NCBI GenBank assembly: GCA_027061805.1
Contig: JAMOWA010000064.1
Coordinates: forward strand, 62,001-126,000
DNA: 64,000 nucleotides
Source of the DNA: Thermoanaerobaculia bacterium
Lineage (GTDB): Bacteria; Acidobacteriota; Thermoanaerobaculia; Thermoanaerobaculales; Sulfomarinibacteraceae
Direction of reading: 5' to 3'
The first letter of the stretch is position 1. Every line of letters starts with the position of its first letter. A model generated the notes under the pieces. It was not told where the DNA came from and ran no database searches. It saw only the letters and a list, made by a program, of their open reading frames with translations. Shown piece by piece: positions 1 through 64,000 of this stretch. A program made the translations under genes and the position numbers.

Positions 1-128
1 TCCAGGAACGACACCGTGACCACGTCGCCCTCGTTCTTCAGCGTCAGGACCCCCGTCTTCCGCTGCAGGGAGATCAGCTGCAGGATATCGGCAAAGCTGA
101 AGTCGCGAAGGGTCCCCTCGAGCGCCAT
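1..128 (-). CDS. DUF4388 (PATAN-like) protein, N-terminal fragment cut by the window edge
   Basis: The minus-strand frame from the ATG at 128 to the window edge gives about 42 residues beginning MALEGTLRDFSFADILQLIS and continuing with a QRKTGVLTL segment. This is the hallmark start of DUF4388/PATAN domains, small signalling modules common in Acidobacteriota and Deltaproteobacteria, often fused to receiver or TPR domains. The start follows the stop of the upstream gene by one base, so the two are probably translationally coupled. What follows the N-terminus lies outside the window, so the full domain layout cannot be stated. Family call is firm; function is not known. Confidence 0.8.
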   Translation of the reverse strand, partial: MALEGTLRDFSFADILQLISLQRKTGVLTLKNEGDVVTVSFL

Positions 129-129
129 C

Positions 130-1947
130 CTACCTCCTGACCCACGACGTCACGATCGCACGGAGCCACACGAGGCCGGCCAGGCCCAGGAAGGTGACCT
201 GGAGGGGCACGATGGAGATCGACGGCTCCAGCTCGGCCATGAAACGGGGAAGCCACACGAGAGCTCCCGCACCGAGGAACGACACGAGGAACGCCTCACC
301 GATCCCCTTGCCCCACCGACCCAGCAGGATCGCGCCACTGCCGGGGGCGAGGATCGAGACCACGCGCCGTCCCAGTCCCGTCCACCTCTCCCAGCGCCGG
401 ATCTGGTCCAGCTTGGCCGACTGCTGCTCGATGGCCACCATGTCTCTCTTGAGGAAGACCGAGATGCACTGGCTGCAGTAGGCATCACTCTCCACGGCGG
501 TCTTGCAGCGGGGACAGAAGACGTTGCCGCACCGGGTGCAGGAGCTGGCCGTCCACATCCAACGCTTCCTCAGGATCACACCCACGAGACCCAGCAGGCC
601 CGTCACCAGGAACACCAGTGGCGTGGGGGCCAGCACCAGCCCGACCACGTCGGGCAGCTCCCGACGGGCGAGACCGGCGACCCTCCACTGTTCCGGGGAG
701 ACCTCGCTCTCGAGCCGTTCGATGTCGTCCCGGCCCACCTGCGGATCCACGATCTTCAGCTCTCTCCCCTCGCTCCGGAGCCTCGTGTACTCCCTGCCGG
801 CGAGCTCCCTGGCCTTGATCCTCATGGAGTCCGCCTCCTGGAACCGGTAGCTCCTGTCAAAGGCGTAGCTCAGGTTGTAGTAGGCCAGGACGCACCGTGG
901 ATCCCTCTGGATCGCGCTGCTGTAGAGCTGGATCGCCTCGGAGATGTTCCCCTCGGTGAATGCGATGTTCCCGAGGAAGACCAGGGGCCGGGGATCCGCG
1001 GAGTCAGCAAGCAGTGCCTTCTGGAAGTGCAAGCGGGCATCGAGACAGTCCCCGTGGAGGAGGAACAGCTTCCCCAGGACCAGGTGATAGATGGCGGACG
1101 TTCCCAGCTGCTCCTCGAGGTCGGCGAACCCCTGGAGCGTGGACAGGTCCGCCCGTTCCTCGGCGAGCATGGCCGTCGCCCTGGCCGGAATCGGCGCGGC
1201 CCCCAGCCCCGAGTCCACCCAGAGCTGAGACACGGGAACGAGGAGGAACGCCACGACCCAGAGAAGGCCCGCGACGACCCGCTGACGCCGGTCCAGGTAG
1301 GCCCAGATGAGCACGAAGAGCCAGGCCGCCAGCCAGATGAGCCCGAGGCCCGCGAAGACCGGCAGGGCCACGATCACCACGGCGAAGACCGCGGCGTCCG
1401 CCCGTCTGAACAGCAGCTGGCCAAGCTCCCACGCATCATGGACCAGCTCCGGGAGGAACCGGATCGTCTGGAACAGCGCCCCCACCACCACGGCGCCCAC
1501 GAGGCCCAACAGGAGCCAGGGCCAGAGGGACCGGAGAAGGAGGCGTCGCGAGCTCCAGTCCCGCAGCACGGCGATCCAGCCCGAAACAAACTGTCTCGCA
1601 CCGGTCACCGGGGAGCCCCCGTTCCAGCTGGCAGCGGCCATGAGGAAGTGCGGCGCCGGAAGATCGGGGTCGAGCTTCCCGGCGAGCCGGACCGCCAGGT
1701 CACCCCTCTTGCCCGGATGCGCCCGGGCCCACTGCACCAGTGCCATGGCATAGGGCGTCAGGCGCCGCACACCCAGCTCTGAAGCCGTGGTCATCAGGTC
1801 CTTGACGCCCCGCTCCAGCCCCTCCCCGTCGCCGGATTCCAGCGAGACCTGGACCCGTGCCCATACCTCGGGCAGGGAAACCACGCCGTGGCACGGGATC
1901 GCCGTGACCACCAGGAGCAGCACCAGGATGGGGAGGGTTCGCCTCAT
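130..1947 (-). CDS. Exported/membrane protein with TPR region and cysteine zinc ribbon
   Basis: 605 residues. A signal peptide (residues 1-21, ending near CHG) is followed by a helical segment, three or four membrane helices (about 140-245), a soluble TPR-like region (about 285-400, with the LGNIAF and LAYYNLSYAFD patterns of TPR helices), another membrane helix near 440, a zinc-ribbon-like set of CxxC pairs (CTRCGNVFCPRCK then CSQC, about 470-500) and two C-terminal membrane helices. TPRs usually mediate protein contacts; the role here is unknown. The start overlaps the DUF1844 stop by ATGA and the stop touches the DUF4388 start, so the three genes look like one operon. No named family recognised as a whole. 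Confidence 0.75.
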   Translation of the reverse strand: MRRTLPILVLLLVVTAIPCHGVVSLPEVWARVQVSLESGDGEGLERGVKDLMTTASELGVRRLTPYAMALVQWARAHPGKRGDLAVRLAGKLDPDLPAPHFLMAAASWNGGSPVTGARQFVSGWIAVLRDWSSRRLLLRSLWPWLLLGLVGAVVVGALFQTIRFLPELVHDAWELGQLLFRRADAAVFAVVIVALPVFAGLGLIWLAAWLFVLIWAYLDRRQRVVAGLLWVVAFLLVPVSQLWVDSGLGAAPIPARATAMLAEERADLSTLQGFADLEEQLGTSAIYHLVLGKLFLLHGDCLDARLHFQKALLADSADPRPLVFLGNIAFTEGNISEAIQLYSSAIQRDPRCVLAYYNLSYAFDRSYRFQEADSMRIKARELAGREYTRLRSEGRELKIVDPQVGRDDIERLESEVSPEQWRVAGLARRELPDVVGLVLAPTPLVFLVTGLLGLVGVILRKRWMWTASSCTRCGNVFCPRCKTAVESDAYCSQCISVFLKRDMVAIEQQSAKLDQIRRWERWTGLGRRVVSILAPGSGAILLGRWGKGIGEAFLVSFLGAGALVWLPRFMAELEPSISIVPLQVTFLGLAGLVWLRAIVTSWVRR

Positions 1948-2420
1948 GGAGCCGCCTGCACGAAGAGTGTCCGGAGCTGGAACAGGACGTCGGTGAGAAT
2001 CCGGGCCTCCTCGGGACTCAGGTTGCCCCTCGTCTTCTCCTCGAGCACCCCGAGGAAGTCGATGAAGATCCTGGCCTGATCGCGGTTCTTCTCCACCCCG
2101 TGGGCGCCCGAGAGGAGCACCAGGGCCTGCTGGGCCAGGAAGTCCACAAGTGAAAGGAAGTCGAGCCCGGCCTGGCCCATCTCCTGCGGGGCTTCCGTCT
2201 CCGGCCGGGATCCGGCCGGAGGCCGGTCTCCCGGCGCCCGGGGCCGTTCGGTCTCCGGGGTTCCGGAGGGTTCGGGCGGTGTCCGCTCCTGCGAGTCCGG
2301 AGGCGTCTCCCGAGGTGCCGGGGAAGGCACCTCCCGCTCCGGGCGGAGCTCACCGTCCTCGGTGAACCACCTGCGATCCACGACCCTGATCTTCTTCGAC
2401 GGTGTGTCCTCGTCGTGCAC
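1944..2420 (-). CDS. DUF1844 domain protein
   Basis: 158 residues. The N-terminus (KKIRVVDRRWFTEDGEL) and the C-terminal helix pair (FLSLVDFLAQQALVLLSG through ARILTDVLFQLR) match the DUF1844 family, small proteins of unknown function frequent in Acidobacteriota and Deltaproteobacteria. A proline- and glutamate-rich linker of about 65 residues separates the two conserved parts and is longer than usual. I place the start at the GTG at 2420 because GGAGG lies 9 nt upstream; an in-frame GTG at 2441 would add seven residues but has no ribosome binding site. The stop overlaps the next gene by ATGA. First gene of a three-gene operon. Confidence 0.75.
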   Translation of the reverse strand: MHDEDTPSKKIRVVDRRWFTEDGELRPEREVPSPAPRETPPDSQERTPPEPSGTPETERPRAPGDRPPAGSRPETEAPQEMGQAGLDFLSLVDFLAQQALVLLSGAHGVEKNRDQARIFIDFLGVLEEKTRGNLSPEEARILTDVLFQLRTLFVQAAP

Positions 2421-2455
2421 CAGAAAAGACCTCCGTGACACTGTTACTGTAGAGC

Positions 2456-2484
2456 ATCTTACGTGCGTCGGCGTCCACAGGCAA
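2456..2484 (-). promoter_or_regulatory. Candidate sigma70-type promoter for the DUF1844 operon
   Basis: Reading the minus strand, TTGCCT (2484-2479) is separated by 17 bases from TAAGAT (2461-2456), each matching 4 of 6 consensus bases. Transcription would start about 30 nt before the GTG at 2420. This is a sequence match only. Confidence 0.45.
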
Positions 2485-2606
2485 GACGCAGGGCATCAGC
2501 CCACCACGCGTGCCACCGGAGCCGTTTCCTGGAGCCCGGCCAGCGCCCGGCCCTCCAGCTCGACCACCTGATCCGGGGGAAAGGCCGGCACGGGGATGGG
2601 TTCTTC

Positions 2607-3851
2607 CTATCCCAGGATCGCCCTGAGCAGGTAGAAGATCCCGATGCTGAGAACGCCGGCCGCCGGCACCGTGACGATCCAGGTGATGAAGATCTCCCGG
2701 ATCACCCGGAGGTCCAGGGCGGCCATGCCCCTGGCCATCCCGACGCCGATCACCGAACCAACGATCACGTGGGTCGTGGATACCGGCAACCCCAGGCGGG
2801 AGGCCAGAAGAACGGTGATGGCCCCGCCGAACTCCGCGGAGAACCCCCGGGAGGGGTTCATCTCGGTGATCTTCTGCCCCACCGTCTCGATCACCCGGTA
2901 CCCGAAGGTGGCGAGCCCCACCACGATCCCGGCGCCGCCGAGTGCCAGGACCCAGATGGGAACCTCCACGCTGGGGAGGATCTGCCCCGTCTGGATCACC
3001 GCCACCACCGCGGCCAGCGGGCCCACCGCGTTGGCCACGTCGTTGGCCCCGTGGGCGAAGGCCACGGTGCAGGCCGTGATGATCTGGAGGTGCCGGAACA
3101 GCGCCTCCACACCCTCCAGGCGCCGGGAGTAGTCCATTCCTGCCGGTGTCCCGTTGCCCCTGAGCAGCGCCCAGCCCACCAGTGCCGCCACGAACCCCAC
3201 GGCCGAGGAGATCGCGATGGCGTGCAGCGGGGCGAAGTCCAGGTGGAGCTGCTTGAGGCCCTTGTAGAGGAACGACAGGGCGAGGACGAAGAACACGAAG
3301 AACAGGAGGTAGGGGGCGAGCATGCGGGACTGTTCCAGGGGGTTGGGGCGGTTGAAGATCATCTTCTTCAGGATCATGAAGATGATCCATCCCAGGAGGG
3401 CACCGACGACCGGAGAGACCACCCACGAGGCCACCACCTTCCCCACCTTCCCCCAGTTGATGGCCTGGGCGGGGAGCACGATGATGGCGAACCCCACGAT
3501 GGCGCCCACGATGGAGTGGGTCGTGGACACCGGGTATCCGAAGTACGTGGCGATCTGGAGCCACACGCCGGCCGCGAGCAGCGCGGCCAGCATCCCGAAC
3601 ATCAGGGTCTGCTCCTGGCCCACCAGCAGTGTGGGGTCGAAGAGGCCCGACCGGATGGTCCCGGTCACGTGCGCGCCCACGAGTATGGCCCCCGCGAACT
3701 CGAAGATCGCCGCCACCACCACCGCCTGCCGGAACGTCAGCGCCCGCGATCCCACGCTGGTGCCGAAGGCGTTGGCCACGTCATTGGCACCGATGTTCCA
3801 CGCCATGTAGAAGCCGCCCAGGATGGCCACCCAGAAGATCACCTGCATCAT
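2607..3851 (-). CDS. pit: Pit-family low-affinity inorganic phosphate transporter
   Basis: 414 residues, usual length for the family. Imports phosphate, normally as a metal-phosphate complex with protons, across the inner membrane. The two family signature motifs are present: GANDVANAFG near residue 22 and HGANDVANAVGP near residue 270, each inside a PHO4 half-repeat. About ten hydrophobic helices are visible. The gene follows the DUF47 gene by 9 bases, a classic pairing in which the PhoU-like partner modulates transport. Transcription probably comes from upstream of the acyl-CoA dehydrogenase gene at 6184. After the TAG stop the same frame stays open for about 38 codons, which I regard as chance. 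Confidence 0.95.
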   Translation of the reverse strand: MMQVIFWVAILGGFYMAWNIGANDVANAFGTSVGSRALTFRQAVVVAAIFEFAGAILVGAHVTGTIRSGLFDPTLLVGQEQTLMFGMLAALLAAGVWLQIATYFGYPVSTTHSIVGAIVGFAIIVLPAQAINWGKVGKVVASWVVSPVVGALLGWIIFMILKKMIFNRPNPLEQSRMLAPYLLFFVFFVLALSFLYKGLKQLHLDFAPLHAIAISSAVGFVAALVGWALLRGNGTPAGMDYSRRLEGVEALFRHLQIITACTVAFAHGANDVANAVGPLAAVVAVIQTGQILPSVEVPIWVLALGGAGIVVGLATFGYRVIETVGQKITEMNPSRGFSAEFGGAITVLLASRLGLPVSTTHVIVGSVIGVGMARGMAALDLRVIREIFITWIVTVPAAGVLSIGIFYLLRAILG

Positions 3852-3860
3852 GGGAGGCTC

Positions 3861-4535
3861 CTAGCGGGCCAGGAGGAGGCGGAGGTGGTTGGCCACCTGT
3901 TCCGCGGCGTTGGCGATGTCGCCCAGGGCCTCGCAGAGCTTCATCCAGAGGATCATGTCCACGCAGGTGCTGCAGTCGGCCCTGTTGAGAATCGACTTGA
4001 GCAGCTTGAAGGCCGCCTTGTCGGCCTCCCACTCCTCCTGCCCGATCCGGGCGATGATCTTCATCACCCCGTCGGCCTCCGGGCCGGTGAACCCCGTCTC
4101 CAGGAGCTCGTCGAGCTTTCCCACCAGCTCCTGGGCCGAGCGGGCCGCCCTGACGCACATGTTCGCGTAGGCCACCACGTCGCCACCCAGCTCCTCCGGC
4201 AGCTCCAGGAGCTTCATGTCGGAGAGGATCGCGGCGTCCTCGGCACCGTCGGCGATGTCGTCCTGGTGGTGGAGCAGCTCCAGGAGGTCGCTTCGCGAGA
4301 CGGGCATGAAGAGGGTCCGGGGCAGGTTGTCCCGGAGCTCGTTCTTCACCAGGTCCGCCTCGTGCTCGGTCCGGGTGATCTCCTTGCGGATGGCCTTGAT
4401 CTTGTCCTCGTCCCGGTCCACGATGGCTTCCATCAGGTCGGGAACGAGCGCCACGCACTCCATCACCATCTCCATGTGGGCCTGGAGGGGCTTGAAGGGG
4501 TTCTTGGCGAACAGGCCGACCAGAGCTCGTACCAT
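3861..4535 (-). CDS. DUF47 (PhoU-like) phosphate transport accessory protein
   Basis: 224 residues, all-helical. The pattern KNPFKPLQAHM near the start, the acidic central helix (LHHQDDIADGAEDAAIL) and the C-terminal LCEALGDIANAAEQVANHL match DUF47, the PhoU-like family linked to Pit transporters. PhoU-like proteins bind metal clusters through acidic ExxxD/DxxxD helices and regulate phosphate entry. It sits one base after the enoyl-CoA hydratase gene and 9 bases before pit, supporting co-transcription and joint action with Pit. Confidence 0.9.
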   Translation of the reverse strand: MVRALVGLFAKNPFKPLQAHMEMVMECVALVPDLMEAIVDRDEDKIKAIRKEITRTEHEADLVKNELRDNLPRTLFMPVSRSDLLELLHHQDDIADGAEDAAILSDMKLLELPEELGGDVVAYANMCVRAARSAQELVGKLDELLETGFTGPEADGVMKIIARIGQEEWEADKAAFKLLKSILNRADCSTCVDMILWMKLCEALGDIANAAEQVANHLRLLLAR

Positions 4536-4536
4536 G

Positions 4537-5319
4537 TCAGTTCCTCCTGAAGTCCGGCTTCCTCTTCTCGAGGAAGGCGGCGGTACCCTCCTTCATCTCC
4601 TCTCCGGACGCGCACAGGGCGAAGAGCGTCGCCTCCAGCAGGCACCCGTCGTCGAAGGCCATGTCGAGACCGTAGTTCACGGCCTCCAGGCAGTGTCCGA
4701 CGGCCACCGGGCCGTTCCTGAGGATGGACTTCAGGAGGTCCACCACGGCGCCGGTCAGCTCCACGGGCTCCACCACACGATTGACGAGGCCCATGCGTTC
4801 CGCCTCGTCGGCGGGCACGTTTCTCCCACTGAGGAGGATCTCCAGGGCCCGGCCCTTGCCCACCAGGCGGGGCAACCGCTGGCTTCCCGCGAACCCGGGA
4901 ATCAGGCCCAGCTTCACCTCGGGCTGCCCGAACACGGCGTTGGAGCTCGCCACCCGCATGTGGCAGGCCATGGCCAGCTCGCACCCGCCGCCCAGCGCGT
5001 ACCCGTTCACCGCCGCCACCACGGGCCTGGTCATCCGCTCGATCCGGTTGAACACCTCCTGGCCCCTGAGCGCGAACTCCCTGGCCGCCTCGGGTCCCAG
5101 CGTGTTCAGCTCGGCGATGTCCGCCCCGGCCACGAAGGCCCTGTCCCCTGCGCCGGTGAGGGCCACCCCCAGGACCGCGTCGTCCTCCGCGGCCTCCGTG
5201 AAGGCGCGGTCGAGCTCACCGATCACGGCCCCGTTGAGGGCGTTCAGCTTGTCCGGCCGGTTGATGGTGATCCAGAGGATCCCCTCCTCGTTGGCCAGCT
5301 TCAGGTGCTCGTACGCCAT
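4537..5319 (-). CDS. Enoyl-CoA hydratase/isomerase (crotonase family)
   Basis: 260 residues, typical length. Hydrates trans-2-enoyl-CoA to 3-hydroxyacyl-CoA. Oxyanion-hole segments AGADIAEL (about 66-73) and NGYALGGGCELAMAC (about 107-121) are intact, and both catalytic glutamates of hydratases are visible: in GGCE and in GQPEVKLGLIPG. A strong GAGG ribosome binding site precedes the ATG at 5319. It lies 10 bases downstream of the 3-hydroxyacyl-CoA dehydrogenase gene, the next enzyme of the same cycle, so a joint role in fatty-acid or butanoyl-CoA metabolism is likely. Chain-length preference cannot be read from sequence. Confidence 0.92.
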   Translation of the reverse strand: MAYEHLKLANEEGILWITINRPDKLNALNGAVIGELDRAFTEAAEDDAVLGVALTGAGDRAFVAGADIAELNTLGPEAAREFALRGQEVFNRIERMTRPVVAAVNGYALGGGCELAMACHMRVASSNAVFGQPEVKLGLIPGFAGSQRLPRLVGKGRALEILLSGRNVPADEAERMGLVNRVVEPVELTGAVVDLLKSILRNGPVAVGHCLEAVNYGLDMAFDDGCLLEATLFALCASGEEMKEGTAAFLEKRKPDFRRN

Positions 5320-5329
5320 GGCGACCTCC

Positions 5330-6184
5330 TCAGCCGCCGTACTCGTAGAAGCCGCGGCCCGTCTTCCGGCCCAGGCGTCCGGCCAGGACCATCCGCTTCA
5401 GCAGGCCCGGCGGGGCGAACCGGGGCTCCCGGAACTCGTCGAACATGATCTCGGCCACGTGGTACATGGTGTCGAGGCCGATGAAGTCGCACAGCTCCAG
5501 CGGCCCCATGGGGTGGCCGCAGCCCAGCTTCATGCCCGTGTCGATGTCCTCGCGGGTGGCCAGGCCCTGCTCGTAGCAGGCGATGGCGTCGAGCAGGTAC
5601 GGGATGAGCAGGCGGTTCACGATGAACCCCGAGCTGTCCACCGCCGCCACGGGCGTCTTGCCCACGGCCTTCGCAAACTCGAAGATGGTCTCGAAGGTCT
5701 CGTCCGAGGTGAGGATCGTCCGGACCACCTCCACCAGCTTCATCACCGGAACGGGGTTGAAGAAGTGCAGGCAGGCGAAACGCTCCTGGCGCCTCGTGGC
5801 CATGGCCAGCTCGGTCACCACCAGCGACGAGGTGTTGGTGCAGAAGATCGCCTCGGGCTTGCAGATCCCGTCCAGCTCGGAGAAGAGCTGCATCTTGAGC
5901 TCCTTGTCCTCGATGACCGCCTCGATGACGAGGTCGCAGTCGGCGAGGTCCGCAAGGGACGTGGTGGGCGTGATCCGGCCCATGACGGCGTCCCGGTCCT
6001 CCTCGGAGAGCTTCCCCCTGGAGACCGCCCGGTCCAGGCTCTTCCGGACCCGGCCCACGCCCTTCTCCACCAGCTCCTCGCTGATCTCCCGGACCACCAC
6101 AGGATAGCCCGCCTTCGCGGTGATCTCCACGATGCCCGCTCCCATCTGACCGCAACCGACCACACCGACCTTCTGGATTCCCAT
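5330..6184 (-). CDS. 3-hydroxybutyryl-CoA / 3-hydroxyacyl-CoA dehydrogenase
   Basis: 284 residues, matching the short stand-alone family. Oxidises or reduces 3-hydroxyacyl-CoA with NAD(P)(H). The Rossmann motif GVVGCGQMGAGI starts at residue 6, and the segment CLHFFNPVPVMKLVEVV carries the catalytic histidine and the NPVP signature. The C-terminal helical dimerisation domain (DFIGLDTMYHVAEIMFDE) is complete. Start chosen at the ATG at 6184 because AGGAGGAGG precedes it by a few bases. First gene of the operon that continues with enoyl-CoA hydratase, DUF47 and Pit; the 283-base gap upstream separates it from a divergent DUF1858 gene. Confidence 0.93.
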   Translation of the reverse strand: MGIQKVGVVGCGQMGAGIVEITAKAGYPVVVREISEELVEKGVGRVRKSLDRAVSRGKLSEEDRDAVMGRITPTTSLADLADCDLVIEAVIEDKELKMQLFSELDGICKPEAIFCTNTSSLVVTELAMATRRQERFACLHFFNPVPVMKLVEVVRTILTSDETFETIFEFAKAVGKTPVAAVDSSGFIVNRLLIPYLLDAIACYEQGLATREDIDTGMKLGCGHPMGPLELCDFIGLDTMYHVAEIMFDEFREPRFAPPGLLKRMVLAGRLGRKTGRGFYEYGG

Positions 6185-6467
6185 GACCTCCTCCTTTGCC
6201 GTGCAGGTTCTGCTGGAGCCCGGCCTCCCGGACGAAGAGAGTCTAGCGTGGACCCGGCGGCTCCGCCAGTGGTCCGGTGCGGGGGCGGGGACGGAGGCCG
6301 GGACCCTGGCCGCGTCCGTGTCCCTGGCGGTGGCCGCGGCCCTGACCGGGACCCCGCCCCCGATCCCCGATCCCCGAGAACCCCGCCTGCCCCGCGAGAG
6401 TTCCTCCCGCCGGCCGGAATGATCCGGTGTAGACTCGGAAGGTCGTCCGGACGGAGGGAGGCAGGCC

Positions 6468-6668
6468 ATGGAGATCCACCCCGACATTCAGATCGAGGAC
6501 CTGGTGAGGGAGCTCCCCGAGAGCGTCCGCATCCTCTCGCGTCACGGAATCGTCTGCATCCGCTGCGGCGAGCCCTACTGGGGCACCCTCCGGGAGCTGG
6601 CCTCGGAGAAGGGCATCACCGATCTCGAGCCCGTGCTGGCGGAGCTCCGGGAGGCCGCGGCGTCATGA
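6468..6668 (+). CDS. DUF1858 domain protein (small CxxC protein)
   Basis: 66 residues. The pattern ELPESVRILSRHGIVCIRCG followed by EPYWGTLRELASEKGI matches DUF1858, small helical proteins found alone or fused to hybrid-cluster and redox proteins. The CxxC could bind metal or act in redox, but the function is not known. A GGGAGG ribosome binding site precedes the ATG. It is divergent from the acyl-CoA operon and convergent with the exported protein at 6724, with a shared hairpin between. Confidence 0.8.
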   Translation: MEIHPDIQIEDLVRELPESVRILSRHGIVCIRCGEPYWGTLRELASEKGITDLEPVLAELREAAAS

Positions 6669-6676
6669 CATGAAAA

Positions 6677-6700
6677 GGGCCGCCGGTCTTCCGGCGGCCC
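6677..6700 (-). terminator. Intrinsic terminator, 10-bp GC stem with TTCT/AAGA loop
   Basis: GGGCCGCCGG (6677-6686) and its perfect complement (6691-6700) flank a 4-base loop. On the minus strand the stem is followed directly by TTTT (6676-6673), so it fits best as the terminator of the gene ending at 6724. It may also stop the DUF1858 transcript, which ends 8 bases before it. Confidence 0.8.
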
Positions 6701-6723
6701 CTGGATGTCGGTCGATCCGGAGA

Positions 6724-7182
6724 TCAGAAGTCGCCGGGGCTCACGGCGCGGTCCACGCCCTGGTCCATGTAGTTGCTGTCGGAGAAGCAGTGGTGGAACA
6801 GCGTCCCCCGGGTGTGCTTGATCTCCGCCAGGTACCTCCGGAGGATCGCGTTGGCGAAGGGCACCGAGACCGTGTCCTCCTCGTTTGGCGGCACGTAGGT
6901 GACGCCCAGGGCGCTCATCACCACGGCGAGGTCACCATGGGTCATGGCGGTGCCCGCCTGCCACTCGGGAAGCATCAGGCCCAGGCTCTGGACCTTCTGG
7001 AGGGCCGAGGCAGGGGTCGCCGTGGGTGCCCCCTTGGTGGCCAGCGCCTCGAGCAGCAGCTGGGCGAACTTGCCGTGGGTGATGGGAGGCGCCTCCTCGC
7101 CTTCCTGCGCCACGGAAACGACCGGTGCGAGCACCAGCATCACCAGGACCAGAACAGCGACCGCGAGTGAAACCCTGCGCAT
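6724..7182 (-). CDS. Small exported protein with SLH-like repeats, function unknown
   Basis: 152 residues. A clear signal peptide (RVSLAVAVLVLVMLVLAP, cleavage near VAQ) is preceded by GGAGG 4 nt before the ATG at 7182. The mature part has two related segments, ITHGKFAQLLLEAL and MTHGDLAVVMSALGV, which resemble the xTRxEFAxLLxxAL helix of S-layer homology modules but lack the full SLH signature. The C-terminus carries HHCFSDSN. Transcribed alone from the region holding an intergenic repeat; ends at a T-tailed terminator. It could be a cell-surface or scaffold-like factor. Confidence 0.65.
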   Translation of the reverse strand: MRRVSLAVAVLVLVMLVLAPVVSVAQEGEEAPPITHGKFAQLLLEALATKGAPTATPASALQKVQSLGLMLPEWQAGTAMTHGDLAVVMSALGVTYVPPNEEDTVSVPFANAILRRYLAEIKHTRGTLFHHCFSDSNYMDQGVDRAVSPGDF

Positions 7183-7239
7183 GGAACCTCCTGTCCACTC
7201 AATATAGAGGGCAGCTGCCGGGGTGTCAACCACAGGCGC

Positions 7240-7409
7240 TTGCAAGACTCTCTGAAGGTCACACCTGTCGGACTGGCGCAAAATCGAACGTATGTCCGGA
7301 TCTTTTCTATCTTCTTCTCGATCCGATAAATCCGTGGAATCCGTGGTTCATTCCCCCGGGTGGATAGAGCCATGCCGCGGGGATCGACCTCGATCCAGGA
7401 CTCTTGCAA
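7240..7409 (+). repeat. Interspersed intergenic repeat family 1, copy 1 (170 bp)
   Basis: Begins TTGCAAGACT and ends ACTCTTGCAA, imperfect inverted termini. Internal landmarks shared with copies at 13605, 37593 and 56021 are CTGAAGGTCAC near the left end, a pyrimidine run around TTTTCTATCTTCTTC, the tandem AATCCGTGG unit, GGTTCATT, and a CGATCCAGGA block at the right end. Non-coding; lies between the sdhB 3-prime end and the start of the small exported-protein gene. Confidence 0.85.
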
Positions 7410-7485
7410 CAGGCTCAACCAGACACGGAGCGCCGGGAACGGCGAAGACTGCTTCCCGCTCCGGGGCACCCCGCCGGAAGGACCC

Positions 7486-7509
7486 GGGGCGGGGACCCGT
7501 CCCCGCCCC
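7486..7509 (-). terminator. GC-rich hairpin downstream of sdhB
   Basis: GGGGCGGGGAC (7486-7496) pairs with GTCCCCGCCCC (7499-7509). It lies 28 bases after the sdhB stop in the direction of transcription. There is no U tract, so it may terminate or simply protect the 3-prime end of the TCA operon transcript. Confidence 0.5.
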
Positions 7510-7537
7510 GTTTCCATCGTTGTCTCCGTGCCCGGAA

Positions 7538-8386
7538 CTAGCCCGCACCCTCCACGGTGAAGGGGGGATGCTCCGGGATGCCCTCCCGGCGTCCGCGCTT
7601 CTTCTCGGGCGGCAGCACCCCGGCCGGCTTCCGGCGCCGGAGCTTTCCGAGCCGCAGGTAGTCCAGCACCAGCTCCCGTTTCATGAGCTGGATGGCCCGG
7701 GCCGGGTCCACGCCCTTGGGGCACACCGCCGAGCACTCGCCCGCGTAGTGGCACCGCCAGGGCCCGGCCTCGCCTGCCAGGATGGCCTTCCGCTCCTCGA
7801 AGGCCCCGTCACGGGAGTCGATCATGTACCGGTACGCCTGAGCCAGCGGCTGGGGACCCGAGTACGTCGGGTCCGTCGCGAAGGTCGGACAGGCGGCCAT
7901 GCAGCACCCGCACTTGATGCAGTAGGTGAACTGGAGGTACTCGAGCAGATCGTCCGCGGACTGCCAGTACTGGTCCGAGGGTTCCTGCATCTCGTCGTGG
8001 TCCTCCCTCACGATGAACGGCATCAGGTGGGAGTGCCTGTCAAAGAGCGGCCCCAGGTCGGGGACCAGGTCCCGGATGATGTCGAAGTTCGGCAGGGGGG
8101 CCACCATGAGCAGGCCGTCCCGCGCCACGTCGTGGATCTGTGTGTTGCACGCCAGGGTGGGTGAGCCGTTGATGAGCATCCCGCAGGATCCGCACACGCC
8201 CATCCGGCAGGAGACCCGCCAGGACAGGGTGGCGTCCATGTGCTCCTTGATGTACCAGAGCCCCTCCAGGACGACCATTCCCGGGGGAACCGGCACGGTG
8301 AAGTCCTGGTAGTAGGGAGCCGCGTCCCTGTCCGGGTCGTAACGCCGGACCCGGAAGATCACATTGGTGGTTCCTTCGTTCGCCAT
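7538..8386 (-). CDS. sdhB: Succinate dehydrogenase/fumarate reductase iron-sulfur subunit
   Basis: 282 residues. Carries electrons from the flavin to quinone through three Fe-S centres. The 2Fe-2S ligands (CRMGVCGSCGM and a later CNT), the 4Fe-4S motif CIKCGCCMAAC near residue 153, and the 3Fe-4S motif CHYAGECSAVCPKG near 213 are all intact. The C-terminal 35 residues are a basic, proline-rich extension. Last gene of the sdhA-C-D-B run; the ATG is 12 bases after the sdhD stop. Confidence 0.95.
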   Translation of the reverse strand: MANEGTTNVIFRVRRYDPDRDAAPYYQDFTVPVPPGMVVLEGLWYIKEHMDATLSWRVSCRMGVCGSCGMLINGSPTLACNTQIHDVARDGLLMVAPLPNFDIIRDLVPDLGPLFDRHSHLMPFIVREDHDEMQEPSDQYWQSADDLLEYLQFTYCIKCGCCMAACPTFATDPTYSGPQPLAQAYRYMIDSRDGAFEERKAILAGEAGPWRCHYAGECSAVCPKGVDPARAIQLMKRELVLDYLRLGKLRRRKPAGVLPPEKKRGRREGIPEHPPFTVEGAG

Positions 8387-8398
8387 GCCCCTCCTCCC

Positions 8399-8794
8399 CT
8401 ACATCGACGAGGCCGCGAGGGCCACGGTCCGGGCGGTGAACGCCGCCCAGGTTCCCAGTGCGAAGAGACCCACGCCCAGCAGGAGCAGCAGGGCGCTGAT
8501 GGCCGACCGGAGGCCGGCCGGGGGTCCCAGCTCGAACAGGATGTTCTTCAGCCCGTAGAGCCCGTGGAAGAGACCGGCTCCGAGCAGGACGATGTAGCTC
8601 AGGGTGAAGAAGATCATCTTCGCCCGGTAGGCCACGTTGGCCCAGTCCACGGGGCTGTCCCCCGCCGGGCTCATGGCGTCGAAGTGGAGGACCCCGCTCA
8701 GGTGCATGATGCCCATGTGGAGACCGAGCAGGACCAGGATGATCAGACCGGCAATGACGTGCCAGGTCCACAGTGGTGTGTCTCGCATGCTCAT
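8399..8794 (-). CDS. sdhD: Succinate dehydrogenase membrane anchor, SdhD-like
   Basis: 131 residues, three membrane helices (about 10-30, 60-80, 98-118). Histidines in WHVIAG and GLHMGIMHL of helix 1 and in FHGLYGLKNIL of helix 2 are placed as quinone or haem ligands would be in SdhC/D-type anchors. Identity rests on position between sdhC and sdhB and on this layout, since anchor sequences diverge quickly. Two in-frame ATGs (residues 1 and 3) could both serve. Confidence 0.85.
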   Translation of the reverse strand: MSMRDTPLWTWHVIAGLIILVLLGLHMGIMHLSGVLHFDAMSPAGDSPVDWANVAYRAKMIFFTLSYIVLLGAGLFHGLYGLKNILFELGPPAGLRSAISALLLLLGVGLFALGTWAAFTARTVALAASSM

Positions 8795-8802
8795 TGTGCC
8801 CC

Positions 8803-9243
8803 CTAGTGCGCCATGAAGAAGAACTCGTACCCGCCGAGGAGCATCACCACGGCGGCCGCAATCATCATCACGACCATGAAAGGCCGCTGGACGTCGAGCG
8901 AGCTCTCATAGGGGTAGACCGGTTCCTCCGGCCGCCCCGTCAGCACGCCCAGCTCCACCAGGACCAGCCGGAGACCGTTGAACGCGTGGAAGGCGAAGGC
9001 CACGAAGACCAGGTACTCGCCCACCTTGAAGATCGGGGCCCCGACGGTGGCCATGGCCGCCGTCCAGCTCTCCGCACCCAGCGCGCGTCTCGACGTCACG
9101 ACGATGTGCATGAGAAAGTAGGTGAGGAGGCCGAGCCCGGTGAGCCGGTGCAGCGTGTAGAGATAGCGCTCCACGCCCCACCGGCCGCCGCCGAACCAGC
9201 CCTTGATTCCGAGACGGTTGGGATACCTCTTGACCTCTGGCAT
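8803..9243 (-). CDS. sdhC: Succinate dehydrogenase cytochrome b subunit, SdhC-like
   Basis: 146 residues from the ATG at 9243, which follows a GGAGGCGG ribosome binding site. The signature LHRLTGLGLLTYFLMHIVV (helix 1) matches the HRxTG pattern of SdhC, with the haem-ligand candidates H in YTLHRLTG and FAFHAFNGLRL. Three membrane helices are visible. Together with SdhD it anchors the SdhAB catalytic dimer to the inner membrane and reduces quinone. Sits 11 bases after the sdhA stop. Confidence 0.9.
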   Translation of the reverse strand: MPEVKRYPNRLGIKGWFGGGRWGVERYLYTLHRLTGLGLLTYFLMHIVVTSRRALGAESWTAAMATVGAPIFKVGEYLVFVAFAFHAFNGLRLVLVELGVLTGRPEEPVYPYESSLDVQRPFMVVMMIAAAVVMLLGGYEFFFMAH

Positions 9244-9254
9244 GGTCCGCCTCC

Positions 9255-10944
9255 TCAGTACTTCCGCTCGACCGGCTTCCACTTGGTGATGGCCACCGGC
9301 TTGTAGTCGAGCTCGAGCTCCCCGCCCTTCTTCCAGACGAGGGTGTGTTTCAGGAACTTCTCGTCGTCCCGGGTGGTGAAGTCACGCCGGGCGTGCCCGC
9401 CCCGGGACTCCTCCCGCGCGTGGGCGCCGAGGATCATGACTTCCGCCAGGTCCAGGAGGTTCTCGATCTCCAGCACGTGGAACAGGTTGGAGTTGTAGAC
9501 CCGGGACCTGTCCTTCACGTGGATGTTCTGGAAGCGCTCGCGGAGCTCCCGGACCTTCCGCATCCCCTCGGCCAGCTCCTCGCCGTCCCTGTAGACGCCC
9601 ACGTGCTTCTGCATGGTGGTGCGGAGCTCCCGCCGGATGTCGTAGGGGTTCTCGGGACCGTCCTTCTTCAGGTACTCGGCGATCCTGGACTCCTCGCGCC
9701 GGACCTGGTCGTCGGGCACCGGAGCGAGCTTCGGGTCGCCCATGAGGTACTTGATGATCTCCCGGCCGGTGATGTCGCCCCAGACCAGGCACTCCGCCGT
9801 GGAGCGAGTGGCACGCGGCCTCGCCGGCGGCCCAGATGTTCTCCACCCGGGTCCTGCCGTCGATGTCCGCCTCCACACCCCCCATGGAGTAGTGGGCCAC
9901 GGGACGCACCGGGATCATGTCCGTGATGGGATCGACCCCGATGAACTTCATGCAGACCTCGCGGATCAGCGGCAGGCGGTGGTTGATCTTCGCCGCCCCC
10001 AGGTGCGTGAGGTCGAGCCAGACGTGGGCCAGGCCGTCCTCCCGCTGGACCCCGCGCCCCTCCAGGATCTCGGTGATCATGGAGCGCGAGACGATGTCCC
10101 GGGGAGCCAGCTCCATCATGGACGGTGCGTACCGCTCCATGAACCGGTCGCCGTCGGCGTTGCGGAGGTAGCCGCCCTCGCCCCGGCACCCCTCGGTCAT
10201 GAGGATGCCCGAGGGCACCAGCCCCGTGGGATGGAACTGCAGGAACTCCATGTCCTCCAGGGGGATCTGCCCGGTCCGCAGGGCGTACACGAGCCCGTCG
10301 CCCGTGACCGTCTGCGAGTAGGTGGTGAACCCGTACAGGGTCCCGGCACCGCCCGAGGCGATCAGGAGCGCCTTCGCGCGGAGCGTCAGGAGCTCGCCCG
10401 AGCCCGAGTCGATGGCCGTGAGACCGGCGAACCGGTCCCCGTCCATGAGGAAGCTCGTGACGAACACCTCGTCGTACCGCTGGAAGCCCTTCCACTGGAG
10501 CAGGGTGTCGTAGAGGGCCTGCATCTCCATGAAGCCGGTCTTGTCGGCCGCCATGGTGGCCCTGGGGAAGGAGTGGCCCCCGAAGGGACGCTGGGCGATC
10601 CGGCCGTCCTCGTCACGGGACCATGGAATGCCCCAGTGGTCCAGCAGGCGAATCTGGTGCGGCGAGGTCCGGACGAACCGGTCCACCACGTCCTGGTCGG
10701 CCAGGAAGTCCGAGCCCTTCACGGTGTCCCAGGCGTGGAGGTCCAGCGAGTCACCCTCCTCGGGGTAGAGCACCGCCGCCGTCCCGCCCTCGGCGCAGAC
10801 CGAATGCGAGCGCATGACCTGCACCTTGGACACGAGGCCGATGTCGATGGAGCCCTCCGACCTCCGGGCGATCTCGACGGCTGCGCGAAGCCCCGCGAGA
10901 CCGGTGCCGAAGATGAGGACATCGTGCGTGCGTTCCACTGCCAT
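9255..10944 (-). pseudogene. sdhA: Succinate dehydrogenase flavoprotein subunit, frameshifted by an internal deletion
   Basis: The reading frame from the ATG at 10944 encodes a normal SdhA up to [16 protein letters not shown] motif [21 protein letters not shown] around the flavin-linked histidine, and [12 protein letters not shown]. It then leaves frame. The rest ([20 protein letters not shown] to the C-terminus at 9255) continues in another frame. The family sequence between these points, HGANRLGxNST, is missing. The junction is the 10-mer CTCCACGGCG (9804-9795 on the minus strand), which in an intact gene could occur both at LHGA and at NSTAE; loss of one copy plus the DNA between would remove about 29 bp. 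This is either a real slippage deletion or an assembly collapse. All neighbouring sdh genes are intact. Confidence 0.9.
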
Positions 10945-10981
10945 GTGTCCGCGCTCCTCCTCTCCTCGATCGAGGTTCCTT

Positions 10982-11014
10982 GGGGGCAACGGTACCACAG
11001 GCACCGTTGCCCCC
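10982..11014 (-). promoter_or_regulatory. Long perfect hairpin between mdh and sdhA
   Basis: GGGGGCAACGGT (10982-10993) pairs perfectly with ACCGTTGCCCCC (11003-11014) around a 9-base loop. It starts 8 bases after the mdh stop and 38 bases before the sdhA start codon. Without a U tract it could be an attenuator, a 3-prime stabiliser or a processing site that lets fum-mdh and sdh mRNA levels differ. A 12-base palindrome CCTCGATCGAGG (10964-10975) follows just before the sdhA ribosome binding site. Confidence 0.55.
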
Positions 11015-11022
11015 GTGGTGGA

Positions 11023-12606
<1,584 letters not shown>

Positions 12607-12619
<13 letters not shown>

Positions 12620-13491
12620 GTCACCTCGCCTCCTTCCGCGATCCGCACGCCAGCCCGCCGGTCCGCCCAGCACATGTAGCTGATGGTGACGAAGTAGCAC
12701 GCCGGGAGCCGGTCGAGGACCCCGATCTTGACGCCGATCAGCGTGGTCCTGCCCCCGAACCCCATGGGCCCGACCCCGAGGGTGTTGGCCTGCGTGAGGA
12801 TCGTCTCCTCCAGCGCGGCGAGCTCGGGGACGGGATTCGTGTCGGGGAGCGGGCGGAGCAGCTGCCGCTTGGACTCCTCGAAACCCGAGACACGGTCCCC
12901 TCCGATGCAGATCCCGAGGACACCCGGAGCGCAGCCCTTGCCCTGGGCGGCCACGAGGGCATCGAGGACGACCCTCCGGACCCCCTCCAGGTCCCGGCCC
13001 GCCCCCAGACGGCTGTCGGGGAGCTTGTACTGGGCACTGACGTTCTCGCTGCCCCCGCCCTTGAGGATGAGCCGCACCTCGATGTCGGGGCTGTCCCACT
13101 CCTCGAAGTGCAGGAGGGGGATCCCCCGCCCGGTGCCGTCACCCGTGTTCTTGCCCGTGAAGGTGTTCACGGCGTTGGGGCGGAGGTACTGCTTCGCCGT
13201 CGCCCGGCGGACCGCCTCCACCATGGCACTGCCGAGCTCCCGGGTGCTCACACCGATGGGATGGTGGATCCAGACCACCGGTGTCCCCGTGTCCTGGCAG
13301 ATCGGGAGGGAGGCCTCCCGGGCCAGGTCCACGTTGTTCAGGATCGTGGCCAGGGCCCTCTGGGCCAGGGTCTCCTGCTGCTCCCGTTCACGGGCCTTCT
13401 GGAGGGCCTCCACCACGTCGGGTGGCAGCTCGGTGGCGGCGCGGCGCACAAGCTCCACGAAGGTCTCCACATACCGGTCCGCTTCGGCCAT
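12607..13491 (-). CDS. Fumarate hydratase class I, alpha subunit (4Fe-4S)
   Basis: 294 residues from the ATG at 13491. Contains the cluster-ligand cysteines expected of class I fumarases, in SLPICQDTGTP, GCAPGVLGICIGGDR and SYMCWADRR, and the segment FTGKNTGDGTGRGIPLLH. Oxygen-sensitive hydration of fumarate to malate. I prefer the second ATG because GGAGG lies 6 bases before it; a first ATG at 13503 would add four residues. It is the first gene of the TCA run and follows a TATAAT promoter by about 45 bases. No additional upstream regulator gene is present. Confidence 0.9.
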
Positions 13492-13535
13492 ATCCACCTC
13501 CATTCCGCCGGCACCTGCGGGAAGATGCCCTTGTG

Positions 13536-13565
13536 ATTATAGGCGCATGCACCTGGAAATGCCAG
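13536..13565 (-). promoter_or_regulatory. Sigma70 promoter of the fum-mdh-sdh operon
   Basis: On the minus strand CTGGCA (13565-13560) is followed after 18 bases by a perfect TATAAT (13541-13536). Transcription would start about 37 nt before the fumarase alpha ATG, leaving room for its GGAGG site. Perfect -10 boxes are rare in DNA this GC-rich. Confidence 0.7.
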
Positions 13566-13604
13566 TGGAGGCCAGCCTCGTCCCAGATTTCACAAGGTAG
13601 ACAC

Positions 13605-13767
13605 TTGCAAGACTTTCTGAAGGTCACGCCTTTCAGCCTGGCTTGGAATCGAACGTGAATCCAGAATTTTTCTATCTTCTTCTTGATCCAACAAATCCGT
13701 GGTTCATTCTCCCGGGTGGGTGGGGGCCAATGCCGCGGGAATCCTCTTCGATTCAGGACTCTTGCAT
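13605..13767 (+). repeat. Interspersed intergenic repeat family 1, copy 2 (163 bp)
   Basis: Same orientation as copy 1. Starts TTGCAAGACTTTCTGAAGGT and ends ATTCAGGACTCTTGCAT; it lacks one of the two tandem AATCCGTGG units, which explains its shorter length. It sits upstream of the TCA operon promoter and downstream of the MshEN gene. The surrounding bases 13504-13853 hold no gene. Confidence 0.85.
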
Positions 13768-13853
13768 CAAGCTCGGAAGAACATTCCATCGTGAGATCCC
13801 CGGTGCGCCCCAGGTCCCGACGAATCGACCCGTTGGCAGCAGGCGGCCTCCGT

Positions 13854-14966
13854 TCAGATCTTCTTGCGGAGGATCAGGATCTCCAGGGCCAGTCCGGCCC
13901 GGTTGGCGGCGTCCAGGAGGTCGGTCGCCGGCACGTCGGCAGCCCCGCTCCCGGGGTTGTCACCCACGAGAACCGCCACCGTCCGCTCCTGGACCCGGAT
14001 GGGAACGGCCACGATGGTCTCCACCTGGGGATCGCCGAAGATCTCCCGGATCGCCCGGTCCGGCGTCTCTGAACCCAACGGTCCGACGAACACCTCTCCC
14101 CTCGCCACCACGGCCGACAGGTCCGATCCATCGGACAGCGGCTCGTCCAGGGCCTGGACATCCTCCAGGGACATGCCGGAACCGGAGCCGGTCCAGCCGG
14201 TCAGCCTGCCGCGGTGGGCCATGAGAACGAGAGCACGCCCCAGGTAACCGGAGGCGTACCGCAGGAGGAGCTGACCCACCTCGTCCCGGCGGCGAACCTC
14301 CCGGAGCAGCGACCGGTACGCCTCCAGGTCAAGGGTCGGCGAGGAATCCGCGGAGATGGGGGCGAGGCCGGGGAAGGTGGCCACGGTGGTGCCGGCCACA
14401 CGGTCCACCATCCGGCCCATGGCCTTCTGGATGGCACCGGGCCCGGTCGCAGGCGGGTTCCAGAGGCCCTCCCACGAGCCGTCGTCCGGCGTGATCCGCG
14501 ACGCCTCACCGGCAGCCACATCATCATCCATCCGGAGCCACTGGCCGCTGGCCTCGAGGACCGCCTCGATCGCCACCTCCGATGCGACGTACACCTCCAG
14601 GGGCAACCGGGTCGCGGCCGCCAGCTCGTCACGGGCCAGGGGATCCCTCGGGTTGACCATGGCCACGGAGAGGACGCCGCCCTGATCGTCGAAGGGTACG
14701 GCCAGGTGCCGGCGCTGGATCTCGAGCGGGATCAGGCGGAGAACGGGATCGGGAGTGGCCAGGAGCCGGCGCTGGGGCACCGGCGGGACGCTGAACTGCC
14801 GGGAGAGGGCCCGCAGAAGGACCCTCTCGTCCACGTAGCCGAACCGCAGCAGGTGAGTTCCCAGCCGCCCTCCCCCGCGGTGGCACGCCTCCAGCGCGGT
14901 GTGGAGCTCGCCCACCGTGATGGAGCCCTCCTCCAGCAACAGCTCTCCAAGCCTGCGGATGGACAT
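13854..14966 (-). CDS. MshEN-domain protein with C-terminal GAF-like domain, no ATPase
   Basis: 370 residues. Residues 1-150 are an MshEN/GspE N-terminal module (IRRLGELLLEEGSITVGELH, then VPPVPQRRL and LIPLEIQRRHLAVPFDD), which in related proteins binds cyclic di-GMP or docks to secretion machinery. The C-terminal 165 residues look GAF-like (RALVLMAHRGRLTGWTGSG, VETIVAVPIRVQERTVAVLVGD). There is no Walker A motif, so it is not an assembly ATPase. Such proteins may be cyclic di-GMP sensors; that is inference. The ATG at 14966 has no ribosome binding site but a TACAAT box 6 bases before it. Confidence 0.75.
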   Translation of the reverse strand: MSIRRLGELLLEEGSITVGELHTALEACHRGGGRLGTHLLRFGYVDERVLLRALSRQFSVPPVPQRRLLATPDPVLRLIPLEIQRRHLAVPFDDQGGVLSVAMVNPRDPLARDELAAATRLPLEVYVASEVAIEAVLEASGQWLRMDDDVAAGEASRITPDDGSWEGLWNPPATGPGAIQKAMGRMVDRVAGTTVATFPGLAPISADSSPTLDLEAYRSLLREVRRRDEVGQLLLRYASGYLGRALVLMAHRGRLTGWTGSGSGMSLEDVQALDEPLSDGSDLSAVVARGEVFVGPLGSETPDRAIREIFGDPQVETIVAVPIRVQERTVAVLVGDNPGSGAADVPATDLLDAANRAGLALEILILRKKI

Positions 14967-14972
14967 GTTGGG

Positions 14973-14978
14973 ATTGTA
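14973..14978 (-). promoter_or_regulatory. Candidate -10 box for a leaderless transcript
   Basis: TACAAT (minus strand) ends 6 bases before the ATG at 14966 and is preceded by TG two bases upstream, an extended -10. Transcription would start at or beside the start codon. Confidence 0.5.
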
Positions 14979-14995
14979 CACCGGCGGCGTGGGGT

Positions 14996-15505
14996 TCAGC
15001 GATCCTCTCCCTTCAGGATCCCCGTCCGCGGACCTCCGCTCCCCCGTCCGACGGTCCTCGTCATGATGAGGGCGTCCTCCCCGTCGCCGTAGTAGCAACG
15101 CCGGATACCCCGCACCACATAGCCCAGGCTCCGGTACATGGCGATGGCGGGTCGGTTGGATGTCCTGACCTCCAGGGTCACGGTCTCCCCCCCGGACTCC
15201 GCGGCGTGGGCCTCCGCGAGCCGGAGGAGCTCGCTCGCCAGCCCACGACGCCTGTGGGGCGGGCAGGTGGCGATCTTCAGGATGTGGAGGTCCAGGTACT
15301 GCCACACGCCGAGAACGTAGGCCATGAGATCGCCATCCGGCGAGACGGCGACCCTCTGGAAGCGGCCACAGGCATGGATCTCCGCCAGGATGAGGTGGCC
15401 CGGCCAGGGATCGGGAAAGCATTCTCGCTCGGCCACCTCGAGAGCGCGGGCATCCCCGGGGACGGGCTCCCGGATCACGTGGTGGAGTGGCTCCACGGCG
15501 CTCAT
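14996..15505 (-). CDS. rimI: Ribosomal-protein-alanine N-acetyltransferase
   Basis: 169 residues, GNAT fold. Acetyl-CoA binding motif HRRRGLASELLRLAE follows the strand LHILKIATCP, and the C-terminal NRPAIAMYRSLGYVVRGIRR with a nearby YY pair is typical of RimI, which acetylates the N-terminus of ribosomal protein S18. It overlaps the tsaB stop by ATGA, and tsaB-rimI adjacency is common in bacteria, which strengthens the call. Confidence 0.85.
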   Translation of the reverse strand: MSAVEPLHHVIREPVPGDARALEVAERECFPDPWPGHLILAEIHACGRFQRVAVSPDGDLMAYVLGVWQYLDLHILKIATCPPHRRRGLASELLRLAEAHAAESGGETVTLEVRTSNRPAIAMYRSLGYVVRGIRRCYYGDGEDALIMTRTVGRGSGGPRTGILKGEDR

Positions 15506-16122
15506 CCTCCACCCCCCTGCACCGGCGGCCCCTCCACGTAGAGGGGCTCCGGGGGTTCCCCGGCCACCCCCAGTGCGGCCAGGTGGAGAGCGGCCTCTCC
15601 CGCCGTCCGGACCGCCGGGGCCCTCGCGGCCCCGCCCAGGTCCACGGCCCCCGCGGCGACCGACAGCACACCATCGCCGGCCTCACCCACCGGGACGATC
15701 CGGATCTCCCCACGGGGGATCGGGGGCCGGCCGGGTTGCACCTCGAACTCCTGCACGTAGAGCTCGCCCCGGCGGCCTGGCTGGGCCGCCCGGATCATGC
15801 CGGGGCCGTCCACGCGGGCGGCCTGGACGAGGAGGCTCCCGTAGGCCGTCACCGGCACCCCCACCGACGACGACAGCCCGTGGGCCGTGGCCAGGCCCGA
15901 CCGGATTCCCGTGAACGACCCCGGCCCGCGGGTCACCACCACCCCGTCCAGCTTCTCCGGACGGGCCCCGGCGTCCTCCATGAGGAGGTCCACAGCCGCG
16001 AGCAGCAGGCGGGAGCGCGGCGAGATACCCGCCAGGCGCACCACGGAGACCCCGGCGATCCCCTCCCCGGCGAGGGCCACCTCGAGCTCCGGCGTGCAGG
16101 TCACCAGTGCCAGTCGCACCAT
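15502..16122 (-). CDS. tsaB: tRNA threonylcarbamoyladenosine biosynthesis protein TsaB
   Basis: 206 residues. The signature VVTRGPGSFTGIRSGLATAHG (split here into VVTRGPGSFTG and IRSGLATAHG) identifies TsaB, the inactive TsaD paralogue that scaffolds TsaD/TsaE for t6A37 synthesis on ANN-decoding tRNAs. The nucleotide-binding fold is shorter than TsaD and lacks its metal-binding HxxxH, as expected. tsaD and tsaE are not in the window. No ribosome binding site; a TAAACT box lies 7 bases before the ATG. Confidence 0.92.
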   Translation of the reverse strand: MVRLALVTCTPELEVALAGEGIAGVSVVRLAGISPRSRLLLAAVDLLMEDAGARPEKLDGVVVTRGPGSFTGIRSGLATAHGLSSSVGVPVTAYGSLLVQAARVDGPGMIRAAQPGRRGELYVQEFEVQPGRPPIPRGEIRIVPVGEAGDGVLSVAAGAVDLGGAARAPAVRTAGEAALHLAALGVAGEPPEPLYVEGPPVQGGGG

Positions 16123-16129
16123 GGCCAGA

Positions 16130-16135
16130 AGTTTA
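16130..16135 (-). promoter_or_regulatory. Candidate -10 box for leaderless tsaB transcript
   Basis: TAAACT on the minus strand ends 7 bases before the tsaB ATG and no purine-rich ribosome binding site is present between them. Fits the TANNNT pattern seen at several starts in this window. Confidence 0.4.
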
Positions 16136-16234
16136 CCCTGCCGCCTCCCCTCCGCCACCCTTCCACCCGGAGCCTTCAATCACCACATCCGAGCTCCGTC
16201 CACGACGACACCGGACACATCTCCCGCGTGTCGT

Positions 16235-16627
16235 TCAGGTGCTCGACAGGTTCCGGCCGATCCAGGACACAAGCTCGTCAAGCTCGAATGGCTTGTAGAT
16301 CACGTGATCGGCCCCGGAGAACTCCATGAACATCTTCTCCCGTTCCGGTTCGGCACTCAGATCCCTGGCCGTCAGCAGGACGATCGGCATCCGCCTGGGA
16401 TAGACTCCCGCTGACTCATCCTCACGGATGTAGTGGGCCACGCGATATCCGTTCTCACCCGGAAGCATGACATCGAGCACCAGGATATCCGGTTGCTGGG
16501 CCCGGACCATGCCCAGGGCCTGAAAACCGTCCGTGGCCGTCTGGACCTCATACCCTTCCTGTTCCAGCTTGTACCGCACGGTTTCCAGAACATCCGCCTC
16601 GTCATCGACCACGAGGATCTTCGCCAT
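16235..16627 (-). CDS. Single-domain response regulator
   Basis: 130 residues, receiver domain only. Acidic pocket in LVVDDEADVLET, phosphorylation Asp in ILVLDVMLPGENG, Thr in VLLTARD and Lys in VIYKPFE are all present. No output domain, so it acts by protein contact or in a phosphorelay. An AAGGAGG ribosome binding site precedes the ATG at 16627, which lies inside the 3-prime end of the histidine kinase gene (26-base overlap), so the two are a coupled pair. Confidence 0.9.
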   Translation of the reverse strand: MAKILVVDDEADVLETVRYKLEQEGYEVQTATDGFQALGMVRAQQPDILVLDVMLPGENGYRVAHYIREDESAGVYPRRMPIVLLTARDLSAEPEREKMFMEFSGADHVIYKPFELDELVSWIGRNLSST

Positions 16628-18392
16628 CGCTGTCCTCCTTTTCATCGGCACATGCGGTCATCGCCGCATGAATCAGCTGGAATCCCGTGTGGCCGTCTTC
16701 CGGAAATACCGAAGGACCACATACCGTCACCGGCACTGCCGGGTCCGTGCCCAGGGCCTCGGCCAGGTACCGCCTCACGATACGTCCTCCATCCAGGCCG
16801 GTTCCCAGCAGAACGATGACGACCCTGCGGGAGGCCGGTTGCCGGATGATGTGATCGTTCGAGCGCGGCAGGACGGCCTCGATCCTCTCGCACACCGCAT
16901 CGAGAAATTCGGAGGGGCTCGCAGCGGCAGCTCCCCGACCGTTCCCTTCATCACGTTGCTCCACGAGAAGGAAAGAAAAGAATGGAAACGTCACAAACCT
17001 GCGAATCGCTTCTTCCAGGTGCGTGGCCTCTCGAGTGCGCTCCGAGGCCATTCCAAGGGTGAAGAAGAACCTGCTCCCACGGCGCAGCTCACTGGAGACC
17101 TTCAGCTCACAGCCATGTGCTGCGACGATGCTCCAGGAGATGGCCAGCCCGAGCCCCGTGCCCCGGCTCCGGTCCGTCAGCGGGTCTCCCGCCTGGTAGA
17201 ACGGCTCGAAGATCTTCTCGGAATCCTCGGGGGACAGGCCGATACCCGTATCGGTGACACTGATCTCGACCCCGGCTGCGGTCCGACCGGCACCGACGAC
17301 AATCTTCCCGCCGGTCGGAGTGAACTTGATCGCATTGCTCAGGAGGTTGGCCATGACCTGCTCCAACCGTTTTGAATCGGCCCAGACGAGTGGAAGGTCA
17401 TGGTCAATCTGGACCTCGAGGGTCAGGCCGCTTTCGTTCGCCTGGGATTCGATACTGCTGACTGCGGGCTCGATGAAGCTTTCCACGGTGATCTCCTCGA
17501 AATCGCAGCGGATCCGACCGGCCTCGATCCGAGAGATCTCCAGAAGGTCGCCGATGATGAACGCCAGTCTGTCGATGTTGCGCCTCGTGATTGTCAGGAA
17601 CCGGCGTTCGCTCTCCCCGAGAGCCTCGATCCTTGGAGCCAGCAGGTCCACGGCGTTCTTGATGGCCGTCAGCGGAGTCTTGAATTCATGGGACACCGTG
17701 GAGACGAACACCGATTTCATGTCCGAGGCTCTCTTGAGCTCCTCCTCGATTCGCTGGCGGTCCCTGATCTCCTGGGTGAGCCGACGGTTGACCTCCTCGA
17801 GCTGCCGTTGCTGGCTCCTCAGGTTCTCGACCATCAACAGCTCGGCGGCCGCCTTCTGGCGTTCCCTCCGGATTCTATCCACCAGGTAGCCGTAAAATCC
17901 GGCGGCTGCCAGGAGAAACGGGATCCGGATGAGTGTCGAGGAAGCCAGCGCCTCGGCCCGTCCCATGGTGACAAAGACCACGAGAAAGTAGGCAATGCTG
18001 ACGACGATCGTCCCGAGGAGGATGACGACAAGGTTCTCTCCGATGGCGGCCAACAGGACCACGAAGAAGAAGAGATAGAAGAACTCGGGATTGAAGCGAC
18101 CCGAGACCACCAGGAGGATGGCCACCCACAGTGTATCGGCAACAACCAGGCTGGCGAGGAAGCGGGGAGAGGTGAGGACCGGCCGGGGAAGCAACCAGAA
18201 GAGCACATTGGAGGCCAACCCCAGGAAGATGATGCCGGCCTGGCCGGAAGGCACCATGACGAACTCGTACTGGGCCAGCACGAGATAGGACGCGGCCACG
18301 ATCAGGGTCAGACGCAGGAGAATGAACGCCCGGAGGCGGAAGGAGAATCTCGACTCCCCTGGAGGCCGGACCGTCTCGCCGAACTCGTCCAT
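16602..18392 (-). CDS. Membrane histidine kinase with degenerate GGDEF-like C-terminal domain
   Basis: 596 residues. About six N-terminal membrane helices (residues 20-180) with no large periplasmic sensor, a coiled coil, HisKA with VSTVSHEFKTPLTAIKNAV near 232, and HATPase motifs NLLSNAIKF, DTGIGLS and GTGLGLAIS. After the ATPase come about 120 residues whose end (VVIVLLGTGLDGGRIVRRYL, then FPEDGHTGFQLIHAA) looks like the second half of a GGDEF domain without the GGDEF loop, so it is unlikely to make cyclic di-GMP. Probable sensor for lipid or membrane-borne cues, passing phosphate to the adjacent receiver. Start at ATG 18392. Confidence 0.85.
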   Translation of the reverse strand: MDEFGETVRPPGESRFSFRLRAFILLRLTLIVAASYLVLAQYEFVMVPSGQAGIIFLGLASNVLFWLLPRPVLTSPRFLASLVVADTLWVAILLVVSGRFNPEFFYLFFFVVLLAAIGENLVVILLGTIVVSIAYFLVVFVTMGRAEALASSTLIRIPFLLAAAGFYGYLVDRIRRERQKAAAELLMVENLRSQQRQLEEVNRRLTQEIRDRQRIEEELKRASDMKSVFVSTVSHEFKTPLTAIKNAVDLLAPRIEALGESERRFLTITRRNIDRLAFIIGDLLEISRIEAGRIRCDFEEITVESFIEPAVSSIESQANESGLTLEVQIDHDLPLVWADSKRLEQVMANLLSNAIKFTPTGGKIVVGAGRTAAGVEISVTDTGIGLSPEDSEKIFEPFYQAGDPLTDRSRGTGLGLAISWSIVAAHGCELKVSSELRRGSRFFFTLGMASERTREATHLEEAIRRFVTFPFFSFLLVEQRDEGNGRGAAAASPSEFLDAVCERIEAVLPRSNDHIIRQPASRRVVIVLLGTGLDGGRIVRRYLAEALGTDPAVPVTVCGPSVFPEDGHTGFQLIHAAMTACADEKEDSDGEDPRGR

Positions 18393-18521
18393 CCTGCATG
18401 TCCTTTCAACAACATCATACCCGGCATCGCCGCGATCTCCCAGCTCCAGGTGGCCCCGGCGCTCCACTCGGGCAGCGGACCCCTGCCCCCCACGCGGACG
18501 GAGCTCCTGCCACCACGACGT

Positions 18522-18650
18522 TGTTGCGTTGTCTCCAACGTGCGTGGGCACGGGAGACACGATGGCATCGACGTCTGCCCCGCCCCGAAGCCGGAGGTCC
18601 CTCCACGCCATGGAGATCGATTGCTGGAGCGCGGGCTCTCGGTCCGCAGG
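18522..18650 (+). repeat. Intergenic structured repeat family 2, copy A
   Basis: About 130 bp, matched by the minus strand at 40861-40988. Shared blocks in order: TGTTGCGyTGTCTCCAAC, ACGATGGCATCGA, GCCCyGCCCCGA and a terminal hairpin. Here the hairpin is GCGGGC/GTCCGC with a 5-base loop, against GCGGAC/GTCCGC in the other copy: the A-T to G-T change keeps pairing. It lies in the 414-base gap between the divergent histidine kinase and pilB genes; I see no gene there. Confidence 0.7.
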
Positions 18651-18768
18651 GACCATCATCCGTCCCCATCCTCCTGCGACTCAGGAGGATGCGGGCTGAA
18701 GCGCACGCTCCATCGGTCCCCGATCCGAAGACTGGAGACAGCCCGACGACCCGCACCACCTGCCGGAG

Positions 18769-18797
18769 TTGCGGAACTCCATCCGGAACAGTACATT
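18769..18797 (+). promoter_or_regulatory. Promoter of the pilB operon, possibly leaderless
   Basis: TTGCGG (18769-18774), a 17-base spacer and TACATT (18792-18797), ending 9 bases before the pilB ATG. Transcription would begin at or within a couple of bases of the start codon, and there is no ribosome binding site. Confidence 0.5.
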
Positions 18798-18806
18798 GAT
18801 TACACC

Positions 18807-20573
18807 ATGCCCGATCAGGATCAGGGTCCGCAAGAATCCCAGAGTCCGAACGATTCCCCTCGGATCGGGACTCATCTTCTGCGGGAGGGACTGATCACTG
18901 CCGACCAGCTTCGGAAGGCCCTGGTTCTCCAGGGAAGCCGGGGCAAGCGGCTTGGCGAGATCCTGGTGGAGATGGGTGCGCTGTCGGCTGAAGCACTCCG
19001 GCAGGCACTGTCCGAGCTCTACGATGTCCCGGCGGTCGACCTCGAGAGGACCTATGGCGACCCTTTCGTTCTCGATACCCTTCCCAAGGACAAGGCATTC
19101 GAGCTGAGGGTCATCCCGCTGTTCCTCGTGGACAACCAGCTGACGGTGGCGATGCCCGACCCGAACAACCTCTCCAAGATGGACGAGCTGCGCTTCCTCA
19201 CGGGAAAACAGATCCTCCCTGTACTGGCGCTGGAATCCGATATCGACCGGCATCTCAGGGAATATTACGGGGAGCTCGACCCGTGGTCCTCGGAAGTCGC
19301 CATCGAGTTCGAATCCCTGGCCGGCACTCCGGTGGACACGGCCATTTCTTTGGACGATGCCGAGGCCGAACGTCCTCTCATCCGTCTGGTGAACCTGATC
19401 ATCGCAAGGGCAATCCAGGAACGGGCGTCGGACATCCACGTGGAGCCTCAGGAGAATCGTGTCGTCGTCCGGTACCGCATCGACGGCAAGCTCCAGGTGA
19501 AGCCCTTCAACCTGCCCGGCACGGTCGCCTCCCCGGTCATCTCGAGACTGAAGATCCTGTCCCAGCTTGACATCTCCGAGAAGAGGGTTCCCCAGGACGG
19601 AAAGGTGCGCGTCCGGTACAAGGGCCGGCGCGTCGACATACGCACCTCGACCTTTCCGACCATCTTCGGCGAGAAGGCCGTCATGAGGCTCCTGGACAAG
19701 GAGAGGCAGGACTTCCGGCTGGAGAACATCGGCATGTCCGAGACCATCCTCCGGCAGTGGCGGTTGCTGATGAGACGGCGGGAAGGGATCATCCTGGTGA
19801 CAGGGCCCACGGGATCCGGGAAATCCTCGACGCTGTATGCGACACTCCGGGCCCTCGACTCTCCGGAGATCAACATCGTGACCCTCGAAGATCCCGTGGA
19901 GTACGAGCTGCAAGGGATCACCCAGGGCCAGGTCTCCGAGCGCGCCGGGTTCACCTTCGCCAGGGGGTTGCGCTCCATTCTTCGCCAGGATCCGGATGTC
20001 GTTCTCGTGGGGGAGATCCGTGACCTGGAGACCGCTCAGATCGCTGTCCAGGCATCCCTGACCGGCCATCTCGTCCTCTCCACGCTCCACACCAACGACG
20101 CTCCTTCGACCATCATCCGGCTGGTGGACATGGGTGTCCCGAGGTTTCTCGTCGGCGCCAGCGTCATCGGCATCCTGGCACAACGCCTGGTGAGAAAGGT
20201 CTGTCCCCACTGCTGCGACGAGGCCGAACCGACAGATGAGGAGAAGGAGATCCTGCGCCCCTGGCTCGACATGGGCATACCATTCAGGATCGGGCGAGGT
20301 TGCGACCGTTGCAACGGCATCGGGTTCAGGGGCCGGACGGGCGTCCACGAACTGGTCGCCGTCGACCGTGCGCTTCAGGCAAGGATCGCGGCCGGTGACC
20401 AGGCAGAGGCACTCGTCAGGGCGGCACGGGCAGAAGGGTACCGGCCGATGTGGTGGGACGGCCTGGAGAAGGTGGTTGCCGGCGTGACGACTCTTCGCGA
20501 GCTCGCCGGCACCGTCCAGGCCGACGAACACCCGGAGAACAAGCTCCCCGGAGAGCGGAAACAGGAGGAATGA
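18807..20573 (+). CDS. pilB: Type IV pilus/type II secretion assembly ATPase, PilB/GspE type
   Basis: 588 residues. An MshEN domain (about 20-160) is followed by the secretion ATPase core: Walker A GPTGSGKSS near 332, Asp box LEDPVEYEL, Walker B VVLVGEIRD and His box TLHTNDAPST. The zinc-binding CPHC...CDRC module near the C-terminus is typical of PilB/GspE. It powers pilin polymerisation at the inner membrane. The two following genes encode a zinc-ribbon protein and a pilin-like protein, so the locus is probably a specialised pilus or pseudopilus. No inner-membrane platform or secretin gene is nearby. Confidence 0.92.
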   Translation: MPDQDQGPQESQSPNDSPRIGTHLLREGLITADQLRKALVLQGSRGKRLGEILVEMGALSAEALRQALSELYDVPAVDLERTYGDPFVLDTLPKDKAFELRVIPLFLVDNQLTVAMPDPNNLSKMDELRFLTGKQILPVLALESDIDRHLREYYGELDPWSSEVAIEFESLAGTPVDTAISLDDAEAERPLIRLVNLIIARAIQERASDIHVEPQENRVVVRYRIDGKLQVKPFNLPGTVASPVISRLKILSQLDISEKRVPQDGKVRVRYKGRRVDIRTSTFPTIFGEKAVMRLLDKERQDFRLENIGMSETILRQWRLLMRRREGIILVTGPTGSGKSSTLYATLRALDSPEINIVTLEDPVEYELQGITQGQVSERAGFTFARGLRSILRQDPDVVLVGEIRDLETAQIAVQASLTGHLVLSTLHTNDAPSTIIRLVDMGVPRFLVGASVIGILAQRLVRKVCPHCCDEAEPTDEEKEILRPWLDMGIPFRIGRGCDRCNGIGFRGRTGVHELVAVDRALQARIAAGDQAEALVRAARAEGYRPMWWDGLEKVVAGVTTLRELAGTVQADEHPENKLPGERKQEE

Positions 20574-20575
20574 AC

Positions 20576-21184
20576 ATGGCTCGATGCAAGAATCATCCCC
20601 AGGCAGAGGCCGTCACGCAGTGTTCGGCCTGCGGCGTCCACATCTGTGGCGAATGTATCGCGCCAGGTGAAGGGGACGCCGTGTGTTTCGACTGTTCCAT
20701 TGCACACACGGAACGCCAGCTCGGGCACGAGCATCAGACGGACACGCCCCCACCATCCCCCACCGAGACGGCGGCGGGGCAGCTCTCTCCGGCCATGAAG
20801 GCCATCCTTGTCCTCGGGCTCCTCGTGATCCTCGGTGAGCTGGCCGTCATCCTCTTGATGTCGAAGCCAGGTATCACACGGGATCTTGCCCCACCCAGCC
20901 TCTCCCCGGAACAGGCCGCCACGGTGGAGGCCACCACCGACACCATCGCCATTTCACAGAGTCTTGAAGCCTACAGGGCCACGCACGGACACTATCCGGC
21001 AGACCTGTCCGAGATCGCCTCATCGCTGCCCGCGCCCCTCCGGGACCGCCTCCTCGACCCATCAACTGTCTACACCACGGACGGGAAGGGCGGCTACAGC
21101 CTCGAGATCAAGGGCAACGCCCCGGCCCCTGTCATGTTCGGAACTGCTCTCAAGGCACCCATGGTGAAGGGAGTCGAACAATGA
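20576..21184 (+). CDS. Zinc-ribbon membrane protein with pilin-like C-terminal region
   Basis: 202 residues. N-terminal B-box/zinc-ribbon-like cysteines and histidines (CKNHP, CSACGVHICGEC, CFDC, 4-45), a proline-rich stretch, one membrane helix (about 77-97) and a periplasmic part (SLEAYRATHGHYPADLSEI, then YTTDGKGGYSLEIKG) that resembles the globular region of major pseudopilins. No prepilin cleavage site precedes the helix, so it is not a classic pilin. Start at 20576, 8 bases after AGGAGG; the ATG at 20570 is too close. Overlaps the pilin gene by ATGA. Possibly links the cytoplasmic ATPase to the fibre. Confidence 0.7.
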   Translation: MARCKNHPQAEAVTQCSACGVHICGECIAPGEGDAVCFDCSIAHTERQLGHEHQTDTPPPSPTETAAGQLSPAMKAILVLGLLVILGELAVILLMSKPGITRDLAPPSLSPEQAATVEATTDTIAISQSLEAYRATHGHYPADLSEIASSLPAPLRDRLLDPSTVYTTDGKGGYSLEIKGNAPAPVMFGTALKAPMVKGVEQ

Positions 21185-21684
21185 ACAACCGGACCCGGTA
21201 TCGCGGATTCACGGTCATCGAGCTGATGGTGGTGGTTGCCATCATCGGAATCATCACGGTGCTGGCAGTACCTGCCTTCCGGACCGTCATGTTCAAGGCC
21301 AGGCGAGCCAGGATGCTGCACTATCTTCAGATGATCGGCGATGACGAGCTCCTCTACCAGAGGGATCACGGGACCTACTATCCGGAGGGGTTCAGCTTCG
21401 GAAAGTGGACCTTTGCGTTCAAGGCCTACCCGCCAGAGGACCCGATGTTGCTCGAAGGCCAGAACCTGACCCTGGGACCCGGCACACGTCTCTACAAGTA
21501 CTACATCTACAGGTTCGAGCCGTACTATGCGGAACCCATCATCTACGCCTATGCGGCTCCATTCCTGGGTAACGATCCTGATGGGGACAGCTACCCGGAC
21601 CTGTGGGTCAAGATTGGATCCGCCGCTCCCCAGCCATATTTCGACGACAGGACCAACACGTATCACCCGGTCAGATTCCGCTGA
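21181..21684 (+). CDS. Type IV pilin-like protein (prepilin N-terminal methylation signature)
   Basis: 167 residues. Short basic leader ending in RG, then FTVIELMVVVAIIGI with Glu at position +5 of the mature protein: the standard prepilin peptidase site and polymerisation helix. The globular part is rich in tyrosine, and ends with a DPDGDSYPDLW segment that could bind calcium. No disulfide-forming cysteine pair. Last gene of the pilB operon; its product would be assembled by PilB. Whether it is the main subunit or a minor tip pilin is unknown. Confidence 0.9.
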   Translation: MNNRTRYRGFTVIELMVVVAIIGIITVLAVPAFRTVMFKARRARMLHYLQMIGDDELLYQRDHGTYYPEGFSFGKWTFAFKAYPPEDPMLLEGQNLTLGPGTRLYKYYIYRFEPYYAEPIIYAYAAPFLGNDPDGDSYPDLWVKIGSAAPQPYFDDRTNTYHPVRFR

Positions 21685-21716
21685 TTGCCAGCTTCACCTG
21701 GAACCGGGACCGGTCC

Positions 21717-22091
21717 TCAGTCCCCGCCGAAGACCTGCTGGAGGATCGTCATGACCTCCTCCTGGTCAAACGGTTTCGTCAGGAAGTGGTCCACACCGGC
21801 GGAGGCGGCACGGTCCCTGTCGACGGTCTCCCCCAGGGCCGTGAGCATCACGATCACGGGAGTCCCCGATCCCAGCTCTTCCCGGAGCCTCCGGCACACC
21901 TCGAACCCGTCCATGTCGGGCATCATGGCATCGAGGAAGACGGCTCCAGGCCTGACGGACCTCACCAGCTCGATGCCCTCCACGCCTCCAGACGCCTTGT
22001 AGACCTCGAACCCCTCTCCTTCAAGGATGTACGCCACCGTTTCCCTCACCGTGGGAGAATCGTCGATCACCACGAGTCTCTGCTGATTCAT
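21717..22091 (-). CDS. CheY-like response regulator
   Basis: 124 residues, receiver domain only: LVVIDDSPTVRET, phospho-Asp in AVFLDAMMPDMDGFEV, Thr in VIMLTALG and Lys in FLTKPFDQEE. Overlaps the SpoIIE-type phosphatase gene by ATGA, so it may control that phosphatase or carry its signal. No kinase is encoded next to it. Confidence 0.9.
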   Translation of the reverse strand: MNQQRLVVIDDSPTVRETVAYILEGEGFEVYKASGGVEGIELVRSVRPGAVFLDAMMPDMDGFEVCRRLREELGSGTPVIVMLTALGETVDRDRAASAGVDHFLTKPFDQEEVMTILQQVFGGD

Positions 22092-23611
22092 GAAACCCTC
22101 CCGACGCTCAGTACCGTCAGATCGTCCGCCTGTGCCACATCGCCCGTGAAACGCCGGAAATCATCGAGGACGGCCTCCTGTACCTCGCGCGGTCCCGGAT
22201 GCCGCGGCGCCAGCTCTCTCAGGAGCTCCTCCAGACGGTCGGAACCGTACATTCGCCCCCCCGCGTCCCGGGCCTCCGTCAGGCCGTCGCTGTACATCAC
22301 GATGACGTTGAAGCGGCCACCATCCAGCGTGACCTCCTCGTACACCTCGTCCTCCATGACCCCCAGAGGAACTCCACCCGTATCCACGATCTCCAACCCC
22401 CCTTCGTGGGTCAGAAGAAGGGGTGGAGGATGTCCCGCACTTGCGATGGACAGCTCACCACCTTCAGAGCAGCGGATCAATACCACCGTCACGAACAGCC
22501 CAAGTTCGCCGACACGCTCACAGATCAGGCGGTTGGTGGCATCCAGGAGCGCCCCCGGACCCGTCTCGTTGAGTGCCAGCGCATGGATCTCCGAGGCAAA
22601 GGCATTCATCAGCAGTGCCGACGACAGCCCGTGGCCCGAGACATCCGCAACTCCTGTCAGGAGCCCCTCCGACGAGGGAACAACGATGAAGACATCGCCA
22701 CCGACCTCCTGGGCGGGAATGCAGATCCCGGCCGCCATCACCGAACCGGCAACGGTCAGGGGATCCGGCAGGAGCGACATCTGGATCTCGGCTGCCATCT
22801 CCAGTTCACGCCGCATCCTCTCCGCCACCCGAACCTGGGCGACGAGCTCCAGATTGCTCAGGGCGAGGGCAGTCTGCCGGGAGAGCAGGCTGCCCAGCTT
22901 GAGATCCTCCGCGGAGAAGCCCTCACCAGCCGTACGGACAAGGGCCAGGGCACCACGATTCCTGCCCCGGGCCTGCAGCGGCACGGCCATCACCGAGCCG
23001 GCCTTCCCGGCCGGCACACCGGAGGCCGCGAGATCTTCCGGGCTGGAGAAGATGGTGCCCGATCCGAGCCCGAGTGCCCACCGTGCAACCGCTCCGGCAG
23101 TCTCCTCGACCTCTCCCGTCGCAACGCAACCCGGAGATCCGCCCGTCTCCACCGGTTCATAACACACCGCCGCGGCGTCGGCCTTCAGCGCGACGGCAGC
23201 CCGCTCCGCCAGGTGCCCGGCAACGACATCGGGATCCAGAGCTCCGGCAACCGTATCCATGAACTTGTACAGGACCGAGAGCTCCCGCCACTGATGTGCC
23301 GTTGTCCGGATCAGGTCTCCCATGCTGTTCCGGACATCGGCCAGCCGCTCGAGAGCTCCCAGAGCCTGCTGAATGATGGCAGCATGGACCGTCCCGATCT
23401 CACCTGGAGAAATCGAGACCCAGCCCGCCCGTTGTCCATTGACACGAAATGGAAACCGTCGGTTCCCGTCATGTCCGGCACCCGCCTCGGCCAGGAGATT
23501 CCCTTCCAGGTCCTCGAGCGTCACCCGCCCATCCAGCAGGCTGGCCACGCCGTTGCACCAGGCAGTCATGCCCTGACGGTCGAACCACTGGGGCAGGCGC
23601 TTCGGAGCCAT
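22088..23611 (-). CDS. GAF-SpoIIE/RsbU-type PP2C phosphatase
   Basis: 507 residues. A roughly 120-residue N-terminal region, a GAF domain (about 125-270) and a SpoIIE PP2C domain (about 285-505) starting at ELEMAAEIQMSLLPD. Metal-binding aspartates are visible in GGDVFIV, GVADVSGHGLSSAL, YSDGLTEARD and the final QADDLTVL. These enzymes dephosphorylate STAS antagonists in partner-switch systems. The STAS gene lies 64 bases upstream and a receiver gene overlaps downstream; the expected anti-sigma/serine kinase is missing locally, so it must be encoded elsewhere. Confidence 0.9.
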   Translation of the reverse strand: MAPKRLPQWFDRQGMTAWCNGVASLLDGRVTLEDLEGNLLAEAGAGHDGNRRFPFRVNGQRAGWVSISPGEIGTVHAAIIQQALGALERLADVRNSMGDLIRTTAHQWRELSVLYKFMDTVAGALDPDVVAGHLAERAAVALKADAAAVCYEPVETGGSPGCVATGEVEETAGAVARWALGLGSGTIFSSPEDLAASGVPAGKAGSVMAVPLQARGRNRGALALVRTAGEGFSAEDLKLGSLLSRQTALALSNLELVAQVRVAERMRRELEMAAEIQMSLLPDPLTVAGSVMAAGICIPAQEVGGDVFIVVPSSEGLLTGVADVSGHGLSSALLMNAFASEIHALALNETGPGALLDATNRLICERVGELGLFVTVVLIRCSEGGELSIASAGHPPPLLLTHEGGLEIVDTGGVPLGVMEDEVYEEVTLDGGRFNVIVMYSDGLTEARDAGGRMYGSDRLEELLRELAPRHPGPREVQEAVLDDFRRFTGDVAQADDLTVLSVGRVS

Positions 23612-23675
23612 CGATCTCTCTCCGTTGCAGTACGGCTCTCATCTGCCCGGATGCCGGACCGCACTGCCGTCGGCA

Positions 23676-24008
23676 TCAATCGTCGTAGCTGGCAAGAGCC
23701 TTCTCGCGATCTCCAAAGATCTTGAACACCTTCTCCAGCCGAGTCAGCTGGAAGATCATTCTCACCGGATCCTTGAGGCCCACGAGACGCATGTCGCCTC
23801 CCCGGGCCCGCAGCACCTTGACCAGGGAGACCAGGACACCCAGGCCGGCGGAGTCGATGAAGTCGAGTCGGGACAGATCGAGAACCACGCGACGCGCCTG
23901 ATCTCCGATGGCAGACCCAAGCTCCTGCTTCACCCGGAGCGCCGTGTTGGCGTCGAGCTCCGTATCGAGAGCGACAACAACGATGCCATTGACGTGTTCG
24001 ACCCTCAT
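23676..24008 (-). CDS. STAS-domain anti-sigma factor antagonist
   Basis: 110 residues. The motif LDLSRLDFIDSAGLGVLVSLVK carries the serine (in DSAG) that is phosphorylated in SpoIIAA/RsbV proteins. Start at the ATG at 24008 with an AAGGGA site; a TATGAT box lies about 18 bases upstream. Forms the first gene of a STAS-SpoIIE-REC operon, a partner-switch module that probably controls a sigma factor or another output. The bases 24009-24222 before the next gene hold nothing I recognise. Confidence 0.88.
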   Translation of the reverse strand: MRVEHVNGIVVVALDTELDANTALRVKQELGSAIGDQARRVVLDLSRLDFIDSAGLGVLVSLVKVLRARGGDMRLVGLKDPVRMIFQLTRLEKVFKIFGDREKALASYDD

Positions 24009-24222
24009 CGTTCCCTTCTTCGCCTCATCATACACTGTGACATGGGAACACGATCCCACTCCAACGGTCGCTCGCCCGGGTCTGTTCCCTTTCGCAGCAG
24101 AGTCGGAGAGCCCATGATCCCGAGACACCGTCCGGATCCGCCTCCACCCGTGACATCCCTCTCCCACGCTGCCAGCTCCATGGCATGCTTCGGAGGCCAC
24201 TGGCGCCTCACCTCAACGACGG

Positions 24223-26565
24223 TCAGGGAGCCACCACCAGGACCGCCCTCGCCGAGGCCTCCACGGCCGCGGCGGAGAACGGCATCGCGGCCGGCCTCCC
24301 CTCCGCCCATCGCTGAAGCTGATCGTCGTAGTGCGGAGACCACGGCCGCCCAGAGTTCCCCACGGGAAGTACCATGATGCTGCGGTCCCACGCGCCCACG
24401 TCGGCCACGAAGCGCATGGAGGGGATCGCCGTCACGTGGAAGGGACAGGCCCATGACCAGTACTCCCCGTTGACGGTGACACCGCTCCCACCCACCGGCA
24501 CGGGGCCACGGCTCCAGGCCCGGCCCAGGAGCCGGCCCACCACGGGTGCATCCGAGAACGGGTGTGCGAACCGTACCCCGTGGACCCCTCCCCAGGGCTC
24601 GCCCAGGTGGAGTCCGTCCATCCGATCGAGCACGGAGTCCACGATGTCCCGCCGCGTCTCCACACGCCCCGGGGTGTTCACGTCGTCCCACCAGTGCGCG
24701 GGAAGGGCGCCCGCCAGGAGCCACAGCAGCCGCCGCGGCGTGATGAAGGTCTTCCGGAGGCCCAGGCGCCCGGCCTCGTCACCGCCCGCCGCCCGGCACA
24801 GCTCCACCATGGTCCGCGAGAAGAGGTGCGCCGCCACGCTGGAGGGCCCCATGGTCCCGTCCCAGGTCAGCAGCGCCGAGGCCGTGGGGCCCCCGTGGCG
24901 CCTGAGGTCCGGCAGGAGGAGGCCCAGGACCGCGTGGGCCCGTCCCGAGACCACGTCGTTCTGCAGGGCGAGGCAGCTTCCCACGTCCCAATCCGCCCGG
25001 GAGGCGAGCTGCTGCCGGATTCGCCGGTATCTCCAGGGCGACGCGAACTCCGCGGGGAACCACCGGTCCCGGGGAACGTCACCCTCGGCGAAGAGGTCGT
25101 GGTTGGCGGTGGCGAGGAACCCCTCGGGGGGATCGATCCGGGAGGGGTTCGCGGCCATGGGCCGGAACCCCTTCCACACCCACCGGGAGTCCTCTCCCGG
25201 GGACGGCAGGCGTCCCGCACCCCGTTCCCTGATGGGGACCCGCCCCACCACCTGGTGGAGGATGTGGCCCCCCACGTCCGCCGCCACCAGGTTCATGGAC
25301 GGTCCGATCACCGGCTCCCAGGCCGCTGCCAGCTCCTGAACCGAGGCCGCCCCGTCCATCCGCAGGAACGCACCCAGCGCCGTCGGGCCGCTGGCCGCCG
25401 ACCAGGCCAGGGCGAGGACCTCGCCCCCGCGGTCACGCACCACGGGCCCCACGTGGCTCATGCGAACGGTGACCGTGACCGGCTCGCTCCGGCCCCGCAC
25501 CACGATCTGCTCACGGATGGTCTGGAGCGGCCTCCACCTCCCGTCCACGAACTCGCGGGAGTGATCACGATCCACCGAGAGCCGGTAGAGGTCCTGGTCG
25601 TCCAGCATGGTCATGGTGAAGCCCCAGGCCACGTTCCTGTTGTGGCCGATCATGACTCCCGGGGCTCCCGGGATGGAGGCCCCCGTCACGTCCAGCCCCC
25701 CACCCCTCAGGTGGATGCCGTACCAGGTCCCCGGCATCTGGACCCCCAGGTGGGGGTCGTTGGCCAGGAGGGCCCGTCCCGTGGCGGTTCGCCGGGGGGC
25801 GATGGCCCAGTTGTTGGACCCCACGCCGCTGAGACCTCCGGTCATGGCGTCGGTCTCGCGGTCCAGGGGCAGCCTGGGCGGCTCGGCGGGGGGGATCCAG
25901 CGGCGGGCCTCCTCCGGCGTCCAGCCCCACAGCGCCACCGCATCCTCCCGTCCCAACCTGGCGAGCTCCACCCCCCGTTTCAGCTCCTCACCCATGGCGA
26001 AGGTGACCCCGAGCTGGAAGACCACGCCGATCCCGAGGCTGTCCACGGGCCTCCACGGCTCCGGCGTCACGGCCAGGATCCCGAGCTCGGGCGCGACCCA
26101 CCGTCCCCACCGCGAAAGCGCGGCGTTGACGCCGCGGGCGTAGGCCTCGAGAGCGCTCCGCTCCCCCGGTTCGAGGGTCCTCTGCTGCTGCTGCGCGATG
26201 GTGGCGAGCCGCCATGTCCTGGTCTTCCGGTCCAGGTTCACCGCGCTCCGCCCCACCAGCTCCGCCAGCCGGCCGGCGGCCATGCGACGCCCCAGCTCCA
26301 TCTGGAAGAAACGCTCCCGAGCGTGGAGGTACCCCTGCACGAACCAGAGGTCCTCCCTCGACCCGGCCTCCACGTGCGGGATGCCGCTGGCGTCGAACAC
26401 CACCCGGGCCGGTCCCGAGAGCCCTTCCACCAGCTCCGCCACCTCCCCCCTCTCGGGCACCCTGCTCCTCGCGGCCCAGAACCGGACATGGGCCAGCAGC
26501 GCCACCGACAGCACCACCGCTCCCGCGACCACGAACAGCAGCACCGGCCAGGACCGACGACTCAT
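24223..26565 (-). CDS. Penicillin acylase family (Ntn-hydrolase) amidohydrolase
   Basis: 780 residues with an N-terminal membrane anchor or signal (VLLFVVAGAVVLSVALLAH). Penicillin acylases are made as precursors cut into alpha and beta chains; the new N-terminal serine is visible at residue 250 in GVGSNNWAI. Other family marks are GIPHVEAGSREDLWFVQGYLH (alpha chain), ANDPHLGVQMPGTWYG and AWGFTMTMLDDQDLY. Likely substrates are N-acyl amides such as acyl-homoserine lactones or aculeacin-like lipopeptides; this cannot be read from sequence. Periplasmic or membrane-bound. Single gene, GGAGG site before the ATG at 26565. Confidence 0.9.
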   Translation of the reverse strand: MSRRSWPVLLFVVAGAVVLSVALLAHVRFWAARSRVPERGEVAELVEGLSGPARVVFDASGIPHVEAGSREDLWFVQGYLHARERFFQMELGRRMAAGRLAELVGRSAVNLDRKTRTWRLATIAQQQQRTLEPGERSALEAYARGVNAALSRWGRWVAPELGILAVTPEPWRPVDSLGIGVVFQLGVTFAMGEELKRGVELARLGREDAVALWGWTPEEARRWIPPAEPPRLPLDRETDAMTGGLSGVGSNNWAIAPRRTATGRALLANDPHLGVQMPGTWYGIHLRGGGLDVTGASIPGAPGVMIGHNRNVAWGFTMTMLDDQDLYRLSVDRDHSREFVDGRWRPLQTIREQIVVRGRSEPVTVTVRMSHVGPVVRDRGGEVLALAWSAASGPTALGAFLRMDGAASVQELAAAWEPVIGPSMNLVAADVGGHILHQVVGRVPIRERGAGRLPSPGEDSRWVWKGFRPMAANPSRIDPPEGFLATANHDLFAEGDVPRDRWFPAEFASPWRYRRIRQQLASRADWDVGSCLALQNDVVSGRAHAVLGLLLPDLRRHGGPTASALLTWDGTMGPSSVAAHLFSRTMVELCRAAGGDEAGRLGLRKTFITPRRLLWLLAGALPAHWWDDVNTPGRVETRRDIVDSVLDRMDGLHLGEPWGGVHGVRFAHPFSDAPVVGRLLGRAWSRGPVPVGGSGVTVNGEYWSWACPFHVTAIPSMRFVADVGAWDRSIMVLPVGNSGRPWSPHYDDQLQRWAEGRPAAMPFSAAAVEASARAVLVVAP

Positions 26566-26659
26566 ACGGACCTCCAGAAAGTCCACCGATTCTAACCCCG
26601 CCCGGGAGGAGCTGCTGGCCGAGGCGGTGCGCCGGCTCGGCTGACACCGGGATCCGGCG

Positions 26660-27829
26660 TCACGCCTTCGAGATCCCGTGGTCCCGCATCTTGCGCCAGA
26701 GGGTCACCCTGGAGATCCCGAGCCGGTCGGCAGCCTCCTGGACCCTCCAGCCGCACCGCTCCAGGGTCTCGCGCAGGATGCAGCACTCCATGGCCGCCAG
26801 GGGGTCGTCGCTCCGGAGCAGCTCGTCCACCAGGTGGGAGTCGTAGCCGTCCACGGGAACGTGCTCGGGGCCGATGGTGCCGCCGGCCGCGGCGGCGGCC
26901 GAGGCCAGCAGCGGCTCGAGCCGTTCGAGCCCCAGGTCCAGGGCCATCCGCGTGAGCAGGTCCAGCGCCCCGGCGCTCACGGTGGTGCCGGGCCGCAGGT
27001 CCCGGATCCAGGCCGCCAGCATGAAGGGAAGGTCCTGCCGCCGTTCCCCGAGCCCGGGGAGGACGAGCTCCTCCGCGTCCAGGCCCAGCCGCTCCGCGCT
27101 GGCGCCATCCGGCGCTCCCGCCACGAGGCGCCAGCCGGGGGGTGACGCCGGGAGCTCCTCCGGGGAGCCCACGAGCTCCAGGTCCACGTGGAGCGTCCCG
27201 GGTGGCCAGAAGGGAAAGGAGCCTCCGCCGGGAGACCACGAGACGAAGAGGTGCCCCGGTTGCCCGGACAGTGCGTGGAGGGCCCGGGCCACGCTCTCCC
27301 GGGCCGGTCCCTCCCCCACCACCACCACGTTCCCGCCCGCCGCGGCAAGCTCCGCCACGCGGCGCCTCAGGCTCCCCGCCACGTCGCTGGACCCCGCGAG
27401 GAAGAACCCGGGGTCCTGCTCGCCCCGATGGAGGACCTCCACCGCCGCCCGGACCTCTCCGGCGGCATCGCGGACCACGAAGGCGGTCACCTTCAGGGGC
27501 ACGGCCCGGCCGGAGCCGGTGCGGTACACGGCAGGGAAGTCGATGACCCTGTCCATGCCGCTCTCCAGTGCCGCCGTCAACGGGCACGCATCCTCGCAGT
27601 CCTGGCCCTGCGTGGTCAGGCGGCACCGCCGGCCCACGACCTCTTCGGCGTCGTACTCCAGCAGCTCCAGCGCCGCCGGGCTCAGGTACCGCACGATCCG
27701 GTCGTCATCCAGGACCATCACGGCGGCGCCCAGCCGGTCCACCAGGGCGGCGCCCACGGGGCCCAACAGCTCTTCGAGACGTACGGGATCGTTCACGCCA
27801 TCAACAACGCCGCAGGGGACCCGCAGCAT
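26660..27829 (-). CDS. PAS-degenerate AAA-Fis protein (NtrC-like regulator lacking ATPase motifs)
   Basis: 389 residues. A PAS domain (about 27-130; AVMVLDDDRIVRYLSPAALE) with cysteines in GQDCEDACPL, a central region that aligns with NtrC-type AAA domains but is broken, and a Fis-type helix-turn-helix at the end (EAADRLGISRVTLWRKMRD). Where Walker A should read GESGTGKE it reads GEGPARES, and no GAFTGA loop exists, so it should neither hydrolyse ATP nor remodel sigma54. It may act as a DNA-binding sensor or as an inhibitor of the intact NtrC-like protein encoded at 28159. Start uncertain; a GTG at GVNDP is an alternative. Confidence 0.75.
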   Translation of the reverse strand: MLRVPCGVVDGVNDPVRLEELLGPVGAALVDRLGAAVMVLDDDRIVRYLSPAALELLEYDAEEVVGRRCRLTTQGQDCEDACPLTAALESGMDRVIDFPAVYRTGSGRAVPLKVTAFVVRDAAGEVRAAVEVLHRGEQDPGFFLAGSSDVAGSLRRRVAELAAAGGNVVVVGEGPARESVARALHALSGQPGHLFVSWSPGGGSFPFWPPGTLHVDLELVGSPEELPASPPGWRLVAGAPDGASAERLGLDAEELVLPGLGERRQDLPFMLAAWIRDLRPGTTVSAGALDLLTRMALDLGLERLEPLLASAAAAAGGTIGPEHVPVDGYDSHLVDELLRSDDPLAAMECCILRETLERCGWRVQEAADRLGISRVTLWRKMRDHGISKA

Positions 27830-27911
27830 TCCCCCGGACGGGGGATTCCGGGAGTCGGCAGCCGGCCGGCGCCGCGGGGTTCTCCGGTCCGCGTCCGGGC
27901 CCCGGGCCCCG

Positions 27912-28127
27912 TCAGCGCTCGATGGGGAGCCCCTCCTCCACCTCCGGCTCGGGCTCGGCGAAGAGGAGTGCCGCCTGGTTCACCGGAACCAGCATGGTGT
28001 GGGTCTTTCCCTTGACCGTGACGGTGAGCTGGTAGTGCCCCTGGGGGGAGATGGCCACGAGCGTGGCGTGGGTTCCCTTGGCGTCCACCAGCGGACAGTA
28101 CAGCAGGACCTTCCCGGGAATCTCCAT
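27912..28127 (-). CDS. Small conserved-looking beta-rich protein, unknown
   Basis: 71 residues. Alternating hydrophobic strands (KVLLYCPLVD, ATLVAISPQGHYQLTVTV, THTMLVPVNQAALLF) followed by an acidic tail EPEPEVEEGLP. No family recognised. Supported by a GGAGGAAGGGAGC ribosome binding region and a TATACT box at 28147-28152, both just upstream in the 31-base gap after the NtrC-like gene. Confidence 0.6.
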   Translation of the reverse strand: MEIPGKVLLYCPLVDAKGTHATLVAISPQGHYQLTVTVKGKTHTMLVPVNQAALLFAEPEPEVEEGLPIER

Positions 28128-28146
28128 GGCTGCTCCCTTCCTCCGA

Positions 28147-28152
28147 AGTATA
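28147..28152 (-). promoter_or_regulatory. Candidate -10 box for the 71-residue protein gene
   Basis: TATACT on the minus strand, 19 bases before the AUG-proximal region and 7 bases after the stop of the NtrC-like gene. No good -35 box is visible. Confidence 0.4.
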
Positions 28153-28158
28153 CCGCGC

Positions 28159-32869
<4,711 letters not shown>

Positions 32870-32885
32870 TCGGCTCCCGTTCCCC

Positions 32886-33926
32886 TCAGGCCCCGGTGGA
32901 CAGGACGACCTTGCCGAACTGCTCCGCCGCCTCGAGACGCCCGTACGCCTCGCGCCCCCGTTCCAGCGGGAAGACCCGGTCCACCACCGGCTCGAGCCTC
33001 CACTCGGTCACGGCCCGGACCACCCGGCGCCAGTCCTCCCGCGAACCCATGGTGGACCCGATGATGGAGAGCTGGTTCCAGAAGATGATCCGGATCTCCT
33101 CGGCGGGGTCGGGGCCGGTGGTGGCGCCGCAGGTGACGATCCGCCCACCCCGTGCCGCCGAGCGCAGGGACTGCATCCACGTGGCCTTCCCCACCGAGTC
33201 CACCACCACGTCCACCCCCCGCTTGCCCGTGAGCTTCCGGACCTGCCGGGACACCTGGTCGTCCGCCGGGAGCAGCTCGTCCGCGCCGAGCTCCCGGGCC
33301 CTCTCCAGCTTCTCCTCCGAGCGGGAGGTCACGAGGACCCTGGCGCCCACGTGCCTGGCCAGCTGCAGGCAGGCCAGGGAGACCCCACCGCCGATGCCGT
33401 GGATGAGCACGGTCTCGCCGGGCCGCAGGCCGCCCCGCTCCACGAGCATCCGCCAGGCCGTCAGGTAGGTCAGGGGGAAGGCCGCGGCGGACTCCCAGCC
33501 CAGGTGGGCCGGCTTCGGCGCCAGGGAGGCCGCCGGAACCACCACGGCCTCGGCGAAGGTGCCGTCCACGTGCTCGCCCAGGATGCCGTACCGCACGCAG
33601 AGGGACTGCTCCCCCTTGAGGCAGAACTCGCAGCTGCCGCAGGACAGCCCCGGGTCGAAGACCACCTCAAGGCCCGGCTCGACGTCCTCCACCCCCGGGC
33701 CCACGGCGTCCACCACGCCGGCGCCATCGGCCCCGCCGATGTGGGGCAGCTCGATGGGAATTCCCGGAAGCCCGCCCAGCACGAACAGGTCCAGGTGGTT
33801 CAGCGCGGCGGCCTTCAGCCGGACCCGGACCTGCCCCGGTCCCGGCTCGGGCAGCGGCCGCTCGCCGAAGCGGATCCGGTCCACGCCTCCATGCTCCTCG
33901 AAGTACAGGGCACGCATGCTCGCCAT
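32886..33926 (-). CDS. Zinc-containing MDR-family alcohol dehydrogenase/quinone oxidoreductase-like
   Basis: 346 residues. GroES-like N-terminal domain with a structural-zinc cysteine set (CGSCEFCLKGEQSLC), then a Rossmann domain with GIGGGVSLACLQLARHVGA. The catalytic zinc ligands of alcohol dehydrogenases are replaced (NHLD at the usual CxH), as in crotonyl-CoA reductase or quinone-oxidoreductase relatives, so the substrate is open. Start at ATG 33926 after GGAGG. Stop lies 16 bases before pcnB. A TACAAT box at 33975-33980 is a plausible promoter; the remaining bases up to 34243 hold no gene I can support. Confidence 0.85.
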   Translation of the reverse strand: MASMRALYFEEHGGVDRIRFGERPLPEPGPGQVRVRLKAAALNHLDLFVLGGLPGIPIELPHIGGADGAGVVDAVGPGVEDVEPGLEVVFDPGLSCGSCEFCLKGEQSLCVRYGILGEHVDGTFAEAVVVPAASLAPKPAHLGWESAAAFPLTYLTAWRMLVERGGLRPGETVLIHGIGGGVSLACLQLARHVGARVLVTSRSEEKLERARELGADELLPADDQVSRQVRKLTGKRGVDVVVDSVGKATWMQSLRSAARGGRIVTCGATTGPDPAEEIRIIFWNQLSIIGSTMGSREDWRRVVRAVTEWRLEPVVDRVFPLERGREAYGRLEAAEQFGKVVLSTGA

Positions 33927-34231
33927 GGCACACCTCCAACGACCGGAGGCGGGTGCATCCCGCTCCGGCGGCACATTGTAGCAGCGGGACACCGGCCAGG
34001 TGGGCGCCGCGGGCTCGGGCAACCACCTCGAATCGAGATCCAGGCGGTGGAGGATGTGGTGCCCGCCGGCCTCGCCCGGGCCGTGGCCTGGCCCCTCACC
34101 ATGGACAAGGGCTCACCCACGGGAGACTGTTTTCCTCACGCCACGAAAGAAAACCACATCTGTCCCAGGATGCCCCCCCTCATGAACGATGCCACCCGGC
34201 CCCACCCCTCCCCCTCCGGCGCCATCCGGTC

Positions 34232-34237
34232 CATAAT
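34232..34237 (+). promoter_or_regulatory. Candidate -10 box, leaderless or very short leader
   Basis: CATAAT ends 6 bases before the ATG at 34244. The intervening GGAGCC could instead serve as a ribosome binding site if transcription starts further upstream. Confidence 0.35.
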
Positions 34238-34243
34238 GGAGCC

Positions 34244-35377
34244 ATGGACAGCGACACTCGCAGACTCGTCGGCATCGCCACCCTGGTCGTCCTCGTTCCC
34301 CTGGCCATCGTGGTGGCCTGGAACTGGCGCGAGCGCGGGCGGCCCGTCCTGCGGGAGGTCCGGGTCGTCACCGCCTCCGACAGCGACCCCACCTTCAGGG
34401 ACGGGGCACGCCACCTGGACCCGGGCGAGGGCTACCGTCTCGCGGTGGCGCTGAAGGTCGAACAGCGGGGGAAGGGAACCTTCTGGTTGAGCCCCGCCCG
34501 GGATCTGGTGCTGGACGGCCGCCCCGTGGAACACGAGGTGGCCGACAGGTGGCCCGAGAGCGATCGGGTTCTCCGGGTCTTCTGGTCCACCATCGAGTGC
34601 TCCTACCTGGGGGGCGAGCTGCGGTCGGCCAACGCGAAGGAACGTCTCGTGTGGCGAACCTTCCTGGCCCCGGAGCTCGGGCGCGGCATGACGGCCGACG
34701 GGACCTTCGAGGCCCACAACGACGACTTCCTCGGGCAGCTTCCCCCGCCCCCGGACCCGCCACCGGGCACGCTGCGCTTCTACGCCAGGGTGGAGGTCGC
34801 CGAGGAGAGCTCCAGCCTGAAGGCGCTCCAGGCGGCCAGCTCCCTGGGGCCCGCCGAGCTCTGGAACCCCTCGCTCCCCGTGGTGAGCCGGGCCCTCCGG
34901 GCCCCGGAGGGGATCGACCCCTCGGTGGGCGAGCTGTTCCTCCTGCCCGGTTTCGAGGTCTGCCCCGACGACCCGGGCGCTCGCGCGGCCATCCTCGGAG
35001 CCGCGGGTCACCCGTTGGCCGAGCTCACGGCATCCCGCCTGGCCACCACCTCGTGGCTCCTCGCCGCCGTGGCGGTCTCCGGCTCTCCGGAGCTGGACCG
35101 GGCCTCGCTCGAGCCCCTGGGGAAGCTCCGGCTGAACGGGCCGCTGCTCGAGAGCCGGGGCCGGACCCTCTCCTGGGGTGGGGACGTCCGGCCCGGGGAC
35201 CTGCTGGAGCTGGACCGGCACTGGATGGTGCTCCACGCCGACGACGGTGACGGTCATCTGAGCGCCGGCGACCTGGTCCTCCACTGCTGGGGCCGCCCCC
35301 CCGTGGTGGTGCCCATGCTGGACGCCCTGGACCTGGGCGCCTCGGGGCTCGCGCTCTTCCGCCATGGCAGCTCCTGA
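34244..35377 (+). CDS. Membrane-anchored protein of unknown function
   Basis: 377 residues. A single membrane helix (about 9-26, GIATLVVLVPLAIVVAW) anchors a large soluble domain. Features: a beta-rich region around FWLSPARDLVLDGRP, a proline run before GTLRFYARVEVAEE, and a C-terminal segment HWMVLHADDGDGHLSAGDLVLHCWG with an acidic DDGDGHLSAGD loop like a calcium site. No family recognised. Overlaps the following ABC ATPase gene by 14 bases, so it is probably part of that transport unit, perhaps an accessory subunit. Confidence 0.7.
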   Translation: MDSDTRRLVGIATLVVLVPLAIVVAWNWRERGRPVLREVRVVTASDSDPTFRDGARHLDPGEGYRLAVALKVEQRGKGTFWLSPARDLVLDGRPVEHEVADRWPESDRVLRVFWSTIECSYLGGELRSANAKERLVWRTFLAPELGRGMTADGTFEAHNDDFLGQLPPPPDPPPGTLRFYARVEVAEESSSLKALQAASSLGPAELWNPSLPVVSRALRAPEGIDPSVGELFLLPGFEVCPDDPGARAAILGAAGHPLAELTASRLATTSWLLAAVAVSGSPELDRASLEPLGKLRLNGPLLESRGRTLSWGGDVRPGDLLELDRHWMVLHADDGDGHLSAGDLVLHCWGRPPVVVPMLDALDLGASGLALFRHGSS

Positions 35378-36359
35378 GCCGGGAGGCGCCTCCCTGCTGA
35401 AGGCGAGCGGGCTCCGGATCGAGGTCCCGGCCGCCACCGGGGGGTGGGCCCCGGCGGTCGACGGCATCTCCTTCGAGCTGGGCCCCGGGGAGCGCACGGC
35501 GCTCGTGGGGGAGTCGGGAGCCGGGAAATCCCTCACGGCCATGGCGTTGCTGGGGCTCGTTCCACCTCCCGCCAGGCTGGCGGGAGGTTCGGTGCTCGTG
35601 GGAGACACCGACATGCTCCGTGCGGACGAGGCGGCGCGTCGAGCCGTCCGCGGGCGGGTGATCGGGTTCGTGCCCCAGGAGCCGGCCTCGTCGCTCAACC
35701 CCGTGCTGTCCATGGGCTTCCAGATCCGGGAGGCACTGCGCCTCCACCGCGGTCTCGACGGAACCGAGGCCCGGCGCGCTGCCCGGGAGCTCCTCGCCAG
35801 CGTCGGCCTGCCCGACGGCGAGTTCCTCCGCGCCTACCCCCACCAGCTCTCCGGGGGCCAGGCGCAGCGGGCGGCCCTTGCGCTGGCCCTGGCCGGCGGG
35901 CCACGGCTCCTTGTGGCCGACGAGCCCACCACCGGCCTGGACCTGACGACGCAGGGCGGTGTCCTCCACCTCCTCGACGACCTGGGACGGGAGCATTCAC
36001 TGGCGCTCCTGCTGGTGACCCACGACCTCGCGGTGGCCACGGCCCTCGTCCGGAAGGTCCTGATCATGTACGCCGGCGAGCTCGTGGAGACCGGCCCGGT
36101 GGACCTCCTCGCCCGGACACCGCTCCACCCGTACACGGTCCGGCTGGTGGCCGCGGCCCGCGGCGAACCCGGCAGCGACCGCCAGGGGCTCCGCACCTGT
36201 GCCGCGCCCCCGCCGGGCCGCTGGCCGGCCGGATGCCGGTTCGAGCCGCGCTGTCCCCTGGCCCGCCAGGCCTGCCGGACCACGCACCCCGGGCTCGCCA
36301 CGGCGGGGCCGGGGCACGCCGTCCGGTGCCCCGTGGTCCTGGAGGGGACGGGGCCATGA
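35364..36359 (+). CDS. Oligopeptide/dipeptide ABC transporter ATPase (OppD/DppD type)
   Basis: 331 residues. Walker A GESGAGKSLT, Q-loop GFVPQEPASSLNP, signature LSGGQAQR, Walker B LLVADEPTTGLD and switch His in VTHDLAV. The C-terminal extension with cysteines (CRFEPRCPLARQAC) is the Fe-S-type motif of OppD/DppD/OppF ATPases. It would energise peptide or nickel uptake with the OppF-type partner encoded next. No OppB/C permease or binding protein is encoded nearby. Confidence 0.9.
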   Translation: MAAPEPGGASLLKASGLRIEVPAATGGWAPAVDGISFELGPGERTALVGESGAGKSLTAMALLGLVPPPARLAGGSVLVGDTDMLRADEAARRAVRGRVIGFVPQEPASSLNPVLSMGFQIREALRLHRGLDGTEARRAARELLASVGLPDGEFLRAYPHQLSGGQAQRAALALALAGGPRLLVADEPTTGLDLTTQGGVLHLLDDLGREHSLALLLVTHDLAVATALVRKVLIMYAGELVETGPVDLLARTPLHPYTVRLVAAARGEPGSDRQGLRTCAAPPPGRWPAGCRFEPRCPLARQACRTTHPGLATAGPGHAVRCPVVLEGTGP

Positions 36360-37324
36360 GCCGGGTCCTGCTCGAGGCCACGGGGCTCACCCTCTCCTAC
36401 GCCCGCCGGGGCATCACCGGCTCCGGGGAACGCACCCTGGCGGTCCGCGGCGTCGATCTTTCGGTCGCCCGAGGGGACTCCGTGGGCATCGTGGGGGAAT
36501 CGGGCTCGGGGAAGAGCTCCCTGGGCCGGCTGCTGGTGGGGCTGGAGCGGCCCGGGACGGGCACGGTACGGTTCGACGGGATCCCCATCTCCCGGCTCGG
36601 CACCCCGGAGCTGCGCCCCCTGCGGCGGAGGTTCCAGATGGTGTTCCAGGACGCCGGTGGTTCGCTGGACCCTCTGCTCCCCGTGGAGACCATCGTGGCC
36701 GAGCCGCTGCTGGCCCACGGGATCGCCACCGGGCGGGAGGCGTCCGACAGGGTGGCCTCCCTCCTGGCCGCCGTGGGCCTGCCGGGGGAGGCCGCCCGCC
36801 TTCGCCCCGGCGCGCTCTCCGGCGGCGAGCGGCAGCGCGTGGCCCTGGCGCGGGCCCTGGCGCCGGAGCCCGAGCTGCTGGTGCTGGACGAGCCCGTGTC
36901 CGCCCTGGACGCCTCCATCCGCGGGCAGGTCCTGGAGCTGCTGATGGAGCTCCGGGAACGGTTCGGCCTCACCCTGGTGGTGATCTCCCACGACCTGACC
37001 ACCGTCCGCCGGCTGACCCACGGCGTGTCGGTGATGCACGCCGGGGCCTTCCTGGAGGCCGGACCCACGGAGGCCGTCCTCGCCGACCCCTCCCACCCCT
37101 GCACGCGGACGCTCCTGGCCGCCGAGCCGCGCCTGGGGTCCGAGGCCACCCTCCCCCCCGAGACCCCGTCCGGCCCCGCGGCGGCGTGGCCGCCCGGAGC
37201 ATGCTCCTTCGCCCCCCGCTGCCCGCTGGCCACGGACCGCTGCCGCGAGGCCCCCTCCCTGCTGGAGGTGGCCCCCGGCCACCGGGTGGCCTGCCACGAG
37301 GTGGGTCGGGAAGCAAGGGCGTGA
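36356..37324 (+). CDS. Oligopeptide/dipeptide ABC transporter ATPase (OppF/DppF type)
   Basis: 322 residues. Walker A GESGSGKSS, Q-loop MVFQDAGGSLDP, signature LSGGERQR, Walker B LLVLDEPVSALD and His in ISHDLTT. C-terminal cysteine motif CSFAPRCPLATDRC as in the OppF group. ATGA overlap with the OppD-like gene makes an obligate pair. Stop at 37324 ends the plus-strand operon. Confidence 0.9.
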   Translation: MSRVLLEATGLTLSYARRGITGSGERTLAVRGVDLSVARGDSVGIVGESGSGKSSLGRLLVGLERPGTGTVRFDGIPISRLGTPELRPLRRRFQMVFQDAGGSLDPLLPVETIVAEPLLAHGIATGREASDRVASLLAAVGLPGEAARLRPGALSGGERQRVALARALAPEPELLVLDEPVSALDASIRGQVLELLMELRERFGLTLVVISHDLTTVRRLTHGVSVMHAGAFLEAGPTEAVLADPSHPCTRTLLAAEPRLGSEATLPPETPSGPAAAWPPGACSFAPRCPLATDRCREAPSLLEVAPGHRVACHEVGREARA

Positions 37325-37592
37325 GGGCGTCAGGACGTCCCCCGCCGGCCGGGGAGAGCAGGGGTGCAGGGGCGAGGGGGGGGGACACGCCGGCGGGGTT
37401 CGCTTCCCCAGCCCGATGAAGCAGAGGGCGCGCCCGGGACGACCACCGGACGCGGCCGCCGTCTCCCGCCGCCGCTCACCGCCGCCATCCCCGATCCCCG
37501 ACGCCGCCATCCGCCCCGCACGGACCCGGCCAGGGCTTGACATCCAAGACGGTTGCTGACCTCCTGACCCTCATTCGTTTCACGCGAGCCAA
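37325..37592. other. Non-coding, GC-skewed intergenic stretch before repeat copy 3
   Basis: 268 bases with a G run around 37370-37385 and no supportable gene. A TTGACA at 37537-37542 has no matching -10 box. A weak hairpin (GGGCGT/ACGTCC) lies just after the OppF-type stop and may help end that transcript. Confidence 0.4.
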
Positions 37593-37766
37593 TTGCAAGA
37601 CTCTCTGAAGGTCACACCCATCTGCCCGGCGTGAAATCGTACGCAGGTCCGGGATTTTTCTATCCTTCATTCTTGATCCGATCAATCCGTGGAATCCGTG
37701 GTTCACTTTCCCGGATGGGTGGGGGCCGTTGCCGCAGGAATCCACCTCGATCCAGGACTCCTGCAA
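37593..37766 (+). repeat. Interspersed intergenic repeat family 1, copy 3 (174 bp)
   Basis: Same orientation as copies 1 and 2, longest copy. Starts TTGCAAGACTCTCTGAAGGT, contains the pyrimidine tract ATTTTTCTATCCTTC and both AATCCGTGG units, ends GATCCAGGACTCCTGCAA. Lies between the OppF-type gene and the convergent DinB-like gene. Confidence 0.85.
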
Positions 37767-37812
37767 CAGGTTCACGTTTGACGTTTCACGATGGACCGGA
37801 CGGACACCCCCG

Positions 37813-38199
37813 TCACCGCCTCAGGCGGCCGAGGCAGCGGACGTCGTGGTCGGCGAGGTTGCCGGCCAGGCGCCAGGGATCGAGCTCCCGTCCCGAGGGC
37901 AGGCGGCCCGTGGCGTGGAGCGTGGTGGCATCCACGGTTTCGAGAAGCTCGAGGAGCCTCTCCCGGTACTTCTCGAAGGTGGCGAGGAGGTCATGTCCGG
38001 GGGGGATGGGAGGAAGGTCGCCGGGCAGGACATCCGAGCCCGAGAGCAGGGCTCCGAGCCGAGCGATGGCCCGGCGGTCCTCCTCGATCATGGCCCGGAG
38101 GACCTCCGGGTCGCCCGGAGGAAGACCGAGGGATCGCAGGGTGCCGGGGGTGTCACGCAGCGCGGAGCAGAAGACCAGGAATTCGGTGATCTCGGACAC
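37813..38199 (-). CDS. DinB-like/DUF664-type small helical protein (tentative)
   Basis: 128 residues, mostly helical. The pattern SEITEFLVFCSALRDTPGTL, a central TFEKYRERLLELLETVDATTL and the end WRLAGNLADHDVRCLGRLRR, with histidine near the C-terminus, is reminiscent of DinB four-helix proteins, some of which bind metal. The match is weak. It starts 3 bases downstream of the PhoD-like gene stop and is probably co-transcribed with it. Confidence 0.55.
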   Translation of the reverse strand: MSEITEFLVFCSALRDTPGTLRSLGLPPGDPEVLRAMIEEDRRAIARLGALLSGSDVLPGDLPPIPPGHDLLATFEKYRERLLELLETVDATTLHATGRLPSGRELDPWRLAGNLADHDVRCLGRLRR

Positions 38200-38202
38200 G
38201 GC

Positions 38203-39642
38203 TCAGGGCTTCGGAAACACGAGCTCCGAGGCGTGGATGACCTTGTGGACGAACACGTTGTTCTCCACGTCGCGGAGCTCCAGCACGAGCTCGGGATCAT
38301 CGAGCGTCGTGTCGGCCTGGATCAGCCCGAAGTACTGGAGAACCTCGCCCGACGTCGCCCCGATGCAGAGCTCACGGTACGGTACCGCCTCGCGGCAGGA
38401 CCTGCCCCTCTGGTAGAGCGGGCTGGGAACGAACTCCCAGAGCACGTAGCCGCCGCGCTCCTCGAGCCAGGGGAGACGATGGAGCTCGGTCCGGTGAATG
38501 TCTCCAGAGAGCAGCACCACGCCGTCCACGCGGTGACGGGCGATGGCGTCCATGAGCCGGGCGCGTTCCACAGGGTATTCCACCCAGGCGTCATCCTTCC
38601 GGGGATGGTCGTTGAAGGGCGAGCCGCAGGCCAGGATCTTGAAGGTGGCCTCCGAGACTGCCAGGTGTTCCACGAGCCAGTCGAGCTGGGCCTGGCCGAG
38701 GATGGTGGCATGCTCCGGGTCCTTCCGCGCCTCGGATGTGGGCGTCCGGAAGCTCTGGTCGTCCAGGAGGTAGATCTCCACGTCCCCCCACCGGAGGAGC
38801 CAGAAGGTCGCCGGCACCCCGGGGAGGCCGAAGGAAGGGTTCGGGGTATAGCGCCTGAAGGTGGCGAGGGCCAGTGGGCCGACGGGGTTCGTGATGTCAC
38901 CGTTGTTGATCCCCGTCTCGTGGTCGTCCCAGGTGGCCACCCAGAAGGTCCTGCGGCTCATCTCGTGAAAGCCGTGGGCCTCGCGGAGCACCTCATAGGC
39001 CATCGGCAAGGTCCTTCCAGCCTTGTCCACAAAGCGGGCAGTGGCGCCGTCCAGCCGCTGTTTCGCCGCGGCGGAGGGATCCTTCTTCCAGGCCGCCCGG
39101 GCCTTTCGCCAGGACCGGCCCTCCCACCACACCAGCCCGTCGGCGTAAGGGGTGTCGCCCAGTGCCACCATGAGGTCGGGGGCCGCAGCGGCAATGGCGG
39201 ACCAGACGGCCGGCCGGGTGACCCGCCAGTCATCGGCACCGCTCCCCACGGCCATGGAGAGCCGGACCGGGGTTCCGGGTTCAGGGGGGGTGAGGAACGT
39301 GAAGCCGTCGCCGCCAGCCGGCTCGAGCCCCTCGGCCTCCACGGTGTACCGGTAGTGGGTGGCAGGCTCGAGGCCCTGGAGGTGAATCGTGCCCATCAGC
39401 GCACCGTCCACCGTGAGATCCGTCCAGGGGGTGGCGACCGTGTCGCCGCCCGTGGCGGGCGCGGCCACGATTCTCACCCGGACCGGGACGCCGGCCTGCA
39501 ACCAGACGGCGATGCCATCGGGGGCCGGGGAGCCGAGAACGGGGCCCCGCACGAGCCAGGCTGGCGGGTCTCCGGAGCCGGCGGCCAGGGGCAGGGTGAC
39601 GAGGAGGAGCAGGAGGACGATGCGAGTGGCGGGTTTCAGCAT
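38203..39642 (-). CDS. PhoD-like alkaline phosphatase
   Basis: 479 residues with a signal peptide (ATRIVLLLLLVTLPLA). An N-terminal Fn3-like domain (about 28-125) precedes the PhoD metallophosphatase domain: MAVGSGADDW, LMVALGDTPYADGL, ATWDDHETGINNGD, and VVLLSGDIHRTELHRL. Residues for the calcium/iron centre are therefore present. Exported enzyme releasing phosphate from phosphodiesters or monoesters. Complements the Pit transporter elsewhere in the window, although not linked. A TAACCT box 6 bases before the ATG suggests a leaderless transcript. Confidence 0.88.
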   Translation of the reverse strand: MLKPATRIVLLLLLVTLPLAAGSGDPPAWLVRGPVLGSPAPDGIAVWLQAGVPVRVRIVAAPATGGDTVATPWTDLTVDGALMGTIHLQGLEPATHYRYTVEAEGLEPAGGDGFTFLTPPEPGTPVRLSMAVGSGADDWRVTRPAVWSAIAAAAPDLMVALGDTPYADGLVWWEGRSWRKARAAWKKDPSAAAKQRLDGATARFVDKAGRTLPMAYEVLREAHGFHEMSRRTFWVATWDDHETGINNGDITNPVGPLALATFRRYTPNPSFGLPGVPATFWLLRWGDVEIYLLDDQSFRTPTSEARKDPEHATILGQAQLDWLVEHLAVSEATFKILACGSPFNDHPRKDDAWVEYPVERARLMDAIARHRVDGVVLLSGDIHRTELHRLPWLEERGGYVLWEFVPSPLYQRGRSCREAVPYRELCIGATSGEVLQYFGLIQADTTLDDPELVLELRDVENNVFVHKVIHASELVFPKP

Positions 39643-39648
39643 GCCCCA

Positions 39649-39654
39649 AGGTTA
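39649..39654 (-). promoter_or_regulatory. Candidate -10 box for leaderless PhoD-like gene
   Basis: TAACCT on the minus strand ends 6 bases before the ATG at 39642. It shares the short divergent region with the plus-strand box at 39710. Confidence 0.4.
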
Positions 39655-39709
39655 CCGCTCCCGGTGACGAAAGAAAAGCCGGCACTGTCCCCGGCAGAGG
39701 GCTCCCGGC

Positions 39710-39715
39710 TATACT
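39710..39715 (+). promoter_or_regulatory. Candidate -10 box for leaderless UbiA-family gene
   Basis: TATACT, 5 of 6 consensus bases, ends 6 bases before the ATG at 39722; no ribosome binding site is present. No convincing -35 box. Confidence 0.5.
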
Positions 39716-39721
39716 CGGACC

Positions 39722-40618
39722 ATGACACGGCTGGCAGCCCTCCTCGGTGTCTCTCGCGCTCCCTTCCTGGCACTGCCGGTCGCCCTGGTGGCCTGTGGTG
39801 CCGGCGCCGCCGCGGTGGACGGGGCGATCTCGTGGCAGCGGGTTCTCCTCACCCTCGTGGGTCTCGTGGCCCTCCACATGGCGGTGAACATCTTCAACGA
39901 GGTCAGTGACCTGCGGACGGGCATCGACCTGGAGACGAACCGCACGCCCTTCTCGGGGGGGAGTGGCACCCTCCCCTCGGGCAGGCTGTCACCACGTGCT
40001 GCGCTGGCCTTCGGGGTCGTGTGCGCGGCGGTGGGGCTCGGCGTTGGCGTGTGGTTCCTGCTCCGGGTGGGGTGGCCCCTGGTGCCCCTGATGGTGGTCG
40101 GGGCGGTGACGGTGCTGACCTACACCGACGTGCTTGCGAGGATCGGTCTGGGCGAGCTTGCGGCGGGGCTTGGCCTGGGGAGCCTCCCGGTGCTGGGTGT
40201 CGCCCTGGTGCAGGATGGCCGTCTCGGACCGGCGGCCGTGGCGGCCTCGGTTCCCGCCTTCTTCATGACATTCAACCTCCTGCTGTTGAACGAGTTTCCA
40301 GACGAGGAGGCCGACCGCAGGGGAGGCCGGAGGAACCTCGTCCTGCTCCTGGGACGGAGACCGGCCGCCGGACTCTACATGCTGGCGGTCCTGGCCGTGC
40401 CAGCAGCACTGGGCGGCGCGGTGGCTCTCGGGTTCCTGCCCTGGCAGGCGCTCCTGGCAGTGATTCCCACGGCCCTGGTCGTACCGGCGGTGCGGTGGGC
40501 ACTCCGTGAGCCCGGAAACCCCGTCCCGGTCCAGGCTCTGGGAGCCAACGTGGTGTGGAACCTGGCCACGAACCTGGTGCTGGGGTTCCTCCTGGCCGCG
40601 GCGTCCGGACTGCTGTAG
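39722..40618 (+). CDS. UbiA-family polyprenyltransferase (MenA-like)
   Basis: 298 residues, eight or nine membrane helices. The first aspartate-rich motif is NIFNEVSDLRTGID and the second NEFPDEEADRRGGRR, which bind the magnesium-prenyl diphosphate. The segment RTPFSGGSGTLPSGRLS resembles 1,4-dihydroxy-2-naphthoate octaprenyltransferases (MenA) more than haem- or chlorophyll-type members. Probably makes a quinone precursor; menaquinone would suit the succinate dehydrogenase encoded earlier. Other men genes are absent. Substrate is inferred. Confidence 0.85.
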   Translation: MTRLAALLGVSRAPFLALPVALVACGAGAAAVDGAISWQRVLLTLVGLVALHMAVNIFNEVSDLRTGIDLETNRTPFSGGSGTLPSGRLSPRAALAFGVVCAAVGLGVGVWFLLRVGWPLVPLMVVGAVTVLTYTDVLARIGLGELAAGLGLGSLPVLGVALVQDGRLGPAAVAASVPAFFMTFNLLLLNEFPDEEADRRGGRRNLVLLLGRRPAAGLYMLAVLAVPAALGGAVALGFLPWQALLAVIPTALVVPAVRWALREPGNPVPVQALGANVVWNLATNLVLGFLLAAASGLL

Positions 40619-40646
40619 CCGACACCTCCCTCCTCGTCCGACTTCG

Positions 40647-40670
40647 CCGGGGAGGAGGCCTCCTCCCCGG
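40647..40670 (+). terminator. 24-bp perfect palindrome downstream of the UbiA-family gene
   Basis: CCGGGGAGGAGG joined to its complement, 28 bases after the stop. Likely the transcript end of the prenyltransferase gene although no T run follows. Confidence 0.5.
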
Positions 40671-40860
40671 AGCCGGGCGCCTGATCGTTCCAAGCAGCCC
40701 GATTCCTGCCGAGGCGAGGCCACCCCTCGTCATCGATCACGAGGCCCACGACCCCCCGTCCACGGCGCCAGCGCCTCCCGGATCCTCTCCCCCACCCCCG
40801 GGACCCCCAGGAGGCCCGGGGACGGGGGAATACCCATCACCCTCCACCGGCCAGTGAGCC

Positions 40861-40988
40861 CGGCGGACCGAGGTCCGCGCTCCGGGGAGAGTCCGTGACG
40901 GTGTGGACGGACCCCTGACCTCGGGGCAGGGCGCACCTCGATGCCATCGTATCTCCATGTATCCGCGCCTGTTGGAGACAGCGCAACA
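40861..40988 (-). repeat. Intergenic structured repeat family 2, copy B
   Basis: Reverse-complement match to 18522-18650. Contains TGTTGCGCTGTCTCCAAC, ACGATGGCATCGA, and the hairpin GCGGAC-CTCG-GTCCGC (40878-40863), plus a second stem GTCCGT/ACGGAC. Sits in the 533-base gap before the hutH-like gene; the rest of that gap holds the palindrome at 40647, a GC-rich stretch and the promoter at 41056. Confidence 0.7.
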
Positions 40989-41055
40989 TCCCCCACCTCA
41001 GGGGCCTGACAGGGGTCGTGCCATGCCGGCTCGACGACCTCCGTTCGCGTTCTTC

Positions 41056-41083
41056 TTGACAGGGCCGGTTGCGGGGGAATAAT
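41056..41083 (+). promoter_or_regulatory. Sigma70 promoter of the histidine ammonia-lyase-like gene
   Basis: Perfect TTGACA (41056-41061), 16-base spacer, AATAAT (41078-41083). The leader of about 60 nt ends in GGAGGAGG, a good ribosome binding site, 8 bases before the ATG. Confidence 0.75.
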
Positions 41084-41151
41084 CGGGCGTCGGTCCTTCG
41101 GGGCCATCACATTCAGGCCGGCCGGGAGACGGAGCCGGAGGAGGTTGCACC

Positions 41152-42675
41152 ATGACCGTGACGTTGACCGGGAACGCCCTGACCATCGAGGACATCGTCT
41201 CCGTGGCCCGGGACGGTGAACGGGTGGAGCTGGACCCCGGGGCCCTGGAGCGCATCCGTGCCTGCCGGGCGTTCATCGAGGAGCGGATCGCGGCCCGCGA
41301 GATCATGTACGGTGTCAACACGGGCATCGGCGAGTTCTCCGAGGTGGTGCTCTCGGACGAGCAGGTCCGCGAGTTCCAGAAGTACCTGATCTACAACCAC
41401 GCGGCGGGCATCGGCGAGCCCGTCCCGGAAGACCGGGTGCGGGCGGCCATGCTGCTCCGCGCCAACGTGCACGCCAACGGCCACTCGGGCTGCCGGCCCG
41501 AGATCACCCTTGCGCTCCTGGAGATGCTCAACCGGGGCGTGACGCCGGTGGTCTGCGCGAAGGGGTCGGTGGGGGCGTGCGGCGACCTTGCGCCCATGAG
41601 CCAGATCGCCCTGCTCCTGATGGGGGAGGGGGAGGCGTTCCACGGGGGCGAGCGCCTTCCGGGAGCGGTGGCCCTGGAGCGGGCGGGGATCCGCCCGCCG
41701 GGCCTCGAGGCCCGGGACGGCCTGGCCACCATCAACGGGTCCAACCTCATCACGGCCATCGGGGCGCTTGTGGTGTACGACGCCGAGCGGTGGATCCGGC
41801 AGGCGGAGATCGCCGCGGCCATGTCCCTGGAGGCGCTCAAGGCCAACATGAAGCCCTACGACGCGAGGCTCCACGAGCTCAGGGGGTTCCAGGGCGCCGT
41901 GGCCTCGGCCGCCAACATCCGCAAGGTGGTGGAGGGCTCCGACCTGCTCTCGGGGAGGGAGAAGGTCCGGGTCCAGGATGCCTACTCCATGCGGTCCACG
42001 CCCCAGGTGGTCGGTGCGGCGCGGGACCAGCTCCGGTGGACACGCCAGCAGATCGAGATCGAGGCCAACGGGGTGGGGGACAACCCCATCTTCCTGCCGG
42101 AGGACCGGGTCGTGCTCACGGGTGCCAACTTCCAGGGGACCCCGGTGAGCCTGCCGCTGGACACGCTGGGCGGGGCGATCACCATGGTGTGCGTGCTCTC
42201 GGAGCGCCGCCTCAACCGGCTCACCAACCCGGCCCTCAGCGTGGGGCTCCCCCCCTTCCTCACGAAGGGGGCCGGCATGTTCTCGGGGCTCATGCTCAGC
42301 CAGTACACCGCCGACATGCAGATCGTGGAGCAGAAGGTGCTCTCCACCCCGGCGTTCATCCAGTCCATCCCGGCCGCGGCCGACCAGGAGGACTTCGTGT
42401 CCATGGGGATGAACTCCGCCCTGAAGACCCGGCAGATCCTGGACACGGCGGCCGGCGTCCTGGGGATCGAGTTCTTCGCCGCGGCCCAGGCGCTGGACTT
42501 CAGGGAGTTCACCCCGGGCCGCGGGACCCGGGCGGCTCACGCCGTGGTCCGCCGCCACGTGGAGTTCCTGGACGAGGACCGCCCGCTCCACAGGGACCAC
42601 AACACCATGATGGACCTGGTCCGCAGCCTGGAGATCCTGGAGACCGTCGAGGCCGAGATCGGGCCGCTGGAGTGA
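41152..42675 (+). CDS. hutH: Histidine ammonia-lyase-like MIO enzyme with Ala-Cys-Gly at the cofactor site
   Basis: 507 residues. Family catalytic positions align with Pseudomonas HAL numbering: Y53 (in YGVNTGIG), H83 (YNHAAG), N195 (TINGSN), Y278 and R281 (QDAYSMR) and E413 (DQEDFVSMG). The MIO-forming tripeptide, normally Ala-Ser-Gly, is A142-C143-G144. The MIO group forms autocatalytically and deaminates histidine or another aromatic amino acid; published Ser-to-Cys mutants of HAL keep activity, so the enzyme is probably active. H83 and the Glu favour histidine, but the QEDF (not QEDH) segment leaves an aromatic or beta-amino acid role possible. No hutU, hutI or hutG nearby. Confidence 0.85.
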   Translation: MTVTLTGNALTIEDIVSVARDGERVELDPGALERIRACRAFIEERIAAREIMYGVNTGIGEFSEVVLSDEQVREFQKYLIYNHAAGIGEPVPEDRVRAAMLLRANVHANGHSGCRPEITLALLEMLNRGVTPVVCAKGSVGACGDLAPMSQIALLLMGEGEAFHGGERLPGAVALERAGIRPPGLEARDGLATINGSNLITAIGALVVYDAERWIRQAEIAAAMSLEALKANMKPYDARLHELRGFQGAVASAANIRKVVEGSDLLSGREKVRVQDAYSMRSTPQVVGAARDQLRWTRQQIEIEANGVGDNPIFLPEDRVVLTGANFQGTPVSLPLDTLGGAITMVCVLSERRLNRLTNPALSVGLPPFLTKGAGMFSGLMLSQYTADMQIVEQKVLSTPAFIQSIPAAADQEDFVSMGMNSALKTRQILDTAAGVLGIEFFAAAQALDFREFTPGRGTRAAHAVVRRHVEFLDEDRPLHRDHNTMMDLVRSLEILETVEAEIGPLE

Positions 42676-42775
42676 CCCTGGGTGCTCCCCGCCGACCGTG
42701 TGCCCGTCGGAGGCGGTGGCCCCGACACGGCCACTGACCCGGACATCGGCCGCCGTCTCCGGCCACCGGTCGCCG

Positions 42776-44659
42776 TCAAGGCCGGCCCCCGTTGCCGAAG
42801 GTGTCGGCCAGCCCCTGGACCACGGCCCGCGAGAACTGCTCCCGCCACCGCGCCTCCAGCAGGAGGTTCCGGTCCTCGGTGTTGGCCAGGTTGCAGACCT
42901 CCAGGAGAACGGCGTTCTGGGCCAGGTTGTACCGGAGCACCGCCGGCACCCATCTCCGCCGGCCCCTGAGGATCGAGCCGCGGACCGGCTCGTAGGGGTG
43001 GACCTCCAGGCCCTCGGAACGGAGGGCCGCCACGATCTTGCCGGCCAGGCGGCGCGACGAGGCCTCGGCCCGAGCCCTGAACCCCTTGCTCATCTTCACC
43101 CGGGGGTGCCTCCGGTACTCCTCGTACTTGGAGAGCGAGCGCCGGTTGACCGTGAAGCTCCCGGGGCGGAGGTGCCGGTCCGGCACGTAGACCATGGCCC
43201 CGCGCACGCTGGGGTGGAGTGAATCCGCGTGGATGGAGACGAAGACCACGCGGGAGCGGGGAATCCCCTTCTTCTCCCGGCCCAGGACGATGTCGTTGGC
43301 CAGGTACCACCTCAGGTGCACCCCCGTCTTGGAGTCGTTGAGCCTGAAGGGCGGGTGGGTGAGCAGGTACTGGTCCCTGTCCTGCTTGAGACGGTCGCGA
43401 TCCACCACGGCATACCCCCGGCTCCGGTCCTTGATGGTGGTCCACACGGTGGCCTTGGTGTGCCGCTCCAGGTTCCGCTTGATCCGGCACAGGATGTCGT
43501 AGGCGTAGGTGGACTCCCAGACACCGGCCACGGTGGCGCCCGAGTCGCGGTTGCCGTGCCCGGAATCCAGGATCACGTGGACCCCGGAGAGGTCCGCCGC
43601 ATGCACCTTCTCCACGAACCGTGACAGCTCCTGCCGCTCCTTCTCCCACGCCACCCGCCTGGGGTGCCCCCGGGGCAGGAACTCGGGGAGCAGGAGGTCC
43701 AGCGGGATCTTCACGGGGAACCCCACCGGGATCGACGTCACGTCCGCGATCCCCGACCTGCGGGCGATCTTCGCCGCCGTGGCGTTGACCTCGGCCGCAT
43801 GGAGCTGCCCCGTGAACCGGACCACCACCGCCGAGTAGAGGGCCTCGCCCCGCCGCAGGCGGTAGACCGCGAACTCGCCCCGGCCGTCCCTCCCGTACTC
43901 CAGCACTCCCGCCCCGGCCGGTGCCGACCGGGACCCGGCCACCGGCGTGGGCCGGACGGGCGTGGGAGCCACCGCGCCGGCCGTCGACGTGGGGGCCATC
44001 GGCCGCGGCGTCGGCGTGGACGTAGGGACCGGAGTGGGGGTGGGCGTGGGCGTCCTGGGCACCGGGACGTTCCTGAAGGCGGGGACCAGGTGGGCCTCCG
44101 GGATCAGGAGCACGGCCCCTCGCCGTGGGGGCCCGCCGGCCAGCTCGGGGTTCACCCTCCGGAGGAGGCCTGCCCTGCCGGCGTCCCCGGTGAAGGTACG
44201 GGCGAGCCACGCCCAGCTCTCCTCGCCGCCACCGAACGGATCGAGGACCAGGTGGCGCCACCCGTCCCGCACCCTGGAGTCGGCCGGGAACAGGTGGCGA
44301 ACGGCCTCCAGGCGGAGATCTCCCCGGAGGACCTCCACCGGGATGGACACCCGCACGTCCCGGAAGGGGCCCCTTCCACCGTTGATCCTCCTGAGCTCCC
44401 CGGCCACCGCGGGGGACCCGCACAGCCGCCGGGCCAGCGAGTACCATCCGTCACCGCGTTGCGGCAGGGTCCTGAGGACCGGGGTGGAGCCCCGGCTCCA
44501 GACCAGCCGTCCCACGGCGCCCATCTCGATCTCGAGGCGCCGCGGCCTGTCACCCGCCGCTGCGGCGGTGAGGGTGGCGAGGCCGAGCACCACGAGGAGC
44601 CGGACGGCCCGGACCGGCGGGCCGGCGCGGTGCGGCGAATCGCTGGAAACCCGTCTCAC
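42776..44659 (-). CDS. N-acetylmuramoyl-L-alanine amidase (Amidase_3) with LysM-like region and Pro/Thr linker
   Basis: 627 residues, GTG start. Signal peptide (about 18-36), a basic beta/LysM-like region (YSLARRLCGS, INGGRGPF repeats to about 200), a threonine/proline-rich linker around 205-245 made of PTPTPTPVPT-like units, a second LysM-like part (FAVYRLRRGEALYSAVV) and the zinc amidase: VILDSGHGNRDSGA, SIHADS and AVLLEVCNLAN carry the metal and catalytic residues. Cleaves the stem peptide from glycan in the periplasm. A long linker in the middle would span the cell wall. Convergent with hutH; divergent from the sensor kinase at 44720 with a shared palindromic TATAC box near 44701. Confidence 0.9.
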   Translation of the reverse strand: MRRVSSDSPHRAGPPVRAVRLLVVLGLATLTAAAAGDRPRRLEIEMGAVGRLVWSRGSTPVLRTLPQRGDGWYSLARRLCGSPAVAGELRRINGGRGPFRDVRVSIPVEVLRGDLRLEAVRHLFPADSRVRDGWRHLVLDPFGGGEESWAWLARTFTGDAGRAGLLRRVNPELAGGPPRRGAVLLIPEAHLVPAFRNVPVPRTPTPTPTPVPTSTPTPRPMAPTSTAGAVAPTPVRPTPVAGSRSAPAGAGVLEYGRDGRGEFAVYRLRRGEALYSAVVVRFTGQLHAAEVNATAAKIARRSGIADVTSIPVGFPVKIPLDLLLPEFLPRGHPRRVAWEKERQELSRFVEKVHAADLSGVHVILDSGHGNRDSGATVAGVWESTYAYDILCRIKRNLERHTKATVWTTIKDRSRGYAVVDRDRLKQDRDQYLLTHPPFRLNDSKTGVHLRWYLANDIVLGREKKGIPRSRVVFVSIHADSLHPSVRGAMVYVPDRHLRPGSFTVNRRSLSKYEEYRRHPRVKMSKGFRARAEASSRRLAGKIVAALRSEGLEVHPYEPVRGSILRGRRRWVPAVLRYNLAQNAVLLEVCNLANTEDRNLLLEARWREQFSRAVVQGLADTFGNGGRP

Positions 44660-44719
44660 GACGTGCGGCCAGGGGGCCGGACCGAGGGATTCTCGAGGTG
44701 TATACTCCGGTCGGTTTCC

Positions 44720-46678
44720 ATGGACGCCGCGATGGTATCACGCCTCGAATCGTGCACCGAATGCCGCCGTCAGGCCGAGGCCGCCGGCCCCGACACCTGG
44801 AGGGCCCTGATGGGCTGGCTGGCATCCCTGGAGAATCACGTTCCCCGGGAGGGGACACTCCACGAGGCGATGAGGTCCCTCTCCCCCTTGATCCCCTCGT
44901 CCAGGGTCTCCATGGTTGTTCCCCTCCCGGACCGCCACCTCCGGGTCATCGCCGCCTCCGACCGTGACCGGATGGACGACCTGCTGATCGTGCTGGAGCG
45001 CTACCCCGAGCTTGAACGGGTCCTCGAGTCCGGCGAGCCGCTGTTCATTCCCGAGGTGGCCCGGTCAGAGCTCATGGCCCCCGTCCTGCCCTTCGTGGCC
45101 GGGAGCGGGGTGGTGGGGATCATCGCAGTTCCCGCCAGGCTGGATGAGATTCCCGCCATCCTCCGGCTGATCACACGGAACCGGCCTCTCGAGACGGGAG
45201 ACTTCGTGAGGGCCCGGGCAGCAGCCCACCTCCTGGGTCACCTGACGGAGACTCAGGCGGGTGATGCGCCTGCTGCCGACAGCTGGATGGATCTCGGCCT
45301 TCGCGTGGGCGACGTGATCCTGGATGTTCTCGCCAACGGGCGGATCCATCGGGTCTGGGGGGATGCAATGTCGGTCTTTCACCGGACCCCAGGGGAGCTC
45401 GAGGGGGCCAGCTGCCACTCGCTGTTCGATCCAGAAGAGGACAGCGGCGGCTGTCGCAGCATGCAGCGGGTCTTCGAGTCCGCCACGGTCCGGCAGGTCG
45501 AGCCGGTCACGGCCACCACGGCCACCGCCCCGCCGAGGCGGTGCCGGATATGGGCCGTTCCCCGGCGCGGCATCCTCCCCGGAATCCTGGTGGCCCTGAG
45601 AGTGGACCGTCCGGGGGAGCAGGAGCTTCTGATCGGAGACATCCCCGTGGGTGCCGTGCTCCTCGAGGAGGGGAGCATCGCCGGGATCAACACCCTGGCG
45701 GCAGGACTCCTGGGGTCCGAGCCCGGCGAGCTGGCCGGGCGGCCCGCAGGCTCGGTTCCCGGCTTGCTGGAGCCCCGTGGTGACCGCCCCCCCTTCAGCG
45801 TGGTACGCCGGGCCACCGGGAACACGCCGGCGTCCAGGGAGCTCCTCCTCCTCGTCCCGGACGGGAGGGACGACGAGGCTCACGGGAGGGAGTGCCGCCT
45901 CAGGGAGGCGCTTGCCAGGCAGGCCGCCGAGCTGGAGGAGGCCCACGCGAGAGCCGAGGAGCTCGAGGCGCTCACGAGCCGGTTCCTGGCCAGCTCGGCC
46001 CACGAGCTCAAGACGCCGCTCACCGTGCTCCAGAGCTACCTGGAGATCCTCTCCTCGGACCTCTCGGAGGGGCTCTCCGACGAACAACTCTCGTTCCTCC
46101 AGATCGCCTACCGCAACGTCCTCAAGCTCAAGCGGCTGGTGGTGGACCTGGTGGAGCTGGCCGCCCTGGAGGGGGGCAGGATCCACCTCCAGATCGATCG
46201 CGTGAAGGCAGGCCCCGTGGTGGACGCGGTGATGGAGGACATGGGCCCCCTGGCCCGCGAGGCGGGGCTCGGGCTGCACGTGGAGCTCCCGGAGGATCTC
46301 CCCGACCTGAGAGCCGACGCCTTCAGGGTCCAGCAGGTCCTGTACAACCTCCTGGACAACGCCATCAAGTACACCAACCCCGGGGGAACCGTCACCCTGT
46401 CAGGGCGCCGGGAGGGGGACTCCGTGGTCCTGGAGGTCCGCGACACTGGTGTCGGCATCCCGGACGAGCAGGTCCACACCATCTTCGATCCCTTCGTGAG
46501 GATCCCCACCGAGGGCTGCCGCAGCGTGGGCGGGTCGGGGCTCGGGCTCACCATCTCCCGGCGGATCACCAGCGCCCTGGGCGGCCGCCTGACCCTGAGC
46601 AGCACCCACGGCGAGGGTAGCGTCTTCTCCCTCCACCTGCCGGCGTGGCCGGCCACGGACCCCGGCACCGATGGCTGA
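44720..46678 (+). CDS. Cytoplasmic sensor histidine kinase (GAF-PAS-HisKA-HATPase)
   Basis: 652 residues, no membrane helix. N-terminal CTECRRQ segment, GAF-like domain (about 50-175), two PAS-like regions (VGDVILDVLANGRIHRVWG near 195 and PVGAVLLEEGSIAGINT near 310), then HisKA with ASSAHELKTPLTVLQSYLE and HATPase motifs NLLDNAIKYTNP, VRDTGVGIPDEQ and GSGLGLTISRR. Complete and likely active. No cognate response regulator is adjacent. Its last bases overlap the nucleotidyltransferase gene start. TATACT ends 13 bases before the ATG, so the leader is very short. Confidence 0.9.
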   Translation: MDAAMVSRLESCTECRRQAEAAGPDTWRALMGWLASLENHVPREGTLHEAMRSLSPLIPSSRVSMVVPLPDRHLRVIAASDRDRMDDLLIVLERYPELERVLESGEPLFIPEVARSELMAPVLPFVAGSGVVGIIAVPARLDEIPAILRLITRNRPLETGDFVRARAAAHLLGHLTETQAGDAPAADSWMDLGLRVGDVILDVLANGRIHRVWGDAMSVFHRTPGELEGASCHSLFDPEEDSGGCRSMQRVFESATVRQVEPVTATTATAPPRRCRIWAVPRRGILPGILVALRVDRPGEQELLIGDIPVGAVLLEEGSIAGINTLAAGLLGSEPGELAGRPAGSVPGLLEPRGDRPPFSVVRRATGNTPASRELLLLVPDGRDDEAHGRECRLREALARQAAELEEAHARAEELEALTSRFLASSAHELKTPLTVLQSYLEILSSDLSEGLSDEQLSFLQIAYRNVLKLKRLVVDLVELAALEGGRIHLQIDRVKAGPVVDAVMEDMGPLAREAGLGLHVELPEDLPDLRADAFRVQQVLYNLLDNAIKYTNPGGTVTLSGRREGDSVVLEVRDTGVGIPDEQVHTIFDPFVRIPTEGCRSVGGSGLGLTISRRITSALGGRLTLSSTHGEGSVFSLHLPAWPATDPGTDG

Positions 46679-47954
46679 AGCGTGCCGGCGCCTCGCAGGC
46701 GACCGGACCCTCCGCCGTCTGGCCGCGCTGCTCGGGAGGGAGACCGCCTGGGTGACCGGGGGCTACGTCAGGGACCGCCTGCTGGGGGGTCGCCCCGACG
46801 AGGTGGACCTCGTGATCCACGGCACCGTGGAGTCGGCCGGCGGTGCGGCCCGCGCGATCGCGGAGGATCTGGGTGTCGGGCCCCACCTCGTGGGCAGGGC
46901 ACCCCGCGCCGTCTGGCGCATCGAGACTCCCGCCCTCAAGGTGGAGATCTGGCCCCTCGGGGAGCTCACCCTGCGCGAGGATGCCCTCCGGAGGGACTTC
47001 ACCGTGAACGCTCTCCAGTGGCGCCTCCCGGGCGGTCCCCTGAAAGACCCGGCCCGCGGTCTTCCGGACCTCCGGGCGCGGTTGCTGCGGGCCATCTCCC
47101 GCGAGAACCTGGCAGGCGACCCCGTGCGCATCCTGCGTGCCGTCCGGCTGACCGCCCAGCTCCCGGGCTTCGCACTCGAGGAGCACACCGGGGCGATGGT
47201 CCGTGACCTCGCCCCGGTGATCGCCACGGCTCCCCGCGAGCGCGTGGGACACGAGCTCCTCCGCCTCCTGGAGGGCCCGGCGCCCTCCCTGGGGCTGGCC
47301 CTGCTGATCCGGCTCGGGCTCCTGGAGCCGTCGGCCCCTCCCGGCGCGAAGGTGCAGCCCGAGATGCTGGTGCGCCTCTGCCCCGCGGCCCACCTGCTGC
47401 GGTGCCGCACCCGAGGCCTCCCCCGGCTCCGTGGCCCGCAGGCCACCGCGGCACGGCTGGCCGTGCTCCTGGCGGCGTGGGGTCCGGTGAAGGAAGCTCA
47501 CCTGGCGGCCCACGCCTGGCCCGGCACGGAGCGGCGAATGGCCCGGTCCGCGGCGGTGGCCCTCCCCCACCTCCTCCGGGAGGTCTCGGGGCCGCCGGCC
47601 ACCCGGAGGGAGACCATGGCCCTGCTGGGCGAGGCCTTCCCCGCCGCTCTCGCCCTCTCGGCCGCCGCGGCCCTGGTGAGCGGATTGCCCGGCGGTCCGT
47701 GGCAGCGGTGGTGGCGGCAGTGGCGAAGGACCGGCCGCCGTCTCCTGACCACCCCACCTCTCCTCAGAGGCGGGGAAATCATGGCGATCACCGGCCTGCC
47801 ACCGGGACCGCGGCTGGGGCGCCTCGTGACGGAGCTCGAACGTGCCCGGATCCGCGGGGATGTCCGGAGCCCCGGAGGCGCCCGCCGCTGGCTCGAACGT
47901 CGCATGGTGGCGCGGGTTGGTATGATGGGGCCCGGAAACGAGGGAGAGGAGTGA
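46671..47954 (+). CDS. tRNA nucleotidyltransferase/poly(A) polymerase family protein
   Basis: 427 residues. Class II nucleotidyltransferase head WVTGGYVRDRLLGGRPDEVDLVIHG with DxD, then [19 protein letters not shown] and GDPVRILRAVRL. The acidic insertion seen in PcnB is absent, and the C-terminal half has its own helical body. Probably the CCA-adding enzyme, since a PcnB-like one is encoded at 31547; A- and CCA-adding members cannot be separated reliably by eye. Overlaps the kinase stop by 8 bases and ends one base before pilT. Confidence 0.85.
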   Translation: MAEACRRLAGDRTLRRLAALLGRETAWVTGGYVRDRLLGGRPDEVDLVIHGTVESAGGAARAIAEDLGVGPHLVGRAPRAVWRIETPALKVEIWPLGELTLREDALRRDFTVNALQWRLPGGPLKDPARGLPDLRARLLRAISRENLAGDPVRILRAVRLTAQLPGFALEEHTGAMVRDLAPVIATAPRERVGHELLRLLEGPAPSLGLALLIRLGLLEPSAPPGAKVQPEMLVRLCPAAHLLRCRTRGLPRLRGPQATAARLAVLLAAWGPVKEAHLAAHAWPGTERRMARSAAVALPHLLREVSGPPATRRETMALLGEAFPAALALSAAAALVSGLPGGPWQRWWRQWRRTGRRLLTTPPLLRGGEIMAITGLPPGPRLGRLVTELERARIRGDVRSPGGARRWLERRMVARVGMMGPGNEGEE

Positions 47955-47955
47955 C

Positions 47956-49392
47956 GTGGAGCTCAACGAACTGCTGATGTTCATGACCAAGAAGGGTGCA
48001 TCGGACCTCCATCTGAAGCCCACCCGGCCACCCCTGCTGCGCATCCAGGGCCGGCTGATCCCCCTCAAGGCGGCACCCCTGAAGCCCGGCGATGTGGAGG
48101 AGATGCTCACGGCCATCCTCACCCCGGCGCAGAAGGCACGTCTCGAGGAGCGCCAGGCGGTGGACCTCGGCTACGGCCTTCCCGGCGTGGCCCGTTTCCG
48201 GTGCAACTTCTACATGCAGCGGGGCACACTCGCCGGGGTCTTCCGGAGGATCCCGTTCGAGATCAAGAACGTCCAGGAGCTGAACCTCCCCGACGTCATC
48301 GAGACCTTCACCGAGTACCCCGGCGGCCTCGTGCTCGTCACCGGACCCACCGGTTCGGGAAAGTCCACCACCCTCGCGGCCCTGATCAACAAGATCACGA
48401 GCGTCAGGCCCTGCCACGTGGTGACCATCGAGGACCCCATCGAGTTCCTGTTCACGGATGACAAGGCCACCATCTCCCAGCGGGAGGTCGGCACCGACAC
48501 CCCGACATTTTCCGAGGCCCTCCGCAACACCATGCGGCAGGATCCGGACGTGGTCATGGTGGGCGAGATGCGGGACCTGGAGACCATGTCCACGGTCATC
48601 ACGGCGGCCGAGACCGGGCACCTGGTCTTCTCCACACTGCACACCAACTCCGCGGCCCAGACCATCGACCGGATCATCGACTCCTACCCCTCGGACCAGC
48701 AGGACCAGGTCCGGAGCCAGCTGGCGCTGGTGCTCCGCGCCGTGGTCTCCATGAACCTGATCCCCCGCAAGGACAAGACCGGCCTGGTCCCCGCCGTGGA
48801 GATCCTGATCAACTCGCCGAAGATCTCCAAGCACATCGAGCACGGGGAGATCAAGGAGATCCACGAGGAGATGGAGAAGTCCGTGGCCTTCTTCAAGATG
48901 CAGAGCATGAACCAGTCGCTCATCGCCCTGCTGGCCAACGGAATCATCAGCTACGAGCAGGCCATGGAGGCCACCACGGCCCCGGAGGACCTCTCGTTGA
49001 AACTGCGGAAGCTCTTCCCGTCCATCGAAGAGCGGTTCAGGGAGGGTGCCATGGCGCCATCACCATCAGATTTCTCCGAGATCACCGAGCTCCTCGAGGT
49101 GAAGAAGCTCTACGAGGAGCTGGAGGAGCGCCACCGCGTCAAGCTCCAGGAGAAGGAGGAGCACATCGTCAACCTGGAGCAGGAAGTCGCCTCGCTCCGG
49201 GAGACGGTGGAGGAACGCTCCGGAGCCACCGACGAGCTCGGGCAGCAGATCGACAACCTTCAGGCCGAGAACCAGCGGCTCCGGGAGGAATCCGCCCAGA
49301 AGATCAACCAGCTCAACGAGCGGATCCGTGAGCTCAACCAGCGGCTCATGGAGGCCACCGGCAAGAACCCCTCCAGCTTCTTCAAGAGGTGA
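47956..49392 (+). CDS. pilT: PilT retraction ATPase with a long C-terminal coiled coil
   Basis: 478 residues, about 110-130 longer than typical PilT. Core: KKGASDLHLKPTRPPLLRI, Walker A GPTGSGKSTT near 133, Asp box TIEDPIEFLF, Walker B VVMVGEMRD and His box TLHTNSAAQT, then MNLIPRKD and AFFKMQSMNQSL. Residues about 380-470 are a heptad-rich coiled coil (YEELEERHRVKLQEKEE, LNERIRELNQRL) not found in standard PilT. It would depolymerise pili; the tail may bring extra partners. GTG start after GAGAGGAG. Not linked to pilB at 18807. Confidence 0.9.
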   Translation: MELNELLMFMTKKGASDLHLKPTRPPLLRIQGRLIPLKAAPLKPGDVEEMLTAILTPAQKARLEERQAVDLGYGLPGVARFRCNFYMQRGTLAGVFRRIPFEIKNVQELNLPDVIETFTEYPGGLVLVTGPTGSGKSTTLAALINKITSVRPCHVVTIEDPIEFLFTDDKATISQREVGTDTPTFSEALRNTMRQDPDVVMVGEMRDLETMSTVITAAETGHLVFSTLHTNSAAQTIDRIIDSYPSDQQDQVRSQLALVLRAVVSMNLIPRKDKTGLVPAVEILINSPKISKHIEHGEIKEIHEEMEKSVAFFKMQSMNQSLIALLANGIISYEQAMEATTAPEDLSLKLRKLFPSIEERFREGAMAPSPSDFSEITELLEVKKLYEELEERHRVKLQEKEEHIVNLEQEVASLRETVEERSGATDELGQQIDNLQAENQRLREESAQKINQLNERIRELNQRLMEATGKNPSSFFKR

Positions 49393-49434
49393 CCTTTCCC
49401 CGCCTCCGGTCTATGATGGGCCGCCGGAGGTGAG

Positions 49435-50787
49435 ATGCCCGAGGACACGGTGGTCCGGGACACGGTGGAGGAGCTGCGTGCCCTGCTCGGAGAAGGTGAG
49501 GAGGACGCGCTTCGGATATTCCTCCGCCTGATCCGCCCCGAGGACATCGCGGACTGGCTGGAGTATCTCTCCCCCGACGAGCGGCAGAAGCTGCTCTCCG
49601 TCCTGGACAACGAGACCGCCGGGACCGTCCTCGACGACACCACGCCCTCCATCCGGGCCGAGCTCGTGGAGGAGATGGAGCCCGAGCGGCTGGCCCGGAT
49701 CGCGGAGACCATGCCGCTGGACGAGGCCGCGGACCTCATCGGCGAGATGGAGGAGGAGGAGGGCAAGGAGGTCCTCCAGCACATCTCCTCCGGGGACAAG
49801 GAGGTCCTCCGCGACCTGCTCGAGTACCCCGAGGACACCGCCGGCGGCATCATGAACCCCGACGTGGTGGCGCTCCCGCCGGACGCCACCGTGGACGACG
49901 CCATCAACGTCCTCAGGGCCTCCGACGAGAACACCGTCACGGCCGCCGTCTACGTGGTGGACGCCAACCGCCGCCTCCTGGGCGTGGTCCGCCTCCGCAG
50001 GCTGGTCACGGCCCGCCCCGACGCCCGCCTGGGCGACATCATGCGCACCGACGTGATCTCGGTGCCCGTGGAGGCCGACCAGGAGGAGGCGGCGGACATC
50101 GTCGAGAAGTACGACTTCCTGGCCGTTCCCGTGGTGGACCGCGCCGGCCGGCTGCTGGGCGCCATCACCGTGGACGACATCCTCGACGTCATCGAGGAGG
50201 AGGCCACCGAGGACATCTACAAGATGGCCGGCTCCTCGGCCGAGGAGGAGGAGTCCGAGTCCATCTTCCACGTGGCCCGCTACCGCCTGCCGTGGCTCCT
50301 GATCTGCCTGGGCGGCACCCAGATCTCCACCACCGTCATGGGCATGTTTGCAGGCAGGGTCCCCATGTACGACAGGATCTCCATCTTCGCCCCCGCCATC
50401 CTGGCCATGGGGGGCAACACCTCCCTGCAATCTTCCACCACCACCGTGCGCCGCCTGGCCCTGGACACCCTCCCCCGCAAGCGGTACCCCGCCCACGTCC
50501 TCCGGGAGATCTCCGTGGCGCTGCTCATGGGCATCGCCTGCGGCATCGTGGAGGCCGGTGCGGCCTTCCTGTTCCACGGCGACCCCAGGATCGGCCTGGC
50601 CGTGGGCCTCGCCATGAGCGTGGGCATGTCGGCGGCGAGCCTGCTGGGTGCCGCCATGCCGCTCATCCTCAACCTCGTGGGCGTGGACCCCGCCGTGGCC
50701 TCCGGCCCGCTGGTCTCCACCATCAACGACTCCCTGGGCCTCGCCATCTACTTCACCGTGGCCACCCTCATCATGATCTCGATGTAG
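49435..50787 (+). CDS. mgtE: Magnesium transporter MgtE
   Basis: 450 residues. Cytoplasmic N domain (DALRIFLRLIRPEDIADWLE), CBS pair with AGGIMNPDVVALPPDATVDDA and RLGDIMRTDVISVPVE, an acidic plug (EEEESESIFHVARYR), and five membrane helices with the filter-like segment MGGNTSLQSSTTTVRR, VGVDPAVASGPLVSTINDS. Imports magnesium down its gradient, with CBS domains sensing cytoplasmic magnesium. TATGAT at 49412-49417 and GGAGG precede the ATG. Confidence 0.95.
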   Translation: MPEDTVVRDTVEELRALLGEGEEDALRIFLRLIRPEDIADWLEYLSPDERQKLLSVLDNETAGTVLDDTTPSIRAELVEEMEPERLARIAETMPLDEAADLIGEMEEEEGKEVLQHISSGDKEVLRDLLEYPEDTAGGIMNPDVVALPPDATVDDAINVLRASDENTVTAAVYVVDANRRLLGVVRLRRLVTARPDARLGDIMRTDVISVPVEADQEEAADIVEKYDFLAVPVVDRAGRLLGAITVDDILDVIEEEATEDIYKMAGSSAEEEESESIFHVARYRLPWLLICLGGTQISTTVMGMFAGRVPMYDRISIFAPAILAMGGNTSLQSSTTTVRRLALDTLPRKRYPAHVLREISVALLMGIACGIVEAGAAFLFHGDPRIGLAVGLAMSVGMSAASLLGAAMPLILNLVGVDPAVASGPLVSTINDSLGLAIYFTVATLIMISM

Positions 50788-51021
50788 AGAGAGGGTGAAG
50801 AGGCGAAGGGATGAAGCAGGAACGGCGGCGATCTGGCTCCCGCCGGGCGGAGCTCCTGTCCGCGGCCCCGGCCGTGACCGTGGCGGTGCCCGGGCCCGTG
50901 GCCGTGAAGGATTCACCCCCTCGCCCCTGCTCCCCAGCACCCCCGCTCCCGTGTCCCCGCCCCCGTTCGTGTCCCTGCACACGAACCGTTCCCGGTCCAG
51001 GCAGACCCCACCAGGCGGATG

Positions 51022-52080
51022 CTACCGCCTCGATCCCCCGAAGGCCGGGGTGGGCACGGTGGTGATCTCGCCGCCCGGTGAGACGGACCAGTGGGGCAGC
51101 AGCGGTCCGGGACGCTCGGGGTCGCACCAGACGAGGTCGCGGGGCTCCCCCGCCAGTGCGGGCATGGGCTGGGCGTCCCCCCTGGCCACGCTGAGGACCA
51201 CCAGCTCGCCCGACACCGTGGCCGCGGCCGCCCATACCTGGTCCGTGGACAGCGCCACCCGGGCGCAGGGGGAGCCCAGCTCGACCGGCGGGATCTCCTT
51301 CGACCGCAGCTTGCCCCTCTTCGTGCGCAGCTCGAACCGCAGGACCCGCCCCGCGTCACCGTCCCCGATCCCCACCAGGAGCAGCCTCTCGACACCGGAC
51401 CACGCCACGTCCACGGCCCGCCCCGGCGGCTTCAACTGCCCCACGGGAAGCAGGGTCCCGGCGTCCAGCAGCGCGACGCCCTTCTCCCCCTCCGCCACGG
51501 CGATCAGGCCCATGGAGGTGACCATGGCCACACTCAGCGCCTGCGGGTCCAGTGGCACCCGCTGCACCACCCGGTGCTCCACCAGGTCCACCAGCCAGAG
51601 GACCGGCGGGACGCCGCCATCGTGCCGCCGCTCGAAGACCACGAGGATCGTGGCGTCCCGAGAGACGAAGGTCTGCCACGGGTGGCGGATCCCGGCCTCG
51701 ATCCGGGCGAGGAAGGCGCGGTCCGGCCAGCCCATCACCAGCACGTCACCGGCCACCACCACGTACCGGTCGCTCACCGCTCCGAAGCGGGGCATGGTGA
51801 CCCTGTCCATGCGCCGGGCCACGCGCCCCGCCCTGAGGTCCAGGACGGTGGTGGTCCCGTGCACGAGGTCCGGCGCGAAGAGGAGCCCTCCCGGCCCCGG
51901 GAAGAGCCACGCCACCGGCCCCGCCGGGAAGCTCCGCACGGACCCGGTGGCGGGGTCCACGAGGACCACGCTGTCGCCCACCGAGGCCGCCACCACGCCC
52001 GTGGGCAGCTGCCTGGCACCGGCACCCCCCGCTCCCAGGCAGGCCACGAGGGCCACGAACACCAGCGTTCTCCTGATCAT
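51022..52080 (-). CDS. Exported beta-propeller-like protein, unknown function
   Basis: 352 residues. Signal peptide (TLVFVALVACLGAGGAGA) followed by repeated beta units, each with a DPATGSV or LLDAGTLLPVGQ type turn (VVLVDPATGSVRSF, TTVLDLRAGRVARR, GVALLDAGTLLPVGQL, ELVVLSVARGDA), like YVTN/WD40 propellers. No catalytic signature. Possibly a periplasmic interaction platform. The convergent gap to mgtE (50788-51021) holds nothing I recognise beyond a hairpin AGGCGG/CCGCCT across the stop. Confidence 0.65.
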   Translation of the reverse strand: MIRRTLVFVALVACLGAGGAGARQLPTGVVAASVGDSVVLVDPATGSVRSFPAGPVAWLFPGPGGLLFAPDLVHGTTTVLDLRAGRVARRMDRVTMPRFGAVSDRYVVVAGDVLVMGWPDRAFLARIEAGIRHPWQTFVSRDATILVVFERRHDGGVPPVLWLVDLVEHRVVQRVPLDPQALSVAMVTSMGLIAVAEGEKGVALLDAGTLLPVGQLKPPGRAVDVAWSGVERLLLVGIGDGDAGRVLRFELRTKRGKLRSKEIPPVELGSPCARVALSTDQVWAAAATVSGELVVLSVARGDAQPMPALAGEPRDLVWCDPERPGPLLPHWSVSPGGEITTVPTPAFGGSRR

Positions 52081-52086
52081 GCAGCC

Positions 52087-52092
52087 ACTCTA
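52087..52092 (-). promoter_or_regulatory. Candidate -10 box for leaderless beta-propeller gene
   Basis: TAGAGT on the minus strand ends 6 bases before the ATG at 52080, with no ribosome binding site between. Confidence 0.4.
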
Positions 52093-52116
52093 CCACCGGA
52101 TTCCGCACCGTCGCGG

Positions 52117-52122
52117 TATGAT
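52117..52122 (+). promoter_or_regulatory. Candidate -10 box for the exported protein gene at 52132
   Basis: TATGAT ends 9 bases before the ATG at 52132; the divergent minus box lies 25 bases away, so the two genes share a 51-base control region. Confidence 0.4.
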
Positions 52123-52131
52123 CCCACCGTC

Positions 52132-53181
52132 ATGCGCCACCCCAGACCACTCGCCGTCCTGGTCCTCCTCCTGGTGGGGGCCGTGCCCGCCGCACGGGCG
52201 GCCGGACCCACGGTGCCACCCTCCCGGAGCGATGCCACCGCACCCGTCCCCTGGACGCGTCTCGAACTCAGGGGCTCGAAGTTCTTCATGACGGCCACCA
52301 CCACCGTGGAGGTCATCCGGGTCTCCGCCGGGCGGGCCCGGCCGGACCTCCGGCAACCCCCGGACCGGCCCCCGGTGGAGGCCGGCGGGCCGTGGGTGGA
52401 CGTGGTCCGCGTCTCGAGCCGCCTCCCCTTCGGGAAGTCGGAACGGGCCACCGTCTGGCTCGACGGCGCCAGTGGGGCGGTCCTCCAGATGGAGAAGCGC
52501 GTGGGCGGCGGCAGGCCCTACTGGAAGCTCCGGCGCTTCGTCCGGGGGGGCTACCACGAGTGGCGGGAGGCCCCTGCCAGCAAGGGCGAGCGGGGGCTCC
52601 CCCGGGAGCGGTGGACGAAGCACACCGAGAAGACCGTCCACTGGGATGCGGAAGCGATCGGTGACAGCGTGGTGACCGACTCCTACGCCCTGCTGTACCT
52701 GGTCTCGCGGGCCCACGTCCGGGGGACCACCGAACCCCTGGTGCTCCACGTGGTCTCCCGGGGCCGGCTCGTGGAGCTCCGGATCTCGCCAGGTGACAGG
52801 GTGCGGCGGCGCGTGTCCTTCGTGGAGGCGTGGCCCGGAGGCTCCCGGAAGCGGTCCGGCCAGATGGAGCTCCTCACGCTCCACGGCGTGCCGCGATGGC
52901 TCGACGACCCCGCCGAGCCCGGAGCCGACACGGGCTTCATGGGGATGCGGGGGCCGCTCACGATCCTCGTGGAGCCCGCGCTCGGCATCCCCTGCCGGGT
53001 GGAGGGCAGCGTCAAGGACGCGGGGCACCTGACGGTGAGGCTCACCCGCGTGGAGCTCCGGGACGCGCCGTACCGGTGCATTGTCCGTGGGAAGCACCTC
53101 GTGGGCATGGCCGGGGGGATGGATGGTCCGAAGGACCGGAGAGGGGAACGGCCGGCCCCACGCCCATCGAGCCCACGGTGA
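52132..53181 (+). CDS. Exported protein, lipocalin/DUF3108-like tentative
   Basis: 349 residues with a signal peptide (PLAVLVLLLVGAVPAARA). Contains long amphipathic strands (TATTTVEVIRV, ERATVWLDGASGAVLQMEKR, SVVTDSYALLYLVSRAHV, PLTILVEPALGIPCRVEGSV) and a periplasmic or outer-membrane beta-barrel look, somewhat like DUF3108. No firm family. The C-terminal 35 residues, arginine- and proline-rich, read through into the remnant of another gene on the opposite strand, so the true end may have been altered by that rearrangement. Confidence 0.6.
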   Translation: MRHPRPLAVLVLLLVGAVPAARAAGPTVPPSRSDATAPVPWTRLELRGSKFFMTATTTVEVIRVSAGRARPDLRQPPDRPPVEAGGPWVDVVRVSSRLPFGKSERATVWLDGASGAVLQMEKRVGGGRPYWKLRRFVRGGYHEWREAPASKGERGLPRERWTKHTEKTVHWDAEAIGDSVVTDSYALLYLVSRAHVRGTTEPLVLHVVSRGRLVELRISPGDRVRRRVSFVEAWPGGSRKRSGQMELLTLHGVPRWLDDPAEPGADTGFMGMRGPLTILVEPALGIPCRVEGSVKDAGHLTVRLTRVELRDAPYRCIVRGKHLVGMAGGMDGPKDRRGERPAPRPSSPR

Positions 53182-53275
53182 TGGTGGGCCTGCCGGTGAG
53201 CTTCCTCGTCCAGCCGGCCAGGTTGAGATCCGAGCCCGGGAGCTCGGGCTCCCGGTGGCGGCGGGTGGAGCAGTG

Positions 53276-53431
53276 GAAGAGGGCCACGCCCTTGGGGCAG
53301 ACGTGGCCCCGGCTGAAGGGGTCCTCGCGGCCCCCGCGGATGGAGACCACGCGGCCGTCCTTCACCCGGATCTCCAGGCCTCAGATGGCCTCGCAGAGCG
53401 CGCAGGCCCGGTGGCGGGTGGCAGCCGTCAT
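53276..53431 (-). pseudogene. Remnant of a molybdopterin oxidoreductase (Fe4S4 N-terminal part) with in-frame TGA
   Basis: From an ATG at 53431 the frame reads MTAATRHRACALCEAI, then TGA at 53383-53381, then GLEIRVKDGRVVSIRGGRED and PFSRGHVCPKGVALF. This is the N-terminal iron-sulfur module of molybdopterin oxidoreductases (CxxCxxxC...CPK), with the third cysteine codon TGC replaced by TGA. Homology stops after about 50 codons and the several hundred residues expected are absent, so the gene is truncated. The ATG overlaps the transporter stop as TGATG, so it was once coupled to that gene. A selenocysteine reading of the UGA is possible in principle, but the truncation argues for a pseudogene. 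Confidence 0.75.
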
Positions 53432-54657
53432 CAGGCCGCTCCCAGGAGATGCAGCCAGGCCAGGGCGAGAAGGCAGAGGGCCAGGGTCAGTGGCACGCCC
53501 ACCCTGGCGTGTTCCCGCCATCCGATGACGATGCCGGAGCCCTGGGCCACCGAGGCCACGATGATGTTGGCGATGCTGCCCACCAGCAGCAGGTTCCCGG
53601 CGAAGGTGCTCACCAGGGCCAGCACCACGGCGCCCTGCCCGTCATGGACCCCGGGCAGCAGCAGCATGACCGCCGGCACGTTGGAAAAGAGGTTGGAGCC
53701 CACCAGGGTCACCGCCGCGAGGCCGGCCGTGGAGTCCAGCGGAACGCCCCACGAGCCCAGCGCGGCCAGGCCCCGGGCCGCCAGCCCGGTCTCCACCAGC
53801 GTGCCGGTGACCACGAAGAGCCCGATGAAGAGCAGCAGCAGGTTCCAGTCCACCAGCTGGAGGAGCCGGCGGGAGGTGATCTCCCGGTTGACCAGGAGGA
53901 CGGCGCCCGCCCCCAGGGCCACCACGGCCCGCGCCGGGATCCCCGCCAGGAAGAGCACCACCACCACGGCGAGCACCAGGAGGCCCTTGGCGGTGTGCCA
54001 GGGGTCGAAGTCCGGCAGGGGGCCCGTCGACGCTTCCCAGCTTCCAGGGTCCCGCTCCAGGCGGCCCCGCCAGGCCCAGGCCACCGCAACCCAGACCAGG
54101 AACAGGCCCAGCAGGGCGGGCACGCCCCCGTCCAGGAGGTACCGGGCGAAGTCGAGGCCCATCCTCTCGCCGATCAGGATGTTCTGGGGGTTGCCGATGA
54201 GGGTGGCGGCCGAGCCCGTGTTGGCGGCGAGGGCCAGGGCCAGGAGGTAGGGCACGGGGTCCAGGCGCCTGCGGTGGGCCACCTCCAGCACCACCGGGGC
54301 CATCCCCAGGCAGACGATGTCGTTGGAGAGCAGCGCCGACAGCAGGCCCGCCGAGGCCACCAGGAGTCCCAGCAGGCCCAGGGCCCCCATTCCCTCGCCG
54401 CCCACCTTCCGGGTCACGGCGGTGTAGAAACCTCCCAGGCGGAGCTGGGCCGAGACCAGCATGAGGCCGAAGAGCAGCGCCATGGTCCCCACGTCCACCG
54501 CCCCCCACGCCTGCCGGGGCGTGAGCACCCCGCCCACCACCAGGGCGATGGCCCCCACCACGGCGATCCCCGTGCGGTCCAGGGCCAGGCCGGGGATGCT
54601 TCCCAGGAGCATCCCGGTGTAGACCACCACGAAGACCGTCACCACGAACGCCGTCAC
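53431..54657 (-). CDS. SLC13/ArsB-type (citrate/arsenite permease superfamily) transporter
   Basis: 408 residues from a GTG at 54657 that follows AGGAGG by 9 bases; longer starts would add a hydrophilic leader with no helix. About eleven membrane helices in two repeats. Ion-transporter signatures NDIVCLGMAPVVLEVAHR with ANTGSAATLIGNPQNI (first half) and VGSNLFSNVPAVMLLLPG (second half). Family members carry dicarboxylates, sulfate, silicate or arsenite; the substrate cannot be assigned. It was followed by a molybdopterin oxidoreductase, so an anion used by that enzyme is a fair guess. Confidence 0.85.
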   Translation of the reverse strand: MTAFVVTVFVVVYTGMLLGSIPGLALDRTGIAVVGAIALVVGGVLTPRQAWGAVDVGTMALLFGLMLVSAQLRLGGFYTAVTRKVGGEGMGALGLLGLLVASAGLLSALLSNDIVCLGMAPVVLEVAHRRRLDPVPYLLALALAANTGSAATLIGNPQNILIGERMGLDFARYLLDGGVPALLGLFLVWVAVAWAWRGRLERDPGSWEASTGPLPDFDPWHTAKGLLVLAVVVVLFLAGIPARAVVALGAGAVLLVNREITSRRLLQLVDWNLLLLFIGLFVVTGTLVETGLAARGLAALGSWGVPLDSTAGLAAVTLVGSNLFSNVPAVMLLLPGVHDGQGAVVLALVSTFAGNLLLVGSIANIIVASVAQGSGIVIGWREHARVGVPLTLALCLLALAWLHLLGAA

Positions 54658-54935
54658 GGTAGGGAACCTCCTCCCGGCCCCCCGGTCCCATCCACATGGG
54701 CACCGTGCCGGATCCACGCCCACGGGACTCTCGTCCTGCTCCGGGGTGGACCCTGCGGTGCCGTGCTCCACCGGTGTGACCGGCTGGTCCATCCACGCCA
54801 GGAAGAGCTCGCAACCCGGTGCGAGGACCACCTCTCCCCGGCATCACAGCGATCACTATACAGAACATACAGGACCAGCCTCCACGCGCCCTCCGGTGGT
54901 CCATCTCCCCAGGCCTCCGGGAACCACGATGGGAA

Positions 54936-54961
54936 GGGCGGCCCCCGGTCGGGGGCCGCCC
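54936..54961 (-). terminator. 11-bp GC stem, second terminator-like hairpin
   Basis: GGGCGGCCCCC (54936-54946) pairs with GGGGGCCGCCC (54951-54961), loop GGTC. Lies after the first hairpin in the direction of the SLH-protein transcript. Confidence 0.5.
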
Positions 54962-54972
54962 GGTGTCACCCG

Positions 54973-55013
54973 GCGGGTGCCCGTCCCGGGCCGGGACCGG
55001 GACGGGCACCCGC
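54973..55013 (-). terminator. 15-bp perfect stem immediately after the SLH-protein gene
   Basis: GCGGGTGCCCGTCCC (54973-54987) pairs with GGGACGGGCACCCGC (54999-55013), 8 bases after the stop at 55022. No U tract; very stable, probable transcript end. Confidence 0.6.
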
Positions 55014-55021
55014 CTGCCGTC

Positions 55022-55825
55022 TCAGTTCGGGTAGTGGAGCCCCAGCGCGGAGGCCAGGTAGACCGCCATCTGGGCCCGCGTCACGGTGTCGTCGGGACAG
55101 AAGTTGTCGCCCCCACACCCCGCCGTGATGCCCGAGGCCGCCAGTGCCTCCACGAACCGGAAGGCCCAGTGGTCCGTGGGAACGTCGTTGAAGGTCGCCG
55201 TGGCCGGCGCGGGAGAGACCAGTCGTTTCCAGTTCAGCTCCACACCACCGAATCGCAGCGAGCTGTCGGTGGCCGGCAACTTGACGGTGAGCCGGTACGC
55301 GGTTGCCTCATCGCTTCCATCCTCATCCATGTCGGCGTAGTACCGGATGACCGTGTTGGGGAGGAAGAACATGTGAGTGTAGCCCTCGGATGTGTCCCTC
55401 GTGGCAGTGGTGATCAGGTGATAGTAGGGATCGTCCGACAACGGGAACGAGTAGGTGCCCCATGTCAGGGTGATGTCCTCCGTGGCGTTGTCGTCGTACA
55501 TGTACAGTACCGACAGCGTGATGTGAGAGCCTGCGGGAAGCATCACCGGAGCCCAGAACGTATGGTTGATCCCGCCGGTGCGGTAGATGTAGCCCTGGCC
55601 CGCATACCCGTAGGAGATGTCTCCCTGGGGCGTGAACTCCGCCGCCGGGATGACCAGTGTCTGGTAGTCGCCCCCGAAAGCATCCCTGTCCATGGGTTGC
55701 ATCTCCAGGGCGCCGTTCGGAGCATCCCCGATGGGATCCTCCTGCTGGCAGAACCCGTTGCCCGACCCGAGCCCCAGGACCGCTGCCACCAGGACCACGA
55801 CGATGAGTGTGCATTGCCGCTTCAT
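55022..55825 (-). CDS. Exported protein with one C-terminal SLH (S-layer homology) module
   Basis: 267 residues. Signal peptide (TLIVVVLVAAVLGLGSG), a beta-rich domain of about 190 residues (tyrosine-rich; HITLSVLYMYDDNATEDITL, RYYADMDEDGSDEATAYRL) and one SLH module at the end: FNDVPTDHWAFRFVEALAAS, then ITAGCGGDNFCPDDTVTRAQ. SLH modules usually bind secondary cell-wall polymers or act as scaffold; with one module only, anchoring is uncertain. AAAGGAGG before the ATG at 55825. Function of the main domain unknown. Confidence 0.75.
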   Translation of the reverse strand: MKRQCTLIVVVLVAAVLGLGSGNGFCQQEDPIGDAPNGALEMQPMDRDAFGGDYQTLVIPAAEFTPQGDISYGYAGQGYIYRTGGINHTFWAPVMLPAGSHITLSVLYMYDDNATEDITLTWGTYSFPLSDDPYYHLITTATRDTSEGYTHMFFLPNTVIRYYADMDEDGSDEATAYRLTVKLPATDSSLRFGGVELNWKRLVSPAPATATFNDVPTDHWAFRFVEALAASGITAGCGGDNFCPDDTVTRAQMAVYLASALGLHYPN

Positions 55826-56020
55826 TTCGACCTCCTTTTCCTCTTTTCCTCGATCTGTTCCGGGTTGTCGTTCCTGCGCTTCCCCTCCAGGATGCGTCCC
55901 CACCACGCCCCGTGCATGCACCTCCGCGACAGCCTCGTGTGCCGGTGCGACGGGTTCTGTCACCAACGCGCCCGGAACGTGCACGTTCCCGATTCGTCCC
56001 GGCGGAAAACCTGGAGCCTG

Positions 56021-56192
56021 TTGCAAAACTCCTGGATCGAGGTGAATTCCTGCGGTATCGGCCCCCACCCACCCCGGAGAATGAACCACGGATTACACGG
56101 ATCTATTGGATTTAGAATAAGATAGAAAAATTCTGGATGTACGTTCGATTTCAAGCCAAGCCGGAAGGCATGACCCTCAGAGAGTTTTGCAA
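56021..56192 (-). repeat. Interspersed intergenic repeat family 1, copy 4 (172 bp), inverted
   Basis: Reverse orientation to copies 1-3. Its ends are TTGCAAAACT and AGTTTTGCAA, a perfect inverted pair: the G-to-A change at position 7 of one end is matched by C-to-T at the other. Other landmarks (ATTTTTCTATCTTATTC, GGTTCATTCTCC, CGATCCAGGAG) are conserved. Lies in the 446-base gap 55826-56271, otherwise empty as far as I can see. Confidence 0.85.
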
Positions 56193-56271
56193 GCGGCTAC
56201 CTGGATACACGGCGCCCCGGTGTCGTCGCCGGGACCACCGGCGGCGAGGCCGGCACCCGCCGCTTCGGGAA

Positions 56272-56640
56272 TCAGCCCCGGCCCGGACCGGTCAGGGCCG
56301 CCGCTTCAGCCTCCCGGCCCTCCGCCCGGAGCAGCCGGGCCAGGGAATGGCGGCTCCGGAGGGTCACGGGGTGGTCCTCGTCCAGGATCCTGGCCTCCCG
56401 GAGGAACTCTCGCTTGGCCTCCGGATCGAGAGGCCGCTCGCCCCTGAGGACCTTGATCGCGACACGCCGCTGGAGCTTCTCGTCCAGACCCTCGTACACC
56501 TCCCCCATCCCGCCGCCACCCGGCCTGCGAAGGATCCGGACATGCCGAGCTCTCGTCCCGACCAGGGTCATGGAGGCACTCCCCCCCGGTTCCGGCACCG
56601 CATCGCTGTTTTCTCCGGGGTCCGGATCCCATCGTGCCAT
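56272..56640 (-). pseudogene. Ser/Thr protein kinase remnant fused to a TPR tail (catalytic lobe deleted)
   Basis: 122 residues open throughout. Residues about 30-80 form the N-lobe of a Hanks-type kinase: RPGGGGMGEVYEGLDEKL, the VAIKVLRGE lysine, and EAKREFLREARIL. The sequence then jumps to DEDHPVTLRSRHSLARLLRA, the kind of TPR unit found at the C-terminus of large kinase-TPR proteins. The catalytic HRD and DFG lobe is gone. The DHP at the join occurs in both parts of intact homologues (LDHPNI in kinases, EDHPVTL in TPRs), consistent with deletion at microhomology, but that is inference. GGAGG-led ATG at 56640. Cannot be an active kinase. Confidence 0.75.
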
Positions 56641-56678
56641 GTCCTCCGAAACCCAGTCTGTGGTACGCTTTTTCCACA

Positions 56679-57290
56679 ATGCAGGCTGCTCCAATCCTCC
56701 TCTCGATCCTGGCCGGTGTCCTCGGGGGCATCCTGGCGGCCTCCCTGATCTACAGGCGGCACGTGGCCAGCATGCGCCGGCTCCTGGAGAGGCTGGAGGA
56801 GCTGGCACGGCCCCACGAGGCACCCGCCCCCGGACCACTGGAGACGCCCGGACCGGACCAGGTGGAGAGCACCGGGGCCACCACCGGGTCCTTCGACGCC
56901 GTGACGGGCGACGTGCTGGCGGGCCGGACCACCCACGTGAAGGAGCTCCTGGAAATGAGTGGCGTGCAGGGGCTTCCGCTGGCGGATCAGGCGATCGTCC
57001 AGGTCTACGCCCACATGGAGGAGCCCTTCTCACCGTCCGAGCTCGCGGAGAACCTCAACGTCTCCCTCCGGTCCCTGGAGCGCGGGCTGGCGCTCGCCCT
57101 GGACTGCACCCCCCGGGAGCTCATCCTCGCCGTGAAGATGCGGGAGGCCCGCCGGCTTCTGGAAGAGGGTCAGCTCAACGTGACGGCCGTGGCCTACCGG
57201 CTGGGCTTTTCGAGCCCCTCGCACTTCTCGCGGCGGTTCCGGGCCTTCTACAAGGCCTCTCCCTCCGACGTGGCGTCACGTGCTGCCTGA
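56679..57290 (+). CDS. Membrane-anchored AraC-type DNA-binding regulator
   Basis: 203 residues. One N-terminal membrane helix (PILLSILAGVLGGILAASLIY), a linker, and an AraC HTH pair at the C-terminus (FSPSELAENLNVSLRSLERG, AVAYRLGFSSPSHFSRRFRAFY with the second-HTH FxPSHFSRxF pattern). Anchored AraC proteins are unusual; the helix would hold the regulator at the membrane with the HTH in the cytoplasm. Divergent from the kinase remnant by 38 bases, and upstream of the sigma-factor operon, so a joint regulatory role is plausible but unproved. Confidence 0.8.
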   Translation: MQAAPILLSILAGVLGGILAASLIYRRHVASMRRLLERLEELARPHEAPAPGPLETPGPDQVESTGATTGSFDAVTGDVLAGRTTHVKELLEMSGVQGLPLADQAIVQVYAHMEEPFSPSELAENLNVSLRSLERGLALALDCTPRELILAVKMREARRLLEEGQLNVTAVAYRLGFSSPSHFSRRFRAFYKASPSDVASRAA

Positions 57291-57430
57291 GCTCTCCTCA
57301 CCAGGTGCTGGGCCGTTCGACCCCCACCACACCTGCCCGTGCTCCCTCTTCATGCGAGAAGGTCGCTCCGGGCCGTGCCGCACGTCACTCGCGGCGGATC
57401 TCCAGGGGCGGTCCGGATTCCGGAGATTGG

Positions 57431-57436
57431 TAGTAT
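57431..57436 (+). promoter_or_regulatory. Candidate -10 box for the sigma-CHAT-subtilase operon
   Basis: TAGTAT ends 6 bases before the ATG of the sigma factor gene, with no ribosome binding site between. Autoregulation through a different -35/-10 pair recognised by the encoded sigma cannot be judged by eye. Confidence 0.4.
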
Positions 57437-57442
57437 CGGTGA

Positions 57443-58039
57443 ATGGTTGAAAGGCCGGCACGCGAGCTCGTGGCTGCCTGCATGGGCGGCGACGAGCACG
57501 CGTGGGAGACGCTGCTCGAACGCTACGGCCGCCTGATCTGGTCCGTTCCGCTCCGCCTCGGTGCCTCCCGGGCCGAGGCCGAGGAGGTGTTCCAGCGGAC
57601 ATGGATCGTCCTGGTGGAGAACCTGGGAAAACTCGAGGAGCCCGAAAGCCTCGCAGCGTGGATCGCCTCCATCGCACGCCACCAGACGTGGCAGCTCTTC
57701 GACGAGGCACGCCGCCGCGGACGGGCTCGCTCCTGGGAGGGCGAGACCCACCGTACCGAGGAGCAGGTCGAGTCCACCGAGGTTCTCCTGCTGGAGTCCG
57801 AGCGGCTCGAACTCCTGGGAAAGGCCATCTCTTCCCTCGACGAACGGTGCCGCCAGCTGGTGGAGCTGCTGTTCCTGACCGAGCCCCGACCCTCCTACTC
57901 GGAAATCGCGGAACGTTGCGGGATCGCCGTGGGTTCCGTCGGCCCGATCCGCGCCCGATGCCTGGAACGCCTCAGGACGACACTGGAACGACTGTATCAG
58001 GGACGCCGTACCGGCGACTCATGGGAGAAGGAACGATGA
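57443..58039 (+). CDS. ECF-family RNA polymerase sigma factor
   Basis: 198 residues. Sigma2 region (ERYGRLIWSVPLRLGASRAEAEEVFQRTWIVL) with the EAEEVFQRTW motif and AAWIASIARHQTWQLFDEARR, then sigma4 (ISSLDERCRQLVELLFLTE, YSEIAERCGIAVGSVGPIRARCLERLR) with the usual HTH. The glutamates of the linker and absence of sigma3 place it in the ECF group. Stop overlaps the next gene by ATGA. It is the first of four coupled genes ending in a CHAT protease and subtilase; a role as the output of a protease-triggered switch is inferred. Confidence 0.93.
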   Translation: MVERPARELVAACMGGDEHAWETLLERYGRLIWSVPLRLGASRAEAEEVFQRTWIVLVENLGKLEEPESLAAWIASIARHQTWQLFDEARRRGRARSWEGETHRTEEQVESTEVLLLESERLELLGKAISSLDERCRQLVELLFLTEPRPSYSEIAERCGIAVGSVGPIRARCLERLRTTLERLYQGRRTGDSWEKER

Positions 58040-58599
58040 CCCACCTCGATCCGAGCTCCGTTCTCGAGGCCGCCGAAGGGAACCCCTCCACGAGGGCCAG
58101 CCGTCACCTTGCCCGGTGCCGGGAATGCCGGCGCCGCGTGGAGGAGGTCCTCCGGATCCTGCAGGACCTGGAAGCCACCCCGTCGGCCCCGGAGGGTCCA
58201 TCACCCATGCTGGATCGCTGGGCTCTCGCCGTGGCCCGGAATGCCCGCACGAGGACCTTCCGGCGGCGGCACCTCGCCCTGCTTGGCGGCGCCACGTCCA
58301 CCGCGATCCGCGGCAGTTCCGCCACCGCATGGCTCGTGGGCGATGAACGCACCCAGATCGACCTGCGGGCGGTACAGACCGCGTCCGGACGGTTCACCCT
58401 CCGCGGCCACGTGGTACGACGGGATGGTGTAGCGGTGGGATGGCGGGTCCGTGTGGAGGGTGCCGGGCGCATGGCGACCGCGACCTTCACGGACCCCTGG
58501 GGCGAATTCGTTCTCGAAGAGCTCTCCGCCGGGTCCCTGGCCCTCGTCCTCGAGGGTGACGGGAACCGGCTCGAGGCCCCGACCCTGGAGCTGGCATGA
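58036..58599 (+). CDS. Anti-sigma-like protein with HxxxCxxC motif and carboxypeptidase-regulatory-like domain
   Basis: 187 residues. RHLARCRECRRRVEEVLR carries the HxxxCxxC zinc motif typical of zf-HC2 anti-sigma factors. After an arginine-rich stretch, residues 115-187 (TLRGHVVRRDGVAVGWRVRV and AGSLALVLEG) resemble the beta-sandwich of CarboxypepD regulatory-like domains. The expected membrane helix is weak (LALLGGATSTAIRGSSATAW), so it may be cytoplasmic. It sits between the sigma factor and CHAT genes, with ATGA overlaps on both sides, so it is a candidate sigma inhibitor and CHAT substrate. Inference only. Confidence 0.7.
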   Translation: MTHLDPSSVLEAAEGNPSTRASRHLARCRECRRRVEEVLRILQDLEATPSAPEGPSPMLDRWALAVARNARTRTFRRRHLALLGGATSTAIRGSSATAWLVGDERTQIDLRAVQTASGRFTLRGHVVRRDGVAVGWRVRVEGAGRMATATFTDPWGEFVLEELSAGSLALVLEGDGNRLEAPTLELA

Positions 58600-61328
58600 G
58601 AGAGCACCCCGCAGAGATCGTCGCCGCGGCACGGGAGGGGCGCAGGTCGGTCCGGGAGGCCGGGGAGGCGCTGCGGGCCGAGGCGGAGCGCAGGACCCGT
58701 GCGCTCGACCCTGCTGTCGTCGACGATCTGCTCGCTCTCGAGGCCACCGTGCGGCGCGTGCGGGGCCTCGTGCCGTGGTGGCGGTGGGCCACCGGAACGG
58801 CCCTGACCCTCGCCGGGAACCCACACGATGCCCTCCCCCACCTTGAACGGGCCTGGCAAGGGTTCCGGAGGAGTGGAGCACGGCTGGAGGCCGCCAGGGT
58901 CAGCCTGCTGCTGGTGGACTCACTGGCCTCGGCGGGACGCCATCGCACGGCGGTGACCCGGGGGCGGTGGGCCCTGGACGTGTTCCGCCATGCCGGGGAC
59001 CGCGTGCACGAGGCATCGATGCTCGTCAATCTCGGCGGTGTCGAGGAGTCCCTCGACCGCATCCGCACCGCCATGGAGCTGTGGCGGCAGGCGCAACGTC
59101 TCGTTCCGGACGATGACGCACTCCTGCGGGGAATCCTGGCGGCAAACCTGGCCGCGGGGTCGTCGGAGCTCGGCCGGCTCGCGGATGCGGAGCGGCTTTA
59201 CCGTGAGGCGGCACGACTTCTCGAGGAGGCAGGTGCGGTGGGTTCGGCGCTCCAGCCGCGCCTCGGGCTCGCGGAGCTCGAGGCCCTGCGGGGCCGGCTT
59301 GCGGACGCCCTCGCGGACGCCGGCGAGGTGCTCGCCGGGGCGGCCCGGACCGGGGACCGCAACCTCGAGCTCGAGGCGTCGGTTCTCCTGGCCTCCACAT
59401 TCCGTCGGCATGGGCGCCTCCGCGAGGCCGTGGAGGTGGCCGGGAGAGCAGAGCCGCTGGCCCTGGAGGCGGGACGGCTCCGGGACGCCGCACGGCTGGC
59501 TGCCGAGCGCGCCCTGGCCCTGGTGGAGGACGGAACCACGGATGCCGCCGGACCGGTTCACCACGCCCTGGAACGGATGGATGCCGCGGGCACTTCCCTC
59601 CTGCGCCAGCGTTTCCTGGTCGACCTCGCCGCCGCAGGCTGGCGGCTTGAGCCCCGGGCACTGGCCGGAGCCGCGGAGGCCCTCGAGCGGCACGGGCTGC
59701 GGGTGGCGGCCGCCGAGGCCCAGCTCCTCACCGCACGCTTCCTGCCCCGCGACGAGGCCATGGAGGTGTGCCGCCGGGTCCTGGCACGGAGGGCAATCCC
59801 CCGGTGGATCCGGATGGAAGCCCATCGTCTCGCCGGGGTCCTCGCGAGCACCGACGATCCGGAAAGAGCTCACGCCCATTTCCTCCGGGCGGCGGCGATC
59901 GCCAAGGAGGTCCGCGGCCGCCTCCCGACGACGACCGACCGGGAGGCGTTCTCCCGGCGCCTGGTACCGCTGGCCGAGGACGCCGTCCGGATCCTCGCCT
60001 CGCGGGAGGAGCCTCGCTGGGGACGGCGCGCCCGCCGGATCCTGGCGCGGCTCGCCTCCGCGGAGCTTCTCGAGGAGATCGCCCAGCAGGTGGAGGCCGG
60101 AGAGAACGGCGGCCGGGCCCGGCGGTGGCGGGAGCTCCGCGGAGAGCTCCGTGCCCTCCTCGAGCTCGGGGAACGGTCCTCCCAGGGCGGGGTGCGTTCG
60201 ATCGGCAGTGCGGGTTCCCTTTCCCGGGAGCTCGCAGGGCGGATCGGAGCTCTCGAGAGGGAGCTGGCCCGGTCTTTCCCCGTCCTGCCCGGGAAGAGCA
60301 CCGGCCGCAGGGTCGACGGTGCCCGGTTCCTCCACGCGGGTGAGGCGGCCGTGGAGATCGTTCCCGCGGGTCCGGATATCTTTCTCTTTCTCCATGCACC
60401 AGGACGCTTCCGTCATCTCAGGATCCGAGAGGGACGAGAGGCAGCGATCCGCCTCATGGAACGAATCGGGTACCGGATGCGCCGGCTGGACCACGGGCGC
60501 CGCTGGATCGAGGCTGCCGGCCGGGGCCTGACGACGGAGGTTGAGCGGCTCCTCGAGGCAGCGGGACGCCTTCTCCTGGACCCTGCCTCCCGGTGGATCC
60601 GGGACGCCGCCCACGTCTTCCTCGTCCCCCACGGCGAGCTGTTCGACCTCCCCTGGCCGGCCCTGCGTCTCGACGGCGCACCACTCATCGAGGGGGTCAC
60701 GGTCAGCCTGCTTCCATCGCTCGACATCCTGGCGGCGAGGGCAACCCTGACCCCGAGGAAAGGGCGGCGGCTCGGGGTGGCCGGGGCTCCCACGGAGGAT
60801 CTTCCCGAGATCGGCCCGGAGGTCCGGGAGCTCGCGGCCGCCGTTCCCGGGGCACGGATCGTGGAGCGGGCCACCGTGGCCGATGCGATGAAACTCCTGG
60901 CATCGTGTGACGCAGTTCACTTCTCGGCACACGGTGTCTTTCGGCATGATTGGGGCATGGCATCGGGTATCCGGCTCACGGACGGGTGGCTGACAGCCGC
61001 CGCCCTGATGGGTTGCCCACTCCGGGCGCGACTCGTCACGGCCGGGGCTTGCGAGCTGGGACAGGGTGGGGGCGGTCCGGCCCTGGAGCTCCGGGGCTTC
61101 CTGCGAGCGCTCTTCGGCGTCGGGGTCGGGTGCGCCATGCTGCCCGCCGGGCCACTGGACGACGGAGTGGCCCGCGCCACGGCCGTGGCGTTCCACCGCC
61201 GTCTCGCGCACTCGGGTCCCGCCCGGGCGTTCCGGGAGGCGCTGCTGGAGGTGCGGGACCACTTCCCCAGTCCGGTGCTCTGGAGCGGCTGGCGACTGTT
61301 CGGAGACCCCGAGACATGGGAGGCATGA
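58596..61328 (+). CDS. TPR-CHAT protein (caspase-like protease domain)
   Basis: 910 residues. Residues 1-480 are alpha-helical repeats like TPR (EASMLVNLGGVEESLDRIRT, LAANLAAGSSELGRLADAER). The CHAT domain (about 590-905) has both catalytic residues of caspase-HetF relatives: histidine 779 in HFSAHGVF and cysteine 819 in AGACELGQGG, plus FLVPHGELFDLPWPAL and the final FPSPVLWSGWRLFGD. CHAT proteases cleave partner proteins after activation through the repeats. ATGA overlaps with the anti-sigma-like gene and the subtilase gene fix it in one operon. Substrate and trigger unknown. Confidence 0.9.
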   Translation: MREHPAEIVAAAREGRRSVREAGEALRAEAERRTRALDPAVVDDLLALEATVRRVRGLVPWWRWATGTALTLAGNPHDALPHLERAWQGFRRSGARLEAARVSLLLVDSLASAGRHRTAVTRGRWALDVFRHAGDRVHEASMLVNLGGVEESLDRIRTAMELWRQAQRLVPDDDALLRGILAANLAAGSSELGRLADAERLYREAARLLEEAGAVGSALQPRLGLAELEALRGRLADALADAGEVLAGAARTGDRNLELEASVLLASTFRRHGRLREAVEVAGRAEPLALEAGRLRDAARLAAERALALVEDGTTDAAGPVHHALERMDAAGTSLLRQRFLVDLAAAGWRLEPRALAGAAEALERHGLRVAAAEAQLLTARFLPRDEAMEVCRRVLARRAIPRWIRMEAHRLAGVLASTDDPERAHAHFLRAAAIAKEVRGRLPTTTDREAFSRRLVPLAEDAVRILASREEPRWGRRARRILARLASAELLEEIAQQVEAGENGGRARRWRELRGELRALLELGERSSQGGVRSIGSAGSLSRELAGRIGALERELARSFPVLPGKSTGRRVDGARFLHAGEAAVEIVPAGPDIFLFLHAPGRFRHLRIREGREAAIRLMERIGYRMRRLDHGRRWIEAAGRGLTTEVERLLEAAGRLLLDPASRWIRDAAHVFLVPHGELFDLPWPALRLDGAPLIEGVTVSLLPSLDILAARATLTPRKGRRLGVAGAPTEDLPEIGPEVRELAAAVPGARIVERATVADAMKLLASCDAVHFSAHGVFRHDWGMASGIRLTDGWLTAAALMGCPLRARLVTAGACELGQGGGGPALELRGFLRALFGVGVGCAMLPAGPLDDGVARATAVAFHRRLAHSGPARAFREALLEVRDHFPSPVLWSGWRLFGDPETWEA

Positions 61329-63511
61329 TGATCCTGAAGCGCGGATGGTTTCCCGCACCGACCCTGGCCGTCGTGCTGGCCCTGGCCGTCCTGTTTCCCA
61401 CCACCGCTCCTGCCCAGGACCTCCGGGGGGTGGGGAGTCCGACCAGCATGATGGGCACGGTGGATTTCATCCTCGGCCCGCAGTGCTTCATCCTCTCCGG
61501 ACAGCTCCTCGTGGTGACCGACGGGGCCACGACCTTCCTGGGGGGGATCGGTGGGGTGTCCGATCTCTCGATGGGCGACCTGGTCGAGGTGACCGGCTCC
61601 ACCGCTGGCGTGGGGGGCATGCCGCTGGAACATTCCGGCAGCCTGCGCGCGGTTGTCGTCGAGCTGCTCGACAGGGCTTCCGGCACCGTCGACCTTGTCA
61701 CCCGCGTGGCATCGGTGCTCGACGAAACGCGATTCACCACGGTGGACGGGTACACGGTGGAGACGGATGCCCACACCATGTTCCAGGGGTTCAATGCAGT
61801 CTCCGACCTCCGGCCGGGAAACGTGGTGGCCATCGCGGGTGTCACCCCGGACGCCCGGACCATCCGCGCATTCGATGTCGTGCTCCTCGAGACCCCCGGT
61901 GGCGGGGAAGGCTCGGGGCTCGTGATCGGCCTCATGGGAATGGTGGCGTTCCTGTCGCCGCCGGACGCCTTCGTCCTCGACAGCGGCGATCCGGTGATCA
62001 CCACCACGGACACGGCATGGCACGGGGGCCCCAGGGGGTGGAGCGATCTCGAGGCGGGAATGTTCCTCCACGTGATGGCGAGGCTTCTGGAGGACGGCAC
62101 CATGGAGGCCATCACCGTGGAACTGGTGGCCATGCCGGACCGGGGTCCGGTCCCTGTGGCCGGCATCGTGGTGGACGTGCTCGGGGAAGGAGAGCTGGTG
62201 CTGGACGACGGCACGGGCCTCCTGGTGACACCGAGGACGGTGATCGACGGAGACGCCGACACCGTGGCGGACCTCACCACGGGAATGATGGTCGACGCGA
62301 GTTGCATTCTGCTCGAGGACGGGCGTTTCGAGGTGCTGGGCCTCGTGGTGATGGCTCCGGCGACACCCGAGGATTTCAACGATCTCGACGACGATGAGGC
62401 ATCGGAGGCCCTGGTGGTCCTGGCGGGCGGCGCCAGGGCCTTCGAGGTGGCCGCCCGTTACGGCGCCACCCTGGAGGGGCGCCTGTCCGATCGCGGGGTC
62501 GTCCTCTTCCGGTGGCCCGTCCCGCTGCCTGGAGGCCTGATCGAGATGCTCCTGGAGGACCCGGAGATCCTGGCCCTGGAGGCCAACTACCGGTTCCACG
62601 ATCCGGAAAGCATCCGACGCAGGATGCCCGTCGCCGACCGCTCGGCCACGAGCGAACGGTTCGTCCGGCAGGCGGCGGCCTCCACCACGGGTCTGGACCG
62701 GGTCCACTCCACTGTGGTGGGGAGTGGAACTCTGGTGGCGGTCATCGACAACGGCGTGGATCCCCTCCACCCGCTGCTGCGCCATCACCTCGCCGCGGGT
62801 GGCCGTGACTATGTGGATGGCGACGGCGAACCCTGGGAGACCCGGAACGGTGTCGACGACGACGGGGACGGTGACGTTGACGAGGCCGCCGGCCACGGGA
62901 CCTTCGTGGCGGGGCTGGTGCTCCTGGCTGCACCGGGTACGCGGATCGTGCCGTACCGTGTGCTGGACGACGAGGGAAACGGCTCGACCTTCGCCGTGTG
63001 CGAGGCCGTGATCGCCGCCATGGAGCGAGGGGTGGACGTCATCAACCTCTCGCTGACCTACCACAGGCGATCGAAGGTTCTCGACTGGCTGCTGGACGAG
63101 GCCGTGGAGCAGGGCGTGATCCCCGTGGCGGGAACGGGCAACGATGGCGAAGACAGGTTGCCGTTCCCTGCACGCGACCACCGGGTGATCTCGGTGGCTG
63201 CGGCGGATCCCTCCGGCACGGTGGCGGCGTTTTCCAACGCGGCACCCGGTGTCTCCCTGGCCGCTCCGGGTGAAGACCTCTATTCGGCCCTGCCCGGCGG
63301 GGGCTTCGGAACGTGGAGTGGAACCTCCATGGCGGCCCCACTCGTCTCGGGCACGGCGGCGCTGATCCGATCCGCGAACCGGCACCTGACGCCGGGAGAG
63401 ATCCGGGCCGCGCTCGTGCAGTCGGCCGCGCCGCTCCACGGGAACCCCCGCGGCGTGCACGGCCTGCTCGATGCCGAGGCCACGCTGGCCCTCGTTCCTC
63501 GGGAACACTAG
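61325..63511 (+). CDS. Exported subtilisin-like serine peptidase (S8) with N-terminal DUF5666-like repeats
   Basis: 728 residues. Signal peptide (APTLAVVLALAVLFPTTAPA), then about 350 residues of repeated beta-modules of 70-80 residues (SMMGTVDFI, GDLVEVTGSTAG; LRPGNVVAIAGVTPD; DLEAGMFLHVMARL; DLTTGMMVDASCILL) resembling DUF5666. The peptidase domain has Asp475 in AVIDNGVDP, His524 in GHGTFVAGLV and Ser668 in GTSMAAPLVSG: a full triad. A calcium-rich DDDGDGDVDEA loop precedes the His. ATGA overlap with the CHAT gene. Acts outside the cytoplasm, so it is not likely to be cut by the cytoplasmic CHAT directly. Confidence 0.92.
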   Translation: MMILKRGWFPAPTLAVVLALAVLFPTTAPAQDLRGVGSPTSMMGTVDFILGPQCFILSGQLLVVTDGATTFLGGIGGVSDLSMGDLVEVTGSTAGVGGMPLEHSGSLRAVVVELLDRASGTVDLVTRVASVLDETRFTTVDGYTVETDAHTMFQGFNAVSDLRPGNVVAIAGVTPDARTIRAFDVVLLETPGGGEGSGLVIGLMGMVAFLSPPDAFVLDSGDPVITTTDTAWHGGPRGWSDLEAGMFLHVMARLLEDGTMEAITVELVAMPDRGPVPVAGIVVDVLGEGELVLDDGTGLLVTPRTVIDGDADTVADLTTGMMVDASCILLEDGRFEVLGLVVMAPATPEDFNDLDDDEASEALVVLAGGARAFEVAARYGATLEGRLSDRGVVLFRWPVPLPGGLIEMLLEDPEILALEANYRFHDPESIRRRMPVADRSATSERFVRQAAASTTGLDRVHSTVVGSGTLVAVIDNGVDPLHPLLRHHLAAGGRDYVDGDGEPWETRNGVDDDGDGDVDEAAGHGTFVAGLVLLAAPGTRIVPYRVLDDEGNGSTFAVCEAVIAAMERGVDVINLSLTYHRRSKVLDWLLDEAVEQGVIPVAGTGNDGEDRLPFPARDHRVISVAAADPSGTVAAFSNAAPGVSLAAPGEDLYSALPGGGFGTWSGTSMAAPLVSGTAALIRSANRHLTPGEIRAALVQSAAPLHGNPRGVHGLLDAEATLALVPREH

Positions 63512-63812
63512 CCCGGCCGGTTCATGATGCCCCGACCGCACGGCACGACCCACCGTTCCTGACGGCGTCGTCTTGGCCCGATCACTCCCCGATCACTCCA
63601 CGTATCCGGAGCACGATTTCGCCTCCCTCGCCGCGCGAGAACACGGCGCCGGGCGACACCTCTCGCCGCCGGCCGCGAACCCTCGTGAACCGTCCGGGCC
63701 ATGCGGTCCGCGACGACCTGTGACCCTGGTCACGGTGGCCAGCCGGGGGTGTATCACGGCTCCGGCTGCCCCGACTCGTGGCCGAGCACAACGGAAAAGG
63801 GGGACAGAGCTC
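63512..63812. other. Non-coding region upstream of the right-edge gene
   Basis: 301 bases with no gene I can support, a short direct repeat of GATCACTCC near 63582-63599, and the CRP-like palindrome listed next. No terminator hairpin after the subtilase is obvious. Confidence 0.4.
63719..63734 (+). promoter_or_regulatory. CRP/FNR-like palindrome
   Basis: TGTGA-CCCTGG-TCACG fits the TGTGA-N6-TCACA consensus with one mismatch. It lies 79 bases before the ATG at 63813, a normal place for an activator site. Which CRP-family protein would bind is not known. Confidence 0.4.
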
Positions 63813-64000
63813 ATGAGACGAACGAACACAACGACATACTTCATGGCAGCGATGGCATGGCTTCTGGCCGTCGGCCTGGGGCTTGCGGCCACGACCGGTA
63901 CCGGCCCTCGCCGGAGTCAGGGCCGCCAGTCACGGGCATGGCAGGTGCTCCAGTCGGTGCACGCCACCATACCCGCGCCGGGCGGCGGTGCCGTGAAACT
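63813..64000 (+). CDS. Exported protein, N-terminal fragment cut by the window edge
   Basis: 62 complete codons from the ATG at 63813, running off the window. A signal peptide or anchor (MAAMAWLLAVGLGLAATTG) follows a polar start, then basic residues (RRSQGRQSRAW) and VLQSVHATIPAP. Preceded by an AAAGGGGGACAG ribosome binding region. No family can be named from this part. Confidence 0.6.
   Translation, partial: MRRTNTTTYFMAAMAWLLAVGLGLAATTGTGPRRSQGRQSRAWQVLQSVHATIPAPGGGAVK

Follow-up and report, generated by a model that had tools for sequence, protein, structure and literature searches.

A Probable Chimeric Deletion Pseudogene with an In-Frame TGA at a Cluster Cysteine Site of a Molybdopterin Oxidoreductase Head

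Introduction

Ordinary deletion pseudogenes of bacteria, with short repeats at the join, are of a known kind. Formate dehydrogenase-type selenoproteins, in turn, belong to the molybdopterin family. In formate dehydrogenases, selenocysteine coordinates the metal of the catalytic part rather than the cluster of the head, and we know of no member of the molybdopterin family in which selenocysteine is a ligand of the cluster.

We analyzed a locus that recalls both, lying in a 64,000-nucleotide stretch of DNA from a Thermoanaerobaculia bacterium; this whole stretch is called the window below. Like ordinary deletion pseudogenes, the locus shows truncation, what is most likely a nonsense codon, an apparent join at similar short sequences, and full genes in relatives. 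Unlike them, its join keeps the frame of two neighboring genes, and it can mislead a reader of motifs. With the formate dehydrogenase-type selenoproteins it shares the molybdopterin family, a TGA at a cysteine site, and selenocysteine machinery in the genome; in contrast to them, no catalytic part is left at the window locus. None of the titles or abstract openings turned up by a literature search names the locus. We consider it very probable that the locus is a chimeric deletion pseudogene derived from a molybdopterin oxidoreductase gene and an old yellow enzyme gene, with the TGA as a nonsense codon. Its significance goes little beyond bookkeeping, the case being one of ordinary gene decay. 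The features of the locus are collected in table 1.

Table 1. Features at and around the chimeric locus (positions in the window).
Feature	Position	Strand	Evidence or remark
Convergent gene, 349 aa	52132..53181	+	Matches in 18/39 related genomes
107-bp repeat	53066..53172	+	Second copy C59:206830-206936, 84% identity
Old yellow enzyme/NADH:flavin oxidoreductase internal fragment, codons about 258-303 of 371	53158..53291	-	tblastn, DNA alignment
Join zone between both genes	53279..53291	-	DNA alignments to L048/L045 and L044/L049
Molybdopterin oxidoreductase 5' remnant, Fe4S4 head, ~51 codons	53279..53431	-	PF04879; relatives' heads
In-frame TGA, third Fe4S4 cluster cysteine position	53381..53383	-	Cys in relatives
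SLC13/CitMHS-type transporter, intact	53434..54831 (stop codon 53431-53433)	-	PF03600, E 6.5e-53

Results and Discussion

A Molybdopterin Oxidoreductase Head without Its Body

Read downwards from 53431, the head is MTAATRHRACALCEAI-TGA-GLEIRVKDGRVVSIRGGREDPFSRGHVCPKGVALF, with the cluster pattern C-x2-C-x3-(TGA)-x27-C, and the minus-strand translation of the whole remnant (53431-53279) is MTAATRHRACALCEAI-TGA-GLEIRVKDGRVVSIRGGREDPFSRGHVCPKGVAL. The molybdopterin Fe4S4 domain PF04879 covers residues 9-51 of the remnant in Pfam (E 5e-11, 42.9 bits for a cut-off of 22.7). By tblastn, the remnant is 56-69% identical, with E values down to 8e-19, to the heads of the same enzyme at seven loci in genomes of the same family. 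On this score and these alignments, the head match is not due to chance, and the original prediction, which had recognized the Fe4S4 head of a molybdopterin enzyme from the sequence alone, was right on this point. It had also correctly placed a TGA at the third cluster cysteine, so that three of the four cluster cysteines are encoded in the remnant.

The enzyme concerned is an oxidoreductase of the MopB/DMSO reductase superfamily, formate-dehydrogenase-alpha-like and about 715 aa long, and the PF04879 head is what it has in common with the remnant. Compared with this gene of about 715 codons, the remnant keeps about 51, one cluster cysteine codon among them being TGA. An intact relative, at locus L046, carries PF04879, PF00384, and PF01568; its best NCBIfam score is to TIGR01591 and lies far below the cut-off. 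Pfam detects neither the catalytic nor the dinucleotide-binding domain (PF00384/PF01568) at the window locus. The rest of the gene, described as missing in the original prediction, is indeed absent there, and our searches of the assembly did not recover it elsewhere: the molybdopterin enzyme gives two matches, the fragment and a distant one at 25% identity, neither of them a full copy. PF04879 occurs at two other places in the genome (L001 and L002), which, from their translations, we take to encode NuoG/hydrogenase-type proteins.

In-Frame Fusion to an Old Yellow Enzyme Fragment

Downstream of the head, the unshifted frame enters GVALFHCSTRRHREPELPGSDLNLAGWTRKLTGRPTITVGSMGV, a continuation that had been overlooked. 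Residues 3-51 of the chimera correspond to molybdopterin heads and residues 44-91 to old yellow enzymes, all in one common frame, the latter residues aligning with codons 255-302 of the old yellow enzyme gene at L049. The full L049 protein belongs to PF00724 in Pfam. In tblastn comparisons with eight intact genes (L044 and L049-L055), the flavin enzyme fragment shows 60-73% identity (E 6e-20 to 2e-15), and its DNA is 88% identical to that of L044 across 123 bases. Both ends of the gene are lacking: about 46 codons are left of an enzyme whose complete FMN-binding barrel takes about 340-370 residues. No full copy of the old yellow enzyme was found in the assembly, the single match being the fragment itself.

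The join zone partly matches both parents, and the breakpoint is therefore ambiguous over about 13 bases, with the frame preserved. The motif CPKGVALF had been read as part of the molybdopterin head. This holds for the first part of the motif; GV-LF, in contrast, resembles the flavin enzyme, where relatives have GV-IF or GV-VF, and the motif is thus the join itself. A short motif match can in this way sit within a chimera of two adjacent broken genes. A repeat search across 52900-53500 returned nothing accounting for the join.

On its other side, the flavin fragment ends inside a 107-bp repeat, in which its last 15 bases (to 53158) lie and of which two copies were found in the genome. The convergent gene, too, overlaps this repeat, with its final ~35 codons. 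It has no Pfam match, and its homology to other genomes mostly stops at residue about 309-315 (near 53076), with a few matches reaching residues 320-347. A match of chimera residues 75-149 on contig C59 proved to be the 107-bp repeat.

A Putative Ancestral Gene Pair and Its Collapse

The arrangement of the two parent genes can be seen in G004, a genome of the window's own family of organisms. The molybdopterin gene is split over two contigs of this genome: C208 has its first half, and C80 has its codons 358-716 (query numbering), with an intact flavin enzyme gene 37 bases beyond the end of the match. Within the sequence stretches compared, no partner gene was found beside either full gene at the other loci, and the pair is known from G004 alone. 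In G008, another genome of the same family, a molybdopterin head remnant is followed by a flavin enzyme gene with an in-frame loss of some 590 bases (L057, 5103-5624). The intact gene at L050, from the genus of G008, has CTGGCCGGCTGG, a 12-base word, at both edges of the piece missing in G008. According to these alignments, the same gene pair has collapsed twice, in the window and in G008, separately and in different ways, both times in frame. Two collapses of one pair within a family would make a small, neat case of deletions that join short similar sequences.

In the proposed scenario, an ancestor would have had a molybdopterin oxidoreductase gene followed directly, on the same strand, by an old yellow enzyme gene. 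A deletion of about 2.8 kb, as estimated from the lengths in relatives, would have fused codon ~51 of the first gene to codon ~258 of the second, by joining at a short similar sequence and with the frame retained by chance. A second event would have cost the flavin enzyme its last ~68 codons, the fragment now bordering the 107-bp repeat. The TGA would be a nonsense mutation in a gene that had become dispensable. We infer the order of these events, the size of the deletion, the joining between short similar sequences, and the rise of the TGA with the loss of function, not before it. It counts against a chimeric pseudogene that the neighbor order comes from one genome in which the molybdopterin gene lies over two contigs, and that the collapses in the window and in G008 are both in frame.

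The substitution patterns of the two pieces were compared by codon position, with small numbers in each case. In the flavin piece, the differences between the fragment and L044 are distributed 10/2/7 over the three codon positions versus 3/2/11 between the intact genes L044 and L050. Counted by codon, again with small numbers, the fragment and L044 differ by nine amino-acid-changing and seven silent codons, versus five and nine for L044 and L050. As far as such counts can indicate, the differences in the flavin piece are as expected of relaxed constraint. For the molybdopterin piece, the differences from L048 (6/8/22, likewise small numbers) fall mostly at third positions, which argues against a pseudogene and suggests that this part decayed recently or little.

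An assembly artefact, the organism having full genes and the join or the TGA being an error, is improbable. The assembly is fragmentary (68 contigs, 96.85% complete), which favors an artefact, but the join sits within a 240-kb contig and the missing parts of either gene are on no other contig. That the pair collapsed separately in G008, and that the flavin piece has the extra amino-acid changes expected of decay, also speaks against it.

The TGA Is Most Likely a Nonsense Codon

A TGA at a cysteine site need not be a nonsense codon here, as this organism can make selenocysteine, which counts against the pseudogene. The original prediction had proposed looking for selA, selB, and selC, and the genome does encode selA (476 bits), selB (334.6 bits summed over both pieces, for a cut-off of 242.25), selD (372 bits), and a tRNA-Sec whose anticodon is TCA. 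The TGA could accordingly be read as selenocysteine replacing the third cluster cysteine, in a chimeric selenoprotein that would be short, about 129 residues, and end at the next TGA; once the TGA is read through, the frame is open to residue 130. We regard this reading as very unlikely.

No hairpin of recognizable SECIS type had been noticed in the original prediction; a loosely SECIS-like one does follow the TGA, with an 8-base loop that starts with G and begins 17 bases after it. This hairpin satisfies a loose test devised for the analysis, which is not diagnostic: of 600 TGAs sampled at random from the 1,324 of the window on both strands, 324 also pass, and 58 of the 600 do so with no fewer pairs. 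All seven Cys-encoding relatives pass too, three with no fewer pairs, the motif used in the test itself requiring Cys in relatives. By a stricter stem count, the best perfect stem after the TGA has five pairs, a value that 861 of 1,000 shuffles also reach. For the 45 bases that follow the TGA, the folding energy is -20.0, for a mean of -16.8 and a standard deviation of 2.7 in single-base shuffles. At a lax threshold, Rfam gave three matches across 52500-54500, each far below its gathering score.

Comparison with relatives also argues against selenocysteine. Cysteine occupies the TGA site at all seven family loci, as read from the alignments, and at all 20 scorable loci of a phylum sample (26 tried, L077-L102, from which six not fitting the motif were dropped). 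A match was present in 27 of 39 genomes in one comparison and in 280 of 396 in another; among the matches listed, a stop inside the head occurs solely in the window's own match. The position within a full protein that is Cys in relatives belongs here to a protein whose body is deleted, and with the enzyme body gone the cluster would serve nothing. The portion of PMC10779653 consulted lists selenocysteine in formate dehydrogenases at the Mo/W active site and mentions no selenocysteine ligand of the Fe4S4 cluster.

The TGA is most likely a nonsense codon of ordinary gene decay, not a selenocysteine codon: the loose hairpin test is passed after 324 of 600 random TGAs, what follows in frame is a chimera of two broken genes, relatives have Cys at the site, and with the catalytic part deleted a changed ligand would be useless. 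It is likewise very unlikely that a small selenoprotein is made from the fusion, with selenocysteine in place of one ligand of a molybdopterin-family Fe4S4 cluster. The locus shows that even in a genome that uses selenium, a TGA at a cysteine position may reflect nothing but decay. We give next to no credence to the fusion being a selected new small gene that starts at the GTG at 53365, downstream of the TGA, and was retained for its open frame: the frame does run for 107 codons (53365 to 53042) and both known collapses of the pair are in frame, but the same fusion is in no relative among the matches listed, the product would lack both a barrel and a complete cluster motif, and such frames are common here (80 frames at least 60 codons long within 12 kb).

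The Transporter Upstream

The transporter gene preceding the chimeric pseudogene is 83% identical to those at L107 and L108 and 76% identical to that at L106. Its stop codon and the ATG of the remnant share one base (TGATG, 53433-53429), from which the original prediction had deduced a former coupling of the two genes. The overlap is there, and it may reflect real former coupling; the comparison of four named loci with a related transporter weakens the deduction, as a molybdopterin gene lies downstream at one of them. That locus is L108, where the gene, looked for behind the transporter as suggested at the outset, lies about 2.1 kb away. In the short stretches available past the transporter match at L106, L107 (Thermoanaerobaculia), and L109, namely 0.4, 5.4, and 7.4 kb, there was no molybdopterin match. 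Downstream of the related transporter at L107, from about 10000, we observed a long frame containing MTCSDDRLWEAKLAAWLHDPVEKA, presumably resembling a CRISPR Cas10-type protein.

Follow-up and report, generated by a model that had tools for sequence, protein, structure and literature searches.

A widespread cassette of ECF sigma factor, anti-sigma-like protein, TPR-CHAT protease homologue and subtilase as a candidate CRISPR-independent transcription switch

Results

A four-gene cassette conserved in four phyla

In a 64,000-nt stretch of DNA (hereafter the window), the source order of which belongs to Acidobacteriota, four overlapping genes encode an ECF sigma factor (SIG), an anti-sigma-like protein (MID), a TPR-CHAT cysteine protease homologue (CHAT) and a subtilase (S8), and these genes are found together in four phyla. 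The explanation that we favour, and which we believe only a little more readily than we doubt it, is a sigma switch that would be triggered by the CHAT protease without any CRISPR component. The features of the cassette, all on the + strand, are the following.

57431..57436, +, TAGTAT, -10-like element shortly 5' of the first ATG of the operon (by eye, weak)
57443..58039, +, SIG, ECF sigma factor, sigma2 and sigma4, 198 aa (ORF, domain matches)
58036..58599, +, MID, soluble anti-sigma-like protein, 187 aa (ORF, weak profile matches, AlphaFold2 model)
58105..58128, +, zinc-binding motif H24-x3-C28-x2-C31 within the ASD-like helices at the N-terminus of MID (alignment)
58261..58596, +, MID residues 76-187, CarboxypepD_reg/transthyretin-like beta-sandwich (AlphaFold2 model, weak Pfam)
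58309..58311, +, R92 codon of MID, candidate CHAT cleavage site (conservation, AlphaFold2 loop)
58596..61328, +, TPR-CHAT cysteine protease homologue, 910 aa (ORF, Pfam)
60930..60932, +, CHAT catalytic His779 (alignment)
61050..61052, +, CHAT catalytic Cys819 (alignment)
61325..63511, +, S8 subtilase, predicted exported (N-terminal hydrophobic signal, DUF5666 repeats, catalytic domain at residues 466-704)
62747..62749, +, S8 catalytic Asp475 (alignment)
62894..62896, +, S8 catalytic His524 (alignment)
63326..63328, +, S8 catalytic Ser668 (alignment)

The consecutive genes overlap by ATGA at all three junctions, with exactly the ORF coordinates given in an earlier note on this DNA, and the sigma, TPR-CHAT and S8 assignments of that note were borne out by Pfam (Sigma70_r2 4e-9 and r4 4e-6 in SIG; CHAT 2e-27 and TPR_12 8e-17 in CHAT, the TPR part of which has generic TPR matches only; Peptidase_S8 5e-47 and DUF5666 in four repeats in S8). 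The TAGTAT element is possibly a leaderless housekeeping promoter, and several relatives in the order have a TATNAT box resembling it directly 5' of their sigma gene (by eye, weak); an ECF-type bipartite promoter motif did not rise above shuffles upstream of 64 cassettes. The absence of CRISPR claimed earlier was upheld, since no CRISPR-like repeats were found in the window and no cas genes were recognised among the genes flanking its cassette.

A search of the order with the CHAT protein recovered nine other loci, with identities down to ~30%, all of them with cassette neighbours; a contig end truncates one of these loci, which misses its upstream half, and the ATGA overlap from CHAT to S8 is retained wherever the boundary is complete. 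The named relatives are mostly MAGs of Thermoanaerobaculia and other Acidobacteriota. A contig scan with the single CHAT sequence of the window gave no relatives, whereas an alignment-based scan did find them. The profile searches were widened to the class and to Acidobacteriota, Planctomycetota, Chloroflexota and Actinomycetota, the loci being chosen by CHAT score alone. Among the 103 non-edge CHAT loci above 400 bits from Acidobacteriota, Planctomycetota and Chloroflexota, MID was detected in 92, S8 in 76 and sigma in 71, and sigma, MID and S8 together in 56, all these counts being approximate because a home-made gene caller was used, and non-independent as the genomes are related. MID was thus the commonest partner of CHAT; in the comparison set of other TPR-CHAT loci (non-edge, 150-400 bits) it was present in 2 of 15. 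In Actinomycetota all three partners stand beside CHAT in each of the 15 loci above 400 bits, and blind clustering of neighbours returned exactly S8, MID and sigma as its top three clusters. The synteny on which the earlier note had staked its reading was therefore found, the genes being kept in all nine other order loci and in four phyla, and it is far above chance expectation.

The composition of the cassette is not uniform. The order sigma-CHAT-MID-S8 occurs in one family of the class (f6) and in some other Acidobacteriota, and an apparently MID-less locus (L155) has its MID behind a scaffold gap; a CHAT-MID fusion at this locus was rejected, since the ORF spans the Ns of the gap. MID is present with sigma undetected in 26 of the 103 loci. 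In L130, L134 and L158/L161, where sigma was likewise undetected, a histidine kinase lies nearby, so that a sigma factor cannot be the end point of the switch at every locus; MID and CHAT may be the core of the system and its output variable.

MID, an anti-sigma-like protein

The AlphaFold2 model of MID (pLDDT 89) has four N-terminal helices followed by a beta-sandwich, which is the most conserved domain of the protein. The C-terminus gave a weak CarboxypepD_reg match in Pfam (0.0012) and the protein a weak 'anti-sigma factor' match in NCBIfam (0.0013), both below the cut-off. The similarities of the N-terminus to anti-sigma factors are individually weak. In hhalign, residues 3-46 of the MID profile of the order matched zinc-finger anti-sigmas encoded at other loci (71% probability, E 3.6e-5); a PDB profile search gave nine weak matches, three of which are anti-sigma-type chains falling on the same N-terminal region with E 0.15-1, namely RskA (4nqw), the anti-sigma-type membrane protein 3hug and RsiW (5wuq); and zf-HC2 matched 4 of 30 MIDs (best E 0.028). 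The window MID carries HxxxCxxC in its helical N-terminal domain, a feature of class I anti-sigmas. This motif is missing in L014/L015 and in all 18 Actinomycetota MIDs examined, and its loss occurs generally among class I anti-sigmas. Additionally, a single gap-free ORF on a Chloroflexota contig (L220) runs from sigma through an HxxxCxxC region into the sandwich, and by its sequence is a natural sigma-MID fusion. Taken with the hhalign and PDB matches, this fusion agrees with the anti-sigma-like character ascribed to this protein in the earlier note, and MID may be described as an anti-sigma-like protein with HxxxCxxC or a degenerate form of it. A TM-like segment was seen in 2 of 120 MIDs, and MID is therefore probably cytosolic. 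The N-terminal domain is absent from the MIDs of L125, L129 and L133, and short MIDs occur also in L221 and L241. A fold search with the MID model gave generic Ig-like sandwiches only, and no Csx30 chains appeared at E<=10 in the PDB profile search.

A nearly universal arginine in MID

R92 is the sole invariant residue across 30 diverse MIDs, and arginine occupies its position in 132 of 137 (114/119, and 18/18 in Actinomycetota). There are five exceptions, in four of which an arginine stands two residues earlier, an alignment shift, while the fifth (L088) is apparently a different kind of anti-sigma. The residue mostly follows A/G-G/A/V-hydrophobic/Thr and precedes Gly, Ser, Asp, Thr or Ala, and in the AlphaFold2 model it sits in a lower-confidence loop that joins the N-terminal helices to the sandwich core. 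From this setting R92 looks like a P1-Arg protease site and is plausible as the site cut by CHAT. The arginine is also kept in the three loci with MIDs that lack the helical domain (L125, L129, L133), which means that its role may instead be in docking or folding.

In separase arginine is bound by an S1 Asp (human D2070, at C+41; PMC12609080). No clear counterpart of this residue was found by position in CHAT, so that an Arg specificity of CHAT gains no clear backing from the enzyme side, and its transfer was rejected because the positions do not correspond; D856, which is invariant in active members (alignment A6), was dropped as an S1 Asp since it aligns with a non-S1 Asp of separase.

Catalytic residues of the two proteases

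The His779 and Cys819 pointed out in the earlier note were confirmed: H775, H779 and C819 of CHAT are invariant among order relatives. The His/Cys dyad is intact in 132 of the 137 CHAT family loci and in 20 of 20 Actinomycetota CHATs examined, a pattern which suggests that these residues are under selection. The paralogues that lost the dyad (A/C in L068 and L090, S/S in L091, Q/S in L093, R/T in L142) have neither MID nor sigma adjoining. As L090, L091 and L093 come from one family, these correspond to about two independent losses. Two genomes, G080 and G076, also hold a CHAT with an intact dyad, flanked by MIDs in G080 and accompanied in G076 by a strong MID on another contig.

The solved structure nearest to the CHAT domain is Csx29 (E 7e-13), followed by DdvA and separase, and a fold search returned separase, Csx29 and DdvA; the parallel with Csx29 drawn in the earlier note is thereby supported at the level of the CHAT domains.

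In S8 the full triad that had been reported is there, D475, H524 and S668 being invariant among order relatives and the triad intact in all 107 cases overall; its export, claimed together with the triad, is a prediction from an N-terminal hydrophobic segment only.

Discussion

Proposed mechanism

In the proposed switch the soluble MID, through its ASD/zinc-finger-like helices and sandwich, would keep the ECF sigma factor inactive. A ligand read by the TPR superhelix would activate the CHAT protease, which would cut MID, most likely at the Arg92 loop; the cut anti-sigma would then fail or be degraded, and the sigma factor would transcribe its regulon. Removal of MID might proceed by follow-on degradation, as was proposed for CalpT (PMC11417357) and Csx30 (PMC10028731). 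The translationally coupled subtilase would be made together with the switch and exported, and it is probably an output, acting by extracellular proteolysis; in several Acidobacteriota an oligopeptide ABC importer accompanies the cassette. Binding of MID to sigma, the cleavage and its site, sigma release, trigger and output are all steps that we infer. A switch of this kind had been suggested in the earlier note, and the suggestion gains from the synteny, the anti-sigma-like MID, the relation to Csx29, the selection on catalytic residues and the lack of MID and sigma next to catalytically dead CHAT paralogues; the subtilase as a sensor, which was also considered there, received no specific support.

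Alternative explanations

Alternatively, MID could sense a ligand through its beta-sandwich and regulate sigma without proteolysis, CHAT and subtilase being effectors of the regulon, produced upon induction to act in the cell and outside it respectively. The high conservation of the sandwich, the intact catalytic residues of both proteases and a gene order that would fit an output operon agree with this, but the MID-CHAT pair outlasts sigma in the 26 loci mentioned above, MID is missing beside dead CHATs, and the 64 upstream regions yielded no ECF autoregulatory motif; we consider this explanation unlikely, though it deserves to be weighed.

The combination of TPR, importer and exported subtilase resembles the Rap/PlcR layout. 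OppA-like binding proteins occur near 25 of 137 family loci versus 1 of 25 other CHAT loci, often at position -1 or -2, and permease and ATPase clusters also recur among the neighbours, which gives a hint that extracellular peptides are trigger or product. In an RRNPP-like circuit, peptides made by the subtilase would be imported by an Opp-type system and bound by the TPR of CHAT, thus triggering the switch. Against such a circuit, the association is concentrated in Acidobacteriota, no OppA-like gene stands beside the cassette of the window or in the Planctomycetota loci, and no propeptide gene was found; we regard it as improbable.

In its account of the ECF54 sigmas, a 2022 review names proteins with carboxypeptidase, subtilase or CHAT domains as encoded in their conserved vicinity, and it mentions a proposed proteolytic control without an anti-sigma (PMC8999054, citing Casas-Pastor et al. 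2021). Sigma itself would then be held down through proteolysis by the adjoining proteases, and the short MIDs of L221 and L241, which have no N-terminal domain, would suit this. The 'carboxypeptidase' match nevertheless corresponds to a regulatory beta-sandwich and not to an enzyme, the subtilase is predicted to be exported, and the anti-sigma-like N-terminus, seen in most MIDs examined, speaks against the absence of an anti-sigma; we attach a similarly low probability to this view.

Lastly, CHAT and caspase-like proteases act in CBASS and gasdermin defence. They act also in type III CRISPR (PMC10028731), but a module for phage defence or cell death, with CHAT switching on lethal proteolysis upon infection, is more improbable still: the recurring neighbour clusters include no apparent known defence family (by eye), PADLOC matches were weak or generic only (TPR and subtilase-type), and the cassettes are located among housekeeping genes.

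Novelty and implications

The class of neighbourhood is not new, since PMC8999054 already describes it for ECF54. Within the searchable literature the following elements are new: the ECF54 'carboxypeptidase' is read as MID, a non-enzymatic protein whose N-terminus is anti-sigma-like; MID has a near-universal arginine; the cassette extends over four or more bacterial phyla, MID and CHAT being the two partners that stay together most persistently; and next to dead CHATs both MID and sigma have been lost. In the same literature the only demonstrated cases of CHAT-driven sigma release lie within CRISPR loci. If the CHAT-triggered sigma switch is true, a stand-alone system in four phyla would mean that CHAT proteins serve in signalling generally, the large family of orphan CHAT proteases would gain a likely substrate and cut site, the published view of this sigma context as one without an anti-sigma would be overturned, and the CRISPR version would have a candidate ancestry. 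We give only slight credence to the more specific idea that Csx29-Csx30-CASP-sigma is a specialised offshoot of a widespread CHAT/anti-sigma family with an arginine cut and a subtilase/Opp peptide trigger.

Comparison with known systems

In type III-E systems Csx29 cleaves a sigma inhibitor in a flexible loop of its C-terminal domain (PMC10028731). Both loci bring together a TPR-CHAT protein with a His/Cys dyad, a sigma inhibitor (by our proposal) and an ECF-like sigma, and the CHAT domains are related as stated above. In contrast to type III-E, the cassette has neither Cas7-11 or another RNA sensor nor a CRISPR array, it adds a predicted exported subtilase, and its putative inhibitor is small, with a zinc-finger/ASD-like N-terminus and without detectable homology to Csx30. 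From the lack of CRISPR and of Csx30 homology it follows that the cassette is not a member of the Csx29-Csx30-CASP-sigma system.

Separase shares the arrangement of helical repeats with a CHAT-like caspase fold and cuts after arginine, but it is eukaryotic, acts on cohesin, and its S1 Asp has no clear counterpart in the CHAT of the cassette. In CalpL-CalpT-CalpS an anti-sigma cut by a protease frees an ECF sigma, as we propose for the cassette; CalpL, however, is a Lon-SAVED protease triggered by cA4, and the system has no TPR-CHAT or subtilase (PMC11417357). The structures of DdvA (PDB 8rot, 8rw5) are titled as a transmembrane anti-sigma factor while the chain is named CHAT domain-containing protein, which indicates that one solved protein already combines a CHAT-type fold with anti-sigma function; DdvA is a single membrane protein, whereas in the cassette CHAT and the anti-sigma-like protein are separate and both soluble.

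The ECF54 context is published without an anti-sigma in the ECF54 part of the review cited above, whereas here its 'carboxypeptidase' would be MID with its anti-sigma-like N-terminus. The likeness, judged by gene context alone, lies in the joint presence of genes for an ECF sigma, CHAT, subtilase and a CarboxypepD-like protein, and the same four-gene set was found here in Actinomycetota.

The cassette mRNA might be leaderless, judging from its sequence, since a putative promoter element stands so close to the first ATG and a similar -10 box precedes the first ATG in several relatives of the same order:

window 57431-57436, TATA-like -10 box closely upstream of the first ATG

On a Chloroflexota contig the sigma factor and MID, the soluble anti-sigma-like protein, are joined naturally without a gap:

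L220:9400-10785, minus strand, sigma factor-MID fusion

The genome has only one other CHAT protein, adjoined in convergent orientation by an ECF sigma and zinc-finger protein pair, and this is a second CHAT/ECF neighbourhood, different from the cassette:

G000:C27:25869-29762, CHAT protein of locus L001

Oligopeptide ABC transporter genes are repeatedly immediate neighbours of cassettes in Acidobacteriota (L060-L067, L085-L095, L151-L173). Next to the catalytically dead CHAT paralogues L090, L091 and L093, MID and sigma are replaced by HD-GYP-like proteins, assigned by eye from sequence.

At L125, L129 and L133, where no sigma was detected, a subtilase is followed by two tandem MID proteins, mostly devoid of the N-terminal anti-sigma-like domain. 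Sigma was likewise not detected at L130, L134, L158 and L161, where a histidine kinase adjoins MID-CHAT, which suggests that MID-CHAT can be coupled to regulators other than sigma.
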